A DNA stretch of 64,000 nucleotides from Holospora obtusa F1 (lineage in GTDB: Bacteria > Pseudomonadota > Alphaproteobacteria > Holosporales > Holosporaceae), in contig NZ_AWTR02000085.1 in the NCBI RefSeq assembly GCF_000469665.2, positions 1-64,000 on the forward strand, given 5' to 3'. The position numbers were made by a program, and so were the translations under genes. Positions within the stretch are counted from its first letter, which is position 1; each line of letters opens with the position of its first letter. Shown here one piece after another: positions 1-64,000 of this stretch. The notes under the pieces were generated by a model. That model was not told where the DNA came from. It saw only the letters and a program-made list of their open reading frames with translations, and ran no database searches.

Positions 1-593
1 TTAAAATTATTGAAAGTGAAAACCTCATTGAATCATTTTGCAATAAAACAAAAACTATTGTTAAAAGCCAATGTTTTAATGTTCAATGAACTTCAAATTT
101 TGAAAGGTGCTACGTAAGATGAGCTTATTAGAGTTCTATTGTCTTACTATAAATATCTTTGACTACAAGTTCTAAGATCGCAGGCTTATATTTAATATCA
201 AGATAATGTTGTGCAAAATAAGAGCCATGATGCAAAAATAGAGAAAAAAGATTTGGATTTATATTTAGACTGAGCATAATGATCGTTTCCCAAGAGGTCT
301 AATATTGATATTTATATCAGTCGTTCTTATTGCAAAGCTTTTGCGCACAGAGAATATTAACCTTATCTAGACTTAATTAAATAGTAGTTTGCGCATCAAA
401 AAAAATTTTAAAAAAGTATACAATTTACCACGATCTCTAACGTGAATATTGACCTATCGTCTTGTTTTTTATTTACGCGCTCTATAATTTTTTTTTGAAA
501 ATCTTGACTATATAAGGCTAGTATTTTTTCTTAAATGAGCTGCCTGTTCATAAATTCAAATTTATTTTACTGGAGCTTAATTTTATGCTTTAT
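1..593. other. Gene-free AT-rich stretch
   Basis: No open frame of useful length and no tRNA-like fold is visible on either strand. It lies downstream of the minus-strand nadK gene. I see no clear terminator for that gene. It could hold decayed gene remnants, but nothing recognisable remains. Confidence 0.5.
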
Positions 594-1316
594 TTAGAAT
601 AAATTTTTTAATAAAGTTATATGTTTATTTTGTTTGGTACGTATTTTTATAATTTTATAGTTTGGTTCTAATACCTGATCTTTTCCATCCCAGCCTAAGA
701 TGACCGGCCTTGTTTCTGGTTGAAACAGCTCTACAATTAATGTTTGAGAAGGAAAAAGAGTCGTCCCTTTCCAATTTGTTAAAGAAGAACAATTTAGTGG
801 GCGTACTCCCAAAGTATGGGGAATATCAAACGGAATTCCATCAGAAGAAGCGTAATATGCTGATTTTCCTAAAATTGACGAGCATAGTATACCGTCTCCC
901 GTCAATAAAGAGGGCATCGTCACCGTATCAATTGTGATCTTAAATTTTAAAGCTTGGTACCGTTGACGATACAAGCACACATCATTAAATGCCAAAAAAG
1001 ATAAATTTTCTATCTCTACTGAAAGAGGAAGATAATAAAAGGGAGTAGCATTTTCAACGAGCAATTCTAAATTTTCTATCAAGGGTTCTTCATTCATCAA
1101 ATGACCAACATTTCCAAATTTTAGTCCATAAAACGGTTTTCCGAATGTCCAATACTGACTAAGAGCGCTTAACATAAAACCATCTCCTCCAAGCACTGTA
1201 ATCACTTTACAGTATTCTAGGGGGCACTGTCCCCAATATTGAATATAATGCTTCAAATGTGCTTCTAAATCGGGGCGCGCTAAAAAATGTATTTCTTGAG
1301 AACTTGATTTATGCAT
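594..1316 (-). CDS. nadK: NAD kinase
   Basis: Predicted ATP-dependent NAD kinase, which phosphorylates NAD to NADP in the cytoplasm. The family signature GGDG is at residues 43-46, inside VLGGDGFML, and the second conserved block GDGILCSS is at 140-147. The following loop, usually like TPTGSTAY, is degenerate here (ILGKSAY, about 148-154). At 240 residues it is slightly shorter than typical alphaproteobacterial NadK. It is the last gene of a minus-strand trio, 15 bases after the nucleotide-sugar dehydrogenase, so probably cotranscribed with it. The altered loop could affect substrate handling, but the fold assignment is secure from the two glycine-rich motifs. Confidence 0.85.
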   Translation of the reverse strand: MHKSSSQEIHFLARPDLEAHLKHYIQYWGQCPLEYCKVITVLGGDGFMLSALSQYWTFGKPFYGLKFGNVGHLMNEEPLIENLELLVENATPFYYLPLSVEIENLSFLAFNDVCLYRQRYQALKFKITIDTVTMPSLLTGDGILCSSILGKSAYYASSDGIPFDIPHTLGVRPLNCSSLTNWKGTTLFPSQTLIVELFQPETRPVILGWDGKDQVLEPNYKIIKIRTKQNKHITLLKNLF

Positions 1317-1331
1317 GTTTTAATTCAAATC

Positions 1332-2591
1332 CTAAAGTGTCCAATATTTAAAATTTTTCCAATCAAAAGATCTCCATACTCCTTTGATATCAAACACATA
1401 TCCTTCTTGTTTGAGCAATGAAGTGATTTGAGAAAAATTCATTTGTGCGTATAAAAGATGAGGTACAAGGAGCACAACAGCGTCATAAGGTGGAGTAAAG
1501 TTAGATTTAAGCGGAATTTCTAAAATATTTTCTACTTCAGCTGGTAAGGCATACGGATCAAATACCTCCACTTGATAGTCTATTTGAAGCGTTTGAACGA
1601 CCTCTACTGCTTTACTGTTACGCAAATCAGGAACTCCTTCTTTAAATGTCAATCCAAGAACAGCTAGGCGACTTTTTTTCGGAATGTTCTTAATTTTTTT
1701 ACTCATCATTTTAGTCATTTCTTCGTTAATATGACGTCCCGCCAAAATAACTTTAGATGATATTGAGTTCTGTTTTGCAAAAAATGCAAGATAATAAGGA
1801 TCAACACCGATACAGTGCCCCCCTACCAATCCTGGGCGAAAAGATAAAAAATTCCATTTTGTTTCTGCAGCTTCTAGTACATCATATACGGATATACCTG
1901 CAGCGCTACAGATTTGAGCCATCTCGTTAATGCATGCAATATTTATATCTCTTTGAGTATTTTCCAGAACTTTTGCTGCTTCAGCGACTTTTATATTTTT
2001 TGCTACAAAAATATTGTTTTCATTAATTTTTCCGTACACGTAACTCATAATATCGGAAACTTCAGGAGTTTGCCCTGCGATCACTTTTGTTACATTAGAT
2101 AGCGTGTGTTGCTGATCTCCTGGATTAACCCGCTCAGGAGAATATCCAAGAAAAAAATCTACCCCACACCGAAGCCCACTTTTTTCTTCTAGCCATTTTC
2201 CGCATAATTCTTCACTTACTCCAGGATATACGGTACTTTCAAAAATAATAATATTCCCAGAACGCACCATAGATGCAAGAGTTTGACACGCATGTTTTAA
2301 CAAACTTAGATCAGGTTCTGAATTTTGATCGATTGGAGTAGGAACGGTAACGATATAAAGTGATTGTTCCGAAAGCGATTGTGGATCATTAGAAAATCTT
2401 ACCTGACCTTCTTGTAATCTTTTTTTTGAAACTTCTAAAGTTCTGTCTTGTCCTTGTTTTAATTCTTGGATACGAGAAAGAGAAATATCGAATCCCACAA
2501 CATCAAAAAAAAGGGAAAGCTCTACAGCCAGCGGTAACCCCACGTATCCAAGACCAATAACTCCAATAGAAGGGCGATGATTAAATAGCAT
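1332..2591 (-). CDS. Nucleotide-sugar dehydrogenase (UDP-glucose/UDP-HexNAc 6-dehydrogenase family)
   Basis: NAD-dependent four-electron oxidation of a UDP-hexose to the UDP-uronic acid, a precursor for surface polysaccharide. The NAD-binding motif GLGYVGLPLA is at residues 13-22. The central helix KVLENTQRDINIA and the catalytic cysteine C260 in GGHCIGVDPYYL are intact. The spacing resembles the TviB/WbpA branch, which acts on UDP-N-acetylhexosamines, more than classical Ugd, but substrate cannot be fixed from sequence. The gene follows the epimerase by 2 bases, the usual pairing for making galacturonic-type sugars. No glycosyltransferases or capsule exporters are nearby, so the polymer that uses this sugar is unknown. 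Confidence 0.85.
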   Translation of the reverse strand: MLFNHRPSIGVIGLGYVGLPLAVELSLFFDVVGFDISLSRIQELKQGQDRTLEVSKKRLQEGQVRFSNDPQSLSEQSLYIVTVPTPIDQNSEPDLSLLKHACQTLASMVRSGNIIIFESTVYPGVSEELCGKWLEEKSGLRCGVDFFLGYSPERVNPGDQQHTLSNVTKVIAGQTPEVSDIMSYVYGKINENNIFVAKNIKVAEAAKVLENTQRDINIACINEMAQICSAAGISVYDVLEAAETKWNFLSFRPGLVGGHCIGVDPYYLAFFAKQNSISSKVILAGRHINEEMTKMMSKKIKNIPKKSRLAVLGLTFKEGVPDLRNSKAVEVVQTLQIDYQVEVFDPYALPAEVENILEIPLKSNFTPPYDAVVLLVPHLLYAQMNFSQITSLLKQEGYVFDIKGVWRSFDWKNFKYWTL

Positions 2592-2593
2592 AG

Positions 2594-3571
2594 TTACTCT
2601 CCTAAATAAAATTGTTTATACCAGGTGACAAATTGTTCTAGCCCCGATAGCAAGGATGTTTTTGTTTCGAAAACTAAATCTTGATGTTCTAGTCCTGCCT
2701 GAGTTTTTGGAACATCCATAATATGTGCGGGTTCTTGTTGAATATGAGCTTTTCTTTGTGTTAATTGTTCTAATATCTCTAAAACTTCTTTAATGCTGTA
2801 AATATTTTTGCTTCCCAAATTGAATATTTGGTAAAAAGGAGAGGGGGGAAGAGGATTCATTAAGATGCGTAGGATGCCCTCTATAATATCGTCAATAAAG
2901 GTGAAACTGCGCCACATATTTCCTTTGTTAAATAAAGTTAGAGATGTATTTTCGAATAATGCTTTTGTAAATAAAAAAATTGCCATATCCGGTCTTCCCC
3001 ATGGTCCATATACAGTAAAAAAGCGTAAGGCTGTACAAGACATTTGAAAGGCATGATGATAGGCATAAGCAATCAGCTCATTACTTTGCTTGGTTGCAGC
3101 ATACAAGGATAAGGGATGGCGTACAGGGTCTTGAACGGAAAACGGATACTGAGTATTTCCTCCATAAACAGAAGAACTGCTGGCGTACAAAAAATGTTCT
3201 ACTTTTTTCCAATGACGACATAACTCCGTCATGTTCACAAAACCCAAAAGATTTGTTTTTGCATAGTCCATGGGGTGAGTTAACCCATGACGTACACCTG
3301 CCTGTGCTGCAAAATGAAGCACATGCGTTACGTCAGGATGTTGAGCGCTCAAACGACTCATATCCTGTTCGCAAGAAATATCGTAAGGGTAAAACACAAA
3401 ATTAGGGTAATTCAAAAGTTGAGACAGTCTTTTTTTTTTGAGCTCCACATCGTAATACGCATTCAGATTGTCGATTCCCAGAATGACACTGTCTTTTTTT
3501 TGCTTTAATAAAGCTAGTGCTGCGTGAAATCCAATAAATCCTGCGGCTCCGGTAATCAAAAATTGATTCAT
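2594..3571 (-). CDS. NAD-dependent nucleotide-sugar epimerase (UDP-glucuronate 4-epimerase-like)
   Basis: Short-chain dehydrogenase/reductase-fold epimerase that would invert C4 of a UDP-uronic acid. The NAD motif GAAGFIG is at residues 8-14, a serine run and SVYG at about 131-137, and the catalytic pair Y157/K161 sits in YAATKQS. The early block GIDNLNAYYD and the later GRPDMAIF/FTFIDD blocks match the CapI/LpsL group of UDP-glucuronate 4-epimerases. At 325 residues it is normal length. It is the first gene of the epimerase-dehydrogenase-NAD kinase minus-strand run. Related UDP-GlcNAc C4-epimerases (WbpP/TviC) remain possible, especially as the neighbour is TviB-like. Confidence 0.82.
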   Translation of the reverse strand: MNQFLITGAAGFIGFHAALALLKQKKDSVILGIDNLNAYYDVELKKKRLSQLLNYPNFVFYPYDISCEQDMSRLSAQHPDVTHVLHFAAQAGVRHGLTHPMDYAKTNLLGFVNMTELCRHWKKVEHFLYASSSSVYGGNTQYPFSVQDPVRHPLSLYAATKQSNELIAYAYHHAFQMSCTALRFFTVYGPWGRPDMAIFLFTKALFENTSLTLFNKGNMWRSFTFIDDIIEGILRILMNPLPPSPFYQIFNLGSKNIYSIKEVLEILEQLTQRKAHIQQEPAHIMDVPKTQAGLEHQDLVFETKTSLLSGLEQFVTWYKQFYLGE

Positions 3572-4369
3572 ACCTTTTCCTGTTTAAAAAAACAATTGGG
3601 TGTTAATGATATCATAAAAAAATAATTCAAGAATATCAATTCTGAATCAGAAATTAAAAACAACGTTTTCCGAATTGTCATTTTAAATTGAAAAATTAAA
3701 AGGAGTGCTTTGGTTTGGAATCAGTCCTGACTTAATTAGTAATCAATTAGTTTTGTGAATAAAATCTTCAACACATTGGTAAAGAGCGGATTTTTAAACC
3801 TCTTTCGTAAGTTTTTTTCACATAAAATCTTTTTGAATTTTTTTAGATAGGGAAATTTGTCTTGTGTTAATTTAAGTTTTCGGTTTTTATGGTACTACTT
3901 ATGTTTTGCAAAAAGATAACCACTTGAAGTGTTTTTTCGTTCCTTGTTTCTTTAAAATATGATTTACGTAAGCTTCATTACAAAAATTTAGAATGAATTT
4001 TTGTCGTTTTTATTATATGATTTCTCTCATATATAGGGTAATTAATTTTTTTTTAATCGATAATTTGTTAAAGCGTACACCTCGTTTTTCCTTTATCACA
4101 CATTGTTTTAGATATTTATTTTGCTCTTATTTTTTTCACTCTGAATAATTAATCTTTGTTAATTGCTACATTGTTTTTCATCGAATTGATTTGAATTTTA
4201 CTGAATGTATAGTGAGATTTTCCTCATTAGATGGGACGTTTTTAACAGGAATTGTTTTTAAGAAAAACATTTGGGGGGCATCATTAATTTTTTAAGAGAA
4301 GAAAAAGTATTTACTCTTTAAGAAAAATCTTGTATTCTTTTCAGAAAGAAAAAAATAAAGAGATGTAAT
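3572..4369. other. Large divergent intergenic region
   Basis: About 800 AT-rich bases separate the minus-strand epimerase from plus-strand secG. No open frame, tRNA fold or repeat array is visible. It should carry divergent promoters; a candidate secG promoter lies near the right end. A 7-bp TGTTTTT/AAAAACA inverted repeat with a 3-base loop sits at 4253-4269, but it is too AT-rich to be convincing. The rest may be decayed sequence or hold an unrecognised small RNA. Confidence 0.5.
4310..4338 (+). promoter_or_regulatory. Candidate sigma70-type promoter for secG
   Basis: TTTACT (-35, 4310-4315) and TATTCT (-10, 4333-4338) are separated by exactly 17 bases. Each matches the consensus at four of six positions. 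The -10 ends 31 bases before the secG ATG. In AT-rich DNA such matches arise by chance, so this is a weak call. Confidence 0.35.
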
Positions 4370-4660
4370 ATGATTGTTGTCTTAATGATTTTTCACATTA
4401 TTGTCACCATGTTTATGGTAGGAATTATTTTGTTACAAAAAGGTGAAGATTTTGGTTCAGAAAGCGTTGCTCTTCGAGGTTCGGGCGGGGGGGATAGTGT
4501 GTTTACAAAACTTACCGTGATTCTTGGGGCAATTTTTATGGGAGATTGCTTATTAATGGCGACTTTAGTTCGATTGGAATCAAAAGTAAGTAAGGTGAAA
4601 AATATAGAGAGTGATGGTAGTGAAAAAAAGGTTTTAGATAAAAAAATAGAAAAAAAATGA
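4370..4660 (+). CDS. secG: Preprotein translocase subunit SecG
   Basis: Small inner-membrane subunit of the SecYEG translocon. It has two hydrophobic helices (about residues 3-22 and 47-66) flanking the conserved LLQKGED and glycine-rich loop (RGSGGGDSVFTK), as in the SecG family. The 96-residue length is normal, with a lysine-rich cytoplasmic tail. The ATG follows a weak purine tract (aaagagatg). It precedes secE by about 120 bases; here secG and secE are near neighbours although in many proteobacteria they lie apart. Confidence 0.85.
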   Translation: MIVVLMIFHIIVTMFMVGIILLQKGEDFGSESVALRGSGGGDSVFTKLTVILGAIFMGDCLLMATLVRLESKVSKVKNIESDGSEKKVLDKKIEKK

Positions 4661-4721
4661 TAATGTATTTTTTTTAACTTTATATAGGATCACATTTTTG
4701 AATAAAAATATATTATCAGAC

Positions 4722-4750
4722 TTGACGTGCAAAAAAAAATCCTTTAATCT
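4722..4750 (+). promoter_or_regulatory. Candidate promoter for the secE-nusG-ribosomal operon
   Basis: TTGACG (-35, 4722-4727, five of six consensus) is followed after 17 bases by TAATCT (-10, 4745-4750, three of six). It ends 29 bases before the secE ATG and lies in the 119-base secG-secE gap, where the promoter of this conserved operon is expected. Confidence 0.45.
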
Positions 4751-4779
4751 GAAAGCTAAGAAATGAAAACAGTTCAAAA

Positions 4780-4986
4780 ATGCTAGGTTTGTATAAGCAG
4801 GCTCGCGGTTTTCTGTTGAGTGTATTTGCTGAAGTCAAGCGAGTCGAGTGGCCAAAACGTGGTGAGGTTATTTTTAACTCAATCATTGTTTTTGTTCTCG
4901 CGGTTGTTTTTTCTATTTTTTTTCTGGTAGTTGACCAGACTATTATATTTTTGTTGCGTTGGGGATTGGGGTATGGGTATGAATAA
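4780..4986 (+). CDS. secE: Preprotein translocase subunit SecE
   Basis: Single-helix SecE of the SecYEG channel. The amphipathic N-terminal stretch contains the family hallmark EVKRVEWPKR (about residues 18-27), followed by one transmembrane helix (about 33-60). At 68 residues it is the short form usual outside enterobacteria. Its stop overlaps the start of nusG by 8 bases, the classic secE-nusG coupling. No tRNA-Trp precedes it, unlike many bacteria. Confidence 0.9.
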   Translation: MLGLYKQARGFLLSVFAEVKRVEWPKRGEVIFNSIIVFVLAVVFSIFFLVVDQTIIFLLRWGLGYGYE

Positions 4987-5521
4987 CGCGCTTCGTTGGT
5001 ATATTTTGCGTGTTATTTCAAATGCAGAAACTTCGATCGCCTTAGAGGTGGAAAAGCAGTTAAAAGACGCTGGGTTGTGGAAAGATATTTATCAGACACT
5101 GGTAGTATCTAAAAAAATAGAAGTCGTGCGTCGAGGTGTGCGTCAACAAATAAACGAGAAACTTTTTCCTGGGTATGTTTTTGTACGGTTGATTTTGACA
5201 GATTCTTTAAGCGATGTAATTAGGAACACTTCACGGGTTCTTGGTTTTCTTGGGAACGATTCTGGTCCTCAATGCTTAAGTGACGAGGAAGTTGAAAAAA
5301 TGCTTCATCAAGCTAGTCAAGAAGTTTCTCCTTCTTCTGTTCCTCGTACGTTAGAGGTTGGACAGATTATAAAAATTTCTGGTGGATTGTTTTCTGCAAT
5401 GGAAGGGATGATTGAGTCTAAGGATCTTCTGAAACAACGTGTTAAGGTGTCTATTTCTATTTTGGGGAGACTAACAGCAGTAGATTTGGGGTTTGATCAA
5501 GTTGAGATTATTGAGGAGTAA
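4979..5521 (+). CDS. nusG: Transcription termination/antitermination factor NusG
   Basis: NusG binds RNA polymerase and Rho or ribosomal protein S10, adjusting elongation and termination. The N-terminal NGN domain begins at LRWYILRVISNAE and contains the LFPGYVFVR block; the C-terminal KOW domain includes the VGQIIKISGGLFSAMEG segment. I chose the ATG at 4979, giving 180 residues, the normal family size. The frame is open further upstream to 4931 and offers another ATG at 4973, but those starts would lie deeper inside secE. It is followed after 3 bases by rplK. Confidence 0.9.
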   Translation: MNNALRWYILRVISNAETSIALEVEKQLKDAGLWKDIYQTLVVSKKIEVVRRGVRQQINEKLFPGYVFVRLILTDSLSDVIRNTSRVLGFLGNDSGPQCLSDEEVEKMLHQASQEVSPSSVPRTLEVGQIIKISGGLFSAMEGMIESKDLLKQRVKVSISILGRLTAVDLGFDQVEIIEE

Positions 5522-5524
5522 TAA

Positions 5525-5980
5525 ATGGCTGTAGTATCAAAAGAATCTAAAAAAAAGGTTCCTGTTAAAACGATTCGTTTAAAAATAGGGGCAGGAGAAG
5601 CGACTCCAAAACCGCCCGTTGGGCCTGCTTTAGGGCAGCACGGATTAAATATTCAAGAGTTTTGCAAGTCGTTTAACGCTAAAACTGAGCATCTTGAAAA
5701 GGGTGCTCCGGTAAAAGTATTGATAGATGTGTATGCAGATAGAAAATTTGATTTTCGTGTTACTAAGCCAGTTGCGAGTTATTTGTTAAAAAAAGCAGCT
5801 GGAGTTTCAAAAGGAAGTAGTTCTACTGGAAAAGGGAGTCCTATTGCAACGTTAAGTCGTGCGAAACTTGAAGAGATCGCAAGTTTTAAAATAGACGATA
5901 TGAATGCATATGATATTGCTTCTGCGGCGCGCACTCTAGAAGGGTCTGCGCGATCTTTGGGGATTCAAATTAAAGATTAA
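5525..5980 (+). CDS. rplK: 50S ribosomal protein L11
   Basis: L11 forms the GTPase-associated stalk base with 23S rRNA. The N-terminal KPPVGPALGQHGLNI block (residues about 30-44) contains the proline hinge that thiostrepton-type drugs contact in other bacteria, and the C-terminal RNA-binding domain follows (SKGSSSTGKGSP, IASAARTLEGSARSLG). At 151 residues it has a short N-terminal extension (SKESKKKVPVK). The ATG has a good upstream GAGGAG. Confidence 0.95.
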   Translation: MAVVSKESKKKVPVKTIRLKIGAGEATPKPPVGPALGQHGLNIQEFCKSFNAKTEHLEKGAPVKVLIDVYADRKFDFRVTKPVASYLLKKAAGVSKGSSSTGKGSPIATLSRAKLEEIASFKIDDMNAYDIASAARTLEGSARSLGIQIKD

Positions 5981-5984
5981 GTAA

Positions 5985-6695
5985 ATGGGAAAAATTATGA
6001 AACGAAATAAAACAAGGCGGTTGCAACTTAGAGATGAAGGTATCGATTTTCATGGTTTTTATTCTCTTCCTGATGCTATTCAATTACTTCAGGATAGAGG
6101 TAAAATTGGAAATGGCGGAGTGAAGTTCGATTCAAGCGTTGAGTTTGTGTTTAAGTGCAATGTTAATACTGCGAAAAGTGATCAGTCTATTCGTACATTA
6201 ATTCCTTTGCCGCATGGAACGGGAAAAATTGTACGTGTTGCTGTTTTTGCTGAACACGGAGATGCCCAGGAAGCTCGAGCAGCGGGAGCAGATATTGTTG
6301 GGGGATCAGATTTGGTTGAAGAAGTTAAAAAGGGAAGAATTGATTTTGATTTTTGTATTGCTACACCAAATTTGATGGCAGAAGTAGGGACGTTGGGAAG
6401 AATTTTGGGGCCTCGTGGTCTAATGCCGACCGTAAAAACGAATACCGTTACAAAAGATGTAAAACAAGCGGTAAAAAATGCTAAGTTTGGGCAAGTTGAG
6501 GTTAGGGCAGAGAAAGCAGGTATTGTTCATGGGCTGATGGGAAAATTGAGCTTTTTATCAAGTGCTCTAGAAGAAAATTTTTTGCACGTCTATCAAGCTT
6601 TGCAAAAATTACGTCCTTCTGAAAGCAAGGGTGAGTTTATAAAGAAAAAAGGAATTTCTAGTACAATGGGATTTTGTTTGTGGATTAAGATTTAA
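5985..6695 (+). CDS. rplA: 50S ribosomal protein L1
   Basis: L1 forms the mobile stalk at the ribosomal E site and in many bacteria represses its own operon. Typical blocks are visible: LPHGTGK, VAVFAEHGD, ATPNLMAEVGTLGRILGPRG, LMPTVKTNTVT and SSTMG. The C-terminus after SSTMG reads FCLWIKI rather than the usual GPGVKVD-like end, a small oddity. Two ATGs (5985 and 5997) could start it. The stop lies inside a 9-bp stem-loop before rplJ. Confidence 0.95.
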   Translation: MGKIMKRNKTRRLQLRDEGIDFHGFYSLPDAIQLLQDRGKIGNGGVKFDSSVEFVFKCNVNTAKSDQSIRTLIPLPHGTGKIVRVAVFAEHGDAQEARAAGADIVGGSDLVEEVKKGRIDFDFCIATPNLMAEVGTLGRILGPRGLMPTVKTNTVTKDVKQAVKNAKFGQVEVRAEKAGIVHGLMGKLSFLSSALEENFLHVYQALQKLRPSESKGEFIKKKGISSTMGFCLWIKI

Positions 6696-6717
6696 CACTA
6701 ATGGACTTGTGTTAAAT
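6690..6717 (+). promoter_or_regulatory. Stem-loop at the rplA-rplJ junction
   Basis: ATTTAACAC (6690-6698) pairs perfectly with GTGTTAAAT (6709-6717) around a 10-base loop. The left arm includes the rplA stop codon. No T-tract follows, so it is unlikely to be a simple terminator. In other bacteria this junction carries the L10(L12)4-binding leader and processing signals; this hairpin may be part of that leader. Confidence 0.45.
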
Positions 6718-6768
6718 ATAAAATCGTGATTTACTGTACGTTGATTACGTGCATGGTTTGGAGGTTAC

Positions 6769-7281
6769 ATGAATCGTTTAGCTAAAAAAGATTGTGTTGA
6801 GCGTTTGCGTAAGAGTGTATGCCAGAGTTCGTGTATGCTAGTTGTTACGCATTCTGGGTTGAACGCAAAATCTATCTCTGGGTTTCGAAGAAAAGTTCGA
6901 GAAGTTGGGGGGACGATTGAAGTAGTGAAAAATACACTAGCAAAAAAAGCGTTAGGGGAAGATGTGGAATTTTTGAAAGCTTTTCGTTTTTCTACTGCGG
7001 TGCTTCTTTCAGAAGACCCGGTTTCTTTATCCAGAGTTTCTGTTGATTTTTCTAAAGAGCAAAAAGAGCGTTTTCAAATAATTTTGGGGCGTTTGGATGG
7101 TGTTTTTCTTTCTCAGAAAGAGATCTTGGAATTATCGTCTTTACCATCTTTAGGGGAATTGCGGGCAAAATTGTTATGTCTTTTCAATGCAGTTGGAGGA
7201 AAGTTTCTTTCAGTTCTTCAAGCTCCGTCGAAAAGTATTGTAACGGTTTTAGATGCTCATCAAAAAAAAGAATCAAATTAA
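6769..7281 (+). CDS. rplJ: 50S ribosomal protein L10
   Basis: L10 anchors the L7/L12 dimers to the ribosome. The N-terminal globular domain has the characteristic GLNAKSISGFRRKVREVGG and VVKNTLAKKAL segments, followed by the long C-terminal helix that binds L7/L12 (ELRAKLLCLFNAVGG). At 170 residues it is normal. The ATG is preceded by TGGAGG, a strong ribosome-binding site. It forms the rplJ-rplL unit with the next gene, 24 bases away. Confidence 0.94.
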   Translation: MNRLAKKDCVERLRKSVCQSSCMLVVTHSGLNAKSISGFRRKVREVGGTIEVVKNTLAKKALGEDVEFLKAFRFSTAVLLSEDPVSLSRVSVDFSKEQKERFQIILGRLDGVFLSQKEILELSSLPSLGELRAKLLCLFNAVGGKFLSVLQAPSKSIVTVLDAHQKKESN

Positions 7282-7305
7282 ATTTGAACAGGGAGTTTTT
7301 AGATT

Positions 7306-7683
7306 ATGGATGCAAAATTATTACAAATTCGTGAGCAATTAGACACGCTTACCATTTTAGAAGTCTCGGCTTTGGTAAAAGAATTAGAATCTCATTGGGG
7401 AGTTTCTGCAGCTGCTCCTGTGGCGATGGTTGCGCCAGGAGCAGTTCCTTCTGGGGGAGCTGTTGAGGAACAGACAGAGTTTAAAGTAACTTTGAAGGAA
7501 GTTGGATCCAAAAAATTAGAAGTTATTAAAGAAATTCGTGCTCTTACGGGGCTTGGATTAGGAGAAGCGAAAGCTGCTGCTGAGACTCCTGGTTTTGTGA
7601 TCAAAGAAGGGATTTCTAAAGCAGATTCAGATAAAATTGCTCAAAAATTTAAGGATATTGGCGCTGTTGTTTCTGTAGAATAA
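7306..7683 (+). CDS. rplL: 50S ribosomal protein L7/L12
   Basis: Stalk protein that recruits translational GTPases. It has an N-terminal dimerisation domain (LDTLTILEVSALVKELES), an Ala/Pro/Gly hinge (about residues 35-50) and the conserved C-terminal domain with EEQTEFKVTL, KLEVIKEIRALTGLGLGEAK and the factor-binding helix. At 125 residues it is normal. The 194-base gap to rpoB is where other bacteria attenuate and process the transcript. Confidence 0.96.
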   Translation: MDAKLLQIREQLDTLTILEVSALVKELESHWGVSAAAPVAMVAPGAVPSGGAVEEQTEFKVTLKEVGSKKLEVIKEIRALTGLGLGEAKAAAETPGFVIKEGISKADSDKIAQKFKDIGAVVSVE

Positions 7684-7877
7684 TCAGGTTGTTTTTAGAT
7701 AGAAACGTATCCCTCTTATGGCGTTGTGCTGACGAAAGGGAGGGGTGACTTTATGCGTGGATATGTTGTGTTTAAAAAATGTTTTAATAAAATTAAATTT
7801 TTTAGTTTTTTATATTTCAATACATCCAATATAGCAAAAGTGAAAAGTTTTAGTTTGTTTACTTTAGGAGAGAGGTT

Positions 7878-10800
7878 ATGGTAGACCATGGGGCGTTTGG
7901 TTTAGCTCCGAAGCGGCTTCGGTACGGTTTTTCTCGTTTTCCAGAGTTTATGGAAATTCCTAGTTTGATAGAGCTACAAAAGCAGTCTTATGATGATTTT
8001 TTGCAAAAAGATGTTCCTTGGAATCAGAGAAAGCGAGAAGGTCTTCAAAGTGCCTTGATGAGCTTTTTTCCTATACAGGATTTTTCAGAGCGTGCTCAAC
8101 TTGATTTAGATTATTACGTTGTGGAGCCTTGTAAATTTGATATCGATGAAGTTCGTCAAAAAGGATTGACTTACGCGTCTTCTTTGAAAGTGCATCTTCG
8201 TTTGACTTTGTTTGAGACGATAGAAGGAAGGCAGGAAGTAAAGGAAGTAAAAGAGCAAGATACGTATTTAGGAGATGTACCTATTATGACTCCAGAAGGT
8301 ACGTTTATTATTAATGGTGTGGAGCGCGTTGTCGTTTCTCAAATACAAAGATCTCCAGGCGTGTTTTTTGATAAGGATTCTAGTACGCATGGTGTTAAGA
8401 ATTATGTAGCACGCGTTATTCCTTTTCAAGGGGCTTGGATTGATTTTGAGTTTAGCCCAAAAGATTTGTTGTATGTTCGCATTGATCGTAAGCGTAAATT
8501 TTTAGCGACTACGTTAATGATGGCTTTAGCATCAGATAACAAAGCAGATGAAGATGATCAAGATCCGTGGTTAATTCCAGGAATGTCTCGAAGTGAAATT
8601 TTACATCGTTTTTATGAAGTAGAACGCTGGGTGTTTAATAATGGAGAATGGGTATGCGATTTCAACCCAAAAGGTTGGCATAACGTTATTTTAACTCAAG
8701 ATCTTGTTGATGCGGATTCAGGTGAGGTCGTTGTTCGTATGGGGGAGAGGTTAACTCAAAGAGTTCTATCTTCTTTACAAAAACGACAGGTCAAAAGTAT
8801 AAGAGCAGAAATAACTCAAATTATTGGACGATGTCTTGCTACAGATCTATTTTCTTCAGACACAGGAGAGCGGTTGGGACAAGCCGGGGAAGAAATAACC
8901 AAGGAACTTTTGGAAAAAATTTTGCATAATTTTTGTGCGGAACTTCAGGTTCTTTCGTTAGATCATATCAGTAATAGCGCTCCCCTATGTAATACATTGT
9001 TAGCAGATAAAAATGTATCTCGCAAGGATGCGTTGGAAGAAATTTACAGTATTTTACGTCCGGGAGAAAATGCTACATTGGAAATTATGTATACATTTTT
9101 TCAAAATTTATTTTTTAATCCGGAAAGATACAGTTTAGCTGAAGTTGGGCGATTAAAAATGAATGCTCGTTTGTCGCGTCTAACATCTTCTCTTAATCAG
9201 ACTTGTTTGTGTAAAGAAGATTTTATTGAAATCATTCGATATCTTTTAGAGTTGAAAGATGGAAAAGGTTTCATTGATGATATTGATAGTTTAGGGAATC
9301 GTCGAGTTCGTTCTGTAGGGGAGCTACTGGAAGCTCAATATCGTTCTGGATTATTGCGTATGCAACGTGGAATTCGTGAAAGAATGAATGCTATTGATTT
9401 AGATCAAGCGATGCCTAACGATTTTGTTAATGCACGCGCAATTTCATCGGTGATTAAAGAATTTTTTGGAACATCTCAGTTGTCTCAATTTATGGATCAA
9501 ACCAATCCTCTTTCTTCTGTAAATCATAAAAGAAGGTTATCTGCTTTGGGGCCAGGAGGATTAACTAAAGAGCGAGCAGGTATTGATGTTCGTGATGTTA
9601 ACCCAAGTCAACATGGGCGTATTTGTCCTGTTGAAACTCCAGAAGGGGGTAACATTGGGTTGATTAATTCTATGGCCGTTTATGCTCGCGTAAACAAATA
9701 CGGCTTTTTAGAGACTCCGTATAGACGTGTAATAGACGGCCGCGTTACTCAAGACGTTGTTTATGTTTCTGTGATGGAAGAAGAAGATGCCTACGTAGCT
9801 CAGCCTGATGCAGATTTGGATGAACATGGTTATTTAAAAGGACCTTTGGTTAGAACTAGAAAAGCAGGAGAGTATGTTTTAGTTCCTGTAAAAGATGTGA
9901 ATTTTATTGATGTTTCACCTAAACAAATTGTTTCCGTAGCTGCAGCTTTGATTCCATTTTTAGAAAATAATGATGCAAATCGTGCGTTGATGGGGTCTAA
10001 CATGCAACGCCAAGCTGTTCCGTTAATGAAAAGTCAGGCTCCATTGATAGGGACAGGATTAGAGGCTTTGGTAGCAAGAGATTCTGGCGCAATTATTCAC
10101 GCAAAACGTAGCGGAATCGTTGATAGTGTTGATGCTAGACGCATTGTTATTATTCCAGACACGCAAGAAGAAGATTCATTAATTGATATTTATAAATTAA
10201 CTAAGTTCAGACGTTCAAATTCCGGGACTTGCATCCATCAAAAACCTGTAGTGATGGTAGGGCAAAAAGTTATGGAAGGAAGTATCATCGCAGATGGATG
10301 CGCTATGGATCAAGGTGAGCTTGCGTTGGGGAGTAACGTGCTTGTTGCTTTTATGCCATGGTACGGATATGGATTCGAAGATTCTATTATTATTTCGAAT
10401 CGTTTAATTAAGGAAGACGCTTTTACTACTCTGCACATTGAAGAGTTAGAAGTGATCGTGAGGGATACAAAGTTAGGCGCAGAAGAAATTACTATAGATG
10501 TTCCCGGTGTTCCCGAGGAAATGTTGGCTCGTTTAGATCAATCTGGGATTATTCATATTGGAAGAGAAGTAGAGCCAGGAGATATTTTAGTTGGAAAAGT
10601 TAGCCCACGTGCAGAAACGACGTTGAGCTCTGAAGAAAAATTATTGAGAGCAATTTTTGCAGATAAAGCTTCAGATGTTAAGGATAGTTCCTTGCGTGTG
10701 CCTTCTGGGATGAGAGGAGTTGTGTGTGATGTTCAGATTTTTTGTCGCGCTGGAGTAGAAAAAGATGAACGCGCTTTAATTATTGAGCAGCAAAAAATAT

Positions 10801-12020
10801 CGCGATTAATCCAGGAAAAAGACGTTGAAAAAGAGCTTCTTGAGCGAATTATGAAAAAAAATACTCAAGATCTTATTTTTAAGTATCAAAATCGTTTAGG
10901 TATTGAAAAGTGCTTATGGACTCCAGAAATAGAAGCTGGGAGATGGAGAAAATTTTCTTTAGATCCAAGAAGTCCAGAGGGAGAGCAATTAGAGTTGTTG
11001 CGAAAAAAATATACAGAAAATGTTAAGGAACTTGAAGAGCAGTGCGAACAAAAAGTTGGGCGCGTTAGTCGTGGAGACGAGTTACCTGCCGGTGTTTTGA
11101 AAATTGTTAAAGTATTTTTAGCAGTGAAACGGAAACTTCAACCAGGTGATAAAATGGCTGGTCGACACGGAAATAAAGGTGTAGTTTCCGTTATAGTACC
11201 CCAAGAAGATATGCCGTACCTAGAAGATGGGACTCCTGTCGACGTTGTTTTGAATTCTTTAGGTCTTCCTTCTCGTATGAATGTAGGGCAAACGTTAGAA
11301 ACACATTTGGGATGGGCTTCTTTGAATTTTGGTAAAAAGGTGAACGAATTTTTAAAACAAGCGGTGTTTATGACACCTTCAGAAGGTGAGCTTCATTTAA
11401 AAAATGGGCTTTGTGAAGTGTATAAAAAACAGGATTTAGTACAAAAAATTCAGGAAATGCCTTTAGAGTCTTTGATGAAGTTGGCTGACGGAACACGAAA
11501 AGGAATGCCAATGGCTACCCCTGTATTTGAAGGAGCTAAAGTTTCGGATATTGAAGAATTATTTCAGTCTTTGGGACTTCATTCTTCGGGGCAAGAACGT
11601 CTTTATGACGGAAAAACGGGGGAACCTTTTGATCGTCCTGTAACAGTGGGCATTATGTATATGTTAAAGCTCGATCACTTAGTCGATGATAAAATTCACG
11701 CACGTTCTGTTGGCCCTTATGGGTTGGTCACGCAACAACCTTTGGGGGGGAAATCTCAATTTGGAGGTCAAAGATTTGGAGAAATGGAAGTGTGGGCTTT
11801 ACAAGCTTATGGAGCAGCTAAAATTCTTGCAGAGATGATTACTGTTAAGTCTGATGATTTAGAGGGAAGAATGGCAATGTTTAAATCTATTATTAAAAAC
11901 ATGGAATCTTCTGTGTCTACGCTTCCAGAGTCTTTTAATGTTTTAGTCAAAGAGCTTCGTACGTTGTGTTTAAACGTGGAGTATGTGCAAAAAGATGTAA
12001 TAGGATGTTCTGCGGCATAA
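7878..12020 (+). CDS. rpoB: RNA polymerase beta subunit
   Basis: Catalytic-core beta subunit of RNA polymerase, 1380 residues, full length. The rifampicin pocket is wild-type-like (GTSQLSQFMDQTNPLS and HKRRLSALGPGGLT); the Asp, His and Ser positions most often mutated to resistance are all retained. Later conserved blocks include RICPVETPEGGNIGLI, PWYGYGFEDSI, GDKMAGRHGNKG and the C-terminal GKSQFGGQRFGEMEVWAL clamp region. The ATG follows a strong AGGAGAGAGG. rpoC begins 15 bases after the stop. Confidence 0.98.
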   Translation: MVDHGAFGLAPKRLRYGFSRFPEFMEIPSLIELQKQSYDDFLQKDVPWNQRKREGLQSALMSFFPIQDFSERAQLDLDYYVVEPCKFDIDEVRQKGLTYASSLKVHLRLTLFETIEGRQEVKEVKEQDTYLGDVPIMTPEGTFIINGVERVVVSQIQRSPGVFFDKDSSTHGVKNYVARVIPFQGAWIDFEFSPKDLLYVRIDRKRKFLATTLMMALASDNKADEDDQDPWLIPGMSRSEILHRFYEVERWVFNNGEWVCDFNPKGWHNVILTQDLVDADSGEVVVRMGERLTQRVLSSLQKRQVKSIRAEITQIIGRCLATDLFSSDTGERLGQAGEEITKELLEKILHNFCAELQVLSLDHISNSAPLCNTLLADKNVSRKDALEEIYSILRPGENATLEIMYTFFQNLFFNPERYSLAEVGRLKMNARLSRLTSSLNQTCLCKEDFIEIIRYLLELKDGKGFIDDIDSLGNRRVRSVGELLEAQYRSGLLRMQRGIRERMNAIDLDQAMPNDFVNARAISSVIKEFFGTSQLSQFMDQTNPLSSVNHKRRLSALGPGGLTKERAGIDVRDVNPSQHGRICPVETPEGGNIGLINSMAVYARVNKYGFLETPYRRVIDGRVTQDVVYVSVMEEEDAYVAQPDADLDEHGYLKGPLVRTRKAGEYVLVPVKDVNFIDVSPKQIVSVAAALIPFLENNDANRALMGSNMQRQAVPLMKSQAPLIGTGLEALVARDSGAIIHAKRSGIVDSVDARRIVIIPDTQEEDSLIDIYKLTKFRRSNSGTCIHQKPVVMVGQKVMEGSIIADGCAMDQGELALGSNVLVAFMPWYGYGFEDSIIISNRLIKEDAFTTLHIEELEVIVRDTKLGAEEITIDVPGVPEEMLARLDQSGIIHIGREVEPGDILVGKVSPRAETTLSSEEKLLRAIFADKASDVKDSSLRVPSGMRGVVCDVQIFCRAGVEKDERALIIEQQKISRLIQEKDVEKELLERIMKKNTQDLIFKYQNRLGIEKCLWTPEIEAGRWRKFSLDPRSPEGEQLELLRKKYTENVKELEEQCEQKVGRVSRGDELPAGVLKIVKVFLAVKRKLQPGDKMAGRHGNKGVVSVIVPQEDMPYLEDGTPVDVVLNSLGLPSRMNVGQTLETHLGWASLNFGKKVNEFLKQAVFMTPSEGELHLKNGLCEVYKKQDLVQKIQEMPLESLMKLADGTRKGMPMATPVFEGAKVSDIEELFQSLGLHSSGQERLYDGKTGEPFDRPVTVGIMYMLKLDHLVDDKIHARSVGPYGLVTQQPLGGKSQFGGQRFGEMEVWALQAYGAAKILAEMITVKSDDLEGRMAMFKSIIKNMESSVSTLPESFNVLVKELRTLCLNVEYVQKDVIGCSAA

Positions 12021-12035
12021 AGGGGAAAGTTATTG

Positions 12036-15000
12036 ATGAATATAGAAAAACAACCTGAGTTTTGGGCAATGGAACAAGAGTGTTCTTTAGAGGATTCTTG
12101 TGAAGCAGAAAAAACAGATACAAAAAAAGATGAAGAAACTCCAGTAATGGCAATACCGTTAACTGCGCAAACGTATCAAGATATGTTTACGGCCGCATCG
12201 TATCGTCCAGGGACTGCTTCAGATTTTGACGGAATAAGAATTTCTATCGCCAGTCCTGATCAAATTCGTTCTTGGTCATACGGAGAAGTAAAAAAACCAG
12301 AGACAATTAATTATAGAACGTTTAAACCAGAAAAAGATGGTTTGTTTTGCGCTAAAATTTTTGGGCCCATCAAAGATTATGAGTGTTTATGTGGTAAGTA
12401 TAAGCGTATGAAGTACCGAGGTGCGGTGTGTGAGCGTTGCGGTGTTGAAGTAACTCAAACAAAAGTACGTAGAGAGCGTATGGGGCATATTGAGTTGGCT
12501 TCTCCTGTGGCACATATCTGGTTTTCTCGATCTTTGCCAAGCAGAATTGCGACGCTTTTAGATATGACTATTAAAACATTGGAACGCATTTTATATTTTG
12601 AAGGACAGGTGGTTTTAGATCCAGGTTTGACGCCTCTTGCTTATGGTCGCGTGTTAACGGACGCTGAATACAATAAATTTTGTCAAGAATATGGAATTGG
12701 AAATTTTGTTGTGGGATCTGGGTCTCAAGCGTTAAAGGAAATGTTAGAAAATTTAAATTTTCAGGAAATGCGCGCTAATTTGCGAGCGCAACTTGAAGGC
12801 TCTGTGTCAGAATTTAAACGGAAACGTATTATCAAGCAACTAAAACTTGTTGAGGCTTTCGTGAGTTCTAATACTCGTCCTGAGTGGATGATTTTGGAAG
12901 TTATTCCTGTAATTCCACCAGATTTAAGACCTCTGGTTCCCCTGGATGGAGGGCGCTTTGCTACTTCGGACTTAAATGATCTTTATCGTCGTTTGTTGAA
13001 TAGAAATAATCGACTTAAAAAATTAATGGAGATGCAAACACCCGAGGTTATCATTCGCAATGAAAAGCGCATGCTTCAAGAAGTTGTTGATGCATTTTTT
13101 GATAACGGACGTAGAGGACGTCCAATTACAGGTACGAATAAGCGTCCCCTAAAGTCTTTGTCAGATATGTTACGAGGAAAACATGGTCGTTTTCGATCAA
13201 ATCTTTTAGGAAAACGCGTAGATTATTCAGGTCGTTCTGTTATCGTTGTGGGGCCAGAGCTTCGATTAGATCAGTGTGGACTACCAAAAAAAATGGCTTT
13301 GGAATTATTTAAACCCTATGTATATGCAAAGTTGGAGCGCTACGGCTTAGCAAGCAGTGTAAAAGTTGCAAAACGCATGGTGGAAAGAGAAAGACCTGAA
13401 ATTTGGGATATTTTAGAAGAAGTTATAAAAGAACGTACCGTACTTTTAAATCGAGCACCGACATTACACCGTTTGGGTATTCAAGCCTTTGAACCTATTT
13501 TGATTGAAGGAAAAGCTATTCAACTTCATCCGTTAGTATGTGCAGCGTATAACGCGGACTTTGACGGAGATCAGATGGCGGTTCACGTCCCTCTTTCTTT
13601 AGAGGCTCAAATTGAAGCCAGAGTTTTGATGATGTCTACAAATAATATTTTAAGCCCTGCTAGCGGAGAACCTGTTATTGTACCCAGCAAAGATATGGTG
13701 TTGGGATTATATTATTTAACATTAGAGCGTCGTCAAGAAAAAGGGGAGGGGATGATCTTTTCTTCCTTTTCGGAAATTATGATGGCGTTAGAGAAAAAAG
13801 AAGTCTCTTTACATGCTATTATTCAGGCAAGAGTAGAAATGTTGGATGCTCAAGGGACAGAGATCTGTTCTCGCGAAACGACTACTCCAGGAAGATTAAT
13901 ATTTTGGGATGTTGTTCCTAAGCATCCCAAAATTTCTTTTGCTTCTTTGAATCGCAATTTGAGTTCTAAAGAGATTAACGAAGTTATGGGGCAGGTTCAT
14001 CGATTTTGTGGAGCAACAGCTACGACAGTTTTTGCAGATGCTTTGGTGCAGCTTGGTTTTAAATATGCAACAATTGGAGGAATTTCTTTTGGAAAAGATG
14101 ATTTACTCGTTCCTCCAGAAAAAGATTCTTTGGTAAAAGAAACTGAAACATTGATTCAAGAATATCATCAACAATATTTAGATGGATTGATCACGTTCGG
14201 GGAAAGGTATAACCGAATCACAGATGCCTGGACAAAATGTTCTGAGGCAGTTGCCTATCACATGATGGAACGTATCGCTCAAGAAGTTCCGGGAAAACCG
14301 TTGAATTCTTTGTATATTATGGCAGTTTCTGGAGCTCGAGGAGCAAAAGGTCAGCTTAGACAATTAATGGGAATGAGAGGGTTGATTGCGCGCCATGATG
14401 GTACAGTTATTGAACATCCAATCATCTCTAATTTTAAGGAAGGATTGCGTTCCGATGAGTACTTTAACTCTATTTACGGTGCTCGAAAAGGATTATCAGA
14501 CACGGCATTAAAAACGGCGAACGCAGGATATTTGACACGTCGCTTAGTGGATGTTGCTCAAGATTGTGTCATTCATGAGTCGGATTGTCGGACGGATGAA
14601 TTTCTTGAAATGAGCGCTTTAGACGATATTTCTGGTGTAGGCCCTTCTCTTCGGGAACGTGTTTTCGGTCGAACTTTGGCTCGTGATATTGTGTGCTCTG
14701 ACGGAACGGTTATTTCGAAGGGAACTCTTTTAGATCATGACGATATTCTTTTAATCGAAAAAGATTATATTCGATCAGTTGCCGTTCGTTCAGTGTTAAA
14801 GTGTGAGGCAAAATACGGAGTATGCTCTTTGTGCTATGGACGAAATTTAGCTCGAGGTGGAATGGTAATGATGGGTGAAGCTGTAGGAGTTATTGCAGCG
14901 CAGTCTATTGGTGAACCTGGAACGCAGCTTACCATGAGAACTTTCCACTCAGGAGGTACTGCTCAGCGTGCATCTGAGTCTTCGTCTTTGGATGCTCGTT

Positions 15001-16298
15001 ATGCAGGAAAAATAGCGTTTCGTCATGAAAATACAGTAATCAATCGTTATGGTCAAGTTATTGTAGTTGGAAGGTCTATGGAGCTTCAAATACTAGACTT
15101 GACACGACACGGACAAGAATTGATGAGCTTTCGATTGCCGTACGGTTCTGTTCTTTTAGTGCAAGAGGGAATGGAAGTAGAGCAAGGAAAGAGGTTGGCA
15201 GAATGGGATCCTTACACATTACCTATTATTGTAGAGCAAGAAGGAACAATTCATTATACAGATTTAGTAGAAGGCGTGTCTTTAAGAGAAGTTTTGGACG
15301 ATTTGACTGGAATTACTCAGCGTATAGTGGTGTCATCTCGTGTGACGTCTAGAGGAAAAGATCTGCGTCCTACGCTTGTATTAAGGCCTTATGATACGAA
15401 TCGTTCGGAAGTTCGATACTCCTTATCTGTGGATACTGTAGTGTTGTCCACCGATCATCAAGAAGTTAAGCGGGGAGATATTATTGCAAGGCTTGCAAAA
15501 GAAGCGTTTAAATCTCGAGACATCGTTGGAGGATTGCCTAGAATCGTAGAATTGTTTGAAGCCAGACGTCCAAAAGAGCCCGCTGTGATGAGTCGCTATT
15601 CTGGAGTCGTTGCTTATGGTAAAGATCAAAAAAATAGACGAAAATTTTCTGTTATTCCCGATGATGGTCGCGAGCGTCCTGCCGAATACACTATTCCTCA
15701 AGGGCGTCACATTTTAGTATACGAAGGGGACCGCGTGAATAAAGGAGACATATTAGTTGCCGGAAATATGGTTCCTCATGATATTTTGTCAATTTTGGGC
15801 GTGGACGCTCTTGCAGATTTTTTGATTCAAGAAATTCAAATGCTGTACCGATTACAGGGTGTAAGAATTAATGAAAAGCATATAGAAGTTATTTTGCGAC
15901 AAATGTTGCAGCGAGTAGAAATTCAAGAACCAGGAGGGACTCTTTTTTTGGTTGGAGATCATATTACTCTTGAGGAGTTAGAAAAAGGCAATCAGATTGC
16001 AATTCAAGAAGGAAAATTACCAGCAAAAGCTTCGCGTATTTTGCAAGGAATTACAAAAGTTTCTTTGCAAACAGATTCTTTCATTTCTGCAGCTTCGTTC
16101 CAAGAAACTACGCGCGTATTAACGGATGCAGCAGTTCACGGGAAGGTAGATAATTTGAAAGGAATGAAAGAAAACGTTATTGCTGGGCGTTTAATTCCTG
16201 CAGGAACTGGGTTGTTTGAGCGTATTTTACGTCAAGAAGCTCGGGTTCGGGATGCAAATCGTACTCGCTTCAATCCAAGTGGTGAGAAAATTTTGTGA
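12036..16298 (+). CDS. rpoC: RNA polymerase beta' subunit with N-terminal extension
   Basis: Beta' subunit, 1420 residues. Seen are the N-terminal zinc ribbon ([20 protein letters not shown]), the active-site [12 protein letters not shown] loop with the three Mg-binding aspartates, the bridge/trigger region and the second zinc site ([13 protein letters not shown]). I start at the ATG at 12036, which has AGGGGAA eight bases upstream, rather than the TTG at 12033. The protein then carries roughly 48 residues, acidic and Lys/Glu-rich, before the [13 protein letters not shown] block where E. coli beta' is much closer to its start. An ATG at 12147 would give a shorter form. rpoC overlaps glmM. Confidence 0.97.
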
Positions 16299-17644
16299 AA
16301 AATTTACGTTGGTTTGGTACAGACGGAATTCGCGGAATAGCTTTTGAAGGTTTGTTTGTGCCTTCTGTTTTGACTCGAGTTGGAAAAGGAATTGGGGAAT
16401 ATCTTCATAATAAATTTTCTAATCAAGTTTTGAAAAATTCTTTGTGGGTCTTAATTGGGGTTGATACGCGCGATTCCGGTCCCACTTTTGCTGCGTCTTT
16501 AATTTCAGGACTACAAGAATACGTAGGCGTTGGATACCTTGGGGTGTGTTCAAGTGGTGCTTTAGCTTGGTTAACACGCTATTATGGTGCGCATTTTGGC
16601 ATTATGGTTTCTGCGTCTCATAATTCGGCTATTTACAATGGTATTAAGTGTTTTGATTCTGATGGGTCCAAATTTTCCGTTGAAGATGAGCTGGAAATAG
16701 AAGATTACGTCGCTTATCATCTTCAAAAAGCGTTGCACATTAAAGATTCGTCTTTTCTACAAGTTACACATAGTCAAAATGCGTATCAAGAAGCATTAAC
16801 TTTTGGAAGAAATTTAAAGGGGTTACGAGTCATTTTAGATGGGGCGCATGGATCTTTATGGAAATTTGCGTCGGATTGTTTTACCATCTGTGGAGCGGAG
16901 GTAGTTTCTGTGTTAGGGGCTGATCCGAATGGAAGAAATATTAACGAAAATTCGGGAGTATTGTATCCGAGCTGTTTACAAAATGCTGTGATAAATCACT
17001 GTGCAGATCTGGGCTTTTGTTTTGATGGGGACGGTGACCGTGTTGGAGTTGTGGATAATTTAGGAAAGTATTGGGATGGAGATCAAATTTTGGCAGCTCT
17101 ATCTAAGGATTCCGTTTCTGTTGTTGGGACTGTCATGAGTAATTATGGTTTAGAACGTTACTTCCTAGAGAAGGGGAAATCTTTTTTTCGGGTGGACGTA
17201 GGAGATCGATGGATTTCTCAGGCTTTAAAAACGAATAAACTCCGTTGGGGGGGGGAGTCTTCTGGTCATCTGATTGATTATAATTTTTTACCTGTTGGAG
17301 ATGGATTGTGGATTGCTTTGGAAATGAGCTCCCGTTTTATTCAAGAAGGAAAAGTTCCAATTTTTCCAGTTTTTTCTCCTTATCCTGTGTTGCAGAAAAA
17401 TATTCCAATTTCCGGTAATTTTTCTTTAAATATTCCTGAAATTCAATCGCGCTTATGTGGGGTGTACGCGTCTCTTTCCCCTGATGTACGTTTAGTTTTA
17501 CGCCCATCAGGAACAGAGCCTGTTATTCGTATTTTACTGGAAGGTCTGTGTGTTAAGACACTAAAATTTGAAATGGAGCGCGTTGTAGCGTGGATCTCTG
17601 AATATATGAATATTGAAAATGCTTTTGAAAGTAACGCCGCTTAA
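16295..17644 (+). CDS. glmM: Phosphoglucosamine mutase
   Basis: Converts glucosamine-6-phosphate to glucosamine-1-phosphate on the way to UDP-GlcNAc for peptidoglycan and LPS. The start motif [10 protein letters not shown], the phosphoserine loop [13 protein letters not shown], the metal site DGDGDR and the phosphate-binding [11 protein letters not shown] are all present. At 449 residues it is normal. The GTG start overlaps the rpoC stop (GTGA), so it is probably translationally coupled. glmS, the preceding pathway enzyme, is at 57.3 kb. In many bacteria rpsL-rpsG-fusA follow rpoC; here glmM and acpS do. Confidence 0.92.
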
Positions 17645-17662
17645 ACACCGTTTAGTGTAAGT

Positions 17663-18082
17663 ATGGAACACAATTTTTTAAAGTCTTTTCAGACAGTCGT
17701 GGGGTTAGGAGTAGATCTTTTAGAAGTTTCTCGTCTTAAAAAGAAAATTCAGCGTCATGGAGAAAATTTTTTAAATCGCGTATTTACTGAAAAAGAGCAA
17801 AGTTATTGCAGAGAAAAGTTAAATTGTTATGGCCATTATGCGTCCCGTTTTTGTGCAAAAGAGGCTTTTGTTAAAGCCTTGGGGTGGGGTATTTCTAATC
17901 GCTGTTCTTGGCTTGATATTGAGGTTTTTCATGACGAAAAAGGCAGGCCAAACTTAAATATATCCGAAAAAGTGTACACCTACCTTCCTTGGTCACGTAT
18001 AACAACACATTTAAGTATTTCTGATGAAAAGCATTATGCTTGTGCAACAGTTATTTTACTAGTTCCTTTAGAATATTTATAA
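17663..18082 (+). CDS. acpS: Holo-[acyl-carrier-protein] synthase
   Basis: Transfers phosphopantetheine from CoA to acyl carrier protein. The metal-binding Asp is in GLGVDLLEVSR and the Glu in RFCAKEAFVKALGWGI, the two family signatures. At 139 residues it is slightly longer than E. coli AcpS. It lies 18 bases after glmM and probably ends this long operon; a weak hairpin with a T-run follows. Confidence 0.9.
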   Translation: MEHNFLKSFQTVVGLGVDLLEVSRLKKKIQRHGENFLNRVFTEKEQSYCREKLNCYGHYASRFCAKEAFVKALGWGISNRCSWLDIEVFHDEKGRPNLNISEKVYTYLPWSRITTHLSISDEKHYACATVILLVPLEYL

Positions 18083-18133
18083 AAACTTAACTGAAGAGAT
18101 CTAATTTTTAAAAAAACTATTAAAGATGTGTTG

Positions 18134-18151
18134 AAAATGCCGCATTTTTTT
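18134..18151 (+). terminator. Possible intrinsic terminator after acpS
   Basis: AAAATG (18134-18139) pairs with CATTTT (18143-18148) around CCG, and the T-run continues for three more bases. The stem is short and AT-rich, so termination would be weak. Confidence 0.3.
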
Positions 18152-18258
18152 GGGATAGCGTCACAGTTGATTTAGTTATCTTTTTTTTAAAGATTTCTAT
18201 GTACAAAACGTTATTTTTAATTTATCATTCCCTACCTTTATGAATGACATTTTAACAA

Positions 18259-20004
18259 TTGAAGCGGTTATATTTTCAGATTCTCGAAATTTTTTTAGGT
18301 CTATGGATATATGGATGTACTCAGACAGTACCTGTCATAGATGATGGTGTTGTGCGCAGGCTGTCTCGTATGTTTCCTAATTTTTTTTCAGTATCTCAGT
18401 TTATGGGAGTTTTAAAAGATGAGGGAGTAGAAAGCGCCTCTCGGTACGTTAATAGCGCACTTCAGGTAGCTCCTAAAAACGCCGCTTTGCATTTTTTGAA
18501 TGGTTTTTTGTATGAAGAAATGGAACGTATGGGGGATAAAGGAAAAGATGCTTTGGCTGGTGTGGCTTACAAGGCTGCTTATGGCTTAGATTCCAGTAAT
18601 GCGGTGGGATGTTATTTGTATGGCTCTTATAAGTTGAAGTTAGGTGAATATGCAGAAGCGCAACAATTTTTAACATATGCACACATGCTTGACCCAAAAT
18701 CTGTTGATACATTATATGGATTAGCCTACAGCTCTTATTATTTAAAAGATCTTCCGGTCGCGCTTTCTTCTATTAAAGCTGCTTTAAAACTCAATCCGAA
18801 TAGACCAGAAATTCAAAGAGCAGCAGCGATTATTTTTTCTGCATGCGGTCAAAAAAAAGCTGCTCGTGAAGCGCTTTCGTGTTACAAAAAATTTTCTAAC
18901 GTTTCTTCGTATCAATATCAAAAGACTAAAGAACGCGTAGAACAGTGGGAAAATATTTCTGAGCTCGCACAAAAAGAATCTTCTAAATGTACGTCCATAC
19001 CTAAAACGGATTCTTCTTTAGAGAGTACTGAACCAGAAAGTTTGTTTATCGATTGTTATATCGTCTTTATGCAAAACGAAAAATTTACACTTCAAGGAAA
19101 TAATTTTTTAGAACAGTTAGCAGTAACAGTAGGGGATAGTTCTGCCTTGGCGGGATTCAGAAGATCGCTTGAAAGAGAAACCCTCACCAATGCAACATAC
19201 CCAGTTTCTGGAAGTTGGGAAAAAAGTTTTGCTTTTTCAGTAACTCCGATAAGTGCCAGTTATAGTTTAAATATTGCCAATGCACAACATAGATGTGTAG
19301 ATTTAGTTTCTCGCCCAACACTAACGACTATTGTAGGTAAAACGGCAACGTTTGAAGATGGATTAATATATTCAGCGTCTACTGAGGGATCTAACGGCGG
19401 TGCAATTATTAATATTCCTACGGGAACAAATATTTCTATTACGCCTCGTCAAATTACAGAATCTGATGAAGTGATTATGGATGTGGCTTTGGGAGCATCT
19501 ACATTTTCTGCAGCTCCTGATGCGGAAATCAGTATTTCTGATCAGTTAGTAGAGCGTACAATCGGAAGCACATCTTCTACTGCTAAAGTACTAATAGGAC
19601 AAACCATCGTTATTGCTGGATCTAATGAGCTTGCAACGTCTTCTAACGAAACAGAAATGCCGGGTTTAGGGGCTATTCCTATTATTCAGTACTTTTTTAA
19701 ACAGAGAACAGTTAATCAAGTACGAAGAAATATATTGTATTTAATTACAGTACGCCGAAGTATAGAAAAGAAAAAAAAATCTACATCACTTTCAACGCCG
19801 TCTCAAGCACAAAATTTATTAAGAAGAACGGGGTTTTGGTCTTTGGGAGAGTACACAACGCTATTTTATATTTTGCAATTTTTAGAACGATCTTCGATGT
19901 TTTCAGATTTTCGTTCAGGAGATTTGGCTGAACCAGTCAATAGTTTTTCTATTATGAGTTTAGAGGAAAAATTGTCTAAGCTTGCAAGATTTTTATATTT
20001 TTAG
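18259..20004 (+). CDS. Lipoprotein with TPR repeats and a secretin-like C-terminal domain (copy 1)
   Basis: 581 residues. A TTG at 18259 is the only start that gives an export signal: a hydrophobic stretch ending in WIYGC, a plausible lipobox with Cys20. An in-frame stop lies just upstream. Residues about 50-215 are TPR-like helix pairs. About 270-510 resemble the outer-membrane secretin domain: RPTLTTIVGKTATF, then TGTNISITPRQI, then VLIGQTIVIAG, then MPGLGAIPIIQYFF, then ILYLITVR. This order matches the family pattern. The C-terminal tail ends in LARFLYF, shared with the next gene. Secretins form outer-membrane pores for pili or protein export, but no partner genes are nearby and the N0/N1 domains usual in secretins are replaced by TPRs. 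Function is unknown. Confidence 0.7.
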   Translation: MKRLYFQILEIFLGLWIYGCTQTVPVIDDGVVRRLSRMFPNFFSVSQFMGVLKDEGVESASRYVNSALQVAPKNAALHFLNGFLYEEMERMGDKGKDALAGVAYKAAYGLDSSNAVGCYLYGSYKLKLGEYAEAQQFLTYAHMLDPKSVDTLYGLAYSSYYLKDLPVALSSIKAALKLNPNRPEIQRAAAIIFSACGQKKAAREALSCYKKFSNVSSYQYQKTKERVEQWENISELAQKESSKCTSIPKTDSSLESTEPESLFIDCYIVFMQNEKFTLQGNNFLEQLAVTVGDSSALAGFRRSLERETLTNATYPVSGSWEKSFAFSVTPISASYSLNIANAQHRCVDLVSRPTLTTIVGKTATFEDGLIYSASTEGSNGGAIINIPTGTNISITPRQITESDEVIMDVALGASTFSAAPDAEISISDQLVERTIGSTSSTAKVLIGQTIVIAGSNELATSSNETEMPGLGAIPIIQYFFKQRTVNQVRRNILYLITVRRSIEKKKKSTSLSTPSQAQNLLRRTGFWSLGEYTTLFYILQFLERSSMFSDFRSGDLAEPVNSFSIMSLEEKLSKLARFLYF

Positions 20005-20058
20005 GAGAAAAAAGTTCGTGAAATTTTTTGCAATTTTTACAAATATAGGAGCATACTA

Positions 20059-21858
20059 ATGAAAAAATTTCTTATATGTTTTTTTGGAGCAATTGTTTTT
20101 ATGACGAGCTGTGATTTTTTGACTTCTCCTAATTCTGATATAAAAAATAATTTATCAGAATTATCTAAACGTCACTGCGAATTATCAAAGGTTTGGAAAG
20201 CTATAGAACAAAATGATTTACAGCGCGCTTCTAAAGAAATGAACATTGCCCTGCAAGTATCTCCCGAAAACCCTACATACCATTTAATTAACGGTTTGAT
20301 TTACGAAAGTTCTCATGACGATGTAGATCAACAAGGACTTGCTAAATCTGCTTACCAAGCTGCTTATAATTTGGACCCCTCTCAATATCTACATGCGTAT
20401 TTGTTAGGAATCAGAGAGTTAGAAGAGCGTCAATATTTAGAAGCACAAACTCATTTAACCGGTGCGTTAATCTTAAATCCTAAAAATCCTGATATCATGT
20501 ACGCGTTAGCTTATGCTTCTTATCACTTGAAAGATTTAGTTGTAGCACGAGCTATGTTAAAGAAAGCTCTTTCTATTCGTCCGCTAGATAGAAAATTTTT
20601 AAGGGGTATGGCAATTGTTTTGGCAGCTTATCACCAATTTGATGAAGCTCGTTCTTATGCCAAAAAGTACAGAGCGCATCGTGACGTCTCTGCGGAATCT
20701 GCAAACATACTGGATCGTCGTATTCATGATTGGGAAAACGCGTATCAAAGCGCTCCAAAGTTGACTAAGATTTTGGATGAATCGTTTCTTCGCTCTAATT
20801 CGGGGCCTGATGCTGAAATGGCAGGAGATCCATCTGCAGGTAAAGGTCCTGAAAATCAAGTCGAAGATGTTACCAGTATTTTTTTTGATTGTTATTCTAT
20901 GCAACATCAAGAAGTTGAGCGTGCTTTAAGTGGGCAAAATATTATGAATGTCTTGCAAATTGTTTTGGGAACAAATACGCTAGCGTCTGTAACTCGAACT
21001 TTGGGGAGGGCGAGTTCAAGTTTTGTTTCTCCACAGCCTGTGGCCGGAAAATGGAATAAAGAGTTTGGTATGGCGGTATCTTTGTCTGGATTACGATACA
21101 GTTTAAACTTAGCTAATGCTCAAAAAGAAGTAACGAGTATTCTGGCACGTCCATCCATTCATACAATTCTTACAAAAAAAGCTACGCTATTTTCTGGAGA
21201 AAACTATACAGGGGGAGTTTCTGGTTCAACTGGAGCAGCTGCTGGAAATATCGAAGCAGGAATTTCGCTAGAAATTACGCCAGTGAGCTTATCTCCAGAA
21301 GGAGTTTTGACAATGAATATTCAATTTTCTGGAAGTTTTTTTACAGATAACCCAAACCTTAGGGCCGGGTTGGCTTCTCAGTTGTTGAGTATTACACGTT
21401 CTCGCGTAAAAACAACAGTTAAAGCTGTTATAGGTCAAACAGTTGCTCTGGGAGGTATTTATACGAAGCAAAGTGCTCAAAGTGAAAGTCGTACACCTAT
21501 TTTGGGTGATCTTCCTGTTGTGCAGTATTTTTTTGGAGGGAAACAAAATTCTTCCAGGGTTAACAGTATTATTTATTTAATTACTGCGCGGTTGGGGGGG
21601 TCTGGGCAGCAGCTTGGAAAAATAGAGCGAAAGAAAATAGAAAAAGCTAGAAAAGAGGTTCACAATCAGCTAAAAATGCGTGGACTTATGTCAATAGGAG
21701 AATTTTCGAATTGGTATTATATTTTTGGACATTTAGAAAATTCACCTTTATTTCTTAATTTTCGTTCAGGAGATCTTGAAACTCCCCAAACGGAAATTGA
21801 TAATGGAACTGATTTAGGGGAACGCTTACATCTTTTGGCTCGATTTCTTTATTTTTAA
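20059..21858 (+). CDS. Lipoprotein with TPR repeats and a secretin-like C-terminal domain (copy 2)
   Basis: 599 residues, paralogue of the gene 54 bases upstream with the same domain order. The signal peptide ends in VFMTSC, with Cys18 as the likely lipidated residue. The residue after Cys is Asp, which in E. coli retains lipoproteins in the inner membrane; copy 1 has Thr there. TPR-like repeats cover about residues 40-220. The secretin-like region follows: LARPSIHTILTKKATL, GISLEITPVSL, AVIGQTVALGG, TPILGDLPVVQYFF, IIYLITAR. The tail SIGEFSNWYYI...FRSGDLE...LARFLYF parallels copy 1 and could play the pilotin-binding role of secretin S-domains. ATG start. The two proteins may form a hetero-oligomer; this is inference. 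Confidence 0.72.
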   Translation: MKKFLICFFGAIVFMTSCDFLTSPNSDIKNNLSELSKRHCELSKVWKAIEQNDLQRASKEMNIALQVSPENPTYHLINGLIYESSHDDVDQQGLAKSAYQAAYNLDPSQYLHAYLLGIRELEERQYLEAQTHLTGALILNPKNPDIMYALAYASYHLKDLVVARAMLKKALSIRPLDRKFLRGMAIVLAAYHQFDEARSYAKKYRAHRDVSAESANILDRRIHDWENAYQSAPKLTKILDESFLRSNSGPDAEMAGDPSAGKGPENQVEDVTSIFFDCYSMQHQEVERALSGQNIMNVLQIVLGTNTLASVTRTLGRASSSFVSPQPVAGKWNKEFGMAVSLSGLRYSLNLANAQKEVTSILARPSIHTILTKKATLFSGENYTGGVSGSTGAAAGNIEAGISLEITPVSLSPEGVLTMNIQFSGSFFTDNPNLRAGLASQLLSITRSRVKTTVKAVIGQTVALGGIYTKQSAQSESRTPILGDLPVVQYFFGGKQNSSRVNSIIYLITARLGGSGQQLGKIERKKIEKARKEVHNQLKMRGLMSIGEFSNWYYIFGHLENSPLFLNFRSGDLETPQTEIDNGTDLGERLHLLARFLYF

Positions 21859-21877
21859 CTAAAGGTTCCATAGAATT

Positions 21878-24082
21878 ATGGAGAACAAATTTGAAGGAAG
21901 CCTAGTGTTGGAGCTGTGTAGTGTGATTTGTGAAGCTGTGTTGTTAGAAAATATAAACTGGATTGACGTTTGTATTGCAACCAGTATTGTTTTTTTTATC
22001 GCTTTGTATTATGGAACTGGAATAGGGATTTTTTATATCAAAAAAACAGGACATATTTTTGGAATAAAACCTAAAATTTTTCAGAATAAAAAAGAAAAAT
22101 TTTACACAATGCTTCAAGAATATTGTGCACATCCAAGCGTTGCTCCATCTAAATTAAGATATGCTCAATTTTTTATTTTAAACAATGGGAGTACTGTTTT
22201 TGCATTAAGTGTTCCTTTCAAAAATAGCATCGTCATTTGGATTCCTTGCTACACTTCTTCTAAGAAAAAATGGATAAAAAGCTTGATATGGAATCACCCA
22301 ATGCACACGTGCGTCGTAAATTCCAATGGAAAGATTCAGTGGTTTAGTCGTAATTTACTGCAATGGCTTGCTTTGCATAGTTGTGATCTGTATCACTCAC
22401 CGTTTTCTGTGTTATTCAAAAATTCACCACCACGTTGGGAAAGTATAAAAAATCGTCATATCGTTATTCTTTTGAGTCGTGGAAAGGAAGATCGAGCTGC
22501 GCGAATTCATATGGAAACAGTACTGAAAGATACAAAGCTTAACATATTTTATTTTTTTCCTTGTGAGTACATGTATGCGTATGAAAATGATCAACTGTTT
22601 TTAAACGCGATTCCTTGTTCAGCAGTTTTGATAGATAGTCACGGAATAATTAGAAATTCAAATGAAGAATTTCAAGGAAAATTTTTTTATTCACATAACA
22701 AATCCACGTTCGGAGTTCCTATTCCTTATTTAACTAAAGCATCTAAGTCTAAATTGTTTACTGAATTACAGCATGCTCGTAAAAGATCGAAACCTTCTTG
22801 TGTCTTTATTGTGGAGTTAGAGCAAAAAACTGTACAAAAAGAATCTTTAGAAAAAATGTTTGCTTTTTTACAACCTTTTTCGTCTTATGATGATCACGTA
22901 CTTTTTATATTGTTACTGATGTCTGCTCCTAATATTGTTCCCCCTCAAGAACCTTTATCTCAGCGAATGGAGTTGTTAGGGCAAGTTGCCAGTGGAATTG
23001 TTCACGATTTTAACAATTTATTGACTGGAATGATTGGATTTTGTGATTTGTTGTTACAGCGTCATGGACCTGGTGATCCTTCTTTTCAAGATGTTCAACA
23101 AATTAAGCATAGTGCCGTAAGGGCTGCGCGCTTAATTCAACATTTATTAGATTTTTCTAAGTCTACTTCTAGTGCGGAACGAGTATTTTCTTTGCAAGGA
23201 TGTGTACAAAATTTAATGCCCTTAATTCAAAGAATTATTGGGCCTAAAATTTTTCTAAGTTTTCGTCATGACGCTCAAACGAGTGCTGTTTATGGAAATT
23301 TAGATAATATAGAGCAAATGATTTTAAATCTTGCGATTAATGCCAGAGACGCAATGCCTAATGGAGGATCCTTAGATTTTACGCTCGGTACTTTTGTTGC
23401 AAAATCTTCTCAAACGCTTACGCAAGGCGTGCTAGAAATGGGACAGTATGTTTATCTTGAAGTAAAAGATACGGGCTCAGGGATTCCTCCAGACATTTTT
23501 CCGTATATTTTTAACGCTTTTGTTTCTTCTAAAGAACAAGGTACGGGGCTTGGACTTTCAAATATTTCAAAAACTGTTACAGAACTCAAAGGAGGAATTC
23601 AGGTTCAAACAGAAAAGGGTCGTGGAAGTACATTTTCCATTTATTTACCTCTTCATAAAGGAGAGATTGATTCAAGAAATCAAGAATCTCAAAAATCTTT
23701 GGTAGAACCTAATAAAACAGGAGAAAAAATTCTTTTGGTAGAAGATGAGGATCCCATTCGTCTTTTTTCGTCAAGAGTTTTGCGAGAAAAAGGATACGAA
23801 GTAGTTGAAGCAAGAGACGGGATTCAAGCATTGCAAACCATGAAAACACACGAAGACATTATGCTGATTATTACCGACGTTATGATGCCGGGAATTGATG
23901 GGCCCTCACTAATTTCGGAAGTGCAAAAGCATACTCCGCATATTAAAGCACTTTTTGTTTCTGGATACCCCAAAGAATCTATTGAATTATCTGGGGCTTC
24001 TGCTAATCGATATTTTTTACAAAAACCTTTTTCTCTTTCTGAATTGGTTGCAAAAATTCAAGAAATTTTAAAAAAAAATTAA
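21878..24082 (+). CDS. cckA: CckA-type hybrid histidine kinase
   Basis: 734 residues. One clear transmembrane helix (about 30-54) precedes a long sensor region of about 300 residues that I do not recognise, possibly PAS-like. The kinase core has the phospho-acceptor His376 in GIVHDFNNLLTGMIGF, the N-box NLAINARDAMPNGG and G-boxes DTGSGIPP and GTGLGLS. A C-terminal receiver has the acidic pair VEDED, phospho-acceptor D667 in ITDVMMPG and the LQKPFS lysine. HDFNNLL plus one receiver is the hallmark of CckA, which in alphaproteobacteria passes phosphate through ChpT to CtrA and CpdR to control division. ChpT and CtrA are not in this window. Confidence 0.88.
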   Translation: MENKFEGSLVLELCSVICEAVLLENINWIDVCIATSIVFFIALYYGTGIGIFYIKKTGHIFGIKPKIFQNKKEKFYTMLQEYCAHPSVAPSKLRYAQFFILNNGSTVFALSVPFKNSIVIWIPCYTSSKKKWIKSLIWNHPMHTCVVNSNGKIQWFSRNLLQWLALHSCDLYHSPFSVLFKNSPPRWESIKNRHIVILLSRGKEDRAARIHMETVLKDTKLNIFYFFPCEYMYAYENDQLFLNAIPCSAVLIDSHGIIRNSNEEFQGKFFYSHNKSTFGVPIPYLTKASKSKLFTELQHARKRSKPSCVFIVELEQKTVQKESLEKMFAFLQPFSSYDDHVLFILLLMSAPNIVPPQEPLSQRMELLGQVASGIVHDFNNLLTGMIGFCDLLLQRHGPGDPSFQDVQQIKHSAVRAARLIQHLLDFSKSTSSAERVFSLQGCVQNLMPLIQRIIGPKIFLSFRHDAQTSAVYGNLDNIEQMILNLAINARDAMPNGGSLDFTLGTFVAKSSQTLTQGVLEMGQYVYLEVKDTGSGIPPDIFPYIFNAFVSSKEQGTGLGLSNISKTVTELKGGIQVQTEKGRGSTFSIYLPLHKGEIDSRNQESQKSLVEPNKTGEKILLVEDEDPIRLFSSRVLREKGYEVVEARDGIQALQTMKTHEDIMLIITDVMMPGIDGPSLISEVQKHTPHIKALFVSGYPKESIELSGASANRYFLQKPFSLSELVAKIQEILKKN

Positions 24083-24083
24083 A

Positions 24084-24144
24084 GTAACGCTTTCTGTTTT
24101 TTGTTTTTCATAAAGGTATGAGAAATTTTAAACTTAAGCGTTAC
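24084..24144. terminator. Inverted repeat between convergent cckA and obgE
   Basis: GTAACGCTT (24084-24092) and AAGCGTTAC (24136-24144) are perfect 9-bp complements 43 bases apart, beginning 2 bases after the cckA stop codon. A T-rich segment lies within the loop and after the right arm. A bidirectional transcript-end structure is plausible, though the loop is long for a simple terminator. Confidence 0.35.
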
Positions 24145-24264
24145 AAACTTGTATCATTTTTATCGATTTTTTTTTGAAGGCTGTTCTGGTAAGTGTGGAA
24201 CCTTCCTCAAACGTTCACTGTTTCCTCCTTGATTAAGCAATACTTTTATTTTCTAAAATGTACA

Positions 24265-25233
24265 CTAAAAAAAAGACTCTATCTGATCTATTAATACTTT
24301 TAAATTTTGACGATGCAAAGCAGAAACAAAAAAAACTGATTCCGAATTTTGAAAAAGTGTTCTTAGGTTATCATTTTCCTCTTGTGTTAATTGATCAGTT
24401 TTATTTAGTACGATAAATTCTTTTTTTTGCATCAAGGTTGCATCAAAGGCTTCTAATTCTTGACGAATGTGCCGATATTTCTGTAAAACATCTGCTTCTT
24501 TAGCGTCTAGCACATGTAACAATATACTGCATCTTTGAGTATGACTTAAAAAGCGATGCCCCAACCCTTTTCCAAGATGTGCATCTTCAATTAATCCCGG
24601 AAGATCGGCTAATACAACCTCTTTATCATCCCATCGCATAACACCAAGTTTAGGAAAAAGTGTCGTAAAAGGATAATCTCCCACTTTTGAATTGGCATCC
24701 GTTAGTGCATTCAACAACGTAGATTTTCCCGCATTAGGCATGCCTACCAAACCTAAGTTTGCCAATAATTTTAGTTTAAGATCAATCCAAGCTTCTTGAC
24801 CTGATTCTCCCGGGTAGGCTATGCGAGGCGATTGATGAACAGAATTTTTTAAACACGCATTTCCAGCTCCACCTTTTCCGCCTTTAAATAAAACGACCTG
24901 TTGGTTTTTTTTAGTAATATCTGCAATTTTTTCTCCTTCTATCCAAATTTCCGTTCCCAAAGGTACTGTCAAGACTAAATCTTTTCCAGACCTTCCTGCT
25001 TTTCTTCTTCCAGATCCGGAAGATCCATTTTCGGCTACATATTTTTTCTTAAACCTGAAATCTAAAAGAGTTTGCTTTGTCCCGCTTCCTTGGACGAAGA
25101 CATCTCCACCTTTTCCTCCGTTTCCTCCATCAGGGCCTCCAAATTCTATGTTTTTTTCTCGACGAAAGCTAATACTTCCAGCTCCACCATCTCCACTTTT
25201 AATAAAAATTTTTGCGTCTTGAATGAATTGCAT
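24265..25233 (-). CDS. obgE: GTPase Obg/CgtA
   Basis: Essential ribosome-associated GTPase in 50S maturation and stress control. The glycine-rich Obg fold covers residues about 1-155 (GDGGAGSISFRREK, GGPDGGNGGKGGD, GSGRRKAGRSGKD). The G domain has GMPNAGKST (G1), the switch DYPFTTLFPKLG, DLPGLIEDA (G3), NKTDQ (G4) and SAL (G5). At 322 residues it lacks an extended C-terminal domain. The usual neighbours rplU-rpmA are absent. Confidence 0.95.
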   Translation of the reverse strand: MQFIQDAKIFIKSGDGGAGSISFRREKNIEFGGPDGGNGGKGGDVFVQGSGTKQTLLDFRFKKKYVAENGSSGSGRRKAGRSGKDLVLTVPLGTEIWIEGEKIADITKKNQQVVLFKGGKGGAGNACLKNSVHQSPRIAYPGESGQEAWIDLKLKLLANLGLVGMPNAGKSTLLNALTDANSKVGDYPFTTLFPKLGVMRWDDKEVVLADLPGLIEDAHLGKGLGHRFLSHTQRCSILLHVLDAKEADVLQKYRHIRQELEAFDATLMQKKEFIVLNKTDQLTQEENDNLRTLFQNSESVFFVSALHRQNLKVLIDQIESFF

Positions 25234-25340
25234 AAAAAGTTCCTTATCTTATCTTTCGTTTATCTTACAAAAAATTGATACAAAAAGCGAGAAACGCTTC
25301 TTTAAGATAGGATAAAGACCGACATATACTATTCTTTATT

Positions 25341-26129
25341 CTAAAAAGAAGGAGCAAGCTCTAAAAGTTTTTTTATTTCTTGGGAACTTAAGGAATTTTT
25401 AGTTACAACGCGATACAAAATTTTTCCTTTTACAGAACGAGACTGTAAAGAAAAACTGTATCCTTCTGCTTTAGCTTTAAGTCGAACTAAAAATTCTTTT
25501 GCACGACCTAAGTCTGAAAATACAGGGCCTATTTGCCCAGATTTTTCAAGTGTATGTGACGAATTTTTAGAAGTTTTTTTTTCAATATCTGCGCTGCTTA
25601 TTTTTTTTTCAGCATCTTCTCCTTTGTGTTTTTCAGTCAGTTCAGATTCAACGGAATGATTAGGTATGGTAGAATGCTTTACAGCAGGAGTCTTCAAATC
25701 ATTTAAGGATTTTTGCTCTTTTTTGCTCTCAGGATTAGTATTTGAAGAAGGTTGCAAAATTTTTTTTGCCTCACAAGGCGAATTCGTAAAAGTTTCATCG
25801 GGTTTTACATCAACAAAAGGCTCAACGCAGGACTTAGCAAGATCTTGATAAGGTAAAATTTTTTCTACAATGGGAGCCTCTTCTTGATCTAAATCATAAA
25901 TTTTTTGTACATTCTTATCTTCTTGAGGAGCAAGGTAAGTTCTAACTGGAAAACCGTACCCTTGAACAACTGGAATACCTGTTTTGGAGGGGGTTCCAAA
26001 AAAATAGTACGCCAAAACACTTACTCCACCTCCTATAAAACTGAACACCACGAGTAAAGTATTTCTTTTCCAGAGATTGGGTTTAGGGGAAGAATATTTT
26101 TTTTCTTTATAGCGTAAAGAACGACTCAC
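25341..26129 (-). CDS. SPOR-domain inner-membrane protein
   Basis: 262 residues. A basic N-terminus is followed by one transmembrane helix (about residues 25-46), a long low-complexity, Lys/Ser/Glu/Pro-rich periplasmic linker and a C-terminal SPOR-like domain (about 198-262: IGPVFSDLGRAKEFLVRLK ... LYRVVTKN). SPOR domains bind denuded glycan strands at the division septum, as in FtsN and DedD, so a role at the septum is likely. It lies 107 bases upstream of obgE on the same strand. It is too divergent to name as FtsN. Confidence 0.7.
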   Translation of the reverse strand: MSRSLRYKEKKYSSPKPNLWKRNTLLVVFSFIGGGVSVLAYYFFGTPSKTGIPVVQGYGFPVRTYLAPQEDKNVQKIYDLDQEEAPIVEKILPYQDLAKSCVEPFVDVKPDETFTNSPCEAKKILQPSSNTNPESKKEQKSLNDLKTPAVKHSTIPNHSVESELTEKHKGEDAEKKISSADIEKKTSKNSSHTLEKSGQIGPVFSDLGRAKEFLVRLKAKAEGYSFSLQSRSVKGKILYRVVTKNSLSSQEIKKLLELAPSF

Positions 26130-26308
26130 GTTTAAAACATAAATTTAATCACGTGTCTTGTATGGTACCATAAATAAATAAAGTGTCAATTTTTTATTAG
26201 CACTTTTACCTACACGGGAATACACTTTTTTAATCAACTTTTCTCTTCAAAATAAGGAGGTTCGATCATTTTTTCTGAAAACAAAACATCAGACCGGACT
26301 CGTTAACT

Positions 26309-26863
26309 TCATTTTTGTGTGCTTAGAAAAAATTTGTGAACTACAGAAAGTTTTGAAAAAAGAAAAATTTTTTTTGCTATGCGGTTTACAATCTTATCAC
26401 ATCTTATCCCTAGTCCTGATTGCACAAGATTCCAAGGAAATAACGCAAACAATCCGTAACGTTTAGCAATGTTTAAGTTAGGGCTTAACAAAATACATTG
26501 TAGTGCTCCACACGCTTCTAATATGATCAATGCTCCTACCCATTTTATCCATGCTGATTTTTCGTAAGAAAAACTAGCCCAACACAGCGCTGGAACGATT
26601 CCCCAAAAATATCCTCCACAGGGGCTGGAAAGGATTGCAGAGGAAATAGGGCATATCCAATTCAAATCAAAAACTCCTAGTATCGACCAGAACAAAACGA
26701 TACTCAACGCTATTTCTTTACAAAAAATACCAGCCAAACTGATGACCGAAAAGTAAACAAAATTCCAAGGCAAAGGTGCAAAAGGAATCTGAATCCAAGA
26801 AGCGCAAGAAATAATTCCTACCGCTTTGAGATAGATCAGTATAATTTTAAATATTTTTTTCAT
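26309..26863 (-). CDS. bioY: BioY-family biotin transporter substrate-binding subunit
   Basis: 184 residues with five or six hydrophobic helices. The N-terminal block SWIQIPFAPLPWNF followed by LAGIF, and later SSPCGGYFWG, match the BioY pattern (I-P-PVP, LAG, and G-P-GGY). BioY is the S-component of an energy-coupling-factor importer and can work alone in some bacteria. No bioM/bioN partner or bio biosynthesis genes are in view. The gene starts 3 bases after the SurA-like gene and is probably cotranscribed. It suggests biotin scavenging from the host, which is inference. Confidence 0.75.
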   Translation of the reverse strand: MKKIFKIILIYLKAVGIISCASWIQIPFAPLPWNFVYFSVISLAGIFCKEIALSIVLFWSILGVFDLNWICPISSAILSSPCGGYFWGIVPALCWASFSYEKSAWIKWVGALIILEACGALQCILLSPNLNIAKRYGLFALFPWNLVQSGLGIRCDKIVNRIAKKIFLFSKLSVVHKFFLSTQK

Positions 26864-26866
26864 CGT

Positions 26867-27847
26867 TTATTTTTTTAATCCACAAGATAAATATTCTTCT
26901 GCACTTTGAAGTATTTCGTAATTTTCTCCATTTAGCAATTTGTCTGTTTCTTGTTGAATCCTAATGCGTTTACGCTCTTGTCTAAGAATAGTACTGATTT
27001 CTGAATCTGAAGGGCATGTCTGTTTTAATTCTTTTTGTGTTTTTCGACCTAAGAGAACTACACATATGACGGCTCTTAAATTTTTTAGCACATATGGACC
27101 TGAAATTTCCCCCTCAAGTGTTTGTGAAAAAATTTTTAATAAATCAGGATCTAATTTATATTCCGGTGTCCATTCCACAATTCCAAGATTTTTTTTACTA
27201 TTGCTTTGGGAAAAGTGACCTGCTACCTGAGTAAAAGGAACTCCTTGATTTAACATTTCCTTAATATTTTCCATTTCTTTTAACGTGGTTTTTGGGCAAG
27301 ATTTATAAAAAATTACGATTTCTCCATAACGAATATATTTAAGATTATGCGGAAGCAATTGCCAATTTTTTTTATAATTTTTTATTTCTTGCTGAGTAAT
27401 TACAAAATCTGATCCATATCTTCCTTCAATATAAGTATCCCATGATAAGTTAGCTTTTAATTGTTCTTTTATTATTTTTTTTTCTTCCTCCGTCAACGTG
27501 AGTGCAGGAAAAGATTTTTTTAAATTTTGTAACCATACTTGATAGACTTCATCTAACTGCTGAACAGAGATTTCTACCTTATATTGAAATGCAAGTCCAA
27601 GTTGCAAGCGTTCCATTAAAATTTGTCGAAAAATAGAAGGAGCATATTGAGAAAAAGCAGTTCTTGAAATAGAAGAATTATGTAGTTTAGGGAGCAATAA
27701 AAATCTAGCCCAAACATCCGAGGTCGTGATAGGCTTCTTTTGAACGGTAGCCAACACAAAACAATCCATCTTATCAGCATAGATACAGAACGTAACAAGA
27801 CTACTTACACATCCAAAAGCAATTTTTAATTTTAATTTTAAGTTCAT
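26867..27847 (-). CDS. SurA-like periplasmic chaperone / parvulin peptidyl-prolyl isomerase
   Basis: 326 residues with a signal peptide (about residues 1-24). The N-terminal helical part (about 28-165) fits the SurA_N chaperone domain: QKKPITTSDVWARFLLL, FRQILMERLQLGLAFQYKVEIS. A single parvulin-like region follows (about 180-270): EIVIFYKS, FTQVAGHFSQSNSKKNLGIVEW, GPYVLKNLRAVICVVLLGR. SurA escorts outer-membrane barrels such as LptD, which is encoded at 61.7 kb. The parvulin domain is divergent and may lack activity. It heads the pair with bioY. Confidence 0.72.
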   Translation of the reverse strand: MNLKLKLKIAFGCVSSLVTFCIYADKMDCFVLATVQKKPITTSDVWARFLLLPKLHNSSISRTAFSQYAPSIFRQILMERLQLGLAFQYKVEISVQQLDEVYQVWLQNLKKSFPALTLTEEEKKIIKEQLKANLSWDTYIEGRYGSDFVITQQEIKNYKKNWQLLPHNLKYIRYGEIVIFYKSCPKTTLKEMENIKEMLNQGVPFTQVAGHFSQSNSKKNLGIVEWTPEYKLDPDLLKIFSQTLEGEISGPYVLKNLRAVICVVLLGRKTQKELKQTCPSDSEISTILRQERKRIRIQQETDKLLNGENYEILQSAEEYLSCGLKK

Positions 27848-28114
27848 TTATTGCTTTAAACTCCATACCTCATTTAGAAACACACAGTAGAGTATCTCAG
27901 AAATCTAACTTTTTTTCAAGAAAAATTTTTAAATCAATACTAATATATAATGATCAATTTTATCCTGATGAAAATATGAAAACAATGAACACATCATATT
28001 TTTGTTATAACGAATTCACAGCTTATAGTAATTTACAAAAGAAGAATGAAGGGATTGCTTTTGTTCGAAATTACAGGTAAAATTCTAACCGATTATTTCT
28101 AAATTGGTAAAGTA

Positions 28115-28741
28115 GTGAAATCTCCTTTTGAAGACTCTGTTCTTTCATTAACTGTATATCCAAGAAACGCGAACCAAACCAAAGGGCAAATTAGGGCTTT
28201 GCGACTTTCGGGGCGTATTCCTTCTGTTTTGTATGGTCAAGGACCGTCTGAAAATATTTCTGTTTGTGCAAAAAATATCGCTTTTGAATTAGAAAAACCC
28301 GGAATTTTTAGTCGAGTGTTTCAATTGCCTAATTATGGAAAAGTTTTAATTAGTGCAATTCAGTTTTGTAGTGTAAAAGATAAACCGATTCATGTTGATT
28401 TTCGTCGTTTATCAAAAGATCAAAAAATAAAAATTTTGGTACGTATTGTGTTTCTTAATCAAGATAAAAGCGTTGGAATCAAGCGGGGAGGGGCGTTAAA
28501 CATCGTTCACCATCATCTTGAAGTTTTTGCTCCTGTTGATTGTATTCCTGAAGCAATTGATGTCGATCTTTTGAATCTTGATATAGGTCAGACGATTCAT
28601 TTGGAATCTATTCAGTTACCTGAGGGGATTCAAGTTCTTCATGTAGAAAAAGATGAAGCCATAGCAAGTATCGTTCCGCCTTCTTCTGGAGACAAAACAG
28701 ATGATCAAGAAGTTTCTGAAGCTCAAACATCTTCTTCGTAA
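28115..28741 (+). CDS. rplY: 50S ribosomal protein L25/general stress protein Ctc
   Basis: 5S rRNA-binding protein of the long Ctc type: N-terminal L25 domain (RALRLSGRIPSVLYGQG, then VHVDFRRL-like VDFRRLSKDQ) and C-terminal TL5/Ctc beta domain (LEVFAPVDCIPEAIDVDLLNLDIGQTIHL). At 208 residues it is a normal two-domain length with an acidic serine-rich tail. The start is GTG at 28115 with only a weak ribosome-binding site. The rplY-pth pair is a standard arrangement. Confidence 0.9.
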   Translation: MKSPFEDSVLSLTVYPRNANQTKGQIRALRLSGRIPSVLYGQGPSENISVCAKNIAFELEKPGIFSRVFQLPNYGKVLISAIQFCSVKDKPIHVDFRRLSKDQKIKILVRIVFLNQDKSVGIKRGGALNIVHHHLEVFAPVDCIPEAIDVDLLNLDIGQTIHLESIQLPEGIQVLHVEKDEAIASIVPPSSGDKTDDQEVSEAQTSSS

Positions 28742-28747
28742 TTTTTG

Positions 28748-29356
28748 ATGCGTTACGATTGGGTGTGGGTTGGAATAGGAAACCCGGGATCAGAGTATGA
28801 TACAACACGGCATAATGCAGGTTTTTTAGCATTAGATGCGCTTAAGGAGCGTTTTCAAGATACTCTAGAAGAAAGCAAAAAATGGGAAAAAAAATATAAC
28901 GCTTTTGTATCAGTCCTTTTTTTTCAAGAATTTAAAGTACTATTGTGTAAGCCTTTGTCGTATGTTAATCGTTCAGGAGCGGTTGTTTCTTCGATTTTAA
29001 AAATGTTTAACATTCCTTTGGACCATGTTGTTGTGTTCCACGATGAGTTAGAATTAGATTTTGGGGTGTTAAAGTGGAAAACAGGAGGGGGGCACAAGGG
29101 GCATAACGGTTTAAGAAATATTTCTGAACTGTGTGGAAGTGACTATAATAGATTTTGTATCGGCATTGGTCGTCCTAGAGGGGCTGTAGAGGTTTCAAAA
29201 TTTGTTTTGAGTTCTTTTACACCCAAAGAACTGGAGATTTTAAATGTTTTTGTATTTCCATGCATGCATCGAGCTCTCCCGTATCTGTTTCAAGGAAAAT
29301 TTGATAAGATTCATGAAATTTCAAAAGACGTATATTCTAATAGTGAATCATTCTAG
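28748..29356 (+). CDS. pth: Peptidyl-tRNA hydrolase
   Basis: Cleaves peptidyl-tRNA released from stalled ribosomes. Family residues are visible: Asn in GIGNPG, catalytic His in TRHNAGF, Asp in FHDELELDFG and Asn in GGGHKGHNGLRN. I prefer the ATG at 28748 over the adjacent TTG at 28745; this gives 202 residues. It lies 6 bases after rplY and 18 bases before holA. Confidence 0.93.
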   Translation: MRYDWVWVGIGNPGSEYDTTRHNAGFLALDALKERFQDTLEESKKWEKKYNAFVSVLFFQEFKVLLCKPLSYVNRSGAVVSSILKMFNIPLDHVVVFHDELELDFGVLKWKTGGGHKGHNGLRNISELCGSDYNRFCIGIGRPRGAVEVSKFVLSSFTPKELEILNVFVFPCMHRALPYLFQGKFDKIHEISKDVYSNSESF

Positions 29357-29374
29357 AATGTTTTATAAAATTTT

Positions 29375-30367
29375 ATGAAAATTGCTCTTCATGAATTTTT
29401 TCCTTCATTGAAACAAAAAACTTATGGAGTTTTTTTGTTGTATGGAAATAAACTTGATCTCATTGAAAGTATTTTAAACGAACTACAAAACGTGGAGTTG
29501 CGATTTATTAGAGCGCAAGATTCGGAATTTTGGAATCAACATATTGAGCTGTGTACCCCCACGTTATTTAATATGGGAAGAACCGTACTTCTTATTCAAG
29601 AAGTTCCTGAAAAAAAATTTTCTTCTTATCAGCCTATAGTAGAGGCTCTTCCAAAAAATCTTCAAATTATTTTTACGTCTTCTCAGTTTAGGCAAAATTC
29701 TTCATGGCTACGTAGCTTTCAGCAATCTACTACAAAAGCAGTCATTCCGTGTTACGAAATTTCTTTAAATCAGTCTATGGCAATTCTTAAGCGATGCTTA
29801 GAAGAATATCAAGTTCCACTTTCTGAACATCATTTGAAAATGGTGTCTCAATGGGTACAAGAAGGAGATTGGTTGAGTACAGCAAAAACACTGCAATTGT
29901 TGTATCAAGCTAAAAATAAAAACTCGATACAGCAAGAAGATTTGGAAAAAATATTTAATCATCTTGCTGTGAATTCAGAAGAAATTTTTTTACCCTTTAT
30001 GAATAAACCCGATCTTTCTATTGTGGAGCATTTACGTCATAGTGATGAAAAATTGAGATGGGTGCGTATATGGCAAAAGCTATCGTTTCAGTGTTGGCAA
30101 CTGAAGGTAACGCTTAAGCACTACACAAAAACTCAGCAAAATAGCCAAAAAAAAATTTTACCTCACGAAGTTGCTAAATTAGCTACTCAGTTAGATCCTC
30201 CAATTTTTTTTAAATATATCCCTTTCATTCAAAAGTATATTCATGAATGGTCTTTAGAATTTTTAGAAAAACGTATGGATGATTTGTATGATTTGGAGGT
30301 GAATATTAAAAAAGAAATTTTTCAAAAAAATGATGATATTTCCATTGTACAAATGCTGTGTTTATAA
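29375..30367 (+). CDS. holA: DNA polymerase III delta subunit
   Basis: Clamp-loader wrench subunit, which opens the beta sliding clamp. The overall architecture fits HolA: an N-terminal domain beginning VFLLYGNKLDLIESIL, a beta strand TVLLIQEVP, a segment LQIIFTSSQFRQNSSWLR, and a C-terminal helical domain (LRWVRIWQKLSFQCWQLK). At 330 residues it is the usual length. There is no invariant catalytic motif, so the call rests on fold pattern and size. Confidence 0.75.
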   Translation: MKIALHEFFPSLKQKTYGVFLLYGNKLDLIESILNELQNVELRFIRAQDSEFWNQHIELCTPTLFNMGRTVLLIQEVPEKKFSSYQPIVEALPKNLQIIFTSSQFRQNSSWLRSFQQSTTKAVIPCYEISLNQSMAILKRCLEEYQVPLSEHHLKMVSQWVQEGDWLSTAKTLQLLYQAKNKNSIQQEDLEKIFNHLAVNSEEIFLPFMNKPDLSIVEHLRHSDEKLRWVRIWQKLSFQCWQLKVTLKHYTKTQQNSQKKILPHEVAKLATQLDPPIFFKYIPFIQKYIHEWSLEFLEKRMDDLYDLEVNIKKEIFQKNDDISIVQMLCL

Positions 30368-30468
30368 AATTTTTGTAATAAAAAAGGGTAGGAAGGGGGA
30401 TGATAAAAGTCTTTCAGTTTTTTAGTGATGCTGTATGCTTTAGTAAACTTTATATTTAGGAATTTTCA

Positions 30469-33147
30469 GTGCAATCTTGTATGATGGCAAAAAAAGGAGA
30501 GGAATTTTTTTCTCTGGCAGCGCATTGGATTAAAACTCATTCTTTACGTTTTAATATTCCTTTATCAGAGTGGAAAATTTATGTCCCGTATAAAAGATGT
30601 ATTCCTTTTTTGGGTCGTTTCTTTTTTTCTCAAGAAAAAGGAATGCCAAATATGTTATCCGTGACTCAAATTGATCCTATTCCTTTTGAAAAACGTTTAG
30701 GGTGGATGCTTTCTTTTTTAACTCCTGTTTTATCTAATATTTCTTTAGAGCATCGCTTGACTATCGCGAAAGATGCATTGTCATTATGGGAACAAAGTTT
30801 ACTATACGAAACTTCTTGGCATAAGTTGTGCGATGTGCAAGAAGAATTATTTTCTCAATATAAGTGTTCAGCCTTACATTTGTTACGTTACATTTCAGAG
30901 TCTTGGCCTGAATTTTTGAAAAAACAAGTATCTTTTTATAAGTGCTCTGATGAATACGATTGTTTATTAAGCCAACCCACGATACTGATAGGATGTCACG
31001 GAACGCTTCCTTTTACTCAAAATCTCATGAAGCGATTAAAAAAATCAACACAGGGATGGATTTTATTTCCTTACGTTCCAAAACCAGTGGGGACTTTATC
31101 GTCTACACATCCTTTTTATGGATTTCAAAAAACTCTGTCAATTTTGGAAGTTTCCTATGAAAGCATTGCTATCATTTCTAGCTTAACTGTTTGCAAAGAA
31201 CAAAAAAATGAATGCGACGCTCAAGATGCGTTTTTAGCGTCTTATCATGGGCACTGCTTATCATCACCTATTAAAAATAATCTTGAGTACTACACAGTAA
31301 CGACTCCGTTAGAAGAAGTCCACCAAGTGGCTCAATGCTTAATAACGTATCATAAATTGGGAAAATCTGTACTATGCGTTACACCTGACCCAGTGTTAGC
31401 GGAAGGAGTATCCATTATGCTGAAAAATGAAAAAATACCGCTGTATTGGAAACGAACTTTGACTATAATTCATAACACTGGTGCGCATTTTATTTTAATT
31501 TTATGGAATTGTATACACAAAAAGTGGTCTTTTTTTTCTTCAGCAGATTTTATAAAACATAACGTTTTAACAACTTCTTATCCTGTACTTTTTCGGTGGA
31601 TGAATTTTCTTGAAGACACCTATTTTCGAGGAAATGCTTTGCCTGAAAATTTTTTAGAATGGCTAAAACGTCACGGCCAACATACGCGTTATCCACGTAT
31701 TGCAGAACGTGTTAACGAAATTTTCTATTCTCATCTTCATCTTATTTCTTCTATGATTAATTCTTTTGAACTGTATCCTCTCACGCAATGGTTACACACT
31801 TTAAATGATGTTCTGCATGGCTTATTGAAAGATATGTTTTGGAAGAGTTGCAGTGGAAATGAAATAAAAAAAGCACTTGATACGCTGAAAAACAACGCCT
31901 GCGCGTACGCGGAAATGTCTGGTGAAGATGTGGGAATCTTACTTAAACATTTTTTTCAAAATTATTGTTTTTTTTCACAAGAAGAGAAAGATGAAATAGT
32001 TCCGACTCTTTATATTTGCAGCCCAAAAGAGGCAAGATTACTTGTGCAACATTATGATGTTTGTATTATGACCAGTTTATATGAAGGAGGATGGCCAAGA
32101 GCTCTTACTGCAAATTCTTTGCTTCCAGTTTCATTACATGAATTTTTGAATTTTCCTCCTGTTACCTGGCAAATAGGAATGTCAGCCAGAAATTTTTACG
32201 CTTGTCTTAGTGCTCCTAAACTCATTTTGATACGATCTAAAGATCGGGGAGATCCTTCTAGATTTTTGTTGAGATTGAAAGGAACATTACCTTTTTTTCT
32301 TGTAGAGGATTTTAAATATTTTTCATATTATCCTTGTTCTTTTAAGAAACCTTCTGTTGTATGCTCAGAAATAAAGCCTAAATCGCTTTCTGTCAATGAC
32401 ATGGCATTATTACATAGTAATCCTTACGGATTTTATTTAAAACGCATTTTAGGTATTGCTCCTTTGCCTGCTCTTCAAAAAAACTCTGGGGTTTCATTAG
32501 GAATAGCATTTCATCAGTTGTTAGCACAATGGATGCGTCGCTGCCCGTCACAAGGTTCTCTTTCAGAGCACACACTTAGATGTCATTTAATGCAATTAAT
32601 AGAAGAAAATCTATTTTCATTATACTCAAATAAGATTGTTCGCACTCAAATATTACGTTGCTGTGAAGAGTTCTTAGCCTGTGAACTACAAAAAAGAAAA
32701 AATTTTTTTACTTCCTTTGTAAAAGTTAAAGGATGTACAGAGATTATGACTGCTTTTGGTTCTGTGAATTTTTTTGGGCAAGCAGATCGAATTGATTGTA
32801 CTTCAGAAAAAGTTGTCATTGTTGATTATAAAACGGGTGCGTTACCTAAATCTATCCAAACAAACGAGTTAGAACATCACGTATGGTGGTTATCTTGGAT
32901 GTTAAAACATAATGGATTCAAGGGAGTACCTAATTCTTCGTGTATTCACGTACAGTGGCTACAGCTTTCTTTGGCACATGGGCTAAAATGCATTGAATCC
33001 AATGTAGAACAAAACTTAGAAAACGATATCCAGCATCGTTGGAATGTTTTAGAAGATTACATTTTAGGAAAAACTCCCTATGTGCCTTTAGAAGTAAAAA
33101 ATTTTACAGATGGAATTTCCAGAAGATTAGAATGGAGTCCACTTTGA
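30469..33147 (+). CDS. AddB-like double-strand-break repair nuclease
   Basis: 892 residues. The C-terminus holds a PD-(D/E)XK nuclease of the RecB/AddB type: SVNDMALLHSNPYGFYLKRILGI, GIAFHQLLAQWMRR, FGQADRID and VDYKTG. The N-terminal two-thirds resembles the inactivated helicase scaffold of alphaproteobacterial AddB and lacks a Walker A motif. AddB partners the AddA helicase-nuclease in recombinational repair; addA is not in this window. The frame starts at GTG 30469, but the ATGs at 30481 and 30484 are equally possible. The protein is shorter than typical AddB (about 1000 residues). Confidence 0.72.
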   Translation: MQSCMMAKKGEEFFSLAAHWIKTHSLRFNIPLSEWKIYVPYKRCIPFLGRFFFSQEKGMPNMLSVTQIDPIPFEKRLGWMLSFLTPVLSNISLEHRLTIAKDALSLWEQSLLYETSWHKLCDVQEELFSQYKCSALHLLRYISESWPEFLKKQVSFYKCSDEYDCLLSQPTILIGCHGTLPFTQNLMKRLKKSTQGWILFPYVPKPVGTLSSTHPFYGFQKTLSILEVSYESIAIISSLTVCKEQKNECDAQDAFLASYHGHCLSSPIKNNLEYYTVTTPLEEVHQVAQCLITYHKLGKSVLCVTPDPVLAEGVSIMLKNEKIPLYWKRTLTIIHNTGAHFILILWNCIHKKWSFFSSADFIKHNVLTTSYPVLFRWMNFLEDTYFRGNALPENFLEWLKRHGQHTRYPRIAERVNEIFYSHLHLISSMINSFELYPLTQWLHTLNDVLHGLLKDMFWKSCSGNEIKKALDTLKNNACAYAEMSGEDVGILLKHFFQNYCFFSQEEKDEIVPTLYICSPKEARLLVQHYDVCIMTSLYEGGWPRALTANSLLPVSLHEFLNFPPVTWQIGMSARNFYACLSAPKLILIRSKDRGDPSRFLLRLKGTLPFFLVEDFKYFSYYPCSFKKPSVVCSEIKPKSLSVNDMALLHSNPYGFYLKRILGIAPLPALQKNSGVSLGIAFHQLLAQWMRRCPSQGSLSEHTLRCHLMQLIEENLFSLYSNKIVRTQILRCCEEFLACELQKRKNFFTSFVKVKGCTEIMTAFGSVNFFGQADRIDCTSEKVVIVDYKTGALPKSIQTNELEHHVWWLSWMLKHNGFKGVPNSSCIHVQWLQLSLAHGLKCIESNVEQNLENDIQHRWNVLEDYILGKTPYVPLEVKNFTDGISRRLEWSPL

Positions 33148-33167
33148 AAAGCTCTATTTCAATTTTT
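33144..33167 (+). terminator. Possible intrinsic terminator after the AddB-like gene
   Basis: TTGAAA (33144-33149, overlapping the stop codon) pairs with TTTCAA (33157-33162) around a 7-base loop and is followed by TTTTT. The stem is only 6 bp. Confidence 0.35.
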
Positions 33168-33329
33168 GTTCCATAATATCAATTCTGAATTTTCCAATAT
33201 CAACTTCTGATACTCTCTAATTAATCATGTATCTTGTAAATTACTCGCATCATCAAATGAATCCTGCGTTTGCCCCCAATGAATCATTCATTAGGTAAGA
33301 ATGCGCTAGGATTATTTTCTAAGAGCTTC

Positions 33330-36300
33330 TCACGCATTAGCGCCAAAGGAAAAGAATATTTTATTTTGATCATTTTGTTGATTCGTTTGTTGATTTTGAT
33401 AACCATTTTCTTGAATTTTATAAATTTCGTTGTACAAATTTTGTAAGTATTCTGTCAAATTTTGATCTTGGAGCAGATTAATTGTGTTAATAAAAAAAAC
33501 TTTCATATTATCGAGATTCAAACCTTTAGGTGGAAAAGTTAAAAGTTTGGAATATTTTTCTTTAACGTTGGCGATTATATCGTTTCTCGTTTGATTATCT
33601 ATATTCATATAGTCAGGATAATGTAGAGCTGGAGAAATTAAGCCGTCGTACAAAATCAAAATTTCATTGGTAATAGGAAGATTGGGATTGTATTTTTCTC
33701 CATGAAGCATTGTGTCGATGTATATGTTTTTCAGTTTAGATTTTAGTGAAGATGATGCGACGTTCTTTGAGGGAGAGAATGCGTTCGCTAAAAGTTGGGG
33801 AGAATTATGGGGAATATCAGTCCTATTGATTACAAACTGTAAATATTTTCGATATCTTTCTTCCATTCGTGTTTCTACCGCTTGTATACTTTCTTTCTTC
33901 AAAGCAGATTGGCTGTCAAGAATTCTTTGTAGCAATCCCATTTGTTCTACGCAGTTTTCTTGATTAGTAGGTTCAGTGCTCGTTTCGTTAAAAAGTTCTA
34001 TGAGGTGCTTAATCTTTGAGTTTTTCCAATTTTGATAAAGATTCGTTATACGTTCTTTGAAGGATTCATCACTCATAAAATTAAACATTTTTTCCAAAAA
34101 ATCTTTTAATAATTTTTCTGACTTTAGATCGTACGGAAAATTTTTCAGGAACAGCTCATATTTTCTTTCAAAAATTGATTTAAAAAAACCTTTATCTTGA
34201 ATAGAAATAAAATCTGCATCATTTAATGCGGGAACAAGTATTCCAAAATTTAAGATTTTTATTTGATTTGGAATTTGAGAATCAGCATTTATTACTTCTT
34301 TGATTTTATTAAGATACACATTTTTAAGATCTGGTAAAATTGTTTGCAATTTCTTAAGATAGGACTCGCCTTTTGGTAACCACGATGGTTTTCTAAAAGC
34401 TAATTTTAAAAATTCTTCATAACGTGTATGAAGGCGCTTTTTAATAGTATTTCTATCCTCATCCGAAAAATCCTGAAAGCTTTGATCCAAAGCAATCGTA
34501 GATAGATTGTCTATTTGCTTGAAGGCTTCATCAAGCTCTGTAGGAACATCTTTCGTTGTATTGAAAAGTCTTATAATTTCTGGCGCTTTTAACTTTTCAG
34601 CAGAACTGATAGAATGAATTTTTGAAATCCATTTATTGTACTTATTTTGTAGTACCTTTCCGAGCTCATTGTCTATTGCGTAGATAGAGTTAATAACCTT
34701 AACACACCCATGTAACAGTCCAACGTTTACAGGAATATTATAAGATAAAAGTGTTTGTAAGAAAGATTCATAATACGCTGTTATTAATTCATTCATAATA
34801 CTTTTTTGCTGAGATGATGCCTGATCATTAAAATTTGTTTTTATCAAGGCCGCCTTATTTAACATTTGCATTTTTTGTAAAATATCTTGATCATCACTCG
34901 GAAAAGGAAAGTCATCTAACTGAGCTAAAGAATTGTCTGTTGAATCTCCGAGTGCATGTTTTTTTAACAATTCTTCAAATTCTGTTTGACCTTCTTGATT
35001 AAGCTGTCCGGAAAGTCCTAATTTTATTTTCAAAAGGATTTGTTCTTTTTCCTTTTTCTGAATTTGATTTTCTAATTCTTTTTTTGTTTGTTCAAAATGA
35101 GTACTTTTTGTTTCAGAGCTCTCAATTTTCTGACGCATTTCTTGCATTTCTGATAAAAGTTTTGTTTTTTCTTGATCATGACAAATCTTTGTGTTTTCAA
35201 ATTTCTGAACTTCTGTTTCCAAAGATCTTTTTGCATTTTCAAGCTCTATTTTTAACAAATTTTCACGTTTTTCTAACTCGTTAATCTTTTGTGCGAAATC
35301 ACTGTTTGTTTTTGATCGATCTGTAGATGATGTATACAATTTTTCTAATTTTTCTTGAGTATCAGATAAATTTTTCGTTATTATATCAATATCACTTTTG
35401 AGTTTTGAATTTTCTTTTTTTATATTTTCAATATTTCCTTCAAATTCCTGAATTTCAATACTCATTTTTTTCGTGTTTGATAAAAGCTCCTGTTTTTTTT
35501 GTTCTTCTTCTATATTCTTAATTTGCAGATCTTCGAGAGCTTTTTTTTGTTCTTCCACAGATTGTCTTGCTTTATTAAGCTCTTGTGTTAACGTACTTTT
35601 TTCACTGTTTAACTGTTCAATATTTTTTCCTAGATTTTCTTTTTCTTGTGTTTGATCAGAAGATAATTGACTATATTTATTCTGTTCTTCTTTTAAAAGT
35701 TTTTTATTTGTCTCTAATTCCTGTGTTATGGAAGAAACCTGTGCTTGAAGTTTTGAATTTTCTGCTTGTATATTGAGTAATGTATCCTTGGCTTTCCCAA
35801 CTTTTTTTCTAAGTTGTTTGTTTTGCAATTTAAGAATATTAACAGAATATTTTAATTTTTTAATTGTGGATTTATATTTAGTTAAATATTTAGTTAAATG
35901 CTTTAACTGAAAATCAAGTTTTTGTTTTTCGTCGAAAAAATTAGATCTAATTATTATTAATTCAGTCTCGTTCTTTTGGCTATCTTTCAGCTTCACATCA
36001 ATTTCAGAGATTAATTTGTTTTTTTCTTCGATAAAATTTTTTATTTGTTTTATTTTTTTTTCAATCTCATTCTGAGTGTTTTCAGTTATTTCTTTAACTA
36101 AAATTTCTGTGCCCTCCTGTATATCTTTTTGAGAGTTATCTGAGATCAAAGACGTCAGTTTCTCAATAAGGTCTTCATTTTTTTTTTCCTGTTTTTGCTG
36201 AAAAAGTTGAAACTTTGTCTGAGACTCTTGAACTGTTTGTTCTAATGCTTCAATTTTTTTTAAAGTATCCTCAATTCTTGTGTTAAAATTTGTTTGCATT

Positions 36301-37259
36301 TCTGTTTGCATTTTATTATAATCATTATTAAGATTTTCTATGATTTGTTTCGAGTTTTTTGTTTGCTCTTCCAACATATCTTTATATTCTTTCAGAGCTG
36401 TACTTTGTATTTCTTCCAATTCTTTGCCCTGATTTTTTATCTGCTGATTTAATGTGTTCTTTTCTTGTTCTAACACTTGAATTTTTTTATCATACTCTTG
36501 GATGTTCTTAAGATAATTATTTATTTGAATTTGAAGAGATTTTTTATGATTTTCCAAGCTCCGTTTCTCTTCTTCAAGCCGTGTGTTTTTATTTGTGAGT
36601 GCATTTTTCTCAAGCACTTCTTTTTTAGATTTAACGAAATTTTGGGTAGGTTGTTTTTCAATATCCAGAATTTTATACACAGCTAGCTTAATTTGCTTAG
36701 AATTATCTCCGATACTATTCAAATTTTCCGTAAGTTGGGATTCTAATTCCTGTACGTTTTTCAACGATGAAGCAACAGAAGATTGATCTACTTTTAACGA
36801 AGATTTAATAATCTCCATTCCGTCAGCTTTTTTTCCTTCATTAAAGTATATTTTATAAATATTCGCAACTAAAGTCTTAAATGATTGAAATTTTTCGTCT
36901 TTTAAGGATGATAAAAATGATAAAAGATTTTGAAACTTTAAAGAACTAAAATCGAATTCTTGCTTCCTTATCTCATTTTGTATCTGTTGAAATTGAGTAT
37001 TTTTTTTATATTTAACATCTTCACTGTCTTGAGATTCAATCTTTTGAATTTCGTCTTCGATCAATTTTCTAATTGAACTATTGCAACTTTCATTCAAAAC
37101 ATATCCAGTTGCTTTTATTCCGTACTTTTCGCTCGCTGTATCTACCCAAGTTGCCGTTTTTAAAGGGTTATTATTGTCACAATTTGCGTGCGAAAAAGAA
37201 GAAGTTACTACGGCTGAAATCCAAAATAATAAAATATTTTTATAAAATTTTTTAATCAT
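33330..37259 (-). CDS. Giant secreted coiled-coil protein of unknown function
   Basis: 1309 residues. A signal peptide (about residues 1-26, SFSHA then NC) predicts Sec export. Residues about 175-775 are a near-continuous coiled coil rich in Lys, Glu, Gln, Asn and Leu heptads, with almost no proline. The last 500 residues form a helical region with five degenerate repeats (see the separate entry). The C-terminus reads KIFFSFGANA. Coding composition is more AT-rich and Lys/Asn-heavy than neighbouring housekeeping genes. I recognise no family; SMC-like similarity would be due to coiled coil alone, since there is no Walker A. A surface or effector role is conceivable but not shown. Confidence 0.7.
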   Translation of the reverse strand: MIKKFYKNILLFWISAVVTSSFSHANCDNNNPLKTATWVDTASEKYGIKATGYVLNESCNSSIRKLIEDEIQKIESQDSEDVKYKKNTQFQQIQNEIRKQEFDFSSLKFQNLLSFLSSLKDEKFQSFKTLVANIYKIYFNEGKKADGMEIIKSSLKVDQSSVASSLKNVQELESQLTENLNSIGDNSKQIKLAVYKILDIEKQPTQNFVKSKKEVLEKNALTNKNTRLEEEKRSLENHKKSLQIQINNYLKNIQEYDKKIQVLEQEKNTLNQQIKNQGKELEEIQSTALKEYKDMLEEQTKNSKQIIENLNNDYNKMQTEMQTNFNTRIEDTLKKIEALEQTVQESQTKFQLFQQKQEKKNEDLIEKLTSLISDNSQKDIQEGTEILVKEITENTQNEIEKKIKQIKNFIEEKNKLISEIDVKLKDSQKNETELIIIRSNFFDEKQKLDFQLKHLTKYLTKYKSTIKKLKYSVNILKLQNKQLRKKVGKAKDTLLNIQAENSKLQAQVSSITQELETNKKLLKEEQNKYSQLSSDQTQEKENLGKNIEQLNSEKSTLTQELNKARQSVEEQKKALEDLQIKNIEEEQKKQELLSNTKKMSIEIQEFEGNIENIKKENSKLKSDIDIITKNLSDTQEKLEKLYTSSTDRSKTNSDFAQKINELEKRENLLKIELENAKRSLETEVQKFENTKICHDQEKTKLLSEMQEMRQKIESSETKSTHFEQTKKELENQIQKKEKEQILLKIKLGLSGQLNQEGQTEFEELLKKHALGDSTDNSLAQLDDFPFPSDDQDILQKMQMLNKAALIKTNFNDQASSQQKSIMNELITAYYESFLQTLLSYNIPVNVGLLHGCVKVINSIYAIDNELGKVLQNKYNKWISKIHSISSAEKLKAPEIIRLFNTTKDVPTELDEAFKQIDNLSTIALDQSFQDFSDEDRNTIKKRLHTRYEEFLKLAFRKPSWLPKGESYLKKLQTILPDLKNVYLNKIKEVINADSQIPNQIKILNFGILVPALNDADFISIQDKGFFKSIFERKYELFLKNFPYDLKSEKLLKDFLEKMFNFMSDESFKERITNLYQNWKNSKIKHLIELFNETSTEPTNQENCVEQMGLLQRILDSQSALKKESIQAVETRMEERYRKYLQFVINRTDIPHNSPQLLANAFSPSKNVASSSLKSKLKNIYIDTMLHGEKYNPNLPITNEILILYDGLISPALHYPDYMNIDNQTRNDIIANVKEKYSKLLTFPPKGLNLDNMKVFFINTINLLQDQNLTEYLQNLYNEIYKIQENGYQNQQTNQQNDQNKIFFSFGANA
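33390..34877 (-). repeat. Five degenerate protein repeats of about 100 residues in the giant coiled-coil protein
   Basis: Within residues about 795-1290 a motif of the form (K/R/Y)Y-x-x-(F/L/Y)-L recurs: YYESFL (829), RYEEFL (946), KYELFL (1033), RYRKYL (1135) and KYSKLL (1235), spaced 117, 87, 102 and 100 residues. Each is followed 35-45 residues later by a segment such as LQNKYNKW, LKNVYLNKI, ITNLYQNW, LKNIYIDTM or LQNLYNEI. Between units a helix resembling I..LFN....L or ILNFGILVPAL appears. This was found by eye. Confidence 0.6.
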
Positions 37260-37624
37260 TTTTTTTATTTAATATCAACATTATACTAAAAAATATACAT
37301 AAAAAAAATAAAAATATAATAAATTTTTTTTGACTACTCACTTTTTGAAATACTGAGATGATGAACTCTACTTTTACTCAAGGCTTTTTTTACTGCCGAA
37401 TTACCAAATAAACTCTTATCAAAACTATTATTCAAGCAAAAAAATCGCTAACACTATCGCTCCACAATACGCCACTGAATCAGACAAAGCTTCTCTCACT
37501 AAGACAATAGACTAAAATAGAACACACGATATATAATTAAAAAACAAGCATTACACTTCAAAAAACTTATTTTTCTTAACTTGCTGCGTAAAATAAGAAG
37601 AAACGACTAACCAACTTATTTTTG
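37260..37624. other. AT-rich upstream region of the giant coiled-coil gene
   Basis: About 365 bases with no open frame. On the minus strand a perfect TATAAT box (plus-strand ATTATA, 37280-37285) lies 20 bases before the coiled-coil ATG, but its -35 position is only a T-run. I see no clear ribosome-binding site before that ATG. Confidence 0.4.
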
Positions 37625-37697
37625 TGCCGAGTATTAGACTTGAACTAACGACCTACTGATTACAAATCAGTCGCTCTACCAACTGAGCTAACTCGGC
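37625..37697 (-). tRNA. tRNA-Thr (anticodon TGT)
   Basis: The minus strand folds into a full cloverleaf: acceptor GCCGAGT/ACTCGGC, D arm GCTC/GAGC, anticodon stem ACTGA/TCAGT with loop TTTGTAA (anticodon TGT, reads ACA), variable AGGTC, T stem GTTAG/CTAAT with loop TTCAAGT (TTCAAG in place of TTCRAN), and discriminator A. CCA is not encoded. Length 73 including the discriminator base. Confidence 0.95.
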
Positions 37698-37711
37698 TCT
37701 TCCTGGCTATA

Positions 37712-37740
37712 AGTATACAAAAAAAAGTATCCTAAAACAA
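37712..37740 (-). promoter_or_regulatory. Candidate promoter of tRNA-Thr
   Basis: On the minus strand TTGTTT (-35, plus coordinates 37735-37740) and TATACT (-10, 37712-37717; five of six consensus) are separated by 17 bases. The -10 lies 14 bases before the mature tRNA 5' end, a normal distance. Confidence 0.5.
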
Positions 37741-37783
37741 TAGCGCAATGCCTACAAAAAGAGTACTTTTTTTCGTGTGTCCC

Positions 37784-37812
37784 TTGCATATAGTAAAAAA
37801 AATATATATGAT
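37784..37812 (+). promoter_or_regulatory. Candidate promoter of dut
   Basis: TTGCAT (37784-37789) and TATGAT (37807-37812, five of six consensus) are 17 bases apart and lie 28 bases before the dut ATG. The -35 match is weak. Confidence 0.4.
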
Positions 37813-37840
37813 TCGTAGGAAAATTTTGTTATGAAAAGGT

Positions 37841-38281
37841 ATGGCATTTGCTCAACTTTATGTGAAACGTTTAGATCCTGAACTTCCAGACATCGAATAT
37901 GCTACCCCTGGAAGCTCCGCTTTTGATCTTCGATCCAGAATTCAGCACATGTTAGAACCAGGAAAAATTGTTACGATTCCAACAGGAATCGCAGTGGCAA
38001 TATCTGAAGGATGGGAGATTCAAATTCGTTCCAGATCTGGCTTGGCTGCGCATCAAGGTATCGTAGTATTAAATGCTCCTGGAACGATTGATAGAGATTT
38101 TCGCGGAGAAATTCAGGTTATTTTAATACATTTTGGATCTAGTCCGTTTATGATTGAAAGAGGAATGCGTATTGCACAAGCTGTGGTGAGTCCGGTTGTG
38201 CAGGCAGATTTTCAATGGGTAGATCATTTGCCCCCAACACAACGCGGAGATGCAGGCTTTGGTTCAACCGGTCTGCACTAG
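37841..38281 (+). CDS. dut: dUTP diphosphatase
   Basis: Hydrolyses dUTP to dUMP and PPi, keeping uracil out of DNA and feeding dTMP synthesis. All trimeric dUTPase motifs are present: GSSAFDLRS (1), RSRSGLAAHQGI (2), NAPGTIDRDFRGEI (3), RGMRIAQAV (4) and the C-terminal RGDAGFGSTG (5). At 146 residues it is full length. It overlaps the likely tilS start. Confidence 0.95.
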   Translation: MAFAQLYVKRLDPELPDIEYATPGSSAFDLRSRIQHMLEPGKIVTIPTGIAVAISEGWEIQIRSRSGLAAHQGIVVLNAPGTIDRDFRGEIQVILIHFGSSPFMIERGMRIAQAVVSPVVQADFQWVDHLPPTQRGDAGFGSTGLH

Positions 38282-39554
38282 TACAGATCTTCAATTTGCT
38301 TCAATTGAATTTTTAGAACAGTACTTTTTTGATGTGCTCTTTGGTTATTTTTCTGAATTTCCTGGCCCCTCAGTTGCGTTTGGAGTTTCTGGTGGAGCAG
38401 ATAGTCTTGCATTAGCGTATTTATTTACGCGGTGGAAACTTCTTTACGCTCCTGATATTGTTTTACTTCCTTTTATAGTTGATCATGGGATCCGAAAAGA
38501 ATCCAGAAAAGAGGCTGAGCGCGTTGTTAAGTGGTTATGTGGTTGGGGATTAGAATCTTTAATTATTTCTTGTTCAGGAGATATAGGGAATAATCAAGCC
38601 AGTTGGAGAAAAGCGCGATATGAAGCGCTACTTTTGGCGTGCCATACATACCAAGTTTTTTCGTTAGCCTTAGCTCACCATCAAGACGACGTACTAGAAA
38701 CGGTGTGGATGCGACAACGCGCTTCAAGCGATTGGAGAGGGTGTGCTGGAATTAGTAGTCATCGTATCCAATGGAATATTCACATATTTCGTCCATTATT
38801 AGCTTGGCCTAAATCATGCATGTACCGCATATTAAAGCATATTCAGCATCCCTGGATTGAAGATCCTTCGAATCAATGTCAACATTTTCAAAGGTGGAAA
38901 GCTCGGTGCGTCATTAAAAGCCAATCTGATCAAGAACGTCAAGAATTATGGAAGTCCACTTTAAGCTTTGCCAAGCAACGCAACCAAGAAAGTTTGGATT
39001 GGAAACAGAGCGTTCAGGTAAGTTTTTTTGCAGGGGGATGTAAAATTTCGAGATCTTCTGCCTGTTTTAATCTTCCAGTTTCACAAGGAGCCAGGATTTT
39101 ATCTCAATGGCTTTTTAGTATTATCCCTGGTCGGACTCCTTTATCGCAATCATCTTTGTGCAAAGCATGGAATCGTATGCTTGTAGTCAGTCGCAACGCA
39201 TCGCCTTGCGTTGTTTTGACATTAGGAGGATGCGTCATAATTCACGCTATGGATGCGTTTTATTGTTTTAGAGAATGGGAACGAATTGTTCCTTATAAAC
39301 CACTAGAGCATCTTGTAGGCCCCTGGATTTGGGATCATCGTTTTTTATTCTTTCAAAATGTTGACTTTCCCGTTTGCGCTTCTGCTTATGACACCCCACT
39401 TTATCCAGAACTCATAGCTGATACGTTCGGATTTTCGAAATATGTAGCACGCTGGGCGTGCGCTTGTATGCCTAATGTTTCCGGAGGATTTTTGTGTTAT
39501 CCAAGCGTCCCCTGCCCTGTTTTTTCACTGCCTTTTGGATTGTCTTTTTTGTAA
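38250..39554 (+). CDS. tilS: tRNA(Ile)-lysidine synthase
   Basis: Modifies the CAU anticodon of tRNA-Ile2 to lysidine. The PP-loop SGGADS (residues 47-52 from the first ATG) is followed by VDHGIRKESRKEAERV and HHQDDVLETVWMRQ, characteristic of TilS. Length is 434 residues. The start is uncertain: the ATG at 38250 lies 32 bases inside dut, and the protein only aligns convincingly from about residue 20. The C-terminal domain is divergent and cysteine-rich. About 120 non-coding bases separate it from gatC. Confidence 0.85.
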   Translation: MQALVQPVCTSTDLQFASIEFLEQYFFDVLFGYFSEFPGPSVAFGVSGGADSLALAYLFTRWKLLYAPDIVLLPFIVDHGIRKESRKEAERVVKWLCGWGLESLIISCSGDIGNNQASWRKARYEALLLACHTYQVFSLALAHHQDDVLETVWMRQRASSDWRGCAGISSHRIQWNIHIFRPLLAWPKSCMYRILKHIQHPWIEDPSNQCQHFQRWKARCVIKSQSDQERQELWKSTLSFAKQRNQESLDWKQSVQVSFFAGGCKISRSSACFNLPVSQGARILSQWLFSIIPGRTPLSQSSLCKAWNRMLVVSRNASPCVVLTLGGCVIIHAMDAFYCFREWERIVPYKPLEHLVGPWIWDHRFLFFQNVDFPVCASAYDTPLYPELIADTFGFSKYVARWACACMPNVSGGFLCYPSVPCPVFSLPFGLSFL

Positions 39555-39678
39555 AAATTATACCCGTCAAACACATGGAAAACGCTCTAAACCTGATAGA
39601 TTAATAGATACTACCTCTTGTGCTCCCCTTGAGTTTGCTTTAAAATTTTCTTCTGGATAAAAAAATAGAGGACAAGAT

Positions 39679-39966
39679 ATGAAGGTAAATTTAGAAGAGG
39701 TCAAACAAGTTGCAAAACTTGCAAAAATAAATTTGACTCAGGAAGAAGCTGAAGGATTTTTTCAAGAATTAAATCAAGTATTTGACTGGGTAAATCAACT
39801 AGAACAACTATGTCTTCAAGATCACCATCAACATCCAAAACTTTCTTGTCCTATGGTGGAAGACACTCCTAACGCTCCTGTTGATGTTGAAAAGTTATTA
39901 TCAAACGCACCAAAGCATCATCAAGGATATTTTGTTGTTCCAAATGTTTTGTCAGGAGACGCTTAA
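39679..39966 (+). CDS. gatC: Aspartyl/glutamyl-tRNA amidotransferase subunit C
   Basis: Small subunit that bridges GatA and GatB. The N-terminal pattern EEVKQVAKLAKINLTQEEAE and the C-terminal DTPNAPVDVEKLLSNAP plus GYFVVPNVL are characteristic. At 95 residues it is normal. Its stop and the gatA start share one base (TAATG), indicating tight coupling. Confidence 0.92.
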   Translation: MKVNLEEVKQVAKLAKINLTQEEAEGFFQELNQVFDWVNQLEQLCLQDHHQHPKLSCPMVEDTPNAPVDVEKLLSNAPKHHQGYFVVPNVLSGDA

Positions 39967-41438
39967 TGAAATATTCCGATATCTTATCTCTAACTCTAGC
40001 TCAAGCAAAATCAGCGCTTGATCGAGGTGATCTTTCCAGCGTAGAGCTTACTCAATGCTATATAGAGCAAATGATTTCTTTAAATTCTACGTATCATGCG
40101 TATATAACACAGTGCGAAGAATTAGCGTTAGAAATGGCAAAAAAAAGCGATTATCGAAGAAAACAAAAAAAATGCGGAATATTGGAAGGCATTCCTTTGG
40201 CGATCAAAGACGTATTTTGCACAAAGGGCGTTCGCACAACGTTTGCTTCCAAAATGATGGAAAATTTTGTTCCCCAGTATTCGTCAACTGTCACAGAACG
40301 TTTAGAAGAATGTGGTGGAATTTTTCTTGGAAAAACGAATTTAGACGAATTTTGCATGGGATCCATGAATACCTACACATTTATTGATCCTGTTGCAAAT
40401 CCTTGGGATATTTCGTGCGTTTCAGGAGGATCATCGGGGGGAAGCGCTGCTGCAATTGCTGCGGGTATGGCTTTAGGTGCGGTAGGATCTGACACAGGAG
40501 GATCTATTCGACAGCCCGCTTCTTTTTGTGGTGTTGTGGGAGTGCGCCCAACGTATGGAAGAGTTTCTCGTTATGGCATGGGCGCGTTTGCTTCTTCTTT
40601 TGATCAAGCCGGACCGATTGCGCGCACAGTAGAGGATGCTGGGTACATTTTTCAAGCTATTTGTGGGTATGATCCAAAAGACTCTACAAGTCGTCACATA
40701 CCTTGCCCAGACATATTTTCTGTCATGAATCAATCTGTTAAAAATATGAGGGTTGGAATTCCTATAGAATTTTATGAAGCTTCTTATTCGGAAGACGTGC
40801 GCCGTTACTGGGATCAAAGTCGTGACATTCTAAAAAATGCAGGATGTCAAATAAAGATGGTGTCATTGCCCTATGTTTCGTTTGCGCTTCCTTGTTACTA
40901 TCTTATTGTGTGTGCGGAAGCAGCGTCTAACTTAGCTCGTTATGATGGCGTAAAATATGGAGTGCGTCAATTTGGTGAAACCTTAGAAGAAATGTATGTT
41001 AATACACGAAGCGTAGGTTTTGGAGCAGAAGTAAAGCGTCGAATTTTGATTGGGACATATATTTTGTCTCACGGAAATTATGATGCGTATTACGGAAAAG
41101 CGCTGCGTATTCGTCAATTAATTCAAGAAGATTTTTCAAAAGTTTTTCAAGATGTTGATGTATTGTTAATGCCCACGACACCTACCGCAGCATTTTCTAC
41201 GTCTCAAGCACCAAAAGATCCGGTGAACATTTACTTGAATGACATACTCACTGTTCCTATAAATGTCGGTGGAATTTGTGGAATTTCTGTTCCATTTTGT
41301 CTCTCCAGTCAAGGACTTCCTTTGGGAATTCAGATTTTGGCTCCTGCTTTTGAAGATGGGCGTTTGTTTCAGTTTGGAAAAGTGTTAGAAAAAGAAAGTA
41401 ATTTCCCTAATCTTCCTTTTTTAACGAAAAATTTGTAG
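39966..41438 (+). CDS. gatA: Aspartyl/glutamyl-tRNA amidotransferase subunit A
   Basis: Glutaminase subunit that supplies ammonia for converting Glu-tRNA(Gln) and Asp-tRNA(Asn). The amidase Ser-Ser-Lys triad is intact: K81 in LAIKDV, S156 in SGGSSGGSAAA and S180 in GSDTGGSIRQPA. At 490 residues it is full length. gatB, which usually follows, is absent; the next gene is a small minus-strand ORF, so gatB must lie elsewhere. Confidence 0.95.
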   Translation: MKYSDILSLTLAQAKSALDRGDLSSVELTQCYIEQMISLNSTYHAYITQCEELALEMAKKSDYRRKQKKCGILEGIPLAIKDVFCTKGVRTTFASKMMENFVPQYSSTVTERLEECGGIFLGKTNLDEFCMGSMNTYTFIDPVANPWDISCVSGGSSGGSAAAIAAGMALGAVGSDTGGSIRQPASFCGVVGVRPTYGRVSRYGMGAFASSFDQAGPIARTVEDAGYIFQAICGYDPKDSTSRHIPCPDIFSVMNQSVKNMRVGIPIEFYEASYSEDVRRYWDQSRDILKNAGCQIKMVSLPYVSFALPCYYLIVCAEAASNLARYDGVKYGVRQFGETLEEMYVNTRSVGFGAEVKRRILIGTYILSHGNYDAYYGKALRIRQLIQEDFSKVFQDVDVLLMPTTPTAAFSTSQAPKDPVNIYLNDILTVPINVGGICGISVPFCLSSQGLPLGIQILAPAFEDGRLFQFGKVLEKESNFPNLPFLTKNL

Positions 41439-41491
41439 CAATATTTTTTTCCTTAGTGTGAACTCTTTTTATGCAAAAATCACGCTTTTTG

Positions 41492-41547
41492 TGCCGTTTT
41501 ATTTTAGATCAAACCAAAATATGAAGATTATGTTCAAAAAAACGGCA
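41492..41547. terminator. Inverted repeat between convergent gatA and the small secreted-protein gene
   Basis: TGCCGTTTT (41492-41500) and AAAACGGCA (41539-41547) are perfect 9-bp complements 38 bases apart. A smaller CAAAAA/TTTTTG hairpin is at 41474-41491. The position between two converging genes fits a bidirectional terminator. Confidence 0.4.
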
Positions 41548-41570
41548 TATACTAAAGAGCTAAAAGATAA

Positions 41571-41852
41571 TTAAAACGTGTGATTAAAAATTGGTGCTAA
41601 ATTTCCACTTCCTACACGACTTTGCCCTCCTAAAGCCGAAGGTAAAGCATTAAGAGGATTCGCATCTGGTCCTAAAACAGAGAAAGGAATATTCCAAGAA
41701 GAAAAATCTGCCAATTGAGTATAAGGTTCATTTTTTTTGGCATAGGGTTTTTTTACGCTTTTTGGAGCATTCAAAGAAAAGGTATTTTGTGCATAACACA
41801 AACTTTTTCCCCATACAAAAGCAAAACATATTAAAAAAAATACAATTTTCAT
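41571..41852 (-). CDS. Small predicted secreted protein
   Basis: 93 residues with a clear signal peptide (MKIVFFLICFAFVWGKSLCYA, cleavage probably before QN). The mature part of about 72 residues is polar, with KKPYAKKNEPY and a C-terminal Gly/Ser/Asn-rich segment ending in NHTF. I recognise no family. It is single-gene and convergent with gatA. The intact signal peptide and good codon content support a real gene, but the function is unknown. Confidence 0.55.
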   Translation of the reverse strand: MKIVFFLICFAFVWGKSLCYAQNTFSLNAPKSVKKPYAKKNEPYTQLADFSSWNIPFSVLGPDANPLNALPSALGGQSRVGSGNLAPIFNHTF

Positions 41853-42080
41853 ATTATAAAATATTTATCTATATATTTACAATCATATATTTTTGTTTTT
41901 TATTTTTTATTAACGGTTGTATTTGAAAATAAAAAATTAAATCGATTTAAAAATATATAATTTCTGAATTTACGAATCCGTGACGTTGGGTAATAAAATC
42001 AGAAAATTAAATTTTTAAGATATATTGATTGTCAGGAGGTGTACGCTGCTTGCGATACTGGAAGTTTTGTGTAATAATCC

Positions 42081-42110
42081 AAAGAAGATTTTGTGAGCTT
42101 TATCTTCTTT
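42081..42110 (+). promoter_or_regulatory. Stem-loop in the rpsF leader
   Basis: AAAGAAGAT (42081-42089) and ATCTTCTTT (42102-42110) form a perfect 9-bp stem with a 12-base loop, 37 bases before the rpsF ATG. No T-tract follows. Other bacteria carry an S6:S18-binding leader here; I could not identify its conserved CCG bulge with confidence. Confidence 0.4.
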
Positions 42111-42147
42111 GAGCAAATGATCATACATATCAGGAGAATTAAATAGC

Positions 42148-42591
42148 ATGACGACAATGCAAGATACCGTAAAAGAGATGTTACGAGGACGTTATCATCG
42201 TGAGAAGTTGTTAAAATATGAATTAGTATTAATTATTAATCCAGATTATTCTATGCCTCAGGTCTTGGAAGCCTTCCAAAAAATTGAATCTAAGGTTCAA
42301 GAGTATAGTGGATCTTTAAATCCTGCGGAATACTGGGGATTTCGAACCCTTGCGTATCCTATTCATAAACGTAATAAAGCGCACTACGTTTATTGTACTG
42401 CTCAGTTTAATCCGTCGTGCGTCAAGGAGCTGGAACGCTTTCTTTCTGTTGAGCTTCACGGAGGGATTTTCAGACATCTCATTTTAAAAGTGCAAAATGA
42501 AGATTTGCTGGTAGAACCCACAATGTTGAAACAATCTTCTTTGACGGATGCTGTAAATGGCACACCAAAAGCTGCTCCTGCGGTATCTTGA
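42148..42591 (+). CDS. rpsF: 30S ribosomal protein S6
   Basis: S6 binds the central 16S domain together with S18. The family fold starts at KYELVLIINPDYS, with GFRTLAYPIHKRNKAHYVYC in the core and FRHLILKV near the end. There is a non-standard N-terminal extension of about 22 residues and a tail of about 30. The ATG at 42148 has AGGAG upstream. First gene of the rpsF-rpsR-membrane protein-rplI run. Confidence 0.9.
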   Translation: MTTMQDTVKEMLRGRYHREKLLKYELVLIINPDYSMPQVLEAFQKIESKVQEYSGSLNPAEYWGFRTLAYPIHKRNKAHYVYCTAQFNPSCVKELERFLSVELHGGIFRHLILKVQNEDLLVEPTMLKQSSLTDAVNGTPKAAPAVS

Positions 42592-42626
42592 TGAACGTGT
42601 GTTGTGTGTGATAGAGGAGAAATTTT

Positions 42627-42896
42627 ATGAATTATATGCGTAAAAAATATATTCGTTCTTTGAAAGAGAGTGAGATAAATTTTAAGAATTTAAAATTGTT
42701 AAATCGATCTGTGACGGATTCAGGAAGAATCACACCTGGACGTCTGATTCAGATCGATCGTAGGTCGGTAGGAAAATCGGAAGAAGAAACTCAGAAAAAA
42801 ATTTCTAAGACTCTTTCTAATGCAAAGCGTCAAAAGAATATAGCAAATGCTGTAAAAATTGCGAGATATCTTGCCTTAATTCCTTATAAAAAGTAA
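42627..42896 (+). CDS. rpsR: 30S ribosomal protein S18 with internal insertion
   Basis: The start INFKNLKLLNRSVTDSGRIT and the end NIANAVKIARYLALIPY match S18. Between the PGRL block and the NAKRQKNIANAV helix, residues about 44-63 (DRRSVGKSEEE...KTL) have no counterpart in the usual S18, where the TG-x-SAK-Q-R segment follows directly. The protein is 89 residues. It follows rpsF by 35 bases. The insertion is highly charged and would lie near the S18 helix contacting rRNA or S6. Confidence 0.85.
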   Translation: MNYMRKKYIRSLKESEINFKNLKLLNRSVTDSGRITPGRLIQIDRRSVGKSEEETQKKISKTLSNAKRQKNIANAVKIARYLALIPYKK

Positions 42897-42921
42897 ATTT
42901 AGAGGTTTGTTTAGAGAAGTG

Positions 42922-43686
42922 ATGCAAAAAATTTATCAATATCTTGCCACTGCTTTTGTGGGAGTTTTTTCTTTCGTATGTTTTTTTGCACCTTCTTCTT
43001 TTGTGTCTCAGGGACTTTTGTTGGGACTCATGATTCCGTTTGCAGGGGTGCTTTTAAATATTCACTGGGAAGTATCATTGGTGCTTTCCGTATTTGCTTT
43101 TTCTTCTTTGGTGTGCGCGGAATATCCTGTTGCAGTATTGGTAGCGTATTCTGTATATTTTTTGGTCCCACTTTTTCTCTTACGTAATGAAAAAATGTTC
43201 GAAAATGAAATGCCAGAGGGGGTTTTTTTAAAATTTTTAAGTTTTACCATGATGATCCTTACTTTTTTTGTCGGATTATGGTGGCAAGATGTGATGGCGT
43301 TGTCCTCGGCCCCTCTTTTTCTGAAAATATGGCCAGGAACTTTATCATTACTTTCCGGATCTTGTTCTGGAGCGTGGTTTTTAAAAGATAGAATTTTTTC
43401 AAAAAATTTATTTTCCGTAACTGTGTTCAATTATTGGTTGTTAAGTATATTTCTTATGCTGGCAATTTTTTTAGAAGACGCGCAGGTCATCTTTCTTAAC
43501 ATGGTATTGAGTGCAGTTTTACCGTTTGTGTTAGAGGGATGGAGCGTTCTTCGAAATTTATGTAAGGGAAAATCGGGGCTTGTCTTTTTTATTGCAGCAT
43601 CTTGTGCTACTATAACCGGAGTTCCATTGGTTATTTTGGGTTTGTATTCAATTTTCAAGCCTTGGATCAGGCCTTCTGTTAAATAA
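42922..43686 (+). CDS. DUF2232-like multi-pass membrane protein
   Basis: 254 residues from the ATG at 42922, with seven or so hydrophobic segments and short loops. No catalytic motif is visible. Its position between rpsR and rplI is the position of the DUF2232 membrane protein in many alphaproteobacteria, which is the main reason for the name. The frame is open upstream to a TTG at 42907, which would add five residues. Function unknown; the family resembles YybS-type proteins. Confidence 0.7.
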   Translation: MQKIYQYLATAFVGVFSFVCFFAPSSFVSQGLLLGLMIPFAGVLLNIHWEVSLVLSVFAFSSLVCAEYPVAVLVAYSVYFLVPLFLLRNEKMFENEMPEGVFLKFLSFTMMILTFFVGLWWQDVMALSSAPLFLKIWPGTLSLLSGSCSGAWFLKDRIFSKNLFSVTVFNYWLLSIFLMLAIFLEDAQVIFLNMVLSAVLPFVLEGWSVLRNLCKGKSGLVFFIAASCATITGVPLVILGLYSIFKPWIRPSVK

Positions 43687-43699
43687 GTAGGAGAAATTT

Positions 43700-44190
43700 A
43701 TGGCGATCAAAAAGAAAAAAAAACTTCTGTTGTCTTGTGTGCTAACATTCGTAAATTAGGAAATGTGGGGGATATTGTGCAAGTAGCTCCAGGATATCAT
43801 CGTAATTATTTGGAGCCCCAAGGTAAAGCATTTTTTGCAACTTCTGAAAAAATTGAGGAAGTTCGCCTAAAAAGTGAAGCGCTGAAGGCTGAAGATGAAG
43901 CACGTAAAGTGCTTGCTTTACAGTACGCAGAACAATTACAGTCGGTTGAGTTGACGTTCTCTAAAGAAAGTAATGAGGCGGGCGTTATGTTCGGATCTGT
44001 AACTGCATTAGATGTGTGCCAATTGTTAGGTGATCAGTTTACGCAAGAAGACTTGAAGTTTTCTAAGTCCGCGATATTGATGGACAAACCTTTGAAAACG
44101 TTTGGGGTTCACGAAGTATCTGTAGAGCTTCATCCACATGTTGTCGTTGATATTAAAATTACTATCACCCCTAAATTATTGCATCACTGA
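43700..44190 (+). CDS. rplI: 50S ribosomal protein L9, split by a frame change at an A9 tract
   Basis: The ATG at 43700 is preceded by an ideal AGGAG (43689-43693) and encodes MAIKKKKK, but that frame ends at TAG 43757. The conserved L9 sequence (SVVLCANIRKLGNVGDIVQVAPGYHRNYLEPQGKA in type) continues in the -1 frame from ACT at 43723. Adding one A to the A9 run, or a -1 slip on it, joins the two parts into a normal 163-residue L9. The two-domain structure, with a long connecting helix and C-terminal domain, is otherwise intact. No alternative ATG exists in the L9 frame; a TTG at 43735 would cut off the first beta strand. Confidence 0.85.
43715..43723 (+). other. A9 slippery tract in rplI
   Basis: Nine consecutive A bases preceded by G and followed by C. 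Zero-frame codons here are AAA-AAA-AAA, so the A-AAA-AAA heptamer allows -1 tandem slippage; an extra A in the transcript would have the same effect. The tract separates the start codon from the body of L9. Confidence 0.8.
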
Positions 44191-44200
44191 CTTTAATCTT

Positions 44201-45109
44201 ATGTCTTGGACAGCTATAGGATACAAAATAGGTTCTTGTTTGGGGTTTTCGTGCTTAAATGTGGCAATCAAAAGCGCAAATTTTCCTGTGCTTTGGGTTG
44301 TTTTTATCCAAAATTTTGGAGCTTTTTTTTGGGTTTGTTTGGGGTTCGGATTCAAAGTAGATTTTAAAATTTTTCGACCTCTTTCTTTGTTAAGAGGTGT
44401 GTTGTCTTTAGCTGGAGTTCTTTTGTGGACTTCTAGCTTAAAGCATTTTTCTCTTTTTCAAATGATTTGTTTAGGATTGTTTAGTCCTTGTGCAACAATT
44501 TTTTTAGCAGTATTAATTTTACAAGAATCTTTAACTTGGCGCAGGATTGCCGCCATTACTGTAAGCCTTTTGGGGGGATCACTTATTCATTGTGGGAAAA
44601 GTGTGTTTGCTCTATCTTTAGAAAATTTTTTGCAGTTTCGTAATATTCCATTGCTTCCATTTTTAGCTATATTTTGCTTTTCAGCTTCTAATATTGTTGC
44701 AAAAAAAATGCTAAAACGCTCATCTCCAGAAGAGGTGGGATGTTCTGTGTTTGCACTAACTGCACTTGGGACAGCTTTATGTATTTTAATAGAATATGTT
44801 TGGAGACCTTTTTTTTTAAGCGCAACAACACGATTAACCTTACAAGAGATGTTAAATCTTTTATTTTTGAAAAAATTTTTAAAAAATTTTGTAATTTTGG
44901 GAAGTTTAACATTTTTATCGCATATTTTAATGAATCGCGCTTTGGCTCTACACCGCGTTCTTTTTTTATTACCTTTTGGGGCAACACGCCCTATGATTAG
45001 TGCTTTTTTAGGATGGTATTTTTTTAATGAACCATGGCCTAGTCTCTGGATGTGGACAGGAAGTGCTGCTATGATTGTAGCGATTGTTTTGCTATCACAA
45101 GAGCGATGA
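44201..45109 (+). CDS. EamA/DMT-family transporter
   Basis: 302 residues from the ATG at 44201, with about ten hydrophobic helices in two repeated EamA halves typical of drug/metabolite transporters. The frame is open upstream to 44138, but that start would overlap rplI by about 50 bases and adds no helix. Substrate unknown; relatives export or import amino acids, nucleotides or S-adenosylmethionine in intracellular bacteria. Its stop overlaps the M48 protease start (ATGA). Confidence 0.8.
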   Translation: MSWTAIGYKIGSCLGFSCLNVAIKSANFPVLWVVFIQNFGAFFWVCLGFGFKVDFKIFRPLSLLRGVLSLAGVLLWTSSLKHFSLFQMICLGLFSPCATIFLAVLILQESLTWRRIAAITVSLLGGSLIHCGKSVFALSLENFLQFRNIPLLPFLAIFCFSASNIVAKKMLKRSSPEEVGCSVFALTALGTALCILIEYVWRPFFLSATTRLTLQEMLNLLFLKKFLKNFVILGSLTFLSHILMNRALALHRVLFLLPFGATRPMISAFLGWYFFNEPWPSLWMWTGSAAMIVAIVLLSQER

Positions 45110-46506
45110 CGCTTAGCTTTAAGCTTTATGTTACTGTTTTTATCCTACTTTACAAATGTGTTGCCGAAGCTATGCCTTTGCGATTCGAAGAAGGAAGCGT
45201 AGTTTCAGACAGTCAAGTGGAGCATTTTTTAGATACGGTATGCGCTCCGGCATTTACAATTTTGGGAAATGATCTGCGCTCTAGAGTGCGATTTCACCTT
45301 GTTAATAGTGAAGCCGTTAATGCGTTTGCTACAAAAAATGGAAACATTTTCATTAATACGGGAGTGTTTTTAATGGCAGACAGTCCTGAAGAGGTGATTG
45401 GTGTTATTTTTCATGAATTAGGACATGTTGCCTGTGATCACGTCACAAAAGCTATGGATTTAATGAAAAGTTTAGAAATGCGTTCTGTCGTATTTCGTGT
45501 ACTTGCAGGGATTGCTGCAGGAATGACAGCATTAACGTATAAAGATGGAATGGGAACCGCGCTCTCAGGATTTTTAGGGGGAACTTCCCTTATTGATCTC
45601 ACAACGCTGACAGAAATGATGCATTTCAGTCGCTCTCAAGAAGGTGCGGCTGATCAATTTGCTCTAAATGTTTTAAAAAAACTCCACTGGTCTATAAACG
45701 GTCTGGCAATTTTTATGGAAAAAATGGTCCGCACTTCTGGCGTCAATCATGTTCCGCTTTACCTTAGAACGCACCCTTGTTCACACGATCGATTGTCTAG
45801 TATTCAGGATGCTCAAAAAAATTTAGGCCCGGCTCAGACGTTGGATCGTGAGATATATCAAGAATTTTTTAAAATTAAAGCAAAACTTTTAGCTTGTACA
45901 GGAATTCAAAACATTTCATCTCTTAAAATGTTTCGCCATAGATTAGTTAAAGTGCCAGATACGTATCATTGTTTTGGTGAAAGTATTTTTTTGCATCGTA
46001 AAGGAAAATTTCAACACGCTTTAGAAGCCTTGGATCGCTTTGAAAAAATTCATAAAAAAGATGCATTTACTTGTGAATTGCGTGCTCAAATTTTGTTTGA
46101 AAATGGAAAGCTTTCTCAAGCACTAAAATTTATTCATGCTGCTTTAAAGATGCGTCCTAAAGATAGTAATATGAAAACTTATGCTGCCATTATTGCGTTA
46201 GATACACCATTTCGTGAACAGTGGAAGCGCAGCGCAACATTGCTAGAAGGGGCAGTTTTTGGAACACAGAAAGATCCTCAACTTTGGTATTGGCTTGGTG
46301 TGGCGTTAGGAAAATTAAATCGTATAGGAGAAATGCATGTGGCCATGGCTGAATACGCACTAAGCAAAGGTGATATTCAAGAAGCAAAAAGACATACAAA
46401 GTTAGCAATAGATCGTTTAAAAAATAAAGTTAACAAATATTTTATTCGTGCCAAAGATTTACAGCAAGTATTAAAAAATATAACTCCTGTAAAAGCTTAT
46501 GATTAA
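45106..46506 (+). CDS. M48-family metalloprotease with TPR repeats (BepA/YfgC-like)
   Basis: 466 residues from the ATG at 45106, which overlaps the upstream stop. A signal peptide (about 1-22) is followed by an M48 zinc protease: HELGH at 103-107 and the third ligand Glu in SRSQEGAADQF. The C-terminal half (about 285-440) has TPR-like repeats. BepA-type proteases degrade or help mature stalled outer-membrane barrels such as LptD, so a periplasmic quality-control role is likely. The frame is open for 18 residues upstream, but these would mask the signal peptide. It overlaps trkA by 8 bases. Confidence 0.87.
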   Translation: MTLSFKLYVTVFILLYKCVAEAMPLRFEEGSVVSDSQVEHFLDTVCAPAFTILGNDLRSRVRFHLVNSEAVNAFATKNGNIFINTGVFLMADSPEEVIGVIFHELGHVACDHVTKAMDLMKSLEMRSVVFRVLAGIAAGMTALTYKDGMGTALSGFLGGTSLIDLTTLTEMMHFSRSQEGAADQFALNVLKKLHWSINGLAIFMEKMVRTSGVNHVPLYLRTHPCSHDRLSSIQDAQKNLGPAQTLDREIYQEFFKIKAKLLACTGIQNISSLKMFRHRLVKVPDTYHCFGESIFLHRKGKFQHALEALDRFEKIHKKDAFTCELRAQILFENGKLSQALKFIHAALKMRPKDSNMKTYAAIIALDTPFREQWKRSATLLEGAVFGTQKDPQLWYWLGVALGKLNRIGEMHVAMAEYALSKGDIQEAKRHTKLAIDRLKNKVNKYFIRAKDLQQVLKNITPVKAYD

Positions 46507-47851
46507 AAGATTAATTGTTGCAGGAATAGGAGAGTTAGGGCGCAGCATAGTACACACTCTTCAAGTACATTATGAAATTATTGCAATAGACGTACGTAAT
46601 GAAATTATATTAGATCTTTCAGGAAAATACGATATTCAGGGAATTACAGGAAATATTTTAGATACAGCCATCTTATCTGATTTAAAGTTAGATCAAAAGT
46701 GTGCATTAATTAGTGTAACAGGAGAAGACAGCATCAATTTAACTGTCTGTCGGTATGTAAGAGATCATTTTTCTTTGGGATTTATCGCTTTGAGATTAAA
46801 AGATCTAAGTATTTACCAAATAATACAATCTGATCATTTGAAAGAAGGTATTCATTTAGTCTTAAATCCTGAATTCAACACAATAAATAATGCTATTTAC
46901 AGACTGTATTATCCAAATATTATGAGGCACATGTCTTTTTTTGAAAAAAAGCTTCATGGAATCATATTAAGAATTAATGAACAGCACCATTTGTGTGGTA
47001 TGAAAATTGAAGAAATTGAACGCTATCAGTTACAAGATGTAAAAGTTGTACAAATTTTTAGAAATAATAAGCTAGAAGAAATTCACAAAAACACGGTAAT
47101 AAAAAAAAATGATAGAGTATGCATTATTTACACTCCTGTTTCTGTGTTAAAGAAATTTTTGGAAATAACCGTATCAGAACCTAAATTCGTAGTTTCTTTT
47201 GGAATCAATTCTTTTTCTTATGCATTAACGCAAACTATCCAAGAGCATTATCCATTTTTGAATATATTTTTTGTTGATATAGATCCGTTCAAATATCATG
47301 AGTTAGCTACACGTTATCCAAAATTTTCTTTTTATAGTAGCAATTTTTTAGATGAATCTCTTTGGACAGATTTAAATATAAGACCTAAAGAAGCTGGGAT
47401 CTTAGCTCTTGGATTAAATGATGCTGATAATCTTCTCTCTGGTCTTGTTCATCAAAGTGCACATCAGGTTATTACTGTATTACAAGATGCTTCCTATATT
47501 CCTGTGGGATTAAAAATTGGAGCACGATCTATTATTCACCCTAATGCTCTGATTTTAGAACAGTTAATGACACATCTGAGTCCTTCTTACATTCAACGTA
47601 TTCACATCTTGATGGATAGTCATTCAGATTCCACAGAACCTATATTATTTGTCACTGCCTTAATCGTCGAAGAAAGTGATCTTTTAAAAATTTCTTATGA
47701 TACGCTAAAAGCGCTCAATATCAAGGTTTTGGCAATATTACGTAAAAATAAAATTTTTTCTACCTCAGAATTTTTTTTAAAAAATGATCAAGTTTTATTT
47801 TTATGCTTGCAATCAAACTACGCTCAAATTCTTAATTTATTAAAAAAATAA
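46499..47851 (+). CDS. trkA: Trk potassium uptake regulator TrkA
   Basis: Peripheral NAD-binding regulator of the TrkH/TrkG potassium channel. The N-terminal Rossmann motif VAGIGELGRSI is followed by an RCK domain, then TrkA_C (about residues 145-215); a second copy begins at VVSFGINSFSYAL, where the glycine motif is degraded. At 450 residues it has the normal two-domain size. trkH is not in the window. Confidence 0.87.
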   Translation: MIKRLIVAGIGELGRSIVHTLQVHYEIIAIDVRNEIILDLSGKYDIQGITGNILDTAILSDLKLDQKCALISVTGEDSINLTVCRYVRDHFSLGFIALRLKDLSIYQIIQSDHLKEGIHLVLNPEFNTINNAIYRLYYPNIMRHMSFFEKKLHGIILRINEQHHLCGMKIEEIERYQLQDVKVVQIFRNNKLEEIHKNTVIKKNDRVCIIYTPVSVLKKFLEITVSEPKFVVSFGINSFSYALTQTIQEHYPFLNIFFVDIDPFKYHELATRYPKFSFYSSNFLDESLWTDLNIRPKEAGILALGLNDADNLLSGLVHQSAHQVITVLQDASYIPVGLKIGARSIIHPNALILEQLMTHLSPSYIQRIHILMDSHSDSTEPILFVTALIVEESDLLKISYDTLKALNIKVLAILRKNKIFSTSEFFLKNDQVLFLCLQSNYAQILNLLKK

Positions 47852-47859
47852 AAAGAAAA

Positions 47860-48174
47860 TTATGGAAGACATTCAGAATTGAGCTCTTTTATTATCCCCT
47901 TTGCCGCACGAAATGTGATTTTTCGTCGAGGCAATATTACCGTTTCTTCTAGAGTTCTGGGGTTTCTTCCGGTGCGCTCTTTTTTGTTTGTAATTGTAAA
48001 CGTACCGAAAGAAGAAATTTTTATAGAAGTATCTTTTGTATTTAAAAAAATTTTTTGAAAATGATCTAAAATTTTTTCTAAGAGATAATGCGCCTCTTTT
48101 TCATTAATCTTCAGTTTTTTTTGAAAAGATTTTCGAAGAGCTGTTCGAGTTAACTTATAAGAATGATTACTCAC
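47860..48174 (-). CDS. ihfA: Integration host factor alpha-like DNA-binding protein
   Basis: 104-residue HU/IHF-family DNA-bending protein. The beta-arm segment ISSFGTFTITNKKERTGRNPRT with the intercalating Pro in GRNPRT, and the following PRRKITFRAAKGI, match IHF alpha more than HU because of the N-terminal LTRTALRKSFQKKLKINEKEA helix pair and length. It may be cotranscribed with lpxB upstream, 109 bases away. IHF beta is not in the window. Confidence 0.8.
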   Translation of the reverse strand: MSNHSYKLTRTALRKSFQKKLKINEKEAHYLLEKILDHFQKIFLNTKDTSIKISSFGTFTITNKKERTGRNPRTLEETVILPRRKITFRAAKGIIKELNSECLP

Positions 48175-48283
48175 AATTTAATGAAAAGTATAATGATACA
48201 TAAAAACAATATACAAAAAAACATAAAAAAAATAAAAATATATAATTTTATTTTAAAAACTATTGTGAAAGAGCAATATTTTT

Positions 48284-49417
48284 TTATAAATATTCAGGTA
48301 ATCCTAATATTTTTGCAATTACCCGAGCTCCGGTCAAGGAAAACCCTTGCGGCGTACGTACATTTGATAATATTTTTTGAAATCCTTTTTGGATATCTTG
48401 ATTTTCACAACACTCTAACAAAGTTTTTAACGCTTTGGTTACGTACTCTGATGTAAAGTTTTCTTGTAAACATTCTGGTGCAATCATCTCTTGAGCTAAA
48501 ACATTGGAAAGCCCTACGTAAGGAGTTTTTATTAAGCGTCGCAATCCCCAAGCCAGAACAGGATGCACGCGATACCCAATAACTGTAGGCGTTTTACATA
48601 ATGCTAACTCTAGGGTCACCGTTCCAGAACATGCTAAAGCCGCAGCGGAATTAGCAAACACAGAGCGTTTTAATAATGGATTTGTAACAGTTAAGTATCC
48701 ATCTTTGACAAAAATTTTTTCATATTCAGGAAGCGTGATTACAACACTTTGAAGGAAAGGTATGGTATTTTTAAGATTTTCCACACTTTGTTTAAAAACT
48801 GGCCAACAGTTCTTAATTTCTGAAAGTCTGCTTCCAGGAAGTATAGCAATTAAACAGTGAGACGAAACAATTTCAGGATATGCATGCAAAAATTCATCCT
48901 TATGGGCAGGAACTTGATCTGCTAAAGGATGCCCAATCCAAAAGCATGGAAGATCAGAAAAAAAATTTTTCTCAAATTCAAAAAGATGCAACAAATAATC
49001 AGTTTTTTGCGCTAATGTTTTTGCTCTCCCTTTCCTCCATGCCCAGACAGAGGGAGCAACACAATGAACACGCTTTGTAACGTTTCTCACAGCACGACTA
49101 ACACGCAAAGAAAATTCTGGACAATCAATCGTTAATAAAAGATCTGGACGTTGAGCGCAAATAGCTCTTACCGTCTGATAGTATCGTTTAATAAGAAAAA
49201 TTCCGTTCTTTACAATCGACCCGATTCCCATGTGGCAAATATCTGTATATGGAAATAAAGAAACAAACTGCCCTACCCTCTCCGTCAAGGGCCCAGCAAT
49301 TCCACGAAACGTAATGTTTGGATACTGTTGACGCAAAATCGTTAATAGCGCACTTCCTAAAAGATCTCCCGAAGGTTCACCTAATATAATCCATACCAAA
49401 CGATTGTCTGCAGTCAT
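48284..49417 (-). CDS. lpxB: Lipid-A-disaccharide synthase
   Basis: Joins UDP-diacylglucosamine and lipid X to form the lipid A disaccharide. Conserved blocks GEPSGDLLG, HMGIGS, CVAPSVWAWRKGR, FWIGHPLADQ, ILPGSRLSEIK and the C-terminal KTPTVIGYRVHP are present. At 377 residues it is full length. The usual lpxD-fabZ-lpxA neighbours are missing; instead it overlaps pntAB by 4 bases. Confidence 0.94.
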   Translation of the reverse strand: MTADNRLVWIILGEPSGDLLGSALLTILRQQYPNITFRGIAGPLTERVGQFVSLFPYTDICHMGIGSIVKNGIFLIKRYYQTVRAICAQRPDLLLTIDCPEFSLRVSRAVRNVTKRVHCVAPSVWAWRKGRAKTLAQKTDYLLHLFEFEKNFFSDLPCFWIGHPLADQVPAHKDEFLHAYPEIVSSHCLIAILPGSRLSEIKNCWPVFKQSVENLKNTIPFLQSVVITLPEYEKIFVKDGYLTVTNPLLKRSVFANSAAALACSGTVTLELALCKTPTVIGYRVHPVLAWGLRRLIKTPYVGLSNVLAQEMIAPECLQENFTSEYVTKALKTLLECCENQDIQKGFQKILSNVRTPQGFSLTGARVIAKILGLPEYL

Positions 49418-49851
49418 AATAAATTAAACCCAAGATACACCCTAACTTTATTTATTAAAAAAATAAACAAAGCAATGCTCATAAATGTCCCCATGCTTGC
49501 GAAAAAAAAAGCACCCCATCTCTGTGTGATAGAAATAGAAACGTGTCCTTGATTAGCGGATTCCTGCTTAGCAGGAATATAAAAAAAACTAAGCATTTTT
49601 TTTGTAATATCAAAACCTCCTGAAATATTTAAACATAACATCATGACAGTCATGCAAGATAAGATTTTAAAAACACTGTGATAACTACCTGTAATTGTAC
49701 TTTTTACAGACTCATCTAACAAGATCAGAATACAGATACTTGAAACTCCATTAGTCAAACTCATCAATGGAGCATGAAAAATACTAGGAACCCTACATAC
49801 AGTATAATATCCCAAAATAATTCCTATCATTAATATCAGAAAAAAATCCAT
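49414..49851 (-). CDS. pntAB: NAD(P) transhydrogenase alpha subunit, part 2
   Basis: 145-residue membrane segment of the proton-translocating transhydrogenase. The pattern GYYTVCRVPSIFHAPLMSLTNGVSS and the NISGGFDITKKML end of the usual helices match PntA part 2. After this a polar linker and one additional hydrophobic helix (about 112-137) extend the protein beyond the core. It lies downstream of pntAA. pntB, normally next, is not here; lpxB follows instead. Confidence 0.8.
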   Translation of the reverse strand: MDFFLILMIGIILGYYTVCRVPSIFHAPLMSLTNGVSSICILILLDESVKSTITGSYHSVFKILSCMTVMMLCLNISGGFDITKKMLSFFYIPAKQESANQGHVSISITQRWGAFFFASMGTFMSIALFIFLINKVRVYLGFNLL

Positions 49852-49959
49852 AACACTCCCCTATTTTGATAAAAATACGAATTAAAAAATCCAAAGCTTA
49901 AACGAGTCAATCATTTTTTTATACAGAAAACTCGAAAAATGCGATTTAATTCCACCTAC

Positions 49960-51048
49960 TTACTGGGAAAATCGAGAAATACACATAGCTTCCAGCAAAG
50001 GATCTTCTTCAGGAAGCATCCATCGTTGCGCTTTAGCATTCCAAATAAGATTAATGAATGCTAAAAGATTTTTTCCATATAACAAACTTGCAGAAACAGG
50101 CAAAGCACTTAACGGATAAAATGCTCCAACAGTAGTCACATTTTGAAATGAAATAATTTTACCTGGCTCTGTAAACTCACAATTTCCTGAATTTCCCAGG
50201 TGCGTTGCCAAATCTATAATGACCGTACCAGGGCGACACGACGCAATCATATCATGCGTAAGCAACAAAGGAGCAGAAGTTCCAGGAACTAAGGCGCTAC
50301 ATATAATCGCATCATAAGATGGTAACAAAGTTTTTAAAAATTCTTGTTGAATTTTTTGCTCTTGAGGGGTCAACGCTCTGGCATAACCACCTGTATGCTC
50401 CGCGTCTTGAATCCCAGGTAAATGAAGAAATTTTGCCCCCAAACTTTCAACATGTTCTTTTGTGTCTAAGCGCACATCGCATGCACTTACTTTTGCTCCT
50501 AAGCGACGCCCCATGCCGATGGCTTGAAGTCCTGCAACACCAGCGCCAAGCACCAATATTTGTGCTGGAGAAAGAGTTCCTGCAGCAGTTGTCATCATCG
50601 GAAGGACTTTGGGCAAATAGGTTGCTACCTGTGTAATCGCCCAATATCCCATCAAAGTTGCTTGAGAAGAAAGAACATCCATGAATTGAGCTTTTGAAAT
50701 TCTTGGCAATAACTCCAAAGCGTATGCTTGTAAAAAACGAGATCCGTAAAGACCTGCATTTCGTTTTCCTCCCAACAATCCCACGACATAGACAGGAGAA
50801 GATATCAGGTTCAAAACATCCGGAGACACTGCCCCTATAGAAAGAATTAACGTAGCATCGGAACATAACTGACGTTTATCACAAGTCCACCTTCCCCCTT
50901 GAGCTTCATAATCAGATACGGGAAACGGAGCATCGCACTGTTCAAACCAAACCTCAAAACCCAATTTTATCAAAGAAGAAACATGCTCTGGAGCTAACGC
51001 GATACGCTTGTCTTCGCTCACACAGTTAGCAGGAACGATGATTTTCAT
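49960..51048 (-). CDS. pntAA: NAD(P) transhydrogenase alpha subunit, part 1
   Basis: Soluble NAD-binding domain I, related to alanine dehydrogenase. Visible are VPANCVSEDKRIALAPEHV at the start, the Rossmann motif GAGVAGLQAIGMGRRLGA and the VIIDLATHLGNSGNCEFTEPG segment. It is 362 residues, normal for the split form typical of alphaproteobacteria. It precedes pntAB by about 108 bases. With PntB it would use the proton gradient to make NADPH, fitting the presence of nadK. Confidence 0.92.
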   Translation of the reverse strand: MKIIVPANCVSEDKRIALAPEHVSSLIKLGFEVWFEQCDAPFPVSDYEAQGGRWTCDKRQLCSDATLILSIGAVSPDVLNLISSPVYVVGLLGGKRNAGLYGSRFLQAYALELLPRISKAQFMDVLSSQATLMGYWAITQVATYLPKVLPMMTTAAGTLSPAQILVLGAGVAGLQAIGMGRRLGAKVSACDVRLDTKEHVESLGAKFLHLPGIQDAEHTGGYARALTPQEQKIQQEFLKTLLPSYDAIICSALVPGTSAPLLLTHDMIASCRPGTVIIDLATHLGNSGNCEFTEPGKIISFQNVTTVGAFYPLSALPVSASLLYGKNLLAFINLIWNAKAQRWMLPEEDPLLEAMCISRFSQ

Positions 51049-51108
51049 GTACTCTTAGTTTTTTTAGAATTATAAAAATAATTAATTATTTTTGTCAAGC
51101 ATTATCTT

Positions 51109-52074
51109 CTACAATAAATCAAATGTTTCTTTGTGAATGAGCTGTAAATTTCGCGTTACCGTATCTGGATAAAATTTGTATACTTTAGAATCTGAAAGAA
51201 TCGATGCTATCGGGACGATGCCAACTGCAGTTCCCGTTAAAAATGCGGAATCCATTAAGGGTAAATCAGACAAAAATATATCTGTTTCTTGCACATCAAT
51301 TCCCCTTTTTTTTGCTTGCTCTATCACAAAAGCTCGCGTTAATCCTTTAAGAAAACTATGAGGAAACGGAGTTAAAAGTTTGCCGTCTTTAACAAAAAAA
51401 ATATTAGAACTGCTTGCTTCTGCAATGCGATCTTGGGTATCCAGTAATACTGCATCATCAAACCCCTTTAATTCTGCTGTACGCTTGGCCATTGCAGAAA
51501 TCATATAAAGTCCTGAAGCTTTACTATGTACAGGAGCGCTACGCGGATCAGGACGACGCCACGATGAAATATGAAGATGTAACCCTTTTTCGTAGTGTTT
51601 AGTGCTGTAGGGCATGGGTCTTTCCCAAATCATAATAGCGGTATGAACATTTGATTGACGGTGAGAAACAAACATGCTTTGACTTCCGCACCATGCCAAC
51701 GCTCGAACGTATCCAAAATGATAATGCGTAGCGTCCAAAAGCAGTTGAGTTGCTTGCACAAGCTGACAAACGCTATACGGAATCTGAAAATCAAGTAAAT
51801 TTGCAGATTCTAAAAACCGTTGATAATGCAAAAATCCTCGAAATAACACCCCATTTCGACTTCGAATCCCCTCATAAACGCTTGTTCCGTAGTGTAAAGC
51901 GTGCGTCATGATATGAATTTTTGCTTGATTCCAAGCAAGAATAGCCCCATCTAACCAAATATTTCCTTCAAGCTGATCAAACACCCTCCCCTTCCTTTTT
52001 TTATTTACAAAACGGAGTATTAGACCATATTTTTGGTACATTGACAATAGCGTATTAAACTGGGAAAATAGCAA
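51109..52074 (-). CDS. ilvE: Branched-chain amino acid aminotransferase
   Basis: PLP-dependent class IV aminotransferase for Val, Leu and Ile. The sequence NIWLDGAILAWNQAKIHIMTHALHYGTSVYEGIR, the lysine in HSKASGLYMISAMAKR, and EASSSNIFFVKDG and FLTGTAVGIVPI match IlvE. At 321 residues from the first ATG it is normal; an internal ATG at residue 12 (52041) is equally likely and would leave more room for the divergent DedA gene 20 bases away. No other branched-chain biosynthesis genes are nearby, so it may act in degradation or transamination of imported amino acids. Confidence 0.85.
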   Translation of the reverse strand: MLFSQFNTLLSMYQKYGLILRFVNKKRKGRVFDQLEGNIWLDGAILAWNQAKIHIMTHALHYGTSVYEGIRSRNGVLFRGFLHYQRFLESANLLDFQIPYSVCQLVQATQLLLDATHYHFGYVRALAWCGSQSMFVSHRQSNVHTAIMIWERPMPYSTKHYEKGLHLHISSWRRPDPRSAPVHSKASGLYMISAMAKRTAELKGFDDAVLLDTQDRIAEASSSNIFFVKDGKLLTPFPHSFLKGLTRAFVIEQAKKRGIDVQETDIFLSDLPLMDSAFLTGTAVGIVPIASILSDSKVYKFYPDTVTRNLQLIHKETFDLL

Positions 52075-52094
52075 AAAATATACATGGATTTTGT

Positions 52095-52667
52095 GTGAAC
52101 GCTGAGGTTTTAAAATTTTTGCAAAACTACGGGTATTGGGCTATTTTTTTAGGCTCTTTAATTGAAGGAGAATCGATTATTTTAACCTCTAGCGCAATGG
52201 CAGCTGCGGGTTATTTTTCTATTCAGAAAATTATGATTATTGCGTTTTTTGGAACTTTGTTGGCAGATCAAGCATTGTATTTTTTAGGGTATCTGTATGG
52301 ATCTAGGGTTTTAGATTGGATTCGCTGTCGTTTTCCTTCAATGAATCCTTATATAGATAAGGCTTTAAATTTTTTGATGCGTTACCAAAATATTTATATT
52401 CTTTCTTTTCGATTTATTTGGGGGGTTCGCATTATTAGCTCTGTTATTATTGGTTCCCAAAAAATTTCTCTTTTGAGATTTGCAAGCTTAAATTTTATTG
52501 CTGCAATCGTTTGGACAGTAGCCAGTTGTATGACGGGTTTTTTTATTGGAGAAGCGTTGCTTTATACGCTAGAACGTTACGGATGGTGGATTTCCATAGG
52601 CATTATTTCAACTGTTTTATTAGGTATTCTGGGATGGAAGATGTTAAAAAAAAATAAAAATAATTAA
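52095..52667 (+). CDS. DedA-family membrane protein
   Basis: 190 residues, GTG start, about five hydrophobic helices. The motif FLGSLIEGESIIL and the later FRFIWGVRIISSVIIG match the DedA family (conserved acidic and arginine residues). DedA proteins include polyprenyl- and phospholipid-flippases needed for envelope integrity. It is divergent from ilvE. Confidence 0.82.
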   Translation: MNAEVLKFLQNYGYWAIFLGSLIEGESIILTSSAMAAAGYFSIQKIMIIAFFGTLLADQALYFLGYLYGSRVLDWIRCRFPSMNPYIDKALNFLMRYQNIYILSFRFIWGVRIISSVIIGSQKISLLRFASLNFIAAIVWTVASCMTGFFIGEALLYTLERYGWWISIGIISTVLLGILGWKMLKKNKNN

Positions 52668-52678
52668 ATTATTTTTTT
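52656..52678 (+). terminator. AT-only inverted repeat at the DedA gene end
   Basis: AAAAATAATT (52656-52665) and AATTATTTTT (52667-52676) are complementary and followed by more T. The structure spans the stop codon. With no GC pairs it would be weak. Confidence 0.3.
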
Positions 52679-53090
52679 AAGCAATCGTAAAAAAATTATA
52701 GGACAGATTTTTATTGAAAAAGTACTGCTTCATAAGTTAGAACATAGTGAATGGTTTTTTTCAGTAAAAATAATTTTAATTTTCTGATCTAATTTTTAAA
52801 TATGAAAATATTTTTCACGGACATATCTGCACATATGTTTTTAGACTCTTATAAAAAATTACAGGATAAAAATAAAGCGTCACACCCCAAAAAAAGATTT
52901 TTCGATATATAATAATAATGCTTGTCTTTGAGAAATAATTTTTTTACCCGAATTACTCCAAAAACTACTAGTTTTTCAAACATACTTTGTGTATATAAGT
53001 TTACTTTATGCCGACAAAAATAATTAACCCTTATACAAAAACTTAAATTTTAAGTTTTCCAAAAATTGAGTTGAGTATTTTGATATTTTT
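52679..53090. other. Gene-free region between convergent DedA and murB
   Basis: About 410 AT-rich bases with no open frame or RNA fold that I can support. It should hold the 3' ends of both transcripts. Confidence 0.5.
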
Positions 53091-54017
53091 CTAACCAGAA
53101 GCTAACACCTTATATTCTTCTTGTTGATTTTTTTGAAACAAAACCTCATCCCAAATATGAATTTCCCACTCTAAATTTACTTGGTATGCTAAACGTACCC
53201 GCTCTTGAATGCGCGTTCCTAATTCCCATAAGTCTTGAGCCTTGGCACGCCCTAAATTAACAAGAAAATTACAATGCACTGGAGAACATTGCGCGTCTCC
53301 TAAAATCTCTCCTCTTCCTCCCACGGCATCGATCCATTTCCATGCAAAACTTCCCGCAGGATTTTTAAACGTGCTTCCTCCTGTGCGCACTTGTAAAGGC
53401 TGGCTTTTTTGTCGACGACACATATAGTCTTTCATAACTTCTAAAATTTTAGCAGGATGACTTGGGATGCAAGATAATACAGCTTCAATAAAAATCCACC
53501 CAGAAGGTAAAGAACAAGAACGATACCCGTACCCTAATTCTTTAGGATCTAAAATATGCAGTTCTCCTGAAGGGCTCATAACGGTCACCTCTTCAAGTAC
53601 ATTTGCAATCTCATGACCATAACATCCCGCATTCAATGACAAGGCCCCCCCTATAGTTCCTGGGATAGTATACAAAAATTCCAAACCCGAAAGCCCAGAT
53701 TTTTGAGCCACTTGGGAAACCACGCGATCTAATGCGCCGGCTTGAACACGAATTTTATCATTTTCTACGGTGATAGAATGAAACCCTTTCTGTAATTTTA
53801 TAATAAATCCTGGCCACCCTTCATCGTGAATAAGAACATTTGATCCAGCACCTAACACACGGTACGGCTTTGAAACATGTTGAAGAAAATGACAAAGATC
53901 TTGAATGCTTAAAGGAGAAAAAATCCCTAAACAAGGTCCACCTACACGAAACCACGTGTGCATTTCTAATCGATCATGCAATTTTAAAGGGCTCTTTAAC
54001 GCCCCAAAATTCACCAC
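53091..54017 (-). CDS. murB: UDP-N-acetylenolpyruvoylglucosamine reductase
   Basis: FAD-dependent reduction giving UDP-MurNAc. Visible blocks are GAGSNVLI, IPGTIGGALSLNAGCYG, the FAD-pocket YGYRSCSL, and GGSTFKNP with the catalytic Ser. At 308 residues it is the shorter type II-like MurB. It follows murC by one base, so it is coupled with it. Confidence 0.94.
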   Translation of the reverse strand: MVNFGALKSPLKLHDRLEMHTWFRVGGPCLGIFSPLSIQDLCHFLQHVSKPYRVLGAGSNVLIHDEGWPGFIIKLQKGFHSITVENDKIRVQAGALDRVVSQVAQKSGLSGLEFLYTIPGTIGGALSLNAGCYGHEIANVLEEVTVMSPSGELHILDPKELGYGYRSCSLPSGWIFIEAVLSCIPSHPAKILEVMKDYMCRRQKSQPLQVRTGGSTFKNPAGSFAWKWIDAVGGRGEILGDAQCSPVHCNFLVNLGRAKAQDLWELGTRIQERVRLAYQVNLEWEIHIWDEVLFQKNQQEEYKVLASG

Positions 54018-54018
54018 G

Positions 54019-55461
54019 TCATTTCCATGCCAAAGAGCTGTTAACTAAAGAGTCGATTTCAACTAACGTCCGCTCTAAAGCTTTGGGTAAAGCATAAGCT
54101 AAGTTTGTAATATCTCCAGCACCACAACAAACGATAATATCTTCTTGATTTAAAAAACGCGCAAGATGATCACACAAATCTTGTAAACTCACGCCCCATT
54201 CCGAAAAAATATACGCTCTTTTATGAAATTTTTGAATTTTTTCCAGAAGAACCGAAGAGTTGATGTCCTTTAAAGGTTTTTCCCCCGCGCCATACACAGG
54301 AAGAACCATAACTTCATCTGCATCACAAAAACTTTCTGCAAATTCCTCCATAAGATATTGAAGCCGTGTATAACGGTGTGGCTGAAAAATAATAAAAATT
54401 TTTTTCCCAGGATAATGACAACGTAACGCCTCTAAAACTGCTTTGATTTCTGTCGGGTGATGAGCATAATCATCCAACACATGCACTCCTTGAGCAGATC
54501 CGGTATGCGTCATCCTTCTTTGAACGCTCTTAAACGTAGAAAACGCTTTGTAGACATCTAAAGCTTTAATCCCTAAGGTTTGTGCAACCGAAATCGCAGC
54601 CAAAGCATTGTGCACGTTGTGCACTCCTTTTAAGTGCAGCTTTAATCCATCCCATGTCATGGCAGAATTGACAAAAATTGCATCAAACTGAGTTCCTTCA
54701 ATAAAGGGACAAACATTTTGGCAATACACAGATCCTTGAGATCCATAGGTTACATTTAATGAAGAATCATCATGATACTTGGTAAAATCTTGGCAAAAAG
54801 ATCCCATATTTCCTATAATTCGTTTCTTAGAAGCTTTCAGCAAAAATTTAGAAAAAAAAGAAAATAATTTTTCTTCTGTACCATAAAACTCCATATGTTC
54901 AGGTTCTACATTGGTGACAACAGCAATATCAACACGGGAAAGATTAAGAAACGTTCCATCAGATTCGTCCGCTTCTATCACTGCCCAAGCCCCCTTCCCT
55001 TGACGCACATTGCTGTGATATAAAGGCATAATTCCCCCTGTGATAATTAAAGGATCATATCCGGCAACATCTAACATGTGTCCAATAAGCGCAGTTGTCG
55101 TTGTTTTACCATGCGTTCCACTTATTGCAATAATTTGATAGTCCAAAATTAAATGATCCAGCAACTCAGAGCGATGTAAAATAATTTTATTTTTTTTTCT
55201 AGCTTCTAACCATTCCACGTTGTCTGATTTTATGCTGGAGCTTATTACAACGCATTCTACTTCCTCAGAAATATAAGAAGCGTGATGACTCTTATAAATC
55301 AAAGCTCCCTTTTTTTCTAATGCATCTAATAAACTTTCTTCTCCTGATAAAGTGCTTCCCGAAACTGCGTATCCTTGATTCAAGCACACATAAGCAAGCG
55401 CGCTCATTCCTATCCCGCCGATTCCAACAAAATGAATAGACTTGTACATTGTTTTTGTCAT
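54019..55461 (-). CDS. murC: UDP-N-acetylmuramate-L-alanine ligase
   Basis: Adds L-Ala to UDP-MurNAc. GIGGIGMSALAYV starts the UDP-binding domain, ISGTHGKTTTTALIGHML is the P-loop, ADESDGTFL and DDYAHHPTEIKAVLEAL are the other signatures. At 480 residues it is full length. The order murG-murC-murB is a remnant of the conserved dcw cluster; ddl, ftsQ, ftsA and ftsZ do not follow. Confidence 0.96.
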   Translation of the reverse strand: MTKTMYKSIHFVGIGGIGMSALAYVCLNQGYAVSGSTLSGEESLLDALEKKGALIYKSHHASYISEEVECVVISSSIKSDNVEWLEARKKNKIILHRSELLDHLILDYQIIAISGTHGKTTTTALIGHMLDVAGYDPLIITGGIMPLYHSNVRQGKGAWAVIEADESDGTFLNLSRVDIAVVTNVEPEHMEFYGTEEKLFSFFSKFLLKASKKRIIGNMGSFCQDFTKYHDDSSLNVTYGSQGSVYCQNVCPFIEGTQFDAIFVNSAMTWDGLKLHLKGVHNVHNALAAISVAQTLGIKALDVYKAFSTFKSVQRRMTHTGSAQGVHVLDDYAHHPTEIKAVLEALRCHYPGKKIFIIFQPHRYTRLQYLMEEFAESFCDADEVMVLPVYGAGEKPLKDINSSVLLEKIQKFHKRAYIFSEWGVSLQDLCDHLARFLNQEDIIVCCGAGDITNLAYALPKALERTLVEIDSLVNSSLAWK

Positions 55462-55577
55462 TTTTTCTGTAAAAAACCTTTTAATATTTTTATACTATTT
55501 TTTTCATTATTGCTAGACATATAAAAAAATTTAATTTATTTTTTGTACATTTGTACGCTTAAATACACAATTTTTTT

Positions 55578-56688
55578 TTACAATTTAGTCACGCATTGAT
55601 TCCTCCAATACCGAATCATAGTCATAGCAGCATCTTGGCGCCCGAAATTTTTTGCTCGACCACAAGTATACAACAATCTTTCAGGGTCTTCTAGACTCTT
55701 TTTCAAAAAAACAGCAATTTTTTCTTCACTTATTTCAGATTGAGAACACATCCATCCCGCTTGATGAGAAACCCAAAATTCTGCATTATATTTTTGATGT
55801 TGATCGGTGGCGTAAGGATAAGGAACAAAAAATCCACTTCGACCACAACATGCTAGTTCTGCTGCAGTAGATGCTCCACACCGACTAAAAACAACGTGCA
55901 CTTGTTTTAAGATTTCTGGTAAATCTGAAAAAAAATTACGCACATCACAAGAAACACCAAGCTTACCATAGTGTTTTTGTACGCAAAAAACTTTCTTTTT
56001 CAGGGCATTGATGAAAAACGTAAATTTTTTTTTGTTGCTGAAAAGATAACTGTTCTAATGCCTTCAAAAATATTGTGCTCCAAAAAGATGCACTTTGACT
56101 TCCTCCTAAAATTAAAATTCCTAAAAATTTTCTGGGTAGGGTTGGCTCTGGAATTTCAAAAAATTCTTTACGAACTGGGGTTCCTACCGGAAAGACAGCA
56201 ACATTTTTAGGAATTTTGAACGTATCCGGATATCCCGTAAACAACACCGGTATCCAATTCGAAAGGAAACGATTCGCTCTGCCCAATACGCGATCAGATT
56301 GATGTAGAGAAAAAAATATTTCTTTTTTGTTCGCATTTCGATAAAAATATCGCCCCCAAAGCATAGGAACAACGCTCATCATACCTCCAAAACTAAAACA
56401 AGCTTGAATACTCTTATGACGACGAAAAATTTTTCGTATTTGCCAGATCCATACCAACACCTGAATACTCATCGTTATGGGCTTTACATAACGTGAATAC
56501 CGTCCAGAAAAAGAAAAATTTGACAACACCTCAATGTGGTCAAATATATGTGTGTAATCTTTTATGAATCTTTTACCGCGCTCATCTGTCAAAAGACATA
56601 CGGAATACGCATGATCTGAAAGTCGTTGTGCTAAAGCAATGGCAGGAAACACATGCCCTCCGGATCCTCCAGCAATAAGCAACACCAT
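55578..56688 (-). CDS. murG: UDP-GlcNAc:lipid I transferase MurG, split by a one-base frame change
   Basis: Makes lipid II from lipid I at the inner membrane. The N-terminal GGSGGHVFPAIALAQRL domain and the central LGGSQSA block are in one frame ending at a TAA soon after HQCPEKESFL. The C-terminal domain (FSRCGASTAAELACCG, DQHQKYNA) continues in another frame. Deleting one T of the coding-strand T6 run (plus-strand A6, 55985-55990) joins HQCPEKESF to CVQKHYGKLGVSCDVRNFF, giving a normal 369-residue MurG that aligns without gap. This suggests either a sequencing or assembly error, or slippage. Essential in walled bacteria. Confidence 0.88.
55985..55990 (-). other. T6 homopolymer at the murG frame change
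   Basis: On the coding strand GTTTTTTG; removal of one T restores the frame into the conserved C-terminal domain. Without that change the N-terminal frame stops within about eight codons. Confidence 0.75.
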
Positions 56689-57061
56689 AACGAATCCTTT
56701 GAAAAGTTATTTGTGAAACTTATTATCCACATTTTTTTTTTCGTTACCATCGTTCAAGTTACGCAAAACATTGAAAATTTTCCCCTACGCTCATAAAAAT
56801 CACGTTTATTATGAGTTACAAAAATGAAATGTTTTTAAATTTGAAATAAAAAATTATAAATTATTACAAAAAACACGTAATAAATTACTTGCGTAGAGTT
56901 TAAACAGAATTCTAGTAAGCTATTAATTGTAGATACGTTTACTTTTACAAAAACTTCCCATCATGCGCTCCTGAACTCTTTTTTAATAGTTTTTTTTTTA
57001 GAATTTATTTTTTGTACGTTATAGATTTTAAACAAAAAAATTGCTAGAATAATTCGTTCAA
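56689..57061. other. Divergent intergenic region between murG and tRNA-Arg
   Basis: AT-rich, with no open frame. On the plus strand TAGAAT (57045-57050, five of six of the -10 consensus) precedes tRNA-Arg by 11 bases, but no clear -35 is present. Nothing else identifiable. Confidence 0.4.
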
Positions 57062-57135
57062 ACGCTCGTAGCTCAGCTGGATAGAGCACAAGATTCCTAA
57101 TCTTGTTGTCGTGGGTTCAAATCCCGCCGAGCGTA
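57062..57135 (+). tRNA. tRNA-Arg (anticodon CCT)
   Basis: Full cloverleaf: acceptor ACGCTCG/CGAGCGT, D arm GCTC/GAGC, anticodon stem CAAGA/TCTTG with loop TTCCTAA (anticodon CCT, reads AGG), T stem GTGGG/CCCGC with loop TTCAAAT, discriminator A. CCA is not encoded. Confidence 0.95.
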
Positions 57136-57331
57136 TGTATAACGTGATATATCGTTTTGCAATTTATTTTCGACATAAAGCAAAAAATAATTTATAAACT
57201 TCTTAGATTTGTCTTTTTTAAATAGTTTGGAAGAACGCCTTTGGAATAAATATCACAGAATTTTTATCTTGTAAGATATTAGGTTTTCGTGGATAATCAT
57301 GATCAGTAATTATTTTTTTTAGAGACAGATT

Positions 57332-59113
57332 GTGTGCGGAATTGTTGGTTTTATAGGAAAACATCCTGTGTTGAATGTTATCGTACAGGCTTTAAAAAGC
57401 GTTGAGTATCGCGGGTATGATTCTTCCGGCATTGCATTAGTCAATCAAGGTCACTTAGTTCGATATCGTTCGGTAGGCACCTTAGATCAACTAGTAAAAA
57501 TATTGCCTACAAATCTAAGCAGTACCCTTGGCATAGGACACACACGATGGGCCACTCACGGTGCACCGGAAGAACGCAACGCTCATCCACAAGTAAGTCG
57601 TGGGGTTTCGGTAGTACACAACGGAATTATCGAAAATTTTTCTGAATTAAAGTCCCAACTTTTGAAACAAGGATATACGTTTGAGAGCGAAACAGATACA
57701 GAGGTTGTTGCTCATTTTATTCATCTTCATTATTCAAAATGTAAAAATATTCCAGAGCTGTTTTCCAAAATATTACACGATTTAGAGGGAAGCTTCGCCT
57801 TGGCTATTCTTTTAGAAGATCATTCTGATCATATATTTATTGCCAGAAAAGGAGTAAGCCCCTTAACAGTTGGAAGAGGGCCTCAAGGAGTAAGCATTGG
57901 GTCAGACGCCCTAAGTTTAGTAGGAATTGCAGAAGAAATTTGCTATATAGAAGACAAAACATGGGGAAAATTATCATTAGATAAAATAGAAATTTTTGAT
58001 ACATGTCAAACTCCTCAGCCCCTTCACTTCATTCTACATCCTTTAGGGAAAGATGCGTTGGGAAGAGGAGAATTTGCGCATTATATGCTCAAAGAAATGT
58101 ATGAGCAACCGGAAATCGTTTTAAAAGAAGGCTCTCGTCATTTGGATATTCCTGAAGAATTAACACATGCCTTACATATTACATTAATCGGATGTGGAAG
58201 TGCCTTTTATGCTGCCTGGGGAGGAAAATATTATTTAGAACACTTAGCTCATCGTAAAGCTACCTTAGAACTGGCTTCTGAGTTTCATTATCGAAATCCC
58301 ATTGTACAAGAAGGGGTGACTATTGCAGTATCTCAGTCAGGAGAGACTGCTGATACCCTTAAAGCAATTCAGTATATGGAACAAAAAGGTCAGTATACGA
58401 TTGGCATGGTGAACGTTCCCTACAGTTCTATTGCTCGTCAAGTAAATTATGAAATATTAACCAATGCAGGACCTGAAATCGGAGTAGCCTCTACAAAAGC
58501 TTTTACAGCTCAATTACTGTGTTTGCTGAAAATTTCTATAAGTTTAATGAAAGATTCAGCTAGAAAAGAAAAAATTTTGAACGGATTAAAGCAGTTACCT
58601 TTAGATATGCAAAAGATTTTTTTTAAAGTATCTCAGCTTCAAGACATCGCTCAACATCTCGTTCACGCAAAAGGAATTATTTTTTTAGGAAGAGGAATCA
58701 GTTATCCTGTAGCACTAGAAGGTGCTTTAAAAATGTCAGAACTTTCCTATATTTTTGGTCAGGGATTTGCAGCAGGCGAGCTTAAACACGGGCCTTTAGC
58801 ATTAATTGACGCAACAACTCCGGTCATTGTTCTTGCACCTATGGATCAATTTTTTGAAAAAACCGTCTCTAATATTTATGAGGTATGCGCAAGAGAGGGA
58901 AAGGTATTTATTGTTACAGATGAAGCTGGAGCCTCTCAACTGGCTGGTGTTCCTGTGCAAGATATTTTTGTCTACCCTTCTCCCGCAACTTGGGAGCTTC
59001 ACCCCTTTTTATCGGCGTTAAGTTTACAGCTTATTGCTTATTATACCGCCTTACACAAGGGGTGTTCTATTGATCAACCTAGAAATTTAGCAAAATCTGT
59101 AACCGTTGAATAA
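57332..59113 (+). CDS. glmS: Glutamine-fructose-6-phosphate aminotransferase
   Basis: First committed step of UDP-GlcNAc synthesis. The GTG start is followed directly by the nucleophile Cys2 in CGIVGFIG. The glutaminase domain (residues about 1-220) has RGYDSSGIA, HTRWATHG and NGIIEN; two SIS isomerase domains follow (about 270-590), ending in the conserved LAKSVTVE. Length is 593 residues, normal. No glmS ribozyme was recognised upstream. It works with glmM at 16.3 kb. Confidence 0.96.
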   Translation: MCGIVGFIGKHPVLNVIVQALKSVEYRGYDSSGIALVNQGHLVRYRSVGTLDQLVKILPTNLSSTLGIGHTRWATHGAPEERNAHPQVSRGVSVVHNGIIENFSELKSQLLKQGYTFESETDTEVVAHFIHLHYSKCKNIPELFSKILHDLEGSFALAILLEDHSDHIFIARKGVSPLTVGRGPQGVSIGSDALSLVGIAEEICYIEDKTWGKLSLDKIEIFDTCQTPQPLHFILHPLGKDALGRGEFAHYMLKEMYEQPEIVLKEGSRHLDIPEELTHALHITLIGCGSAFYAAWGGKYYLEHLAHRKATLELASEFHYRNPIVQEGVTIAVSQSGETADTLKAIQYMEQKGQYTIGMVNVPYSSIARQVNYEILTNAGPEIGVASTKAFTAQLLCLLKISISLMKDSARKEKILNGLKQLPLDMQKIFFKVSQLQDIAQHLVHAKGIIFLGRGISYPVALEGALKMSELSYIFGQGFAAGELKHGPLALIDATTPVIVLAPMDQFFEKTVSNIYEVCAREGKVFIVTDEAGASQLAGVPVQDIFVYPSPATWELHPFLSALSLQLIAYYTALHKGCSIDQPRNLAKSVTVE

Positions 59114-59116
59114 AAA

Positions 59117-60100
59117 ATGAAGTTTTCTGACCAAATTCTATCCTGGTATCAACATAATAAAAGAGAGTTACCTTGGAGAAAGGGTACTTCTTATCAAGTT
59201 TTTTTAAGTGAAGTGATGTTGCAACAAACTCAGGTCAAAACAGTCATTCCTTTTTTTCATCGATTTTTAGAGCGTTTTCCTAATTTAAGTACATTGGCCA
59301 ACAGCTCTTTAGATGAAGTGTATCAGGTTTGGCAAGGCCTTGGATACTATCACAGAGCAAGAAACATGCACAAAACCGCACAAATATGGAGCGCTTTAGG
59401 AAGAGATCCAAGAAACTATGCAGAATGGATTGCTCTTCCCGGAGTTGGACCTTATACTGCATCAATATTAACAGCTATTTTACTTGAACATCCAGCGGCA
59501 GCTATTGACGGAAATATTAAACGTATTTTACAGAGATATTTTGGGTTAGAGACAATAAAAGAAGTTAAAATGGTTGCAGAAAATGTTCTTCCCTCTAAAA
59601 ATTATGGAAACTACACCCAAGGATTAATGGATTTAGGAGCTATGATTTGTACACCTAAAACACCTAAATGTTCTATGTGTCCCATTGCAGAATTTTGCAA
59701 ATTTAAGCAAGGCACTTGGATGCCTTCAAAAAAAGCTAAAAATCTTAAATCTGTGCGGTACGGACATGTCTATTTGTGTAAAAAGGAAGACGCATTATGG
59801 TCAGTAAAAAATACGGAATCTAAACTTTTGAAAGGACTTTGGGGATTTCCTCTGTCTGACTTAAAAGAAGAGGAACAAAGCTCATATATTGAGGTTCCCT
59901 TGACATGTCTAAAAGGGACCGTGCGCCATGTATTTACTCATTTCATACTAGAATTACGTATTTGGAATGCAACTTCAAGAATTGAGGATGTGACTTCAAA
60001 ATGGTCCAACGGGAAATGGCTTGATTTCCAACAACGGAAAGAACTTGGATTCTCTAGATTAATGAGAAAAATTGAAGAGCAAGAAAATATATGGATCTAA
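59117..60100 (+). CDS. mutY: A/G-specific adenine DNA glycosylase
   Basis: Removes adenine mispaired with 8-oxoguanine. The catalytic E32 in SEVMLQQTQV and D131 in AIDGNIKRIL match the family positions. The HhH loop LPGVGPYTA and the [4Fe-4S] cysteines C178, C185, C188 and C194 (C-X6-C-X2-C-X5-C) are intact. The C-terminal NUDIX-like domain (about 225-325) is present. Three bases after glmS, so cotranscribed. Confidence 0.95.
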   Translation: MKFSDQILSWYQHNKRELPWRKGTSYQVFLSEVMLQQTQVKTVIPFFHRFLERFPNLSTLANSSLDEVYQVWQGLGYYHRARNMHKTAQIWSALGRDPRNYAEWIALPGVGPYTASILTAILLEHPAAAIDGNIKRILQRYFGLETIKEVKMVAENVLPSKNYGNYTQGLMDLGAMICTPKTPKCSMCPIAEFCKFKQGTWMPSKKAKNLKSVRYGHVYLCKKEDALWSVKNTESKLLKGLWGFPLSDLKEEEQSSYIEVPLTCLKGTVRHVFTHFILELRIWNATSRIEDVTSKWSNGKWLDFQQRKELGFSRLMRKIEEQENIWI

Positions 60101-60113
60101 AAATTAAGTACTT

Positions 60114-61373
60114 TTAAATGCCCCAAATTCGAGGCGTTCTGGTTTCTGATTGAGGAGCGTAAAAAAGAAAGTGAAGCCCCCATACCAATGCATCAAGGCG
60201 ATCGGGAGATATTTTGTCTTCGGGAGTATAACGCATCATCTGTTCTTCTAATATAGGAAAGCAGTGCGCATGATAGATACGCTTTTGTTCGTACAAAGCA
60301 GCAATGGGTTGAGCACGAGAGTACTTACTTTTAGTGGCGCGTACAGGAATAAAACGTTGATTTGGATAGGTGACATGCAGTAGTTCTTGAATAAAATCTC
60401 CGCCGTTATTCACTTCTGCAATAATTGCATACGCGTTGTGTGCCTGCACAGCTTGCATTGCAACAGTGATCATTTTGCTGGGAGAAAAAATTCCACTATA
60501 ATCTTGAAGCACATACCCAAACCCTTGAGCATCTTTTCCCACAACGATAATGCCACTTTCTCCACTAGACTCATGATAAGTTACTGCAGGATCTATCGCA
60601 ACAAAGCATCTTTCCAACGATGGAAGAACAGAGCAATACGCGATGTCCTGAGAACGCCACAATGCTCGCTCGTCTTGTTCCACCAAAGCTCCATAAATTT
60701 CTTGAGCACCCAGTCGAGTTCCTTCGTAGGTGTTTTTTAAGTCTTGAATGTAAGAACAAGAAAGATTTTGCGCGTTTTCAAAGGTAGATCCTCGGGTTAA
60801 CACAACATCAGGTCGCTTTAATAATTTATGCAAAAAAGCGCACGGTCTTGGAGTTGTTGTAATAATAACTTTTGGATCTTTTCCTAGTCTCAGGCCAAAC
60901 ATAAGCTGATGAAACGCTTCTTCAGGATGAGCAAACTTTCCTAATTCGTCAATCCATGCACTATCAAATTGAGGGCCTCGTAATTGATAATAAGAAGTTG
61001 CGCTAAAAAAATCTGCCTGTGCATGATTGCTCCATACTATTTTTTTTTGATGACAACGATAGTGAGCACCATCGTTAGGGCGACAAATGGTATACAGTCC
61101 ACTGACTCCTTCTACCATTACTTTTTGTACATCTTGAAGTGTATTTCCAAGTAAGCATACACGTTTGTACCCTTTTTCGATAACCCATTTTCTAATGGTT
61201 TCCGCTCCTGTACGCGTTTTTCCAAATCCTCGTCCCGCCAAAATAAGCCAAATTTTCCAATCTCCAAGAGGTTCTTTTTGACTATCGCGAGCCAAATGAT
61301 CCCAAGAGGAAGAAAGATGTCTTAATGTTAGCGTTTTTTTCAAAACATGCACAAGATTTTCAAAATTTGACAC
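60114..61373 (-). CDS. Phage/GTA-type terminase large subunit (solitary)
   Basis: DNA-packaging motor of the family found as gene 2 of alphaproteobacterial gene-transfer agents. The ATPase Walker A is AGRGFGKT (residues 46-53) and Walker B with catalytic Glu is AWIDE (139-143). The nuclease domain has acidic residues at D261 (VAIDPAV), E320 (AEVNNGGD) and D394 (DRLDALVWGL). All catalytic residues look intact and 419 residues is full length. No portal, capsid or tail genes are adjacent: neighbours are mutY and lptD. It is either a remnant or a component encoded apart, as in Rickettsiales where GTA genes are scattered. Confidence 0.85.
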   Translation of the reverse strand: MSNFENLVHVLKKTLTLRHLSSSWDHLARDSQKEPLGDWKIWLILAGRGFGKTRTGAETIRKWVIEKGYKRVCLLGNTLQDVQKVMVEGVSGLYTICRPNDGAHYRCHQKKIVWSNHAQADFFSATSYYQLRGPQFDSAWIDELGKFAHPEEAFHQLMFGLRLGKDPKVIITTTPRPCAFLHKLLKRPDVVLTRGSTFENAQNLSCSYIQDLKNTYEGTRLGAQEIYGALVEQDERALWRSQDIAYCSVLPSLERCFVAIDPAVTYHESSGESGIIVVGKDAQGFGYVLQDYSGIFSPSKMITVAMQAVQAHNAYAIIAEVNNGGDFIQELLHVTYPNQRFIPVRATKSKYSRAQPIAALYEQKRIYHAHCFPILEEQMMRYTPEDKISPDRLDALVWGLHFLFYAPQSETRTPRIWGI

Positions 61374-61726
61374 GATAAAATTTTATAAATAAAACGCACA
61401 ATATTATTGTAAACAATAAAACTTTCTAGAATCAAGAAAAATAAATATAGTTCTTATTTTTTAATAAAATTATAGTTTTTTTTGTTTTATTGTTCGTGCA
61501 TCAATGAATGTGATAAAATTTCAAAAAAGTATCTATTATTTTTTATTCGAAAACGAGATAGATATAAGAAAACGTTTACATTGTTTACTTTTATTTTAAG
61601 CAAAAAAGCGCTAAATAAAAACAAATTCTTGGGAGAGTTGAAAAACATAATAAGATCACCATATCCTATATTTTTTTTCTCAAAAAAATGACATAATGCA
61701 GAAGATTTTTTATCGATTCTTTAATT
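61374..61726. other. Divergent intergenic region with a palindrome near the terminase
   Basis: About 350 AT-rich bases. TTATTG-TAAA-CAATAA (61404-61419) is a perfect 6-bp inverted repeat with a 4-base centre, 31 bases upstream of the terminase start on the minus strand; it could be an operator or chance. The remainder shows no gene. Confidence 0.35.
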
Positions 61727-64000
61727 TTGCACGTATTTTGTCGAAAACTTATTTTACGGTTAATTATACAATTTTTCGTAACAAATGTATGTTTGTTTGT
61801 TGGTTCAAATAAAGCTTTTTCAATGTTTTCTATACACGATACTGTTCGATATTTTCCTCACACCCAAGACTGGAAAGAATATCAAAACAGTCCTTTTTTA
61901 GTAGAACTTCAAGAAGGCGTTTATGATGAACATTCTAAAATTTTAAATGTTTCGGGCCCTTGCGTTCTTCGTCAAGGACACATCAAATTAGAATGTTGCC
62001 GTTTAAAGTACGATCAAGAAAAAAATAAAATCATTGTTGAAAATGGGCAATTGAAAGATAGCGCGGGAGACCGAATTTTTTTTGATAAGGCTTTTTTAAA
62101 TCACGAGTTAATTACAGGAATTTTTCAAAACGTGCGTATGCTCAGTTATCTTGGAGAACGGATGACAGCTAGAAAAATTATCAAACTTTCTCAAGAAAAA
62201 GTTAGAGGAGAGCGCGTGTCCTATACCCCTTGTTATGCGTGTAAAGATCAATTGTCTCAGGAACCTTTGTGGTCTTTGCATAGCGCAATTATAGAACAAG
62301 ATCAAAAAAAATCTCAAACCGAATATACAGACGCAACGTTAAAGTTAAAAGGGATTCCCATTATTCAAATTCCTTACTTTTATTTACCTACTCGACCTCG
62401 TAGTGGCCTAGTATCTCCATATGTTGGCGCAAACGTTGGTGCAGGATTTTATACCGGACTTCCCTATTATTACAGAATGACGGCTCAACAAGATTTAAAA
62501 GTTACTCCTTTTTACATGACAAAGGGAGGAGGAATGTTGGGGGCTGATTATCGAAGACGTTTTCATCAAGGAGAGATGAGAATCAATAGCGCTGCAAATC
62601 TTGCACCTGCACAGCAAACTACCGATCATCAGAAATTTCGGGGATGCGCTTCCTTAGACCTAGATTCACATTTTTCTGAAAATTGGAAATTTTTTTCCCA
62701 CGAATACATTGTTTCGGATCGAACATTTTTTACCACACGTCCATTTTTTGGGTTTACCAGTGCGCCATACCTGGAATCTAAGACGGGTTTCGAAGGATTT
62801 TTTCCAAAACATTGGTTTTCTTTTAGAACTTTGCGTTACCAAGATCTTTCTCCTGAAGACATGACGGAAGGGTCTTGCGCTGTAGCTCCAGAGTTGAAGT
62901 ACTCTTATCGAAGTAAAAAAATATTTGACAAAAATTTTACTGCAGATTTAGAAGCAAGCACGGTATCTTTATATCGAAAAGAAGGTACCCAGATGCAACG
63001 TGCCACGATAGACCTTGTATTAGAAACCTATCAAGTCACTAAAGGGGTACTAATCCATGGATCAGCACGATTAGGACAAGCGGTATATAGCGCTCAAATT
63101 CGTCCGTTGAGCTCTTTTGAGCAAACTTCTTACTCACCATTTGAAAAAATTTATATTGATGCACCAAAACAATATATCTCCGCTCAAAATTCAATATCCT
63201 TAAAAACATCTTATTATCGTGTTTTTCCAGAATTAGAAGCAAGCATTCGTTATCCTATGTTGATGGGATACAAATGGACTATTGTTCCAGAGTTACAGGC
63301 AGTTGCTAGCCCTAAAGATGTCAATTCTTGGAAAATTCCAAATCAAGACAGCCAAAACGTTCAATTTCACGACAATAATTTGTTAGCGCACAATCGTTTT
63401 TCTGGATTAGATCGAGTAGATGACGGAAGCAGAATAAACTATGCGACACATATTTGCTATCAAATGAATCAAACTCAAAAAATTGAAGCATATTTAGGGC
63501 AGCGTTTTTCTATTACAAGGCCTACACTAGAACTGATACCTGTGGGGATCCGTAAAGGTTTTTCTGATGTTGTTGGGAGATTATCGTGGAACACTTCTGG
63601 TGCAAAACTTTTGTATCGTTTTCGTGCAGCGCCTAAGTTACGTTCACAAATGCATATGGTAGAAGGAAGTATAGGGCCTTCAGAATTAGAATGTTCTGGA
63701 AGCTACATCTTTCTTTCGACAAATCCTTTGTATTGCACACTAGCTCACCAAGCAATTATACAAATTAAAACAAATCTTTTTACACGTCATTGGCATATTA
63801 GGGCATTCGTTACTCAAAATTTCAAAAAAAATAAGGTTTCTATGTTAACTTCAGATGAACTGCATTCAAATCGTCCTTTAAATCAAGGCGCTGGGTTTGG
63901 GTACGAAAATGAGTGTTTTGTTTTTGATTTTTTTCTTCAGTATAGTCGATACAAAATGGCAGCAGATTTAAGGCCAGGTATTTCATTTGGTGTCACGATT
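61727..64000 (+). CDS. lptD: LPS-assembly protein LptD (3' end beyond window)
   Basis: Outer-membrane barrel that inserts LPS. Visible features: the OstA/LptA-like N-terminal domain (about residues 45-140), the conserved SYTPCYACKDQ cysteine block, the IPIIQIPYFYLPT segment and then the long barrel domain with aromatic strands. I start at TTG 61727: it follows an upstream in-frame stop (61694-61696) and supplies a signal peptide (HVFCRKLILR then LIIQFFVTNVCLFVG). The first ATG (61823) would lack any export signal. No strong ribosome-binding site was seen, so the start is tentative. At least 758 codons are in view and the frame is open at the window end. Confidence 0.85.
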   Translation, partial: MHVFCRKLILRLIIQFFVTNVCLFVGSNKAFSMFSIHDTVRYFPHTQDWKEYQNSPFLVELQEGVYDEHSKILNVSGPCVLRQGHIKLECCRLKYDQEKNKIIVENGQLKDSAGDRIFFDKAFLNHELITGIFQNVRMLSYLGERMTARKIIKLSQEKVRGERVSYTPCYACKDQLSQEPLWSLHSAIIEQDQKKSQTEYTDATLKLKGIPIIQIPYFYLPTRPRSGLVSPYVGANVGAGFYTGLPYYYRMTAQQDLKVTPFYMTKGGGMLGADYRRRFHQGEMRINSAANLAPAQQTTDHQKFRGCASLDLDSHFSENWKFFSHEYIVSDRTFFTTRPFFGFTSAPYLESKTGFEGFFPKHWFSFRTLRYQDLSPEDMTEGSCAVAPELKYSYRSKKIFDKNFTADLEASTVSLYRKEGTQMQRATIDLVLETYQVTKGVLIHGSARLGQAVYSAQIRPLSSFEQTSYSPFEKIYIDAPKQYISAQNSISLKTSYYRVFPELEASIRYPMLMGYKWTIVPELQAVASPKDVNSWKIPNQDSQNVQFHDNNLLAHNRFSGLDRVDDGSRINYATHICYQMNQTQKIEAYLGQRFSITRPTLELIPVGIRKGFSDVVGRLSWNTSGAKLLYRFRAAPKLRSQMHMVEGSIGPSELECSGSYIFLSTNPLYCTLAHQAIIQIKTNLFTRHWHIRAFVTQNFKKNKVSMLTSDELHSNRPLNQGAGFGYENECFVFDFFLQYSRYKMAADLRPGISFGVTI

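What the first reader, a model, noticed from the sequence alone, without database searches (positions are those of the whole stretch)
18259..21858. Tandem TPR-secretin lipoproteins without secretion partners
Two adjacent paralogues each combine a lipobox, TPR repeats and a secretin-like C-terminal region with the order of typical secretin signatures, plus a shared C-terminal tail (LARFLYF). Standard secretins have N0/N1/N2 ring domains before the pore; here TPRs occupy that place. Duplication suggests a hetero-oligomeric pore or one pore with a lipoprotein partner. No ATPase, pseudopilin or platform gene is in view, so this may be an undescribed outer-membrane channel or adaptor.
Basis: partly seen in the sequence, partly recalled or inferred. 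Interest (0 to 1): 0.75.

Follow-up and report, generated by a model that had tools for sequence, protein, structure and literature searches.

The report
Stand-alone lipoprotein-TPR secretins in Holospora
Two neighbouring genes in a Holospora symbiont of Paramecium encode outer-membrane pore proteins that appear to carry their own built-in assembly helper, and they belong to a previously unremarked family that some bacteria keep without any of the usual secretion machinery.

Summary
Both genes (18259-20004, 20059-21858) encode a lipobox, about 200 aa of TPRs, a genuine secretin core (PF00263, E 7e-20 and 7e-26, about 3x the curated cut-off) and a conserved C-terminal tail. No N0-N3 ring domain is detectable. 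The window lies in a Holospora genome (a Holospora undulata orthologue has 78% identity to B).

"No secretion partners" is true of the window, not of the genome. Elsewhere it has GspE/PilB-like and GspF/PilC-like genes and its own MshL-like secretin. That machine therefore already has a pore, and the TPR-secretins are surplus to it.

They form a discrete family: 28 of 386 sampled class genomes, plus other classes of the phylum, and all 10 genomes of the order examined. One 99%-complete relative has a TPR-secretin as its only secretin, with no platform protein and no secretion ATPase. In several lineages the partner genes encode exported pentapeptide-repeat, tectonin or ricin-lectin proteins.

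My reading is a pilotin-secretin fusion. The TPR lipoprotein part (PilW/PilF-like) delivers the pore to the outer membrane, and the C-terminal tip probably docks in a TPR groove, as RcpA does in TadD. AlphaFold models were too poor to test this. New variant of a known kind.

The parts
18259..20004 (+). TPR-secretin A, 581 aa lipoprotein (TTG start)
   Evidence: ORF; PF00263 E 7e-20 and TPR_19; dN/dS 0.096 against H. undulata
18259..18318 (+). A: signal peptide with lipobox, IYG-C20
   Evidence: sequence; lipobox Cys aligned in 34 of 35 family members
18385..18963 (+). A: TPR domain, PilW/PilF-like
   Evidence: TPR hits; PilW matched by 18 of 18 family TPR domains; domain boundary from the family alignment
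19045..19752 (+). A: secretin core, first core strand (DCY) through PF00263
19753..20001 (+). A: conserved C-terminal tail (FRSGDL ... LARFLYF-COOH)
20059..21858 (+). TPR-secretin B, 599 aa lipoprotein
   Evidence: ORF; PF00263 E 7.3e-26; dN/dS 0.078
20059..20112 (+). B: signal peptide with lipobox, MTS-C18 (Asp at +2 in this species)
20176..20748 (+). B: TPR domain; full-length PilW/PilF-like match
   Evidence: TIGR02521 E 2.5e-13, residues 11-243 against 5-233 of 234; TPR part is the best-predicted part of the model
20881..21594 (+). B: secretin core, first core strand through PF00263
21595..21855 (+). B: conserved C-terminal tail (FRSGDL ... LARFLYF-COOH)
   Evidence: Asp572 in 35 of 35 members; 32 of 39 members end in Phe or Tyr
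21878..24082 (+). CckA-like hybrid histidine kinase, 19 bp downstream of B; probably the same transcript; linkage recurs in G386
   Evidence: NCBIfam CckA E 2e-104; adjacency in Holospora loci and in L104

Best explanation
A and B are members of a distinct secretin family in which a TPR lipoprotein pilotin (PilW/PilF/TadD kind) is fused in front of a minimal secretin core. Shown: the domain order, the missing N0-N3 ring domains, the conserved tail, the phylum-wide distribution, and occurrence in genomes without a type II, type IV pilus or Tad platform. Inferred: the lipid anchor and TPR part carry the chain to the outer membrane, so no separate pilotin is needed. The conserved C-terminal tip docks in a TPR groove of the same or a neighbouring subunit, and this seeds a ring whose secretin cores form the pore. 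Also inferred: the pore works without an inner-membrane engine, passing or displaying Sec-exported proteins (in relatives, the co-encoded pentapeptide-repeat, tectonin or ricin-lectin proteins). In Holospora the two long-separated paralogues may form a mixed ring. The Holospora substrate is unknown.
For: Secretin core above cut-off in both proteins and matched in 18 of 18 members. The profile aligns across the GspD, PilQ and MxiD core, including the conserved PlLgdiP...F region. No N-domain in 18 members, against a positive control in the same genome. Lipobox Cys in 34 of 35. PilW matched by 18 of 18 TPR domains, and over its full length in B. Tail: Asp572 in 35 of 35, 32 of 39 end in Phe or Tyr. 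Precedent: the last four residues of the Tad secretin RcpA bind the TPR groove of the lipoprotein TadD and are essential for secretin formation (PMC10499894). Discreteness: hits run from 1e-127 to 1e-41, nearly all across the model including the tail, then drop to 3e-25 and core only. Engine-less relatives: G111 (99% complete) has one secretin, a TPR-secretin, with no PF00482 and no PF00437; G112, G139 and G382 have no PF00482 and only VirB11-sized PF00437 proteins. Surplus in Holospora: its GspE/GspF machine has its own MshL-like secretin. Partners: an exported CDLRY pentapeptide protein immediately downstream in 8 loci from two classes; tectonin proteins on both sides in 3 loci; a 2384 aa ricin-lectin protein next door in L108.
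Against: No structure or experiment. AlphaFold failed on the secretin half with only four permitted rows. The TPR match to PilW is far below its curated cut-off (50 against 154 bits) and many TPR families match. In the 386-genome sample the family co-occurs with MshL-like secretins more often than expected (14 of 28 against 45 of 358, Fisher p 7e-6; p 0.03 without the reduced symbiont genomes), which would fit an accessory role, though related genomes are not independent. In Holospora no exported partner gene sits next to A or B. B has Asp at +2, an inner-membrane retention signal in E. coli (own knowledge), though not in its orthologues.
Confidence: 0.5

Rival explanations
1. A and B are accessory secretins, or pilotin-like outer-membrane parts, of the genome's MSHA/type II-like machine (GspE/F, PilM-like and MshL-like genes on other contigs), for example helping the MshL-like secretin assemble or forming mixed rings with it.
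For: Both TPR-secretin and the MshL/GspF set persist in strongly reduced genomes of 0.6-1.1 Mb; statistical co-occurrence. The MSHA systems have a TPR protein MshN, the only TadD homologue recognised by sequence in that filament family (PMC10499894), and the Holospora E/F operon shows no obvious such gene.
Against: Half of the TPR-secretin genomes in the sample lack an MshL-like secretin at the threshold used, and several nearly complete ones lack any platform protein. No linkage to pilus genes was recognised in any of about 40 loci read. No prepilin peptidase was found in the window's genome, although that genome is only 89% complete.
Confidence: 0.25
2. They are not pores but lipid-anchored periplasmic scaffolds: a secretin-derived ring or fragment that lost membrane insertion and serves as an adaptor or assembly factor.
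For: Extreme N-terminal rebuilding; A scores lower than B on the secretin model; Asp at +2 of B in this species.
Against: The full core is kept in all 18 members, including the PlLgdiP motif; strong purifying selection on both genes.
Confidence: 0.15
3. A TPR-plus-pore exporter of polysaccharide, analogous to PgaA, BcsC or AlgK/AlgE.
For: Same logic of periplasmic TPRs joined to an outer-membrane channel; weak TPR matches to PgaA, VpsP and VexE; lectin-type partner genes in some relatives.
Against: Those systems use single-chain porin-like barrels, not secretins (own knowledge). No polysaccharide synthase recurs next to the family.
Confidence: 0.08

Closest known systems
RcpA-TadD (Tad pilus secretin and its TPR lipoprotein pilotin)
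   Same: Secretin core plus TPR lipoprotein of PilF fold; in RcpA-TadD the secretin's last residues bind the TPR groove, and here the extreme C-terminus is also conserved
   Different: Two separate genes and a VirB9-like N-domain there; one fused chain with no N-domain here; no Tad genes nearby; the tip is aromatic (FLYF) here, whereas RcpA uses L414, S415 and D416
PilQ with PilF/PilW/Tgl (type IVa pilus)
   Same: PilQ and PilW are among the best models for the two halves of B
   Different: Separate genes; PilQ has AMIN/N0/N1 domains (own knowledge); scores far under curated cut-offs
HxcQ-type liposecretin (Pseudomonas type II system; from own knowledge)
   Same: Secretin that is itself a lipoprotein and so pilots itself
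   Different: HxcQ keeps N0-N3 and belongs to a complete type II system; no TPRs
MshL-like secretin of the same genome (contig 17, 533 aa)
   Same: Lipobox-like N-terminus and secretin core
   Different: Has Secretin_N_2 and an STN-like region; no TPR
Filamentous phage protein IV
   Same: Weak core match (PHROG 1012, E 2e-13 for B); a secretin working outside type II systems and type IV pili
   Different: Has N0/N1, is phage-borne and works with a phage ATPase (own knowledge)

Membership tests
Secretin superfamily (PF00263) | secretin core above the curated cut-off | tested here: met
   71.7 and 91.2 bits against 27.5; 18 of 18 members match
Secretin superfamily (PF00263) | N0/N1-type periplasmic ring domains before the core | tested here: not met
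   no STN or Secretin_N match; positive control in the same genome
Secretin superfamily (PF00263) | 12- to 15-mer double beta-barrel ring in the outer membrane | not testable with these tools
   AlphaFold models too poor; no multimer prediction available
GspD / PilQ / MshL / SctC equivalogs | curated NCBIfam score | tested here: not met
   best for B is PilQ, 70 bits against 284; MshL 47 against 250; GspD 46 against 351; SctC 53 against 238
Type II, type IV pilus or Tad secretin | encoded with, or at least alongside, an ATPase (PF00437) and platform protein (PF00482) | tested here: inconclusive
   present elsewhere in this genome with a secretin of their own; both absent in the 99%-complete relative G111
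PilF/PilW/TadD TPR pilotin | lipobox followed by five or six TPRs | tested here: met
   11 helices over residues 25-231 in the model
PilF/PilW/TadD TPR pilotin | free-standing protein above the PilW curated cut-off | tested here: not met
   fused to a secretin; 50 bits against 154
Liposecretin (HxcQ type) | secretin with its own lipobox | tested here: met
   Cys in 34 of 35 members; lipidation itself not tested
Liposecretin (HxcQ type) | part of a type II system with N0-N3 | tested here: not met
   no N-domains; not encoded in a type II locus

The most novel reading that the evidence does not exclude
A solo secretin route: a self-piloting TPR-secretin that exports or displays co-encoded, Sec-exported repeat or lectin proteins with no inner-membrane ATPase or platform. 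It would be an undescribed outer-membrane secretion system spread over Pseudomonadota and kept in the small genomes of intracellular symbionts.
Probability: 0.35. Interest if true: 0.85.

Novelty: new variant of a known kind. Interest (0 to 1): 0.62.

Why it matters
Secretins are normally treated as the outer gate of machines powered from the inner membrane. A widespread secretin family that carries its own pilotin-like part, lacks the docking rings for such machines and occurs in genomes without them makes it directly testable whether a secretin can work alone. The fusion would also show in a single chain how a pilotin and a secretin pair. For Holospora, which secretes a 63-kDa protein into the host nucleus by a route so far linked only to a reported type II system (PMC9866348), it adds candidate exit pores.

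Tried and rejected
(3) Conserved neighbours as a functional clue within Holosporales: apart from cckA, only housekeeping genes recur. (4) "No partners at all": rejected for the organism. (5) Phage origin: only a weak core match to protein IV; the family tree largely follows the bacterial families. (6) Chance or pseudogene: rejected on dN/dS and family conservation. (7) Papers: no description of a TPR-secretin fusion found in the open-access library; subscription papers are not covered. (8) Prepilin peptidase in the own genome: none found. Pilin-like N-termini: two hits below cut-off, not followed.

Full report
What is there. The two ORFs are real, adjacent (54 bp apart) and on the same strand. 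Each has a short signal peptide with a lipobox Cys (C20 in A, C18 in B), about 200 residues of TPRs, a linker, a secretin core and a tail of about 85 residues. PF00263 is passed by a wide margin, and both proteins match solved secretins (GspD, PilQ, InvG, MxiD) by sequence. The family profile aligns across the core of solved GspD, PilQ and MxiD chains. The first strand of the core ("DCY..", B residue 277) lies straight after the TPR linker, so no space is left for N0-N3; none is found in 18 members, while the genome's ordinary secretin shows one. Purifying selection acts on both genes.

Where it is. The closest named record is Holospora undulata (78% identity over nearly all of B, with the same A-B-kinase order). 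The window's genome is 1.33 Mb in 91 contigs and 89% complete. It has three secretins: A, B and an MshL-like one of 533 aa on another contig. A PilB/GspE-like ATPase, a GspF/PilC-like platform protein and further genes sit together on contig 14. A published study cites a type II system in H. obtusa (PMC9866348).

Family. A profile of the secretin-plus-tail region separates sharply from all other secretins. In 386 genomes of the class, 28 have hits of about 1e-41 or better, nearly all over the full model; the next hit is 3e-25 and confined to the core. All ten genomes of the order examined carry one or two copies, as do four 0.6-0.8 Mb genomes of family f20. A second sample of 398 genomes of the phylum found it in other classes too. 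Across 35 members the lipobox Cys is aligned in 34, and Tyr155, Arg221, Trp225, Gly292, Asn294, Tyr347, Asn353, Pro480, Pro486, Leu538 and Asp572 of B are invariant. Of 39 members, 32 end in Phe or Tyr.

Duplication. In a maximum-likelihood tree the window's A groups with A-type genes of another Holospora and of another genus (G004), and B with the B-type genes of the same two, each at 100/99 support, with the same gene order in G004; the split is therefore older than the genus. G369, in another family, has its own pair that are each other's nearest relatives (95/79). Repeated tandem pairing fits, but does not prove, mixed rings.

Is it an orphan? Of 33 genomes with the family checked for PF00482, six have none: G210, G111, G112, G125, G139 and G382. 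In all of these the only secretins are TPR-secretins (G125's second hit is a fragment that also matches this family). G111 also has no PF00437; G112, G139 and G382 have only VirB11-sized PF00437 proteins. G125 is only 80% complete and G210 has a TadA-like gene with a stop, so I rest the claim mainly on G111, G112, G139 and G382. Against this, half of the family's genomes in the class sample also carry an MshL-like secretin, more than expected; related genomes inflate that figure.

Neighbours. In Holospora the pair is followed after 19 bp by a CckA-like kinase; the same two genes are divergent neighbours in G386, and the meaning is unclear. In free-living relatives from two classes, eight loci have an exported pentapeptide-repeat protein with a CDLRY motif immediately downstream on the same strand, often with an exported solute-binding-type protein as well. 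Three other loci have exported tectonin-repeat proteins on both sides. L108 and L123 have very large neighbouring proteins beginning with a signal-like stretch (2384 and at least 2918 aa), the former with ricin-type lectin domains. These are candidate substrates or surface partners; this is inference from gene order.

Mechanism. The TPR half most consistently matches PilW, over its full length in B, but generic TPR similarity is high. In the Tad system the TPR lipoprotein TadD binds the last residues of the secretin RcpA in its groove, and a four-residue truncation abolishes assembly (PMC10499894). The present family looks like that pair fused into one chain with its C-terminal tip conserved. 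I therefore propose self-piloting plus tail-in-groove ring assembly (inferred, about 0.5), and action apart from a pilus or type II engine (inferred, moderately likely).

Limits. No usable structure model was obtained; the allowed alignment had four rows. Export function, lipidation, membrane location and oligomerisation are untested.

Noticed in passing
window 21878-24082: CckA-like hybrid kinase (734 aa) directly after B; it scores well below the curated CckA cut-off (350 against 1000 bits). Linkage of cckA to a TPR-secretin recurs as divergent neighbours in G386 (L104:4126-8997).
   Followed up: partly
L096-L100, L121, L122, L126: An exported pentapeptide-repeat protein with a CDLRY motif sits immediately downstream of the TPR-secretin in eight loci from two classes, often with a TAXI or family-3 solute-binding protein: an operon for which I found no description.
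   Followed up: partly
L101, L125, L127: The TPR-secretin is flanked on both sides by exported tectonin-repeat proteins of about 760-945 aa, related between loci.
   Followed up: partly
L108:836-7990; L123:1-8756: Very large proteins with signal-like N-termini next to TPR-secretins (2384 aa with ricin-type lectin domains; at least 2918 aa with no Pfam match), similar to each other only over about 170 aa.
   Followed up: no
L015:11491-16501 and L016:10448-12049: The pilus/type II-like gene set of this Holospora is split over different contigs, and no prepilin peptidase was found in the 89%-complete assembly.
   Followed up: partly
window 20110-20115: B has Asp at position +2 after the lipobox Cys in this species, but Asn in H. 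undulata and Thr in another Holospora; in E. coli Asp would keep a lipoprotein in the inner membrane.
   Followed up: no
L099:8289-10128, L105:8328-10364, L112, L096: Some relatives have the TPR-secretin gene broken or frameshifted between the TPR and secretin halves, either decay or assembly error.
   Followed up: no
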